Below are positions 1 through 20,745 of a DNA stretch of 20,745 nucleotides, in pieces; positions within the stretch are counted from its first letter, which is position 1; every line of letters begins with the position of its first letter. The notes under the pieces are model-generated. The model saw nothing but the letters and a program-made list of their open reading frames with translations, searched no databases and had not been told where the DNA came from. This stretch comes from a virus: positions 1 through 20,745 of the IMG/VR virus record IMGVR_UViG_3300031974_002286, one strand, 5' to 3'. The position numbers were made by a program, and so were the translations under genes.

Positions 1-15
1 CGAACTTCTTCGACC

Positions 16-189
16 ATGATTCAAGACGATGTAAAATTTGTTTACGTCGGCGACTTGACCAAAACAGAATTTGAAATGTTGATTGAATTGTTGTTTGACA
101 TTCATGGCAACGATGACATTTCACATGAAAAATTCGTCGAAGTATTTAATGACTTTCATGAGTTTTTAGAAGAAATTAAAAACAAGTAA
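16..189 (+). CDS. Small acidic hypothetical protein, 57 aa
   Basis: An open frame runs from the left edge of the window. The first ATG at 16 gives 57 residues, but codons 1-15 are also open, so the true start could lie upstream and the gene may be truncated here. The product is acidic with a predicted helical C-terminus (repeated Phe, Glu, Leu). I do not recognise the family and see no catalytic motif. Its TAA (187-189) directly abuts the ATG of the replication initiator at 190, so the two are probably co-transcribed and translationally linked, which suggests an early or replication-associated role. Function unknown. Confidence 0.5.
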   Translation: MIQDDVKFVYVGDLTKTEFEMLIELLFDIHGNDDISHEKFVEVFNDFHEFLEEIKNK

Positions 190-924
190 ATGAATTCATA
201 TTTGGGCGTTATACCGGAAGAACTTCTTCGGGACGATTCGTTGTCCGCGAATGCGAAATTGTTGTTTGCACAAATCACGACGACATTGGAAGAAGACGGT
301 TCATGTACACAATCCAATATTGAGTTGGCAAAATCCATGTCGGCGACAGACCGGGCAATTCGAAAATGGCTTGAGGAATTAAAAAAAAACGGCTATTGTG
401 AAGTTGAGGTTGAAGGCAAAAAAAGAAAGATTTTGATTCAAAACAAGGCGGAACAAATATTCCAAGGCGGAACGAATGTTCCGGGTAAGGTGGAACGAAT
501 GTTCCGGGTTGCTTTATTATATATATATAATATTAATAATATTAATACTAACACTAATAAAAACAATATTAAAAACAATAATGTTGCCGCCAAAAAATCA
601 AAGCCAAAAGTGTACGAAAAAATCGTGTTGAATGCTTACGACCATATCGTTGAGTTGTTTCCAAAAAACTTTCATCCGAAAGATGACAAGAAAAAACAAC
701 AATGGTTGTCGGTCATTGACAAAATGAATCGGGATGACAAGGTTGACCCGCGAACGCTTTACATCCTAGTGAAGTTGATTCGAAATGATGCTTTTTGGCG
801 CGACCAATTTTTGTCATTGCTGAAACTAAAAAGAAGAAATAAAGACGGAATCACTTATGGACAATATTTTATTAATAGATTTAGAAAAGAATTAACCGAT
901 TTCTACAATGATAAAAAACATTGA
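190..924 (+). CDS. Winged-helix replication initiator protein
   Basis: The first 85 or so residues look like the HTH_36-type winged helix of phage and plasmid replication initiators (start MNSYLGVIPEELLRDD, then an SANAKLLFAQI-like helix and a recognition region around SATDRAIRKWLEELKKNGY). Residues about 85-130 are a low-complexity, Asn-rich linker. A basic, helical C-terminal domain follows (about 140-244). By family knowledge, such proteins bind repeats at the origin and recruit the helicase. Here the linker coincides with three DNA iterons and an AT-rich stretch, the layout of phage lambda O. The ATG directly follows the TAA of the preceding gene. The gene overlaps the following nuclease gene by 17 bp. 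Role by homology and context; the exact family name is uncertain. Confidence 0.75.
   Translation: MNSYLGVIPEELLRDDSLSANAKLLFAQITTTLEEDGSCTQSNIELAKSMSATDRAIRKWLEELKKNGYCEVEVEGKKRKILIQNKAEQIFQGGTNVPGKVERMFRVALLYIYNINNINTNTNKNNIKNNNVAAKKSKPKVYEKIVLNAYDHIVELFPKNFHPKDDKKKQQWLSVIDKMNRDDKVDPRTLYILVKLIRNDAFWRDQFLSLLKLKRRNKDGITYGQYFINRFRKELTDFYNDKKH
445..508. repeat. Three iterons inside the initiator gene
   Basis: Three copies of AAGGYGGAACRAATRTTCC lie at 445-463, 464-482 and 487-505; copies 2 and 3 also share a following GGG. The inner GGAAC-N4-GTTCC arms are palindromic, at 450-463, 469-482 and 492-505. The copies start 19 and 23 bp apart. Copy 2 is therefore read in a different frame from copies 1 and 3: GGTNVP versus AEQIFQ and VERMFR. 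The nucleotide sequence is conserved while the protein is not, which points to a DNA-level role, most simply binding of the initiator. Confidence 0.8.
511..583. other. AT-rich unwinding region of putative replication origin
   Basis: Directly after the iterons comes a run of about 70 bp made almost only of A and T, with a short TA-repeat core at 516-532. It codes for the Asn-rich linker of the initiator. Iterons followed by an AT-rich element inside an initiator gene is the known architecture of lambda-type origins, so I infer that this is the DNA unwinding element. No experimental signal is visible in sequence alone. Confidence 0.65.
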
Positions 925-1321
925 TTTTCTAAAACAACCCGTTTTATTCTATGGCATAAACAACGGGTCAAATCATCCGACCGACATTGATGCGGTTTGG
1001 CGGGTCAATCAATGGTTAATCATTTTTGAATTCAAGTACAAATCGACTTATGTGAAACCACAACAAAAAACCACATTGCAAGAAATAGCAAAATCATGGC
1101 ATCTAAGCGACGAAAAAAAGTTGTCATGGGTTTTGTATTGTCGACACGATAAAAGTGCGCCTAATGGCTTTAAATTGATTAATACGGACGTGTTTGAGGT
1201 TTACCATAAGGGTGAGAATTACAAAATGGACATAAACACCAAAAAATTGCTTTTGCAATTAGCAAATAAATATCACATCACACCACTTAAAAATCAAATT
1301 ACAAATGCAACATTTAAATGA
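908..1321 (+). CDS. PD-(D/E)XK family nuclease
   Basis: This 137-residue protein has the core of the PD-(D/E)XK fold: Pro24-Thr-Asp26-Ile-Asp28 at the end of one strand, then Glu41-Phe-Lys43 in a hydrophobic strand (WLIIFEFKYKS), matching the D...ExK metal-binding and catalytic signature. Small nucleases of this type next to phage primase-helicase genes often act in replication or recombination, for example as VRR-NUC-like or resolvase-like enzymes. Which substrate it cuts cannot be told. It starts 17 bp before the end of the initiator gene, and the primase-helicase start overlaps its own 3' end by 17 bp, so the three form one tightly coupled replication operon. Confidence 0.65.
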   Translation: MIKNIDFLKQPVLFYGINNGSNHPTDIDAVWRVNQWLIIFEFKYKSTYVKPQQKTTLQEIAKSWHLSDEKKLSWVLYCRHDKSAPNGFKLINTDVFEVYHKGENYKMDINTKKLLLQLANKYHITPLKNQITNATFK

Positions 1322-2981
1322 GTTTCAAGAACTAGGCATTCAAATCAAATCAAATGCAGTTCAGCAAAAAACCAAATGCCCAAAATGCAGTCACCAAAGA
1401 AAGAATAAAAACGACCCGGCTTTGTCGGTCAATTTGCAATCGGGAAGTTACAATTGCCATCATTGCGGTTGGTCGGGAAATGTAAAATTCAAGGCAAAAC
1501 AACCTTACATTGAACCGGACGTTCAATCGGTGGATTTGTCAGAACGAACAATTTCATATTTCAAAAAGCGCGGAATAAGTGAATCAACTTTGGCGAATTG
1601 GAAAGTGACCGAATCGGTAGAGTGGTTTCCACAAGTTCAGAAAAAACGAAAAGCAATCAACTTCAATTATTTCAGAAACGGCAAATTGGTCAATGTCAAA
1701 TTCCGTGACGCTGAAAAGAATTTTAAAATGGTCAAGGGTGCGGAACTTATTTTCTACGGACTTGACAATATCAAAGAAGTCGAACATTGTTACATCGTCG
1801 AAGGCGAAATGGATGCAATGTCACTTTTTGAATCCGGCATTTATTCGGTTGTGAGTGTTCCCAATGGCGCAACCAAAGGAAATCAAAAACTTGAATATTT
1901 GGACAACTGCCATGCGTACTTCAAGAAGATGAAAAAAATCACAATCTTCACCGATTCAGACCAAGCCGGGATTGCTTTGCGTAATGAGTTGGCAAGACGA
2001 TTGGGTTTGCATCGTTGCGAATACATCGAAATAGATGGTTTTAAGGACGCTAATGAAGTGTTGGTAAGTAAAGGGTCGGAATTCTTGAGAAGTCTTCTCA
2101 AAACGGCTAAAAAGTTCCCCGTTGAAGGTCTTTTTGATATTTCCAAGCATTGGAATCGAATCTTGAACTTTACCGAAGTCGGGGTGGAAAACTATTCGAT
2201 GGGTTTTGATTCTGACGATTTGCTTAAAATTGATTTCGGCAGTTGGACAACGGTGACCGGAATACCCAATTCCGGAAAGTCGGATTTCCTTGACCAAGTT
2301 TGTGTCAACATGGCAATGCAACATGGGTTTCGTGTGGGTTATTTTGCGCCGGAATCTTTTCCGTTTGAAGGTCACATCAAAAGAATCGCAAACAAGTTGA
2401 TGGAAAAGAATGTCCAAGTGGATGATTTGAACAAGTGCAAAGACTTCATTGAGGAACATTTTTTTCTTCTGAAAATCGATTTGGAAAACTTGACCTTGAA
2501 AGGCATTTTGGACAAGTTTCGGGAATTGGTTTTGGCAAAGGGTTGCAATCTTTTTGTGATTGACCCGTGGAATATGCTTGACCATAGCCAACAAAGGGAT
2601 TACACTTACGTCGGGAAAATACTTTCAGAAATCACGCAATTCGTCCAACAGACAAACACCCATTTGTTTCTTGTTGCGCACCCTAGAAAAATGACCATGA
2701 CTAATGGCATTTATGACGTTTGCACACCTTACGACATAAGCGGGTCAAGTGATTTTTTCAATAAGACTTACAATGCAATTTCCGTTTACCGGGAACTTGG
2801 GGTCAAAACCAAATTCGGTTCCGATGCGGTTCGGGTGTATATCCAAAAAGTAAAACGAAAGGAAAACGGACGCCAAGGCGATTTTTCAGTCGCCCCGGAT
2901 TTTACCAATGGGGGCGTTTACAAAACGATTGATTCAAAGAAAAGGTTGACCGTTCACACCGACAACGATGTTCCATTTTAA
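1305..2981 (+). CDS. DNA primase-helicase, T7 gp4/Twinkle type
   Basis: A 558-residue bifunctional replication enzyme. The N-terminal zinc ribbon has Cys25-x2-Cys28 and Cys51-x2-Cys54. The Toprim primase domain shows EGEMDA at 166-171 and the acidic motif DSDQAG at 217-222. The C-terminal RecA-like helicase has a Walker A (GIPNSGKS, near residue 320) and a Walker B-like FVIDPWN (near residue 415). The order is that of T7 gp4 and Twinkle, where the protein lays RNA primers and unwinds the fork as a hexameric ring. The family assignment is strong, and no key residue is obviously missing. The start at 1305 overlaps the nuclease gene by 17 bp; no SD is seen, as expected for this host group. Confidence 0.92.
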   Translation: MQHLNEFQELGIQIKSNAVQQKTKCPKCSHQRKNKNDPALSVNLQSGSYNCHHCGWSGNVKFKAKQPYIEPDVQSVDLSERTISYFKKRGISESTLANWKVTESVEWFPQVQKKRKAINFNYFRNGKLVNVKFRDAEKNFKMVKGAELIFYGLDNIKEVEHCYIVEGEMDAMSLFESGIYSVVSVPNGATKGNQKLEYLDNCHAYFKKMKKITIFTDSDQAGIALRNELARRLGLHRCEYIEIDGFKDANEVLVSKGSEFLRSLLKTAKKFPVEGLFDISKHWNRILNFTEVGVENYSMGFDSDDLLKIDFGSWTTVTGIPNSGKSDFLDQVCVNMAMQHGFRVGYFAPESFPFEGHIKRIANKLMEKNVQVDDLNKCKDFIEEHFFLLKIDLENLTLKGILDKFRELVLAKGCNLFVIDPWNMLDHSQQRDYTYVGKILSEITQFVQQTNTHLFLVAHPRKMTMTNGIYDVCTPYDISGSSDFFNKTYNAISVYRELGVKTKFGSDAVRVYIQKVKRKENGRQGDFSVAPDFTNGGVYKTIDSKKRLTVHTDNDVPF

Positions 2982-2993
2982 AACAAGAAAATT

Positions 2994-3137
2994 ATGATTT
3001 ATCCAAACATAAACAATCCGCTTGACGACGACCATTATTGCCCAAGTTGTGGACAAAAAACTTGGCGAATGGATTTGTGTTGGCAATGTGAAATTTTAGA
3101 ACGCGAAAAAGAAAAAGAAGAAGATGCCAAGGGTTAA
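2994..3137 (+). CDS. Small zinc-ribbon protein, 47 aa
   Basis: A short ORF begins 12 bp after the primase-helicase stop. Two CxxC pairs (Cys16/Cys19 in CPSCG and Cys29/Cys32 in CWQC) suggest a single zinc ribbon, followed by a highly charged Glu/Lys tail. Its 3' end overlaps the next gene by 14 bp. Such mini zinc ribbons are common in phage replication regions, but their roles are mostly unknown. It may be a nucleic-acid-binding or protein-docking accessory. The coding call rests on the paired cysteines and the tight operon packing. Confidence 0.6.
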   Translation: MIYPNINNPLDDDHYCPSCGQKTWRMDLCWQCEILEREKEKEEDAKG

Positions 3138-3381
3138 AAAAAGATTGTCCGCAAATGTCTTCGAAAGACATTACAAAGCGCAACAATGGTGCTTGAAAAA
3201 TAATATTCGGGTCTATGCCCATGCTTTGCTAAATGGCAAGTTTTGGTTGGTATATGAAAACGATGGAATCAAGAAGTCTTCAAAGACAGAATACACCCGC
3301 GAAGAAATACCACAAAAGCAATGGGATTTTTATTTATTCATCTACGAAAAAAGGCGTAATTTAGCCAAAGAAGGGCATTAA
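3124..3381 (+). CDS. Small basic hypothetical protein, 85 aa
   Basis: Starts at an ATG overlapping the zinc-ribbon gene by 14 bp and is the last gene before a strong terminator. The product is basic (MPRVKKRLSAN at the N-terminus) with several aromatic residues (KFWLVYEN, WDFYLFIYEK). It is compatible with a small nucleic-acid-binding accessory, but I recognise no family. As the last cistron of the replication operon it is probably early expressed. Confidence 0.6.
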   Translation: MPRVKKRLSANVFERHYKAQQWCLKNNIRVYAHALLNGKFWLVYENDGIKKSSKTEYTREEIPQKQWDFYLFIYEKRRNLAKEGH

Positions 3382-3417
3382 GTCATAGTAATATCCTATT
3401 TAGATTTTAAGTGTGTG

Positions 3418-3453
3418 AAGTGGCGTCATCATTGCGATGGCGTCATTTTTTTT
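3418..3453 (+). terminator. Rho-independent terminator of replication operon
   Basis: TGGCGTCATC (3421-3430) and GATGGCGTCA (3436-3445) pair over 10 bp with two G-T wobbles around the loop ATTGC. Flanking A/T extends the stem, and eight T residues follow. It separates the replication genes from the ribozyme operon. Confidence 0.85.
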
Positions 3454-3502
3454 GTTTCTGAATTTAAAATAAATTTGGAATTATTAAAAAAAATTTGGAA
3501 AA

Positions 3503-3530
3503 TTGAAAAATAATTTGTATTATATAATTG
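3503..3530 (+). promoter_or_regulatory. Putative promoter of the ribozyme operon
   Basis: TTG at 3503-3505, a 17-bp spacer and TATAATTG at 3523-3530 fit the Bacteroidota TTG-N17-23-TAnnTTTG pattern with one mismatch in the -7 box. It lies in a strongly AT-rich stretch right after a terminator and just upstream of the structured leader. No other convincing promoter is seen before the gene at 3615. Confidence 0.5.
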
Positions 3531-3532
3531 TT

Positions 3533-3580
3533 CGATTAACGCGCGAAGGCGCAAGGGAATCGTTCGAAGTTCTTTGACAT
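3533..3580 (+). promoter_or_regulatory. Structured leader with boxA-like antitermination motif
   Basis: CGATT (3533-3537) pairs with AATCG (3558-3562) around an inner GCGC-GAAG-GCGC hairpin (3541-3552). This is followed by GTTCTTTGACA (3569-3579), which resembles the rrn boxA core (TGCTCTTTAACA in E. coli). A hairpin followed by boxA is the order found in rRNA leaders, where NusB/S10 bind to make polymerase resistant to termination. A role in keeping polymerase moving through the ribozyme operon is inference. Confidence 0.45.
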
Positions 3581-3614
3581 ATTGGAAAATTGTTTAACAA
3601 AAACCTTAATTTTT

Positions 3615-4028
3615 ATGAAAAAATTTAAAGTTGACACATCGTGGTTAATTCTGACAGAACAAGAAAAACAAAACTTCAAGCCGCAAATGGTTCATTTTGA
3701 TTCATCAAACTACAATCAAATGCAATACAATCTCAACCGCTTGGTTGATGAACTTGAAGAAACCGGCAGATTGCAAATCCCCATTCGGGGCAAAGCACAT
3801 CCGACGAAGGTTGATATTTATCAATCGTTGTATTTCAAAATTCAGAACGTACCCACCCAAAGCGTAACTTCAATGAATACCGAAACCGGTAAATATGAAA
3901 TCACGGAAATTGATTCACATGACCGCGTTTTGATTTGGGATGAATACAACAGAAATCCGGGCATGAGTTCGGACGCGAAGCGAGCGTTGGAAAGCACACT
4001 TTCAAAGTGGGGCATTAAAACGTTCTAG
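3615..4028 (+). CDS. Hypothetical protein, first gene of ribozyme operon, 137 aa
   Basis: The frame is open from a TTG at 3582, but the ATG at 3615 is preferred: it follows AACCTTAATTTTT, which matches the AU-rich leaders of the other operon genes, and the TTG lies right beside the boxA-like motif. The product starts MKKFKVDTSWLIL and is soluble and mixed-charge, with no motif I recognise. Its conserved-looking middle (residues about 55-75, rich in Pro, Lys and Tyr) and Trp-containing C-terminus do not suggest a function. The TAG at 4026-4028 ends 7 bp before hammerhead ribozyme 1, whose cleavage would detach this mRNA from the rest. It is the only cistron in the operon not preceded by a ribozyme. 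Confidence 0.7.
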   Translation: MKKFKVDTSWLILTEQEKQNFKPQMVHFDSSNYNQMQYNLNRLVDELEETGRLQIPIRGKAHPTKVDIYQSLYFKIQNVPTQSVTSMNTETGKYEITEIDSHDRVLIWDEYNRNPGMSSDAKRALESTLSKWGIKTF

Positions 4029-4035
4029 TGTCGAA

Positions 4036-4092
4036 GTGTAATTGACAAGGGTTTAATACCCGAAACACCCGATTCGTTCGGGTGTCTTACAC
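4036..4092 (+). ncRNA. Hammerhead ribozyme 1 (type I, variant core)
   Basis: Stem I is GTGTAA/TTACAC (4036-4041 with 4087-4092). The core strand is TTGACAA (4042-4048), stem II is GGGT-TTAAT-ACCC (4049-4061), GAAA lies at 4062-4065, stem III is CACCCGA-TTCGT-TCGGGTG (4066-4084), and the cleavage triplet is GTC. Predicted cleavage falls after C4086, 24 nt before the next ATG. The normal CUGANGA core reads UUGACAA: positions 3 and 8 changed from C-G to U-A, keeping the catalytically needed 3-8 pair. An outer helix AGTGT/ACACT (4027-4031 with 4095-4099) may extend stem I beyond an internal loop. Activity may be reduced compared with the canonical copies. Confidence 0.8.
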
Positions 4093-4110
4093 AAACACTT
4101 AAATTTTCAA

Positions 4111-4179
4111 ATGAGTATAATAACAAACTTAATGGCTTGTTTGCTTCATGCAAAAGCCACGTTGGAAGTCATCAAATGA
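4111..4179 (+). CDS. Tiny hypothetical peptide, 22 aa
   Basis: The ATG sits 24 nt after the predicted cleavage site of ribozyme 1 and is preceded by the standard leader with AAACACTTAAATT, exactly like the larger genes of the operon. That context is the main reason to call it. The peptide starts MSIITNLMACLLHAKA and is fairly hydrophobic. Its TGA overlaps the ATG of a second tiny ORF (ATGA at 4176-4179). Either both are real coupled micro-genes, or the cassette holds a decayed or frameshifted gene. No function can be given. Confidence 0.4.
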   Translation: MSIITNLMACLLHAKATLEVIK

Positions 4180-4238
4180 ACGATAACCATTGCGAATCAC
4201 ATTTCGATGATGTAATAGTAAAACTGACGACGCTTTAA
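4176..4238 (+). CDS. Tiny hypothetical peptide, 20 aa, coupled to previous ORF
   Basis: Begins at the ATG of an ATGA overlap with the 22-residue ORF. It encodes a short polar, His/Asp-containing peptide (MNDNHCESHFDDVIVK) and ends at a TAA inside stem II of ribozyme 2. In the upstream ORF's frame, three stops (TAA TAG TAA) occur at 4213-4221, just before ribozyme 2, as if a longer gene originally ended there. This ORF could be a chance frame. Confidence 0.25.
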   Translation: MNDNHCESHFDDVIVKLTTL

Positions 4239-4272
4239 TAGCAGAAACACCCAACCAATGGGTGTCTTTTAC
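4218..4272 (+). ncRNA. Hammerhead ribozyme 2 (type I)
   Basis: Stem I is GTAAAA/TTTTAC (4218-4223 with 4267-4272). The core is the canonical CTGACGA (4224-4230). Stem II at 4231-4243 pairs GCU/AGC, but the closing 10.1-11.1 position is a C-A mismatch; its loop is TTAAT. GAAA is at 4244-4247. Stem III is CACCCA/TGGGTG, ending at G4264, followed by U-C. Predicted cleavage falls after C4266, 28 nt before the ATG at 4295. The downstream leader carries AAACACTTAAATT at 4273-4285. Confidence 0.85.
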
Positions 4273-4294
4273 AAACACTTAAATTTTAAAAATT

Positions 4295-4585
4295 ATGACG
4301 AAAACAAAAGAAAAATCAATGTACGAAGCATCACCCGACCACACAGAAATCAAGAACCACAAAATGATTGGTCGAACAATAAAAAAGTGGTGCTTTGGAT
4401 TGGAAGTTCTTGCAAAAGTGACCCGCGTTTGGGAAACACCTTATTCCATATCAATGGAAACAGAACACGAACCGGTAAGATACCGCGACGATTTTTTCAC
4501 CAAAGGTTCGGTGACTTTGCGAAAGTGTGATGGTTGGATTATTGGAACCGACCACCTAACGCCCGAAGATTTTTTGACAAAGTAA
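4295..4585 (+). CDS. Hypothetical protein, ribozyme operon, 96 aa
   Basis: The ATG at 4295 lies 28 nt downstream of the ribozyme 2 cleavage site, behind the conserved leader. A longer frame starting at 4258 overlaps the ribozyme in another phase and is not used. The protein starts MTKTKEKSMYEAS and has a central run rich in Trp, Phe, Val and Leu, then a probable beta-rich C-terminal half (RYRDDFF, DGWIIGTDHL). It looks like a small globular cytosolic protein; no family is recognised. Its TAA (4583-4585) lies inside the 5' strand of stem I of ribozyme 3, so a ribosome finishing this gene would sit on that ribozyme. Confidence 0.75.
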   Translation: MTKTKEKSMYEASPDHTEIKNHKMIGRTIKKWCFGLEVLAKVTRVWETPYSISMETEHEPVRYRDDFFTKGSVTLRKCDGWIIGTDHLTPEDFLTK

Positions 4586-4637
4586 AACTGATGAGTCTTA
4601 AATAGACGAAACACCCAAACATTTGGGTGTCTTTTAC
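4582..4637 (+). ncRNA. Hammerhead ribozyme 3 (type I, canonical)
   Basis: Stem I is GTAAAA/TTTTAC (4582-4587 with 4632-4637), the core is CTGATGA (4588-4594), stem II is GTCT-TAAAT-AGAC (4595-4607), GAAA is at 4608-4611, stem III is CACCCAAA-CA-TTTGGGTG (4612-4629), and U4630-C4631 completes the GTC triplet. Every conserved core nucleotide of a natural hammerhead is present. Predicted cleavage falls after C4631, 27 nt before the ATG at 4659. The stem III hairpin followed by T4 could be mistaken for a terminator. Confidence 0.93.
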
Positions 4638-4658
4638 AAACACTTAAATTCTTAAATT

Positions 4659-5144
4659 ATGGGAAGAAAAACAGAAGTTAACATTTTCAATACAATCGTA
4701 AAACTTAACCTTTACGGATGGGATGCGGCACGAGAAATCATGTGGATGCTAGAAAAGAAATTCAAAAGTAGTAATCACGGCAAAACAGACTATTCATACC
4801 TATGTGAACGAATAGACGTTAAAGACATGCCGGACACTAATGAAGACATTTCAGAATATACCAAATTTTGGCGCGTGTATCGATGTACAAAAGAATGGTT
4901 AAATCTGCATCCGGACACCGAACCTAGTTTTTATCTAATAGGCGGCAACCCGGAATACGCGCATGAAATTATTCCGCTTTATATCGACGGCGAAATAGCT
5001 TATTCTTACGGGCAAAATTTGACCGACGCATGTTATGCGGCTTATCGTCAACTTTCGTTTAGTGCAAACCGCACAAGAATAAAGACGAAAAGGGAAGCAG
5101 AACTTCCGGAATTTGAAACGGTTGAAGCGAAAAAAGTAGTGTAA
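4659..5144 (+). CDS. Hypothetical protein, ribozyme operon, 161 aa
   Basis: The ATG follows the ribozyme 3 cleavage site by 27 nt, with the shared AU-rich leader. The product starts MGRKTEVNIFNTIVKLN and contains a helical N-terminal part, a central aromatic segment (TKFWRVYRCTKEWLNLHP) and a charged C-terminal tail (KTKREAELPEFETVEAKK). It is probably a soluble cytosolic protein. I do not recognise a family or an active site. The stop codon TAA is the last three bases of the 5' strand of stem I of ribozyme 4, so gene end and ribozyme share sequence. Confidence 0.75.
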   Translation: MGRKTEVNIFNTIVKLNLYGWDAAREIMWMLEKKFKSSNHGKTDYSYLCERIDVKDMPDTNEDISEYTKFWRVYRCTKEWLNLHPDTEPSFYLIGGNPEYAHEIIPLYIDGEIAYSYGQNLTDACYAAYRQLSFSANRTRIKTKREAELPEFETVEAKKVV

Positions 5145-5193
5145 CTGATGAGCCTTACAATAGGCGAAACACCCGGCAACGGGTGTCTTACAC
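5139..5193 (+). ncRNA. Hammerhead ribozyme 4 (type I, canonical)
   Basis: Stem I is GTGTAA/TTACAC (5139-5144 with 5188-5193), the core is CTGATGA (5145-5151), stem II is GCCT-TACAAT-AGGC (5152-5165), GAAA is at 5166-5169, stem III is CACCCG-GCAA-CGGGTG (5170-5185) with a GNRA tetraloop, and U5186-C5187 ends the GTC triplet. Predicted cleavage falls after C5187, 26 nt before the ATG at 5214. AAGT (5134-5137) can pair with ACTT (5198-5201) to form an outer stem I helix beyond an internal loop, which could support the loop contacts that make natural hammerheads fast. Confidence 0.93.
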
Positions 5194-5213
5194 AAACACT
5201 TAAATTTTATAAA

Positions 5214-5465
5214 ATGGAAAACATTAAAAAAATCATGGACTTGGTTTCCAATGGTAAAAACGTTGAGATTTCAACTAAAGACGAATGGGACGTTTCAAAG
5301 GACGTAGGGATTTTAAAGATGGGAAATTCACCATGGCAAAACGATTGGGTTTTGTGGTGGAATGGTAAAATCATTAAATCCGTCAAAACCAAAAAAATCA
5401 TTAAGGACAAATTGATTCAATTGCAAAATGACAATGGTCATCTTCACATCGATGATATTTGGTAA
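5214..5465 (+). CDS. Hypothetical protein, ribozyme operon, 83 aa
   Basis: The ATG at 5214 is chosen over an in-frame ATG at 5148, because the latter lies inside the core of ribozyme 4 and would be cut away. The leader is 26 nt. The protein starts MENIKKIMDLVSNGK and carries a Trp-rich middle (SPWQNDWVLWWNGKII) and a basic then acidic C-terminus. It is small and soluble, with no recognised family. The TAA at 5463-5465 directly abuts stem I of ribozyme 5. Confidence 0.72.
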   Translation: MENIKKIMDLVSNGKNVEISTKDEWDVSKDVGILKMGNSPWQNDWVLWWNGKIIKSVKTKKIIKDKLIQLQNDNGHLHIDDIW

Positions 5466-5519
5466 GTTTAACTGATGAAGCCTAAATGGCAGAAACACCC
5501 GGCAACGGGTGTCTTAAAC
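5466..5519 (+). ncRNA. Hammerhead ribozyme 5 (type I)
   Basis: Stem I is GTTTAA/TTAAAC (5466-5471 with 5514-5519), a third version of this helix. The core is CTGATGA (5472-5478). Stem II pairs GCC/GGC within 5479-5491 with an A-A mismatch at 10.1-11.1 and a TAAAT loop. GAAA is at 5492-5495, stem III is CACCCG-GCAA-CGGGTG (5496-5511), and U5512-C5513 ends the GTC triplet. Predicted cleavage falls after C5513, 24 nt before the ATG at 5538. The conserved AAACACTTAAATT (5516-5528) overlaps the stem I 3' strand here. Confidence 0.85.
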
Positions 5520-5537
5520 ACTTAAATTGTAAAAATT

Positions 5538-6104
5538 ATGAGAAACAAAAACAAGGCTATGGAAGCCGACGCAAGAAAAAGAAGAATGCTACATTTTTTA
5601 AAAGGCAAAACCGCAAAGCAAAGAAATCGATATTTCAAAAGTATTGCAGATTTCGAAGCAAGTGAAATTGATTACAAAATCGAACACTACAACAAACCGG
5701 GTGCCGATGTAAGACGTACTTGGTTTAGAAACCGCGAAGAAGCCGTAAAATATTACGAAGAACGAAAGACGATGCTTCCAACGCTTATTTACAAGGCGAC
5801 GAAAGAAGGCGATGAATATTTTGACAACAAGTTGAAGTTCATGGTCAACAAGTTAGAATCGTTTGGACTACTTGAAGATGGTTGGGAAATTTCTGATTCA
5901 AATTTTAGCGTTTCGGAAGGTTTAGGACTTAACTTTTGGATTGAAGTTGCAAAGCAGACCGGAAAGATTTCAGAAGGCACCTATGAACGCGAAGAACGAC
6001 GCGTCTATGGTCGTTTAGTTTGGGTTGAGTGTTACGATAAGGTTTCACACTATCGTTTCATTGTGACTAACAAAAAGACAAATCACCACAAGCAGACCGC
6101 GTAA
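5538..6104 (+). CDS. Hypothetical protein, last gene of ribozyme operon, 188 aa
   Basis: The ATG lies 24 nt after the ribozyme 5 cleavage site. The N-terminus is strongly basic (residues 1-35, many Arg/Lys), which would suit nucleic-acid binding. It is followed by a helical charged region and a more compact domain with WEISDSNFSVSEGLG and RRVYGRLVWVECYDK. The final segment is basic and His-rich. I recognise no family. This is the longest gene of the operon and the only one not followed by a ribozyme; a strong terminator follows instead, so its mRNA would have a ribozyme-made 5' end and a normal terminated 3' end. Confidence 0.75.
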   Translation: MRNKNKAMEADARKRRMLHFLKGKTAKQRNRYFKSIADFEASEIDYKIEHYNKPGADVRRTWFRNREEAVKYYEERKTMLPTLIYKATKEGDEYFDNKLKFMVNKLESFGLLEDGWEISDSNFSVSEGLGLNFWIEVAKQTGKISEGTYEREERRVYGRLVWVECYDKVSHYRFIVTNKKTNHHKQTA

Positions 6105-6118
6105 TTGTAAAACACACC

Positions 6119-6144
6119 CCCCCGAAAACAATCGGGGGTTTTTT
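6119..6144 (+). terminator. Rho-independent terminator of ribozyme operon
   Basis: CCCCCGA (6119-6125) pairs perfectly with TCGGGGG (6132-6138) around a six-base loop, followed by six T. It ends the operon 15 bp after the last stop. Confidence 0.9.
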
Positions 6145-6169
6145 ATGTTTAAGAAAAAAAAATCAAATT

Positions 6170-6319
6170 ATGCAAATCGTAGCAACAAACAAACATTTAA
6201 CAATTAGCCGTCTAGCTTACAACAGACTGCAACAAGTCAACGCATTTATTGGTTATGGTTCATTCCTTATTGACGAAGATGAACTTGACGAATTATGTGA
6301 ACTTTATCCTTTTTATTAA
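6170..6319 (+). CDS. Small hypothetical protein, 49 aa
   Basis: This short ORF lies between the terminator at 6144 and the gene at 6337, preceded by AATCAAATT, a leader typical of this genome. The product begins MQIVATNKHLTISRLAYNRL and ends in an acidic, Tyr/Phe-containing tail. It is probably a small two-helix protein of unknown function. An overlapping 20-codon frame from the ATG at 6145 is Lys-rich and less likely. Because it follows a terminator, it needs either read-through or its own promoter, which I could not identify. Confidence 0.55.
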   Translation: MQIVATNKHLTISRLAYNRLQQVNAFIGYGSFLIDEDELDELCELYPFY

Positions 6320-6336
6320 CTTAACTTTTTAAATTT

Positions 6337-6621
6337 ATGTTTAGCACTAAATCAAATACCGAAAAAATAGAAGCATTGATTGACAAACTTGACAAACTAC
6401 TTCACAAGGTAAACGAAAGGGAACTTGACCTTTTCGGCAAAACTCAAATGAGCAAGAAAATCGAAAAAGATTTGAATGGCTTCTTTTGGGCATATAAAGA
6501 CCCGGAAGACGTGTTCATTGACAAAGAAGGTACAATTGACATCCTAGAAGAAAAAGTAAACGTCTTGACGCTTTATTTAATTGGATTACGAAACATGAAC
6601 AAATACACTTATCACTTTTAA
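6337..6621 (+). CDS. Hypothetical helical protein, 94 aa
   Basis: The ATG is preceded by the AU-rich stretch AACTTTTTAAATTT. The first 35 residues are a heptad-like helix with Leu/Ile and Lys/Glu (IEALIDKLDKLLHKVNERE), suggesting a coiled coil. A FFWAYKDPEDVF segment and a second leucine-rich helix follow (ILEEKVNVLTLYLIGL). There is no membrane segment or catalytic motif. It lies among small unknown genes before the packaging module. Confidence 0.65.
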   Translation: MFSTKSNTEKIEALIDKLDKLLHKVNERELDLFGKTQMSKKIEKDLNGFFWAYKDPEDVFIDKEGTIDILEEKVNVLTLYLIGLRNMNKYTYHF

Positions 6622-6630
6622 TTTAGAACT

Positions 6631-6846
6631 ATGAATCAAAAAACAGAAATCGACAAATTGATAACCGCGGCTTTTTCTGACGAAAACCGGGTTGTTTATC
6701 GGAAGCTAAAAAATCAAATGTTTGCGGTTCGTTACAAATCGCCAAACGACATTGAATTCGAACAATTACACGGTGCATGCAAAAGACATTCGTTTTACGG
6801 GCGTAGGGATGCACTTCAGAACTTCGACATAGTATTTCATATCTAA
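6631..6846 (+). CDS. Hypothetical protein, 71 aa
   Basis: Starts 9 bp after the preceding stop. The product is small and basic (MNQKTEIDKLITAAFSDEN, later HGACKRHSFYGRRDAL) with alternating hydrophobic residues suggesting a mixed alpha/beta fold. I do not recognise it. Tight spacing to the upstream gene argues that both share one transcript. Confidence 0.6.
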   Translation: MNQKTEIDKLITAAFSDENRVVYRKLKNQMFAVRYKSPNDIEFEQLHGACKRHSFYGRRDALQNFDIVFHI

Positions 6847-6876
6847 ATTGATTTCCTATGCTTAAAACGCTTAAAA

Positions 6877-6951
6877 ATGGCTTTAAATGACATTCTAGGG
6901 GTCTATACTACACCCCGCTTTTATTCTATTAACTTTAATTCTAAAATATGA
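6877..6951 (+). CDS. Possible tiny ORF, 24 aa, coupled to next gene
   Basis: An ORF starting MALNDILGVYTTPRFYS ends with a TGA that overlaps the ATG of the next gene (ATGA at 6948-6951), an arrangement typical of translational coupling. It covers most of the 101-bp gap between neighbours. The same stretch holds a weak hairpin, GGGGT/ACCCC (6898-6916). Without homologues the coding call is weak. Confidence 0.3.
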   Translation: MALNDILGVYTTPRFYSINFNSKI

Positions 6952-7181
6952 CAGACTTGATTGAACTTAAATCGGTGGGTTGCATGATTGATTCGAAAGG
7001 CATCATTTACCCACAATTTGCGGACGGAAGTGTCGATTGTGAATCCGGAATGGATTGGGACATGTGTTCGAAAGAATTTTATTCTAAATTATCAAAAGAA
7101 GACAAATTGAAAATTGAATCGGTTGTGACTTCCATGTCAATCAAACCTTTTCAGTCGGTCTTCAATCGTTTTATTTTTTAG
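6948..7181 (+). CDS. Hypothetical protein, 77 aa
   Basis: The product starts MTDLIELKSVGCMIDSKG and has a polar, acidic middle (VDCESGMDWDMCSKEFYSKL). A hydrophobic, aromatic C-terminus follows. Three cysteines are present, but no CxxC pair. No family is recognised. It is the last of the small middle genes; the region after its TAA holds a terminator and then the promoter of the packaging operon. Confidence 0.6.
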   Translation: MTDLIELKSVGCMIDSKGIIYPQFADGSVDCESGMDWDMCSKEFYSKLSKEDKLKIESVVTSMSIKPFQSVFNRFIF

Positions 7182-7201
7182 GTTTTTGTGTTTTGTTAAG
7201 G

Positions 7202-7237
7202 ACGGGCGTTCATTGATTTGGGCGTCCGTTTTTTTTT
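7202..7237 (+). terminator. Rho-independent terminator before packaging module
   Basis: ACGGGCG (7202-7208) pairs with CGTCCGT (7223-7229) with one G-T wobble, followed by a nine-T tract (7229-7237). It isolates the upstream small genes from the terminase operon. Confidence 0.75.
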
Positions 7238-7249
7238 GCCTTAATTTTG
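7217..7249 (+). promoter_or_regulatory. Putative Bacteroidota-type promoter for packaging and head operon
   Basis: TTTG at 7217-7220, a 21-bp spacer and TAATTTTG at 7242-7249 match the TTG-N17-23-TAnnTTTG consensus exactly. The ATG of terS is only 5 bp beyond the -7 box, so the transcript would be leaderless or nearly so. The -33 part overlaps the terminator hairpin. Confidence 0.55.
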
Positions 7250-7254
7250 CCGAT

Positions 7255-7617
7255 ATGAAATCAACAAATCCGACAATTAAAAAAAAGGCGAAAATGATAA
7301 CGGCGTTGAATAAGTCACACGGCATCATCAAAACGGCTTGCGACGTGGTTGGGATTCATAGGTCAACGCATTATCAATGGCTAAAGGACGACCCCCAATA
7401 TCGGAAGGACGTTGAAATGGCATGTGAAAACGCAATCGACGACGTGGAAAAGAAATTGTTTGACCGAATAAACGCTGAAGACACAACTTCAATCATTTTC
7501 TACCTAAAGACCAAAGGCAAAAAACGCGGCTATGTTGAAAGGACGGAAGTTGAATCGTCCGGGTCATTGGAAACTTCGGTCAACTTTGTAGTTCACAAAG
7601 ACAAAAAAGATGATTGA
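7255..7617 (+). CDS. terS: Terminase small subunit
   Basis: A 120-residue protein directly upstream of the large terminase subunit. Its N-terminal half has a helix-turn-helix of the kind found in small terminases (GIIKTACDVVGIHRSTHYQW, where the recognition helix follows a short turn), then a helical oligomerisation region and a variable tail. TerS recognises the phage packaging site and loads TerL. The ATG at 7255 is chosen because the -7 promoter box ends at 7249; an upstream in-frame start would lie within the terminator. The 3' end overlaps terL by 8 bp. Confidence 0.8.
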   Translation: MKSTNPTIKKKAKMITALNKSHGIIKTACDVVGIHRSTHYQWLKDDPQYRKDVEMACENAIDDVEKKLFDRINAEDTTSIIFYLKTKGKKRGYVERTEVESSGSLETSVNFVVHKDKKDD

Positions 7618-8770
7618 AATCAATTGCAATGTGCAGTTTGAGCAACTTCTTAAATCAAACAAACGATTCAAAGTCCATCAAGGTGGAACAAGGTCGGGAA
7701 AGACTTTCGCCATTTGTCAGTATTTGACCTACTTGATTAGGACTTCGGACAAGCCTTTGACCATTTCGATTATACGAAAGACGCTTCCGGCTTTAAAGGG
7801 GTCAGTTATGCGCGATATGGTGAAGGTTCTGACAGACGCGAACATGTACCATCAATGCGTTCATAACAAGGCGGAAAACACCATCCAATTTGGCAAGCAT
7901 TTGATTGAGTTCCTTTCGATTGACCAACCGCAAAAAATCCGTGGTCGCGGTCGTTCGATTGCGTTCTTGAATGAAAGCAATGAATTGGATTTGGAAGACT
8001 TCCGACAAATCAACATGAGAACCCGCGACTTTGTGATTATCGACTTCAACCCGTCCGACCCGGTTCATTGGTTATACAACGAAGTGATTCCGCGCGAAGA
8101 TTGCGACACATGGATAACCACATACAAAGACAACAAATTCTTGCAACCGGAACTTGTGCGCGAAATCGAACGAATGCGGGAACGTGACCCGGACTTTTGG
8201 CGTGTTTATGGTGAAGGTCAACGGGCGTTTTTCAGTAAGCGACAAATATTTTCCGGATGGAAGTTTATTCCAAAAGAAGACTTTCCCGAATTGGACAATC
8301 CGACGATTGGCATTGACTTCGGATTTGCCAATGACCCAACCGCCATTTTGATTGGTCAACGAATCAACGGGGTGGTGTACATTCACGAACTTATGTATAA
8401 GACCGGACAAACAAATCAAGACATTGCCGATTTTCTACATGCGAACCAACTCAATGATGTTTTGGCTTATGCAGATAGTGCCGAACCCAAGTCAATTGTT
8501 GAGTTGCGACAAATGGGTTGCTTGGTGAAGGAATGCAAAAAAGGTCAAGGGTCAATCAATGCCGGTATTTCGTTAATAAAGGAATATGACGTTGTGGTTT
8601 CGCTTGAATCAAAGAACATGCAAACGGAATACAATTCCTATTATTGGGAACAACTGAAGGACGGCACGATTATCAACAAACCGGTAGACAAAATGAATCA
8701 TTTGTGTGACGCGTTTCGTTACATGTTTTATTCACAATATTCAGCACGAAACGAATTTTTCGTCATTTAG
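7610..8770 (+). CDS. terL: Terminase large subunit (packaging ATPase-nuclease)
   Basis: A 386-residue packaging motor. The ATPase domain has Walker A GGTRSGKT at 25-32, and a Walker B region FLNESNEL near 118-125. The nuclease domain begins with IGIDFGFANDPTA near residue 233, continues with YADSAEPKS near 286 and ends with NHLCDAFRYMFY near 362. These supply the acidic residues of the RNase H-like active site. The length is slightly short but typical of PBSX/Terminase_3-like enzymes. It cuts concatemeric DNA and drives it through the portal. The gene overlaps terS by 8 bp and is followed 24 bp later by the portal gene. Confidence 0.93.
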   Translation: MIEINCNVQFEQLLKSNKRFKVHQGGTRSGKTFAICQYLTYLIRTSDKPLTISIIRKTLPALKGSVMRDMVKVLTDANMYHQCVHNKAENTIQFGKHLIEFLSIDQPQKIRGRGRSIAFLNESNELDLEDFRQINMRTRDFVIIDFNPSDPVHWLYNEVIPREDCDTWITTYKDNKFLQPELVREIERMRERDPDFWRVYGEGQRAFFSKRQIFSGWKFIPKEDFPELDNPTIGIDFGFANDPTAILIGQRINGVVYIHELMYKTGQTNQDIADFLHANQLNDVLAYADSAEPKSIVELRQMGCLVKECKKGQGSINAGISLIKEYDVVVSLESKNMQTEYNSYYWEQLKDGTIINKPVDKMNHLCDAFRYMFYSQYSARNEFFVI

Positions 8771-8794
8771 TAATTTTACAAAAATTTTCAACGC

Positions 8795-10510
8795 ATGGCG
8801 TCAATATTAGAACGATTAAAATCAATCATCAACAAGTCACAACAAACACATCCATCATTCAATCAAGCGGTTTACAACTACCTTGGCAATTCGGTAATTT
8901 GGAACCCCGAAAATGATGACACATTCATCAACAAAGGCTATCGACACAATGCGACAGTTTATTCAATCATCAACTTGATTAGCAAGTCAGCGACAACGAT
9001 TCCTTTGTGCATTTATGAAGTGAAAAAAGAAACCGAACTAAAAAGGTATAAAGCATTGACGTCTTCGGGCATTGACGGGGAAACATTGCATCGTTCTAAT
9101 TACATCAAAAAGAACGCCTTGGTCGAAGTGGAAGACACCGAACTTCATGAACTTTTAAGTCGACCAAACCCGGCGCAGTCATTCAATTCGTTTTTGGCTG
9201 AAATCATTGCGTTTCATTCCATCACGGGGAATTCATACGTCTACGGAATCAAACCGGAAACCGGCGCAAACAAACACAAGTATGTCGAATTGTATGTGTT
9301 GCCGTCGCAGAATGTCGAAATCAATTCCGGTGGAATCATGCAACCGGTCAAGGAATACACTTTGACATACAACGGCACTTATCGAATGCCGGCGGAATGC
9401 GTTCTTCACATGAAAGATTTTAACCCATATTATGACGGCACCGGTTCACACCTTTACGGCATGTCGCCACTAAAGGCGGGATTGCGTTCAATGGACGCAA
9501 ACAATGAAGCGTTAACGGCGGGCGTGAAGTACTTGCAGAACGGAACCGCGCGGGGGATGTTGGTTGCGGATGAAGGTGATTTGAATGAAGTGCAAGCGCG
9601 CCAACTAAAAGACAAGTTTAGGGAACAACACCAAGGCGCGAACAATATGGGCGATGTCATCATCACACCGAAAAAATTGTCATGGGTCAACTTTGGATTG
9701 TCCGCGTCTGACTTGACTTTAATTGAGCAGTACGGGCAAACAATCAAAGACTTGTGCAACATTTACAACGTGCCGGTGCAACTACTAAACAACACCGAAT
9801 CGTCGACCTACAACAACATGAAAGAAGCCAAAAAAGCATTGTACCAAAACGCGGTAATTCCGAAAATGACAATGTTGCGCGATGAACTCAACCGATGGTT
9901 GGTTCCGCATTATGGTGACAAGTTGTATTTGGACTTTGACTTTTCAGTCATTCCCGAATTGCAAGAAGAAAGCGACAAGGTGGTAAATCAAATGTCGGCG
10001 GCTTGGTGGCTTACACCAAATGAAAAACGTGCCGCGATGAATTACGGACTAGACGACGACACTTCCGAAATGAATGACTACTATATTCCGGCAAACTTTT
10101 TGCCGCTAAAGAACGAACCAAACTATCAAGAAATTGACATTTTGGAATCCAATGGCGGGTTGGCTGAAATGGAAAAGTCAGAACAGACATACAACGACTA
10201 CCCGCAGACGGCAACCAATAACGCCAAGCGAATGTTGGAATGGCGTGAAAAGTATGGTCGTGATGTGGTTCAAGGGGGGACGATGACCGGGTGGCGTCGT
10301 GCATCGCAATTGGCGTCCCGCGAAAATATCACCTTGGCAACGGTCAAGCGCGTTTATTCATTCCTAAAAAGACACGAAGACAACGCAACCATTGACCCAA
10401 AATATAAGGGTGAACCATGGCGTGACCGCGGGTATGTGGCTTACAACCTTTGGGGTGGTGCCGCAATGTTACCATGGGCGGAAAGAACAATCAAGAAAAG
10501 CGAAGAATAA
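8795..10510 (+). CDS. HK97-type portal protein with extra C-terminal domain
   Basis: Residues 1 to about 445 match HK97-family portals: an N-terminal helix-rich part with SIINLISKSATTIPLCIYE, a central stem/crown region, and the helical NIYNVPVQLLNNTESSTYNN segment that typically precedes the long clip/stem helices. Portals form the dodecameric channel at one capsid vertex through which DNA enters and leaves. At 571 residues it is longer than HK97 portal (about 420). The surplus, from about residue 465, is a separate domain starting near YPQTATNNAKRMLEWREKYG and ending with a Trp/Gly-rich part (YNLWGGAAMLPWAE). I have seen this kind of domain attached to phage head proteins, but cannot name its function. 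Confidence 0.9.
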   Translation: MASILERLKSIINKSQQTHPSFNQAVYNYLGNSVIWNPENDDTFINKGYRHNATVYSIINLISKSATTIPLCIYEVKKETELKRYKALTSSGIDGETLHRSNYIKKNALVEVEDTELHELLSRPNPAQSFNSFLAEIIAFHSITGNSYVYGIKPETGANKHKYVELYVLPSQNVEINSGGIMQPVKEYTLTYNGTYRMPAECVLHMKDFNPYYDGTGSHLYGMSPLKAGLRSMDANNEALTAGVKYLQNGTARGMLVADEGDLNEVQARQLKDKFREQHQGANNMGDVIITPKKLSWVNFGLSASDLTLIEQYGQTIKDLCNIYNVPVQLLNNTESSTYNNMKEAKKALYQNAVIPKMTMLRDELNRWLVPHYGDKLYLDFDFSVIPELQEESDKVVNQMSAAWWLTPNEKRAAMNYGLDDDTSEMNDYYIPANFLPLKNEPNYQEIDILESNGGLAEMEKSEQTYNDYPQTATNNAKRMLEWREKYGRDVVQGGTMTGWRRASQLASRENITLATVKRVYSFLKRHEDNATIDPKYKGEPWRDRGYVAYNLWGGAAMLPWAERTIKKSEE

Positions 10511-10520
10511 AACCGATTGA

Positions 10521-12380
10521 TTGGAAGCGTTAAGGAAAGAAATAAAGTTTTCCCGAAAAAAATACTTTGACAACTATCAAAAGGTTTTTAAATCGGCAGA
10601 ACGAAAACAAATCAAGTCGGTTCGTAAATACCTTTTGGGTGAATACAATCGATGTATTGACTTCTTTGTAAAAACGAATACAGTCCCTTACGAAGCAGTT
10701 TTTCGAACGGACGACCTAGTTGACGTTTATCGTGAGATGTACGCGGAAATAGGCGTTAAAATGGCTAAGAACTACAAGAATACGTTCGATAAGGTGTCTA
10801 AAATGTACAAAAACGACGAAAGGTCGTCAAGATACGATTTATTGAATCCCGATTTTGATGAATTCAATATTGAGTTTTGGCAAGCGATGGGACGTGCCGG
10901 TGAAATGTATGCGGGTGAGTTGGTGACTTTGGTGAGTGGTGCAAAAAAAGACCATGTAAAAAAGACAATCAAAGAACTTATGAACGACCCGTTTTACACA
11001 CAAATCGGGGCGGCAGAACAAGCAAGAATTTTCCGGAACTTTTTAGGAAAGAAGTTTGAAGAATATGCCAAATATGAATCGGAAAGATTGGTTCGAACTG
11101 AATCAACGACGGCGGCAAATTATGCTATCGGTCTTCAAGCGAAAGCAATGTTCATGGAAACGGACATGATAAAGGAATGGATAAGCGGACAAGATGGTCG
11201 CGAAAGACTTTCACATCGTGAAGCCAACGGACAACAAGTGCCGTTTAAAGGTTATTTTGAAATCGGAATCACGAAAAGACTTAACGGAAAAGAATTCATT
11301 TTCGGTACGGAACGACTTTTCTATCCCGGTGACCCGGAAGCGTCACCATCAAATCGAATCAATTGTCGTTGCGCACATGCACCGCTTCCGAAAGAAGACC
11401 TTGGTCAAGTTCGAAAGCCGACACCGGTTGACCCTAAAGTTCGCGAAGCCGTGATTGCAGAACGTGAAAGACAATCCGCGATTAGAACAGAACAAGAAAA
11501 ACTTGAAAGGTTGATTCGTAAAGCGGAAGAAAAAAGACTTGCGACGATTGAAAGCGAATTTAAAAAATATGAAAAAGATGTGGCAACCATGGTCAAAAAT
11601 GGGATGGGTCTTCCGGAAAAAGAATTGTTTGAGTTTACGCCGGGACTTAAAGGCATTGTTTTTGAGCGTGGCGGTAAGGGCGCAAGATATAGCCGGAACA
11701 AAAAACTTCTTTACATGGACACTTTAAACAACTATGGAAGCGCAGACAAACATACTTTAGCTCATGAAATTGGTCATCATGTTCACTACCAATACAACAT
11801 TTTTAGTCGCGAAGACCGTTTTCAAGAAAAGATGAATCCAATATTTAAAGAATTTTACAAAGAACTTGAAAGGTTCTTTAGCGGTAAAGGAAACACGCCT
11901 AGTGAAAACCGCGAACTTGCAAGTCTTGACAACACCTTTATTAATTACTACAACAAAGACGGAACGACCAATGAAGAACTTGTTGATGCTTGGACAACTG
12001 TTGTTAGGTCAAACTATTTGTTTCAAGATTCCGATTTGTCGGGTACGGAAGTTTCTTTTTTTATGACCGCTATTGCGGACACGATTGCGGCGGTCACAAA
12101 ATCAAAAATGGGAAATGGTCATGCGCCGTCATATTTCAGCACATACGAACCCTACGTCATAAGTCACGGCGTTGATGGCGACAATCTAAGACATGCCGAA
12201 GTTTTTGCAAACACTTTTTCAATATCGACTTGGAACAAAGACCCCGAAATGAAAAAGTTTTTGGATTACTTGCGAAAAGAATTTCCAATTCTCATGAAGA
12301 AAATTGACGACTACAACGAAAAAATGATGGAACACATACGGATTCAAATGGGTCACCAAATAGAACAACAAAATGATTAA
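10521..12380 (+). CDS. MuF/gp7-like minor head protein fused to zinc-metallopeptidase-like domain
   Basis: Residues 1 to about 290 look like the SPP1 gp7/Mu F family of head morphogenesis proteins, including RLVRTESTTAANYA, a TGQ-like SGQDGRERLSH segment and the terminal NRINCRCAHAPL. These proteins bind the portal inside the procapsid. A charged coiled-coil linker follows (about 305-360). A C-terminal domain then carries HEIGHH at 415-420 and a downstream HAEVFANTF segment with Glu560 as a possible third zinc ligand, as in zincin peptidases. The start is TTG at 10521: it directly follows an in-frame TGA, and the first ATG is 71 codons downstream inside the conserved region. The protein may be carried in the virion and could act on host proteins after injection or in head maturation. 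Confidence 0.8.
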   Translation: MEALRKEIKFSRKKYFDNYQKVFKSAERKQIKSVRKYLLGEYNRCIDFFVKTNTVPYEAVFRTDDLVDVYREMYAEIGVKMAKNYKNTFDKVSKMYKNDERSSRYDLLNPDFDEFNIEFWQAMGRAGEMYAGELVTLVSGAKKDHVKKTIKELMNDPFYTQIGAAEQARIFRNFLGKKFEEYAKYESERLVRTESTTAANYAIGLQAKAMFMETDMIKEWISGQDGRERLSHREANGQQVPFKGYFEIGITKRLNGKEFIFGTERLFYPGDPEASPSNRINCRCAHAPLPKEDLGQVRKPTPVDPKVREAVIAERERQSAIRTEQEKLERLIRKAEEKRLATIESEFKKYEKDVATMVKNGMGLPEKELFEFTPGLKGIVFERGGKGARYSRNKKLLYMDTLNNYGSADKHTLAHEIGHHVHYQYNIFSREDRFQEKMNPIFKEFYKELERFFSGKGNTPSENRELASLDNTFINYYNKDGTTNEELVDAWTTVVRSNYLFQDSDLSGTEVSFFMTAIADTIAAVTKSKMGNGHAPSYFSTYEPYVISHGVDGDNLRHAEVFANTFSISTWNKDPEMKKFLDYLRKEFPILMKKIDDYNEKMMEHIRIQMGHQIEQQND

Positions 12381-12382
12381 TT

Positions 12383-12634
12383 ATGACTAAAGAAAAGGAA
12401 ATACAAAAATTAGACAGACTGACGGAAAAGTTTAAAAAACTAAAAGAACAATACAAAAGCGAATACGACAATTTGAATGATTTTTTAGGATTGATTCAAC
12501 ATTCAATGTCGATTGAAAGTCAAATTGAATTATTTGAAAATAGAAACGGCATGAAAATCGTAATTTTAAGGGATGAGTTCAAGCCGGGAAAGGACTTTGA
12601 ATTTGACGGGGATTATCAACTTATTTATCAATAA
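12383..12634 (+). CDS. Small coiled-coil hypothetical protein, 83 aa
   Basis: Starts 2 bp after the minor head gene. The N-terminal 35 residues are a charged heptad-like helix (KEIQKLDRLTEKFKKLKEQ). The C-terminal half is more beta-like (MKIVILRDEF, DGDYQLIY). It sits in the head operon between the minor head protein and the DUF-type head gene. Possible roles include a scaffold accessory or an immunity-like partner of the upstream metallopeptidase domain, but neither can be shown from sequence. Confidence 0.6.
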   Translation: MTKEKEIQKLDRLTEKFKKLKEQYKSEYDNLNDFLGLIQHSMSIESQIELFENRNGMKIVILRDEFKPGKDFEFDGDYQLIYQ

Positions 12635-12635
12635 A

Positions 12636-12956
12636 ATGAAGTACTACGAAATCAAATACGAAATTTCTTCAGCAGTCAAAAAAGGACTTGAAAAAAAGGT
12701 TGAAGACCACAATGAGAAACACGGGGACAAACCCGCAAAGCGCGCAACCTATCGAATGCTTGCGGCGTCATTTAAGCGGGGCGTTGGTGCATACCACACA
12801 AACCCGTCGTCAGTTCGACCGAACGTCAGCAGTCCGGAACAATGGGCATACGCCCGCGTTAATGGTCTTCTTTACGCTTTAGCGAACGGCAAATTTAAAG
12901 GCAAACCATTTGACACCGACTTGTTACCGGAAGCGCATCCATTATCAAGCAAGTAA
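12636..12956 (+). CDS. Conserved phage head-module protein, 106 aa
   Basis: The ATG at 12636 is preferred to an upstream in-frame GTG/TTG at 12573, which lies deep in the previous gene. The protein has a compact conserved core: GVGAYHTNPSSVRPNVSSPE, then QWAYARVNGLLYALANGKF and FDTDLLPEAHPLSSK. I recall this pattern as a stand-alone or fused domain near prohead protease genes in many tailed phages, but its biochemical role is not known to me. The order here, directly before the protease, fits. The gap to the previous gene is 1 bp. Confidence 0.7.
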   Translation: MKYYEIKYEISSAVKKGLEKKVEDHNEKHGDKPAKRATYRMLAASFKRGVGAYHTNPSSVRPNVSSPEQWAYARVNGLLYALANGKFKGKPFDTDLLPEAHPLSSK

Positions 12957-12968
12957 TTTTGAATTTTA

Positions 12969-12976
12969 TAATTTTG
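12969..12976 (+). promoter_or_regulatory. Putative -7 promoter box before prohead protease gene
   Basis: TAATTTTG matches TAnnTTTG and sits 5 bp before the ATG at 12982. A second TAATTTTG lies at 12954-12961. No well-spaced -33 TTG was found, so this may be chance in AT-rich DNA or an internal promoter boosting protease and capsid expression. Confidence 0.3.
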
Positions 12977-12981
12977 CAAAC

Positions 12982-13665
12982 ATGAATACAATCATTTACA
13001 AACAAACAAGCATCGGGGAAATCGTTGATGCGGATGAAAAAAACGGAATCGTCAAGGGTTATGGTTCCATTTTTGGAAACATCGATTCGGATGGCGACAT
13101 GATTACCATGGGCGCGTACAAAAAGACCATTCAAGAAAACGGCGAACGTGTCAAATACTTATATCAACACGACATTGAAAAGCCAATAGGGAAGATGCGC
13201 GAATTGTACGAAGATTCAACCGGCTTGGCATTTGTTGCAGAAGTTCCAAAAACCCGTTTGGGAATGGACGTGATTGAATTAATTAAGTCCGGGGTTATTA
13301 CCGAAAATTCTGTCGGGATTTTGCCAATTCAAAAAAAGATGCATGGCGACTATCGTGAAATTTCTGAAGTGAAGTTGTATGAAATAAGTGCCGTCACATT
13401 AGCGGCAAACGACCAAGCCAAAATTTTAGACGTTAAAAGTGAAAAGAATCGTGAAGCGGTTCTTGATAGATATGACCGGCTGACAAAGTTAATCCGCAAA
13501 TCGGATATTTCCGACGGCATGGGTTATGCGATTGAAGCCGAAATACAAAAATTAAAATCTTTATTTGTTCAAAATTTCACGTTGCCGCAAGAAGAAAGCA
13601 CAACGCCGAAGGAAACGAATGACGATGAAATCTTGAAATATATTATTAATTCTTTAAAAAGCTAA
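12982..13665 (+). CDS. HK97-family prohead protease
   Basis: A 227-residue serine peptidase of family S78 (herpes-assemblin-like). The N-terminal beta strands include VKGYGSIFGNIDSDGDMITMGAY, a family hallmark (shown here in part, residues about 22-46). The catalytic His63 lies in YLYQHDIEKPIG, and the nucleophile Ser110 in ITENSVGI. This is followed by the conserved EVKLYEISAVTLAAN strand. The enzyme trims the capsid protein N-terminal scaffold (delta) domain and then itself during maturation. Start at 12982 because the longer frame from 12910 overlaps the upstream gene and lacks family similarity. The gene ends 2 bp before the capsid gene. Confidence 0.92.
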   Translation: MNTIIYKQTSIGEIVDADEKNGIVKGYGSIFGNIDSDGDMITMGAYKKTIQENGERVKYLYQHDIEKPIGKMRELYEDSTGLAFVAEVPKTRLGMDVIELIKSGVITENSVGILPIQKKMHGDYREISEVKLYEISAVTLAANDQAKILDVKSEKNREAVLDRYDRLTKLIRKSDISDGMGYAIEAEIQKLKSLFVQNFTLPQEESTTPKETNDDEILKYIINSLKS

Positions 13666-13667
13666 AA

Positions 13668-14882
13668 GTGCAAGAAGAAATCAAAAAGCAACTTGACCAA
13701 ATCGGGGATTTGGTAGATGCTAAAATCGAAAAAGCGGCGGGACAAATTAAAGACAACGCCAAAGGTGAAATGGATGAGGTTTTGAAGTCAGAAATTTCAA
13801 ACCTTACAAATCAATATTTAGAAACAACAAAAAGAATCGACGAAATGGAAGTTGCAAACAAAAAGCAATTTTCAAACAAGCCAATGTCATTCAAAGGTTC
13901 TTTACAACAAGCATTTGCAGACGGTGCAATCGATTCATTACAAAAAGGAAATGCATCAAGAACGGCATTTGAGGTAAAAGCGGACGACATGGTTATGACG
14001 TCACCGGGTGCCGGTCAAGTAGCGGCTTATTCGGGTGTTGTTGCGGCTGAAACAATTGTACCACAATTCAAGTTCGACCCATCAAGAAAAGTTCACGTTC
14101 GTGAGTTTTTACCGATTGGAACGACAGACGCGCAAACAATTAGATTCCCAAAAGAATCGGCTTACGAAGACAATTCAGCGGCAACCGCTCAAGGTGCGGC
14201 ATTAACAAAGTCAGACTTCGAAATCACCGCTACATCGGTGAACGTGGAAAAGATTGGAACATTCATGACCTTAACGGACGAAATGCTTCAAGACACACCA
14301 CAATTGACGTCTTACTTATCGGCGCGTGTACCGGAAAAAGTTCTTTCGGAAGAAGACGACCAAATTTTAAATGGTAACGGAACGGCACCAAACCTTTCGG
14401 GATTATTCACGGACGGCGCAGTATTTTCAGACACGGCGGCGGGAATTGGAACTGTTACAAGCGCAAACGAATATGACGTTTTAGTTGTTGCATTGGCACA
14501 ACTTGCGGCGTCAAATTACCAAGCGTCTGCCATCATGTTGAATCCCGCAGATATGCACAAAATCGCGTTGCTTAAATCATCGCAAAACGAATATTTAAGA
14601 CAACAACTTTATTCGGGTCTACAACCGCAAATCATGGGTGTGAACATCATTCAAAACACGGCAGTAACCGCGGGGAACTTTATTTTAGGTGATTTCAATC
14701 AAGCGACACAATTATGGGTTCGTGAAAACCTTTCAATTGAGTTTGCGCGTGAGCATGCTTCAAACTTCACTTCAAACATGGTAACCGTCCGCGTTCAAGA
14801 ACGCGTTGCGTTAACAAACTACCAACCGAATGCAATTGTTCGTGGTGTATTCAGCACGGCAATCTTGGCATTAGGTTCATAA
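13668..14882 (+). CDS. HK97-fold major capsid protein
   Basis: A 404-residue capsid subunit starting at GTG 13668 (no ATG nearby; the upstream stop is 2 bp away). Residues 1 to about 65 form a charged coiled coil, the delta/scaffold domain expected to be removed by the protease. A Gly/Ala-rich segment near 108-125 and IGTTDAQTIRFPKES lead into the HK97 core. The P-loop and A-domain elements include DGAVFSDTAAG, IMLNPADMHKIALLK and FILGDFNQATQLWVRENLS. The C-terminus ends in the beta-strand NMVTVRVQERVALT typical of the family. It forms the icosahedral shell. A strong terminator follows, as expected for a highly expressed gene. Confidence 0.93.
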   Translation: MQEEIKKQLDQIGDLVDAKIEKAAGQIKDNAKGEMDEVLKSEISNLTNQYLETTKRIDEMEVANKKQFSNKPMSFKGSLQQAFADGAIDSLQKGNASRTAFEVKADDMVMTSPGAGQVAAYSGVVAAETIVPQFKFDPSRKVHVREFLPIGTTDAQTIRFPKESAYEDNSAATAQGAALTKSDFEITATSVNVEKIGTFMTLTDEMLQDTPQLTSYLSARVPEKVLSEEDDQILNGNGTAPNLSGLFTDGAVFSDTAAGIGTVTSANEYDVLVVALAQLAASNYQASAIMLNPADMHKIALLKSSQNEYLRQQLYSGLQPQIMGVNIIQNTAVTAGNFILGDFNQATQLWVRENLSIEFAREHASNFTSNMVTVRVQERVALTNYQPNAIVRGVFSTAILALGS

Positions 14883-14938
14883 TCACTTTGATGAATAGTT
14901 TTGTTTTTTCATAATTTTTGTTAGTCAAAAGTGGAAAG

Positions 14939-14969
14939 CCGACCTTGTAAAATGGGTCGGTTTTTTTTT
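14939..14969 (+). terminator. Rho-independent terminator after capsid gene
   Basis: CCGACC (14939-14944) pairs with GGTCGG (14955-14960), extended by flanking A/T pairs, followed by nine T. It separates the capsid gene from the nuclease-like gene at 14985. Confidence 0.85.
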
Positions 14970-14984
14970 GAATATATTTAAGCC

Positions 14985-15356
14985 ATGGACGTCATCAACC
15001 GCGGCTTGTATTCTGAATTGCGTTTCACTTTGGAATGTGTGAAGCGTGGCATAAAAGTTTCAACCCCGGCGTCGTCAAAAAGTGTTTACGATTTTGTGGT
15101 TGATGTTGGCGATAAGATTTATCGCATTCAAGTAAAAAGTCATTGGCGAAAAGCAAACCACAACAATATTTTTGAATTAGACGTTCGGCGTCAGCGAAAC
15201 AAAAATCAATCTTACAAATCAATCGAAGTTGATTTTTTTGTTGTTTATATATACCACCTTGATGGGTTTTTTGTGTTTCCAAACAAGGGTCAAAAAACGA
15301 TTTCATTGAACCCATTAAAATCAAAATATTGGCAAAACTTTGAGTTCAACGAATGA
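14985..15356 (+). CDS. PD-(D/E)XK endonuclease-like protein, possible homing nuclease
   Basis: A 123-residue protein with the layout of small PD-(D/E)XK enzymes resembling group I intron homing endonucleases and resolvases: N-terminal helix NRGLYSELRFTLECVKRG with Glu11, then Ser-Val-Tyr-Asp36-Phe-Val, then IQVKSHW with Gln49-x-Lys51. It sits alone between the terminator of the capsid gene and a fresh promoter box for the head-completion genes, so it looks like an insertion in an otherwise tight late operon. A free-standing homing endonuclease or a DNA-processing enzyme are both possible. No intron boundaries or direct repeats flanking it were seen. Confidence 0.65.
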   Translation: MDVINRGLYSELRFTLECVKRGIKVSTPASSKSVYDFVVDVGDKIYRIQVKSHWRKANHNNIFELDVRRQRNKNQSYKSIEVDFFVVYIYHLDGFFVFPNKGQKTISLNPLKSKYWQNFEFNE

Positions 15357-15370
15357 TTTTATTGATTTCG

Positions 15371-15378
15371 TAAATTTG
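15371..15378 (+). promoter_or_regulatory. Putative -7 promoter box before head-completion operon
   Basis: TAAATTTG is a perfect TAnnTTTG match 16 bp before the ATG at 15395. No clear -33 TTG at standard spacing was found (a TTTG at 15339-15342 is 28 bp away). A promoter here would restart transcription after the terminator at 14969. Confidence 0.45.
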
Positions 15379-15394
15379 CCACAAATACATTCTT

Positions 15395-15598
15395 ATGAAA
15401 TTAATCATGCAACAAAGGGTTCGCGATGGTCAAACGACACAATGGAAAGGTGACATCGTTGAAATCAAAGACAAACAAAAGGCGCAACACTACATTGAAA
15501 AAGGTTTGGCGGTTGAGTATAAAGAAGAAAAGCCAAAGAAGGAAACCAAAGAACACAAACCCATTCGAAAAAGAACCACAAAATCCGCTAAAAAATGA
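15395..15598 (+). CDS. Small head-module protein with basic tail, 67 aa
   Basis: Residues 1-45 have the pattern seen in many short phage proteins located between capsid and connector genes: an initial strand, then WKGDIVEIKDKQKAQHYIEK, then a GLAVEY strand. The rest is a Lys-rich, disordered tail. A role in head decoration or connector assembly is often assumed from position but is not demonstrated. The 3' end overlaps the gp6-like gene by 4 bp (ATGA), so translation is likely coupled. Confidence 0.6.
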   Translation: MKLIMQQRVRDGQTTQWKGDIVEIKDKQKAQHYIEKGLAVEYKEEKPKKETKEHKPIRKRTTKSAKK

Positions 15599-16104
15599 TT
15601 GAATCAAACATCGTCAACACCTTAACCGGTGAAGTTGTTTCATTGCAAGAAGCGCGAAACTACATTCGTGTTGATTCCCATGATGACGATTTTTTAATCA
15701 CAAGAATGATTGAACAATCGCGCATTGTGTTGGAAAACTACTTGTCCGCGGACATCGTTCCAAAGGAAAGAAAAATGTACTATTCCGCCGTAAATGAATT
15801 AATTTATTTGCCATTTTCACCGGTCGATACAATTGACGCGGTGACTGTCGACGGGACAACCGCAACATATTCCGCCAAGGGCGTCGGTAACAATATTGTT
15901 GAACTAGAATCAACGCCGGCAAAAGAAGTTTTAATCACTTACAAAACCAAGGGGTTGGATAATGTTTTAATAAAACAAACCATCCTACAAATGACATCGA
16001 CATTGTATGACCAAAGAAACGATTTTGTTACCGGGACAATCGTTGCGGAAGTTCCAACGACGGCTAAAAATTTATTGCCGTCACAAAAAAATGTGTTTAT
16101 ATGA
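15595..16104 (+). CDS. Head-tail connector protein, HK97 gp6-like
   Basis: A 169-residue adaptor with the usual gp6 pattern: VVSLQEARNYIRVDSHDDDFLITRMIEQSRIVLENYL-type N-terminal helices (residues about 15-55), a central beta part with YLPFSPVDTIDAVTV, and a C-terminal helix DNVLIKQTILQMTSTLYDQRND. Such proteins form a ring below the portal in long-tailed phages. The gene starts in an ATGA overlap with the previous gene and overlaps the head closure gene by 4 bp. Confidence 0.82.
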   Translation: MIESNIVNTLTGEVVSLQEARNYIRVDSHDDDFLITRMIEQSRIVLENYLSADIVPKERKMYYSAVNELIYLPFSPVDTIDAVTVDGTTATYSAKGVGNNIVELESTPAKEVLITYKTKGLDNVLIKQTILQMTSTLYDQRNDFVTGTIVAEVPTTAKNLLPSQKNVFI

Positions 16105-16427
16105 GGGCGGGAAAATACAACAAACGCGTGTCAATAAAAAGATTAACAAAGTCGTCCGACGGCTATGGCGGTACAACGTCAACCATGACGACACAAAGCA
16201 CAGTTTGGGCGCACCTAAAGGAAATAAACGGCGGCATTGATTTAGAAAATGGACGTCAAAAAAGAATGATTGAAATTGAATTGGTTTTCAGAAAAAAAAC
16301 CGCTTCACAAATCAACGACAATGACGTTCTTGAAGTTTCCCATTTGGATGGGGATTTTAGAATCAACAATCGTTTTGATAACGTCATTGATTTTGAAACA
16401 ACAATAAAAGCGTCAAAGGTTGGCTAA
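16101..16427 (+). CDS. Head closure / head-tail joining protein
   Basis: This 108-residue protein has the family pattern of SPP1 gp16 / HK97 gp7-type head closure proteins: N-terminal MRAGKYNKRVSIKRLTKSSD, a DGYGG turn, a VWAHLKEINGG strand, an IEIELVFRKKTAS segment, and a C-terminal beta domain with DVLEVSHLDGDFRI. It closes the capsid exit and docks the tail. It overlaps the connector gene by 4 bp and the next gene by 8 bp. Confidence 0.8.
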   Translation: MRAGKYNKRVSIKRLTKSSDGYGGTTSTMTTQSTVWAHLKEINGGIDLENGRQKRMIEIELVFRKKTASQINDNDVLEVSHLDGDFRINNRFDNVIDFETTIKASKVG

Positions 16428-16845
16428 AAATTACAAGACATTAAGGTTTCGAAAGATACCAACGGCAAAAAGAATTGAAAGATTCCACATGCAAATCGAC
16501 GCGGATTCATTTAGGAATCTACAAAAGCGTTTGATTGATTTAGACATTGCCATGAAAACCGAAGTTTATGAAGAACTTCGAAAGGGTGCGATGCGTATTG
16601 TAGCAGACGCCAAACGTGATGCGCCATGGGACACGGGAAAGTTGCGTCAGCAAATTGCCTTTCAGTCTGAATTCAGTTTTGCCGATGGACAAGACCGGGT
16701 TGAAATTTTTTCAAATGTTGAATATTCAGCCGCGCAAGAATTCGGTACAAAATATCAAAAAGGAAAGCCCTATTTTTTCCATAATGTTGACAAGGGCGTT
16801 CGAAAAATTATTCGTGAAATCAAAAAAAGATTAGACGCAAAATGA
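16420..16845 (+). CDS. HK97 gp10-like tail-joining / minor tail protein
   Basis: The core fits the HK97 gp10 family: SFRNLQKRLIDLDIAMKTE, then RIVADAKRDAPWDTGKLRQQI, then VEYSAAQEFGTKYQKGKPYF and a basic C-terminal helix. Members lie at the neck-tail junction, and the conserved APWDTGKLR segment is the clearest signature. Two starts are possible. TTG 16420 gives 141 residues and overlaps the previous gene by 8 bp, as do its neighbours. ATG 16489 gives 118 residues and fits the usual family N-terminus, but leaves a 61-bp gap. I keep the TTG because all surrounding genes abut or overlap. Confidence 0.75.
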   Translation: MAKNYKTLRFRKIPTAKRIERFHMQIDADSFRNLQKRLIDLDIAMKTEVYEELRKGAMRIVADAKRDAPWDTGKLRQQIAFQSEFSFADGQDRVEIFSNVEYSAAQEFGTKYQKGKPYFFHNVDKGVRKIIREIKKRLDAK

Positions 16846-17279
16846 ACGAAGTAGCACATCATTTGAGAAAAAAAATAATTGACCGGTTGACGGGAAACGT
16901 GTTGGTTGATGGTTCAGCGATTGACATTGTGAATCGTGTTCAATCAAGCGTTGAAGAACCATTCGTCAAAGTTTCAACAATTTCGGTTTCAGAAATCGAC
17001 CAAAACTTGACCAACTACAACGTTCAAACACAAGTCCGATTTGAAGTTGTCACAAAGTTTGACGGCGACGATGGTGGTGAACTTGTCGCGAACAAAATAG
17101 TCGACCAAATAGTAAACCAAATTAGAACACGTTCTTCGGGTTACGTCGACTTATCGTCTGAAAATTTTAAAGTGTACACAACCGAATTAGGCGGCACAAA
17201 TTATTCGCAAATCTATTCGAAGGACAAAACTTATTTTCGGGCGGCTATCGATATGAATTTTAGAATTGAAATACTATAA
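16842..17279 (+). CDS. Tail terminator-like protein
   Basis: 145 residues; starts in an ATGA overlap with the gp10-like gene, the normal place for tail terminators. An N-terminal helix (HHLRKKIIDRLTG) is followed by a strand NVLVDGS, a repeated beta pattern with QTQVRFEVVTKFDGDDGG, a helix ELVANKIVDQIVNQIRTR and final strands. This beta-alpha-beta order matches DUF3168/gpU-like proteins that cap the tail tube and fix its length. The assignment rests on position and pattern, not on invariant residues. Confidence 0.65.
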   Translation: MNEVAHHLRKKIIDRLTGNVLVDGSAIDIVNRVQSSVEEPFVKVSTISVSEIDQNLTNYNVQTQVRFEVVTKFDGDDGGELVANKIVDQIVNQIRTRSSGYVDLSSENFKVYTTELGGTNYSQIYSKDKTYFRAAIDMNFRIEIL

Positions 17280-17281
17280 TC

Positions 17282-17746
17282 ATGACATACATTTCAAAGC
17301 ACATAAGTTGGAAAGAAGCAGTTCATTCCACAACGGCAGAAAAAGAAGGAATTGAAAACATTCCAAACCAAAATCAAATTCGCGAAATGAAGTTAATCGC
17401 GAAAAACATTTTTGAACCACTACGCGCTTGGGCGGGTCATCCGATTCGTGTGAATAGCTTTTTTCGTTCACCGGAACTTTGTATCGCCATCAAGTCAAAA
17501 CCCACGTCACAACACACCCTAGGGCGTGCCATGGACATTGATTCACTAGGTTCAAAGACCAACGGCGAATTGTTCAATTACATCAAAGACAATTTGAATT
17601 TTGACCAATTGATTTGGGAATTTGGTGACGATGAAAATCCGGATTGGATTCATGTTTCTTTTGCCGGAATAAATAACAACCGCGGGAATGTTTTGAAAGC
17701 TAAAAAAACTGAATCCGGAAAAGTAAAGTATTCGAAATATGTCTAA
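17282..17746 (+). CDS. Endolysin, peptidase M15 family
   Basis: A 154-residue zinc D-Ala-D-Ala carboxypeptidase-like enzyme. Zinc ligands are His78 and Asp85 in SQHTLGRAMDID, and His124 in WIHVSF; the catalytic Glu is probably in the LIWEFGDDENPDW region. It begins with a short helical region and has the RVNSFFRSPEL segment common in M15_3 peptidases. It cuts peptide cross-links of peptidoglycan. No signal peptide is seen, so it depends on a holin, and the next gene encodes one. Being a single catalytic domain, it suits a Gram-negative host. Confidence 0.85.
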   Translation: MTYISKHISWKEAVHSTTAEKEGIENIPNQNQIREMKLIAKNIFEPLRAWAGHPIRVNSFFRSPELCIAIKSKPTSQHTLGRAMDIDSLGSKTNGELFNYIKDNLNFDQLIWEFGDDENPDWIHVSFAGINNNRGNVLKAKKTESGKVKYSKYV

Positions 17747-18119
17747 ATTATTGGGTCTTTTATTGGGTAAAAAAAGCGGCGAAGGAACTGCCGTCGGTTC
17801 ACTTGCAAAAGATATTCGACAAGCCATAAAAGGCAAAGAAGTTGACCCGATGGAACTTATAAAATATCAAGCCGAAATAAACAAAATTGAAGCGCAACAT
17901 CGTTCGGTTTTTGTTTCGGGTTGGCGACCATTTACGGGTTGGGTTTGCGCGTTTGCTTTGGCTTATAATTTTGTAATAAGGGATTTATTAATTTGGTTTT
18001 TGAGTATTGAAAACGTTCCGCCGGCTTTGCAAATGGAACACCTTATGACGGTGTTGCTTGGAATGTTAGGGTTGGGCGGTTTTCGTACCTTTGAAAAATA
18101 TAAAAATGTTTCAAAATAA
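17739..18119 (+). CDS. Holin, 3-TM (GTA-holin-like) family
   Basis: A 126-residue membrane protein overlapping the endolysin gene by 8 bp. The conserved block AQHRSVFVSGWRPFTGWVCA leads into a hydrophobic segment (FALAYNFVIRDLLIWFLSI), and a second hydrophobic stretch (LMTVLLGMLGLGGF) ends near FRTFEKYK; this matches the 3-TM holin family. It would form lesions in the inner membrane to release the endolysin. The N-terminal 45 residues are hydrophilic with one short hydrophobic start. Confidence 0.85.
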   Translation: MSKLLGLLLGKKSGEGTAVGSLAKDIRQAIKGKEVDPMELIKYQAEINKIEAQHRSVFVSGWRPFTGWVCAFALAYNFVIRDLLIWFLSIENVPPALQMEHLMTVLLGMLGLGGFRTFEKYKNVSK

Positions 18120-18472
18120 TGGCTTCAACTTACAATTTACCCGACCAATATAATGGCGACACGTTTGAGGAAATACAATTCAATTTGTTTGACAATGATT
18201 CAACATCGGGAAATGAAAAAGATTTGAGCAATACAACCCCGACGTTCACCATTAGGCGCGACAAAAGAAATGGCACAATTGTCAAAACCTTAACGATTGG
18301 AAGCGGACTTGAATGGGTTGACCAAGCGAATGGAAAATTCCAAATAACACAATTCTTAATTGATTGGGGTGCGGGGTTTTATTTTTACGATTTGCAAATT
18401 GAATTTTCAGCAACAAACAAACGGACATATCTAAACGGAAACTTTCAAACGATTGATGATATAACGGACTAA
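18119..18472 (+). CDS. Baseplate/tail protein, BppU N-terminal-like domain
   Basis: A 117-residue all-beta protein: YNLPDQYNGDTFEEIQFNLF, then PTFTIRRDKRNGTIVKTLTI, then KFQITQFLIDWGAGFYFYDL, then TYLNGNFQTIDDITD. This order resembles the N-terminal domain of phage upper baseplate proteins, where an immunoglobulin-like fold anchors receptor-binding parts. It shares one base with the holin stop (TAATGG) and is 1 bp from the next gene. The assignment is by pattern only. Confidence 0.5.
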   Translation: MASTYNLPDQYNGDTFEEIQFNLFDNDSTSGNEKDLSNTTPTFTIRRDKRNGTIVKTLTIGSGLEWVDQANGKFQITQFLIDWGAGFYFYDLQIEFSATNKRTYLNGNFQTIDDITD

Positions 18473-18473
18473 T

Positions 18474-18812
18474 ATGGCGACAACATTGAACTTGATTTCA
18501 TACACGAACTCAATCAATTTAAACTTGATTGACACAACGACTTCAACTTCGATTGATGTCATTGACGTTTCGCGAAACATAACCGCCGAAATAATTACCG
18601 CGGCGGCGACGGGTTCGGACAAAAATTTTGTGTTTACGCAATCAACTTTGTCGACGTCTTGGGTCATTGAACACGACCTTGACAAATATCCCGCCGTTGA
18701 AATCGTAGACACGGCACACGACAAGGTTGTCGGGGCGGTTTCATTCGATTCCGTTAACCAAATAACTATTAATTTTACGCAACCAACAAGCGGAAAAGCA
18801 TTTTTAAATTAA
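18474..18812 (+). CDS. Small tail-fibre-associated protein, 112 aa
   Basis: The N-terminal half is Thr/Ile/Asn-rich and beta-like. The C-terminal half forms a domain, STSWVIEHDLDKYPAVEIVD then VNQITINFTQPTSGKAFLN, that recurs at the end of the long fibre protein encoded next (ATITHSLGSEDVIVQMYDA then ANQVTITF). Such modules are frequent in tail fibres of marine and flavobacterial phages. It is probably a structural or receptor-facing tail component. The gap to the fibre gene is 11 bp. Confidence 0.6.
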   Translation: MATTLNLISYTNSINLNLIDTTTSTSIDVIDVSRNITAEIITAAATGSDKNFVFTQSTLSTSWVIEHDLDKYPAVEIVDTAHDKVVGAVSFDSVNQITINFTQPTSGKAFLN

Positions 18813-18823
18813 AGAAATAAAGA

Positions 18824-20638
18824 ATGGCAACTAAATTTTTAACGGACATCGATTTACAAGGTTTTATCGACCTTAATGAAAACCAACTACGAAACGCGGT
18901 GGTTCACCCATTAGCATCGGCACCAAGCGACCCAACCATCGGGCAAATTTATTACGACACGGGGGACGAAAAGGTCTATGTTTGGACAGACACCGTTGCC
19001 AATGGTGGACAAGGTTGGATTTCAATCGGTGGGGTTTCAGCGTCAGCAAACAACGCAACCATCACATTGACCGCGGGAACGGGGTTGTCGGGTGGTGAAG
19101 CGTTCACAACGAATCAAGCGGGCGACGAAACAATCACATTCAACATTGATTATGCGGGAACGGACAACATCATTGATGCCGCAACCAATTTGGAAGGAAC
19201 CGCCATCGCAACGGGTGACACAATCATTTACCATGACGCAACCGACAACAACGTCAAAAAAGGTTTTGTTTCAGATTTGCCGTTCAATAACTATACACAC
19301 CCAACATTCAACGGGGACGATTTCAGCATCGACACAACGGGCGTTGAAGTTATTGACACCATAAACATCACAACGAACACGGACGGACACGTCACCGACG
19401 CAAATGCGGCAAAACGAACGTTGCCAACCGCAACAACAAGCAATGCGGGTGTGATGTCGACGGCTTTGTTTGACAAACTTGACGGCATTGAAGCAAATGC
19501 AACGGCAGACCAAACCAATTCAGAAATTGAAACCGCATACAACGCCCAAGTGGCACAAGTTTCAAGCGCGGAAATCACCGCGGGAACTGAAACGGGCATT
19601 CGAAGATATTCGCCGGCGGACATAAAGTCGTTGATTGACACGCACGAAACAAACACCGACAACGACGTCAACGAAACAAACTTGATTGCGCGTTTAGGTG
19701 AAATATCAAGTGCCACAACGATTGGTGATAATACAAACCCAACAATCACGATTTCGGGGGACGCCGCAATCGGTGGTGACTTGACCGTTTCGGGAACAAC
19801 AACCACTATTGACACAACGAATTTGGCGGTTAGCGACGCATTAATTGAACTGAATTCGGGATTGACAACAACGAACAACAATGACGCGGGAATCATCATT
19901 GAACGTGGTTCATCGGGTAACAATGCCGCATTCATTTGGGATGAATCCACGGCAAAATTCATTGTCGGTACAACAACCGCGACGGGAACATCCACGGGAT
20001 TTTTGACAGTCACCGCGGGAACGATTCAAGCATCAACATTTGACGGGGATTTGACCGGTGATGTTACGGGGAACGTGTCGGGTTCGGCGGGTTCAGCGGA
20101 TACATTAACAACGGCAAGAAATATTGAATTGACGGGTGATGTCACGGGAAATGTCAATTTCAATGGTTCCGCGGATGTTGATATTGTCACGACAATAGCG
20201 AACGACGCGGTTGCATTAGGAACGCAAACGACGGGGAATTATGTGGCAACCATTTCGACATCGGGTGCGCTGAATGGTTCATCAAGTTCGGAAGGTGGCA
20301 CGGCGGCGTTGTCGGTTGATTCATCATCAACCACACAAGAAGGTGTTGTTCGATTGGCAACAAACAATGAAACCACAACGGGAACAAGTTCGGTTCTTGC
20401 AACAACACCCGCGGGTGTCAAAGCCGCAATTGATGGAAGAACGGCGACGGCTACAATAACAGACGACGCAACAATCACGCATTCATTGGGGTCAGAAGAT
20501 GTAATCGTTCAAATGTATGATGCCACAACAAAAGAAACTATTTTTGCGGACGTGGTTCGAACAAACGCGAATCAAGTCACAATCACGTTTTCGGTTACGC
20601 CAACCAATAGCGTGAAAGTGCTAGTCATAAAAATGTAA
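18824..20638 (+). CDS. Large tail fibre-like protein
   Basis: 604 residues. The N-terminus (MATKFLTDIDLQGFIDLNEN, then DPTIGQIYYDTGDEKVYVWT) is a pattern found at the virion-proximal end of phage fibres. The middle is Thr/Ala/Asn/Gly-rich and contains repeated elements such as LTGDVTGNVSGSAGSADT and LTGDVTGNVNFNGSADVD, typical of beta-helical, trimeric shafts. The C-terminal 60 residues repeat the domain of the previous gene. It likely mediates host recognition. Base use is more GC-rich and repetitive than in neighbours. Confidence 0.75.
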   Translation: MATKFLTDIDLQGFIDLNENQLRNAVVHPLASAPSDPTIGQIYYDTGDEKVYVWTDTVANGGQGWISIGGVSASANNATITLTAGTGLSGGEAFTTNQAGDETITFNIDYAGTDNIIDAATNLEGTAIATGDTIIYHDATDNNVKKGFVSDLPFNNYTHPTFNGDDFSIDTTGVEVIDTINITTNTDGHVTDANAAKRTLPTATTSNAGVMSTALFDKLDGIEANATADQTNSEIETAYNAQVAQVSSAEITAGTETGIRRYSPADIKSLIDTHETNTDNDVNETNLIARLGEISSATTIGDNTNPTITISGDAAIGGDLTVSGTTTTIDTTNLAVSDALIELNSGLTTTNNNDAGIIIERGSSGNNAAFIWDESTAKFIVGTTTATGTSTGFLTVTAGTIQASTFDGDLTGDVTGNVSGSAGSADTLTTARNIELTGDVTGNVNFNGSADVDIVTTIANDAVALGTQTTGNYVATISTSGALNGSSSSEGGTAALSVDSSSTTQEGVVRLATNNETTTGTSSVLATTPAGVKAAIDGRTATATITDDATITHSLGSEDVIVQMYDATTKETIFADVVRTNANQVTITFSVTPTNSVKVLVIKM

Positions 20639-20650
20639 AAAACAAAATAA

Positions 20651-20745
20651 AATAGGGCGGTAAAATTTAATGCAGTCGTCACAAGTGACGCACCCGATGC
20701 GGACATCACGTCGCAAGGGGATAAGGCGTTGATTACCAAAGGATA
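20651..20745 (+). CDS. Start of second fibre-like gene, no visible start codon, cut by window end
   Basis: After the fibre gene stop, the same reading frame reopens (stops at 20636-20638 and 20648-20650) and encodes AVKFNAVVTSDAPDADITSQ up to the window edge. This resembles the N-terminus of fibre proteins such as the preceding one (MATKF...). In this frame there is no ATG, GTG or TTG before the resembling segment; the DNA reads AATAGGGCGGTAAAA where ATGGCGGTAAAA would be expected. The ATG at 20670 belongs to another frame that stops after 19 codons. Either an unusual start is used, or an indel or assembly error affects the start. Confidence 0.4.

Follow-up and report, generated by a model that had tools for sequence, protein, structure and literature searches.

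We identified an operon of six short cistrons in which every internal spacer carries a predicted type I hammerhead ribozyme. The unit lies in a 20,745-base IMG/VR record of viral DNA, here called the window, in which phage replication, terminase, portal, head and capsid genes are also present. It is bounded by two terminators, and hammerheads occupy five of its five internal spacers and no other place in the window; the 5′ side of the first gene (A) and the 3′ side of the last gene (F) are without one. A search for the promoter of the unit did not identify it, and its presumed site is the intergenic region that precedes gene A. The features are given below; bit scores are those of R1, a covariance model built from 65 diverse hammerheads of other viral contigs and none from the window, and its E-values are rough owing to a short calibration.

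3417..3449, + strand: intrinsic-terminator-like hairpin upstream of the unit, 14-pair stem then T run
3450..3614, + strand: 165-nt intergenic region, presumed promoter site
3615..4028, + strand: gene A, 137 aa, no recognised family
4036..4092, + strand: predicted hammerhead 1 (type I), core UUGACAA (C3U/G8A), predicted cut after 4086; R1 56.2 bits, E 8.5e-12
4087..4110, + strand: leader after cut 1, 24 nt, contains AAACACTTAAATT
4111..4179, + strand: small ORF B1, 22 aa
4176..4238, + strand: small ORF B2, 20 aa, ATGA overlap with B1, end inside hammerhead 2
4218..4272, + strand: predicted hammerhead 2 (type I), C.A mispair at 10.1-11.1, predicted cut after 4266; R1 58.5 bits, E 2.4e-12
4267..4294, + strand: leader after cut 2, 28 nt
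4295..4585, + strand: gene C, 96 aa, no recognised family, stop codon inside stem I of hammerhead 3
4582..4637, + strand: predicted hammerhead 3 (type I), canonical, predicted cut after 4631; R1 70.0 bits, E 3.5e-15
4632..4658, + strand: leader after cut 3, 27 nt
4659..5144, + strand: gene D, 161 aa, no recognised family, stop codon inside stem I of hammerhead 4
5139..5193, + strand: predicted hammerhead 4 (type I), canonical, predicted cut after 5187; R1 61.3 bits, E 4.8e-13
5188..5213, + strand: leader after cut 4, 26 nt
5214..5465, + strand: gene E, 83 aa, no recognised family
5466..5519, + strand: predicted hammerhead 5 (type I), A.A mispair at 10.1-11.1, predicted cut after 5513; R1 59.1 bits, E 1.7e-12
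5514..5537, + strand: leader after cut 5, 24 nt
5538..6104, + strand: gene F, 188 aa, no recognised family
6119..6145, + strand: intrinsic terminator closing the unit, 7-pair stem then T run

The five longer cargo genes gave only weak, sub-threshold matches to Pfam and PHROG families, and no homologues of genes A, D and F were found in the viral_contigs collection. The interval between hammerheads 1 and 2 (4111-4238) holds small ORFs only, of 20-22 aa; B1 and B2 may form a coupled pair of small ORFs, or may be what is left of a single gene. The AAACACTTAAATT leader is found downstream of all five hammerheads and occurs in exact form nowhere else in the window.

Judged from their sequences and predicted folds, the five copies are almost certainly type I hammerheads. 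Our descriptor for this type (a pairing stem I, CUGANGA or its U3/A8 form, stem II, GAA, an A-U-closed stem III and H) finds exactly five in the window, all on the + strand. All fall within the stretch reported by the sequence-only reading, which had placed one type I hammerhead in each spacer with cuts after 4086, 4266, 4631, 5187 and 5513; the descriptor scan returns the same cut positions, each after C17, and the folds and R1 agree with the assignment. On 100 dinucleotide shuffles of the window the same descriptor gave a mean of 0.03 matches and a maximum of 1. The minimum free energy fold is the hammerhead three-way junction in every copy (z -2.4 to -3.7). Moreover, R1 recovers all five at 56-70 bits with E-values, rough as they are, of 8.5e-12 to 3.5e-15; after these, the best-scoring site in the window has an E-value of 1.5. 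In the R1 alignment 12 of 15 pairs are changed on both sides, a covariation to which the descriptor itself contributed in part by demanding pairing; the independent test is the match of R1 to the window copies, rather than the covariation. A chance origin of the motifs is ruled out by the shuffles (0.03 per window) together with this independent model. Coding repeats were also considered and rejected: among the sites listed, an open frame reads through 17% of hammerhead sites versus 66% of random positions.

In all copies stem I is open and stems II and III are loop-closed, which is the type I arrangement. The core (C3 U4 G5 A6 N7 G8 A9 / G12 A13 A14, with A15.1-U16.1 and H17) is canonical in copies 2-5. 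Copy 1, with UUGACAA, is the single variant of the CUGANGA core that had been claimed; it carries U3-A8 in place of C3-G8, a compensated change that has already been found in nature and is active in vitro, according to Perreault et al. 2011 (PMC3088659). The three claimed forms of stem I (GTGTAA/TTACAC, GTAAAA/TTTTAC and GTTTAA/TTAAAC) are present as described, and stem I substitutions are compensated in all five copies. Stem III bases and the leader are identical throughout. For stem II the claim of compensated forms stood in part: position 10.1-11.1, at the base of the stem, is paired in copies 1, 3 and 4, but copy 2 has C.A there and copy 5 has A.A. These mispairs are the main uncertainty for complete processing. 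Copies 2 and 5, mispaired beside the core, may be slow, and Perreault et al. rejected candidates mispaired at 10.1-11.1 unless activity was shown (PMC3088659).

The sequence-only reading had also proposed a scan with the Rfam hammerhead models, which barely detect the copies. With Rfam 15, Hammerhead_1 (RF00163) matches copy 3 at 30.0 bits against a gathering threshold of 34 and HH9 (RF02275) matches copy 4 at 28 bits against 52, but no match passes gathering. Ten stretches in which the descriptor finds 53 hammerheads likewise gave none with Rfam 15 at gathering thresholds. The curated models RF00163, RF02275 and RF03152 (RAGATH-1-hammerhead) share the core, the three stems and the open stem I with the window, and weakly match copies 3 and 4. 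The phage copies differ from them in a stem I fixed at 6 bp, in A / AA flanks and in a short loop II, and are scored poorly by these models. Since the curated cut-offs report 0 of the 53 motifs in ten stretches, standard annotation hides the phage layout.

Self-processing of the transcript gene by gene is probably the best mechanism for the unit, though it is less certain that all five sites are cut completely. The six small cistrons of phage cargo would be transcribed into a single RNA, from the putative promoter region at 3450-3614 to the terminator at 6119-6145. Each spacer, on emerging from RNA polymerase, would fold as a type I hammerhead and cut itself after C17. The upstream RNA would keep the ribozyme body as its 3′ untranslated end, with stems II and III, the hairpin and a 2′,3′-cyclic phosphate, whilst the downstream RNA would begin with a 5′-OH and the 3′ strand of stem I (6 nt), and its start codon would follow directly on a short A/U-rich leader that is largely unstructured. 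The distance from cut to ATG is 24, 28, 27, 26 and 24 nt for copies 1-5. At its 3′ end the predicted upstream product has the stem III hairpin and a single further base, and the first 20 or more bases of the predicted downstream product are unpaired in four of the five cases. The outcome would be near-monocistronic mRNAs whose translation starts are clean and whose 3′ ends are blocked by a hairpin, made without host RNases or internal promoters, and the proposed benefit is that stability and translation could be uncoupled gene by gene. Because two copies are mispaired next to the core and cleavage is itself a prediction, near-monocistronic processing is something we infer. A ribozyme at every boundary and nowhere else makes for a clean test, with six short cistrons, five predicted cut sites and clear boundaries. 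If the reading is true, these phages would need nothing but RNA to process their mRNA one gene at a time.

Every copy has a G+C-rich stem III hairpin with a short T-rich stretch behind it, and the spacers might thus be read as intrinsic terminators or attenuators in which this hairpin and UCUU(U) stop or pause RNA polymerase, the likeness to a hammerhead being incidental. We consider this extremely improbable. A terminator scan calls none of the five spacers on the + strand, yet finds clear ones at 3417-3449 and 6119-6138; moreover, termination leaves the conserved CUGANGA/GAAA core, the compensated stem I and the hammerhead-model match unexplained. A different objection concerns the effect of cutting. 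Ribozyme cleavage within mRNAs often reduces expression in engineered systems, and here the cuts could expose 5′-OH RNAs to decay, keeping the cargo genes low instead of freeing them for translation. However, downstream of every predicted cut the coding sequence is intact and retains its whole leader and start codon, and the upstream RNA keeps its stop codon in full and a 3′ hairpin. Mere destruction would need no such regular positions, and down-regulation appears unlikely. The excised single-gene RNAs might instead be joined into circles through their 5′-OH and 2′,3′-cyclic phosphate ends, by a re-formed hammerhead or an RtcB-type ligase. Viroid-like RNAs share this end chemistry, and among the neighbour pairs listed the 5′ end of the excised RNA pairs 6/6 with the next stem I in 40 of 82, compared with 7.9% of random pairs. 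In the window, however, four RNAs would be excised and just that of gene C (4267-4631) has complementary 6/6 ends; in other arrays shared ancestry accounts for much of the pairing. Neither spliced nor circular products were found by Perreault et al. (PMC3088659), and circularisation seems very unlikely.

More serious is the possibility that the array consists of decaying repeats, with a hammerhead spacer duplicated along with gene insertions and only copies 3, 4 and perhaps 1 still cutting, to give three or four pieces and not six. The mispairs beside the core in copies 2 and 5 favour this reading, and shared descent is suggested by stem III bases and a leader that do not differ between copies. 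Against it, outside 10.1-11.1 each copy either retains the core or carries a compensated form, as with the U3-A8 pair of copy 1, and the changes in stem I all have a compensating partner. R1 still gives copies 2 and 5 scores of 58-59 bits, and a similar non-pair occurs in the array of another phage (the copy at 8593 of locus L105). We regard decay as somewhat doubtful, and it is a weaker form of gene-by-gene self-processing, not its opposite.

The origin of the array was approached through relatives of the window. Its primase-helicase has 80 relatives at 61-69% identity, and in the loci compared these keep the order primase, gene 3124, small terminase, large terminase, portal and capsid. The distance from the gene-3124 orthologue to the small terminase is a few hundred bases in the relatives read directly, compared with 3.8 kb in the window. 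The descriptor finds no hammerhead in the 80 primase-relative loci, R1 has no match in the 43 of them to which it was applied, and genes A-F are absent from all 80. Therefore, the array is a cargo block that was either acquired in the lineage of the window or lost by the others; its absence from the relatives makes it look acquired. Searching by leader sequence did not retrieve the same array elsewhere, and no close DNA relatives were found among named phages. The portal of Cellulophaga phage phi12:1 is among the closest named portals (31.6%), and Pelagibacter phage HTVC115P has a 128-nt stretch in common with L025, a locus of 12 hammerheads; in the first 20 kb of these two phages there was no match to the model.

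The sequence-only reading had proposed a search for the spacer array in related phage genomes. Absent as it is from the primase relatives, the layout does recur in other uncultured phage contigs. Two pattern scans of viral contigs gave at least 192 loci, some of them near-duplicates, and the descriptor finds one or more full hammerheads in 171 of those listed. A repeated order of hammerhead, leader with ribosome-binding site, gene, and stop codon no more than a few nt from the following hammerhead is found in L025, L105, L124, L194 and others. In L025 the descriptor finds 12 hammerheads; R1 finds 14 across the full 22-kb contig of this locus, and nine on another contig. Placement is regular: 80% of the 236 non-window sites listed have an upstream reading-frame stop at -25 to +12 of the motif and an ATG 15-50 nt past the cut, as do 2.1% of random positions and 2.8% of the chance pattern matches listed in cellular genomes. 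Stem I is exactly 6 bp in 249 of the 264 sites listed, the five window copies included. Among those 249 there is an A at -1 in 97% and at +1 in 94%, and the outer pair is G-C in 234 (94%); all five window copies likewise have an A before a 6-bp stem I, an outer G-C pair and an A after it. Stem I length, the A flanks and the outer G-C pair all lay outside the search patterns. A likely reason for the conserved unpaired A / AA beside the 6-bp stem would be a tertiary contact of stem I with loop II.

Among the matches listed, the same loop pattern belonged to a full hammerhead in 135 of 147 from viral contigs versus 1 of 117 from cellular genomes, and the full motif is thus strongly enriched in viral contigs. 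As a search for named prophages, the pattern gave that one full hammerhead at the matched place among the 117 cellular-genome matches listed. Neighbouring hammerheads (82 pairs in the contigs listed) have the same stem I in 29 pairs and the same stem II in 15, with 4.4% and 11.8%, respectively, for random pairs. We tentatively suggest, at somewhat less than even odds, that hammerhead-punctuated operons may be a general and largely virus-specific expression format. Small cargo genes of uncultured phages of several host types would then be carried as leader-gene-ribozyme cassettes, each ribozyme setting the 5′ end of its neighbour and the 3′ end of its own gene, with blocks gained and lost between phages. 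The layout is present in many uncultured phages yet hidden from standard annotation.

The view that no gene-by-gene spacing by hammerheads was known is not supported. Perreault et al. 2011 had already described prophages in which multiple hammerheads flank individual genes or short blocks, had proposed that single-gene-length mRNAs are made from long transcripts, and had observed cleavage of tandem phage hammerheads in three arrangements in vitro and in one in E. coli (PMC3088659). Those clusters share with the window several same-strand hammerheads flanking individual genes, here five in 1.5 kb, and the U3/A8 core variant. As such clusters are already published, the unit of the window is a fuller form of a known arrangement. 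It differs from the clusters described there in that every internal spacer of a delimited operon has a hammerhead, all of type I and with a shared leader; up to 14 hammerheads per contig occur among the contigs listed here, compared with a triple array as the largest in that text (PMC3088659). Hammerheads of satellite RNAs, retrozymes and schistosome repeats have the same catalytic motif and cleavage chemistry, but cut multimeric replication or retrotransposon transcripts to unit length, whereas the cuts predicted in the window fall between protein-coding genes of a DNA phage. A 2017 review lists the role of prokaryotic hammerheads as open (PMC6155905), and a 2023 paper reports bacterial hammerheads enriched near other ribozymes and Mu-like phage genes for reasons unknown. 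A literature search covering mainly open-access journal papers found no later paper on complete hammerhead punctuation. What the present analysis adds is the complete punctuation, the recurring leader-gene-ribozyme layout, the conserved flank of stem I, the near-absence of full motifs among the cellular matches listed and the failure of the Rfam cut-offs to report the motifs.

Lastly, several of the other loci have additional elements beside their hammerheads. In L048 (6193-6246), L105 (7495-7546) and L124 (6255-6306) a palindrome, for example GGGAAATAATTCCC, directly follows stem I, and several base-changed versions of it still pair. The cut mRNA would thus begin with a 5′ hairpin, which may protect the 5′ end. 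The leaders in L079 (15-74) and L162 (2544-2601) contain GTCTAA again, as a copy (L079) or near-copy (L162) of the 5′ strand of stem I, so that the new 5′ end could fold back on the leader after the cut. In L009 (4265-4300) and in L078 (after 5619) a second CTGATGAGCGC...GCGCGAA core lies no more than 15 nt past the hammerhead, and these are perhaps direct tandem ribozymes.

Follow-up and report, generated by a model that had tools for sequence, protein, structure and literature searches.

A putative type I hammerhead ribozyme with a U3-A8 core pair in a five-copy array of a viral genome

The IMG/VR virus record IMGVR_UViG_3300031974_002286, analysed here over a window of 20,745 nucleotides (the whole stretch of DNA under study), carries an array of five hammerhead ribozymes, starting at positions 4036, 4218, 4582, 5139 and 5466, among small and mostly unknown genes. 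The first of them departs from the hammerhead consensus at core positions 3 and 8, which raises the question of whether it is an ordinary ribozyme, one whose rate has been adjusted, a copy that is being lost or a sequence kept for some other role. Judging from the sequence and its predicted fold, we give a probability of about 0.78 to the first reading, namely that in ribozyme 1 selection has kept a true type I hammerhead, whose core pair drifted to U3-A8 and which would fold and cut like its four sisters.

Anatomy and fold of ribozyme 1

Direct reading of the sequence places a type I hammerhead at 4036-4092, with the sequence GUGUAA-UUGACAA-GGGU(UUAAU)ACCC-GAA-ACACCCGA(UUCGU)UCGGGUGU-C-UUACAC. 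It has the architecture of type I members, with three stems arranged round the core and entry through open stem I; stems I, II and III have 6, 4 and 8 bp, respectively. Its parts are the following:

4036-4041, plus strand: 5' strand of stem I (GUGUAA), pairing with 4087-4092
4042-4048, plus strand: variant core strand U3 U4 G5 A6 C7 A8 A9 (UUGACAA), with U3 at 4042 and A8 at 4047
4049-4061, plus strand: stem-loop II, GGGU(UUAAU)ACCC, whose loop has the U-n-A-R-U form characteristic of the phage subfamily (from the fold and the loop consensus)
4062-4064, plus strand: G12 A13 A14, read directly
4065-4085, plus strand: stem-loop III, from the A15.1-U16.1 pair to the loop; predicted 3'-terminal hairpin of the upstream product (from the fold and the covariance model R1)
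4086, plus strand: C17, with the predicted cut between 4086 and 4087, as placed by the hammerhead model
4087-4092, plus strand: 3' strand of stem I (UUACAC); predicted start of the downstream product (from the fold and R1)

Compared with the list of core positions that define a hammerhead (C3 U4 G5 A6 N7 G8 A9, G12 A13 A14, A15.1-U16.1 and H17), ribozyme 1 has all but C3 and G8, with A15.1 at 4065, U16.1 at 4085 and C17 at 4086. The two departures, C3 to U (4042) and G8 to A (4047), give a paired U3-A8 within an otherwise intact hammerhead. The initial annotation had described a UUGACAA core in which C3-G8 became U3-A8 while the remaining core and the three stems were intact, and this description stands: the 3-8 pair is precisely what the changes affect, it remains Watson-Crick, and the rest is borne out by the reading, the fold and the R1 score.

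The minimum-energy fold of ribozyme 1 (-22.9 kcal/mol, z = -3.2) coincides with the hammerhead structure and has the lowest energy among the five copies of the array. With 100 nt of flank added, stem I reached a probability of 0.61 as against 0.06-0.41 in the other copies. The UUAAU of loop II, the putative partner of stem I in a tertiary contact, fits the U-n-A-R-U consensus of the subfamily (alignment A2).

The core strand contains TTGACA at 4042-4047, an exact match to the consensus of the sigma-70 -35 hexamer, and UUGACAA might thus have been kept as part of a promoter or as a coding strand. However, no promoter-like pair was called there and no -10-like hexamer was found 16-18 nt downstream, so that the promoter role is rejected for lack of its partner hexamer. 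A coding constraint on the core strand is rejected as well, since the 137-aa upstream frame stops at 4028 and, on the plus strand, 4042-4048 is free of ORFs of at least 20 aa; a 42-aa minus-strand frame with a TTG start does cross these positions, without support. Another role for this strand is hence scarcely credible.

Recognition by an independent model

The training set of the covariance model R1 comprised 20 C3-G8 hammerheads from other phages in IMG/VR and no sequence of the window. This model of independent members nevertheless recognised ribozyme 1 as a type I hammerhead, matching exactly 4036-4092, the same limits as in the initial annotation, with 56.6 bits and an E value of about 1e-18. 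With filters off, R1 found exactly the five hammerheads of the window, the best match outside them scoring 9.6 bits. The canonical motif pattern matched four times in the window versus 0.26 expected from shuffles, and these four matches together with the variant make up the array.

Searches against Rfam gave matches of ribozyme 3 to Hammerhead_1 (RF00163, E 7e-4) and of ribozyme 4 to Hammerhead_HH9 (RF02275, E 0.0026), both below the gathering score, and listed no match for ribozymes 1, 2 and 5; none of the five copies reached the gathering threshold. Since the canonical copies 3 and 4, to which the likeness to these two families is limited, also fall below it, the shortfall reflects the Rfam models and not the U3-A8 variant, the gathering threshold being a database cut-off and no defining property of a hammerhead.

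The array and its genes

The array lies between a replication module (primase/helicase, 1305-2981) and a packaging module, and is bracketed by two terminator-like hairpins, the first of them at 3417-3449. The features that surround ribozyme 1 are listed below, with R1 scores for the ribozymes:

3615-4028, plus strand: gene of 137 aa before ribozyme 1, without family match and with a stop codon a short way 5' of stem I
4087-4110, plus strand: leader of the predicted downstream RNA after ribozyme 1, UUACACAAACACUUAAAUUUUCAA followed by AUG
4111-4179, plus strand: putative tiny ORF of 22 aa after ribozyme 1
4218-4272, plus strand: ribozyme 2, 59.8 bits; canonical C3-G8, C.A mismatch at 10.1/11.1
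4295-4585, plus strand: gene of 96 aa between ribozymes 2 and 3, no known family
4582-4637, plus strand: ribozyme 3, canonical, 69.4 bits
4659-5144, plus strand: gene of 161 aa between ribozymes 3 and 4, no known family, with its stop in stem I of ribozyme 4
5139-5193, plus strand: ribozyme 4, canonical, 60.6 bits
5214-5465, plus strand: gene of 83 aa between ribozymes 4 and 5, no known family
5466-5519, plus strand: ribozyme 5, 60.3 bits; canonical C3-G8, A.A mismatch at 10.1/11.1
5538-6104, plus strand: final gene of the array, 188 aa, with one weak match to Flavobacterium phage vB_FspS_tant8-1
6119-6138, plus strand: terminator-like hairpin, probable end of the array transcript
7610-8770, 8795-10510 and 13668-14882: TerL, portal and major head protein of the packaging module

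The array is marked by a common signature, the leader ACAAACACTTAAATT together with a CACCC/GGGTG stem. The core of the leader, AAACACUUAAAUU, follows all five ribozymes, with an ATG 24-28 nt past C17. The array genes had no match in PHROGs and gave only sub-threshold matches in Pfam.

Ribozymes 2 and 5 deviate at 10.1/11.1, a point that the initial annotation omitted, which leaves copies 3 and 4 as the only fully canonical ones. Elsewhere among the hammerheads of the fetched loci this pair is G-C in 139 of 145 cases and U.U, U.C or C.C in the remainder; the C.A and A.A of ribozymes 2 and 5 are absent from this set. Comparison of the five copies revealed double changes that preserve pairs, the 3-8 pair among them.

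At ribozymes 3 and 4, stem I (4582-4587 and 5139-5144, respectively) contains the stop codon of the preceding gene, and a ribosome terminating there could interfere with folding of the ribozyme.

Frequency of the U3-A8 pair

A structural descriptor applied to 3.53 Mb of fetched viral DNA returned 142 unique strict hammerheads, of which 141 had C3-G8 and one, ribozyme 1, had U3-A8, a frequency that is partly conditioned by the fact that the sample was chosen in part by the CTGANGA pattern; the reversed-sequence control gave no hammerhead. In a core-free scan, none of the 31 unique hammerhead-like matches had U3-A8: 29 showed the complete C3-G8 consensus core, one read CCGATGA, which is still C3-G8 with U4 changed, and one read TTGAATA in a doubtful structure.

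When TTGANAA was sought in combination with a CACC/GGTG stem III, which limits detection to hammerheads of that kind, no further convincing case of U3-A8 emerged in IMG/VR (62 loose-pattern stretches, none of them a variant-core hammerhead) or in 84,980 prokaryote genomes (34 stretches). Several viral loci (such as L149, L195, L196 and L241) were rejected as U3-A8 copies, being canonical hammerheads with TTGANAA in loop II or upstream, and one prokaryotic locus (L429), marginal in that its stem I needs G-U pairs, is in all likelihood a chance match. The single-change cores U3-G8 (35 stretches) and C3-A8 (19 stretches) yielded no genuine variant once the structure filter had been applied. U3-A8 is rare among hammerheads.

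Such rarity might mean that copy 1 is in early decay, on its way to losing function, and that its two changes arose by chance. The otherwise near-invariant core, with C3-G8 in all 141 other strict hammerheads, is consistent with this, and the further deviations in the array hint at relaxed constraint. However, both changes fall on a single core pair and restore its pairing, an outcome of only 3 of the 324 double substitutions in the nine-position core (0.9%); all stem pairs are intact, R1 scores the copy well above background and none of its four sisters folds more stably. We consider early decay very unlikely.

Other altered cores were met in the course of these scans. The CCGATGA core (U4 to C) occurs in hammerheads that are otherwise intact at L148 (4249-4307, minus strand), L091 (1222-1280, minus strand) and L143 (2035-2093, minus strand), representing at least two distinct sequences. 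Locus L092 (4680-4750, plus strand) has a hammerhead-like stretch with a loop II-like TTAAATAG and a CACCC stem III, but its core is broken, and it may represent a copy that has decayed.

Proposed cleavage and the effect of the 3-8 change

According to our preferred reading, that of a functional hammerhead with a drifted pair, the change from C3-G8 to U3-A8 probably had a U3-G8 wobble as its intermediate step. On the phage RNA, ribozyme 1 would adopt the hammerhead fold and, as its motif suggests, cut after C4086, thereby parting the 137-aa upstream gene from the remaining transcript. At the 3' end of the upstream product, the hairpin of stem III would be followed by a 2',3'-cyclic phosphate, and the downstream product would begin with a 5'-OH and the AU-rich leader common to the five units. 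Cutting of one long transcript during its synthesis at all five sites would convert it into short mRNAs with uniform ends.

The initial annotation spoke of ribozyme 1 as releasing the first gene, which needs correction as to the gene concerned. The gene predicted to be freed by this ribozyme is the upstream 137-aa ORF (3615-4028), whereas the RNA expected between cuts 1 and 2 (4087-4266) has 180 nt and only tiny ORFs, of 22 aa and 33 aa. The 33-aa ORF (4137-4238) has a TTG start and stops inside ribozyme 2. The segment could represent a very small gene, the remnant of a gene or a small RNA.

Position 8 of the hammerhead is thought to act via its ribose 2'-OH. As A8 retains this group, the chemistry by itself gives no reason to expect an inactive ribozyme, and given that the general-acid 2'-OH and the 3-8 pair are both kept, the exchange is most probably close to neutral or causes a modest slowing. 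The role of the G8 2'-OH as general acid has been described (PMC6155905).

The initial annotation implied that a natural U3-A8 copy would be new, which is not the case. Perreault et al. (2011, PMC3088659) report natural covariation from C3-G8 to U3-A8 in hammerheads and state, by citation, that covariation at 3-8 is compatible with activity in vitro. The same paper reports phage regions with multiple hammerheads that were cleaved in vitro, one cluster also in E. coli cells. With natural U3-A8 and phage hammerhead clusters both described there, the central claim made here is without novelty. On the other hand, pairwise mutagenesis of a type III hammerhead in 2023, assayed during transcription, found strong rescue at 3-8 by the G-C swap only, the remaining double mutants of the motif having low activity (PMC9901934), and on these rescue data U3-A8 could be slow. 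The two studies pointing in opposite directions, the rate of a U3-A8 ribozyme depends on context, and a slower ribozyme, one of the two options of the initial annotation, may still apply; the other option, a different set-point for gene release, is unsupported here because the literature on 3-8 activity points both ways.

Were U3-A8 to slow ribozyme 1, the first junction would be cut later or less fully, leaving the upstream gene partly joined to the downstream RNA and setting their relative dose. Besides the low activity of 3-8 changes other than G-C in the type III construct, this is favoured by the mismatches of ribozymes 2 and 5, which would make a series of graded copies, and by the greater frequency of core or 10.1/11.1 deviations in the array than in the comparison set (3 of 5 copies versus about 10 of 150, a post hoc count). 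Against it stand the in vitro activity of covarying hammerheads stated by Perreault et al. and the uniform leader and stable fold, which suggest ordinary processing. A tuned ribozyme 1 therefore seems unlikely to us. Extended to the whole array, with U3-A8 in copy 1, mismatches in copies 2 and 5 and canonical copies 3 and 4, the idea would be that graded variants give each junction its own cleavage rate and thereby set mRNA dose without regulators; this is a post hoc grouping of five copies, and we regard it as distinctly improbable. The deviations in three of the five copies could alternatively be caused by relaxed selection.

Under the preferred reading of a functional hammerhead, ribozyme 1 is a clean natural covariation within the catalytic pair, and its four sisters on one transcript offer internal controls. 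Such a copy may help to decide if U3-A8 is nearly neutral, as the statement on activity in PMC3088659 suggests, or strongly slowing, as the type III mutagenesis suggests.

Relatives and other hammerhead systems

The named records nearest to the terminase of the window phage are Bacteroidota phages, and terminase relatives in IMG/VR share 63-72% identity. No hammerhead was found in these relatives by Rfam (nine loci), and R1 over 80 loci gave chance-level matches only, so that the array looks like an accessory region. For the two array genes that were tested no relative was found in IMG/VR, and the search of the array genes against named phages gave one weak partial match only, to the last gene.

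Ribozyme 1 resembles the natural U3-A8 hammerheads of Perreault et al. (PMC3088659) in ribozyme class and in the covariation from C3-G8 to U3-A8. The clustered phage and prophage hammerheads of that paper (Figure 3) are comparable in that several close-set hammerheads flank single genes of varied function; the window array differs from them in having five type I copies with a common stem III and 3' leader that adjoin unknown genes. Type I hammerheads of IMG/VR phages (for example L149, L158, L323 and L331), 20 of which went into R1, share with ribozyme 1 the 6-bp stem I, the U-n-A-R-U loop II, the CACC stem III and the array habit, but every one found has C3-G8.

The array adds to the evidence for hammerhead arrays between small genes in many uncultured phages. 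Arrays with at least three copies between genes were seen in many of them, for example at L309, L331, L323, L095/L104, L141/L155/L157 and L158, and in some the stem and loop sequences are repeated.
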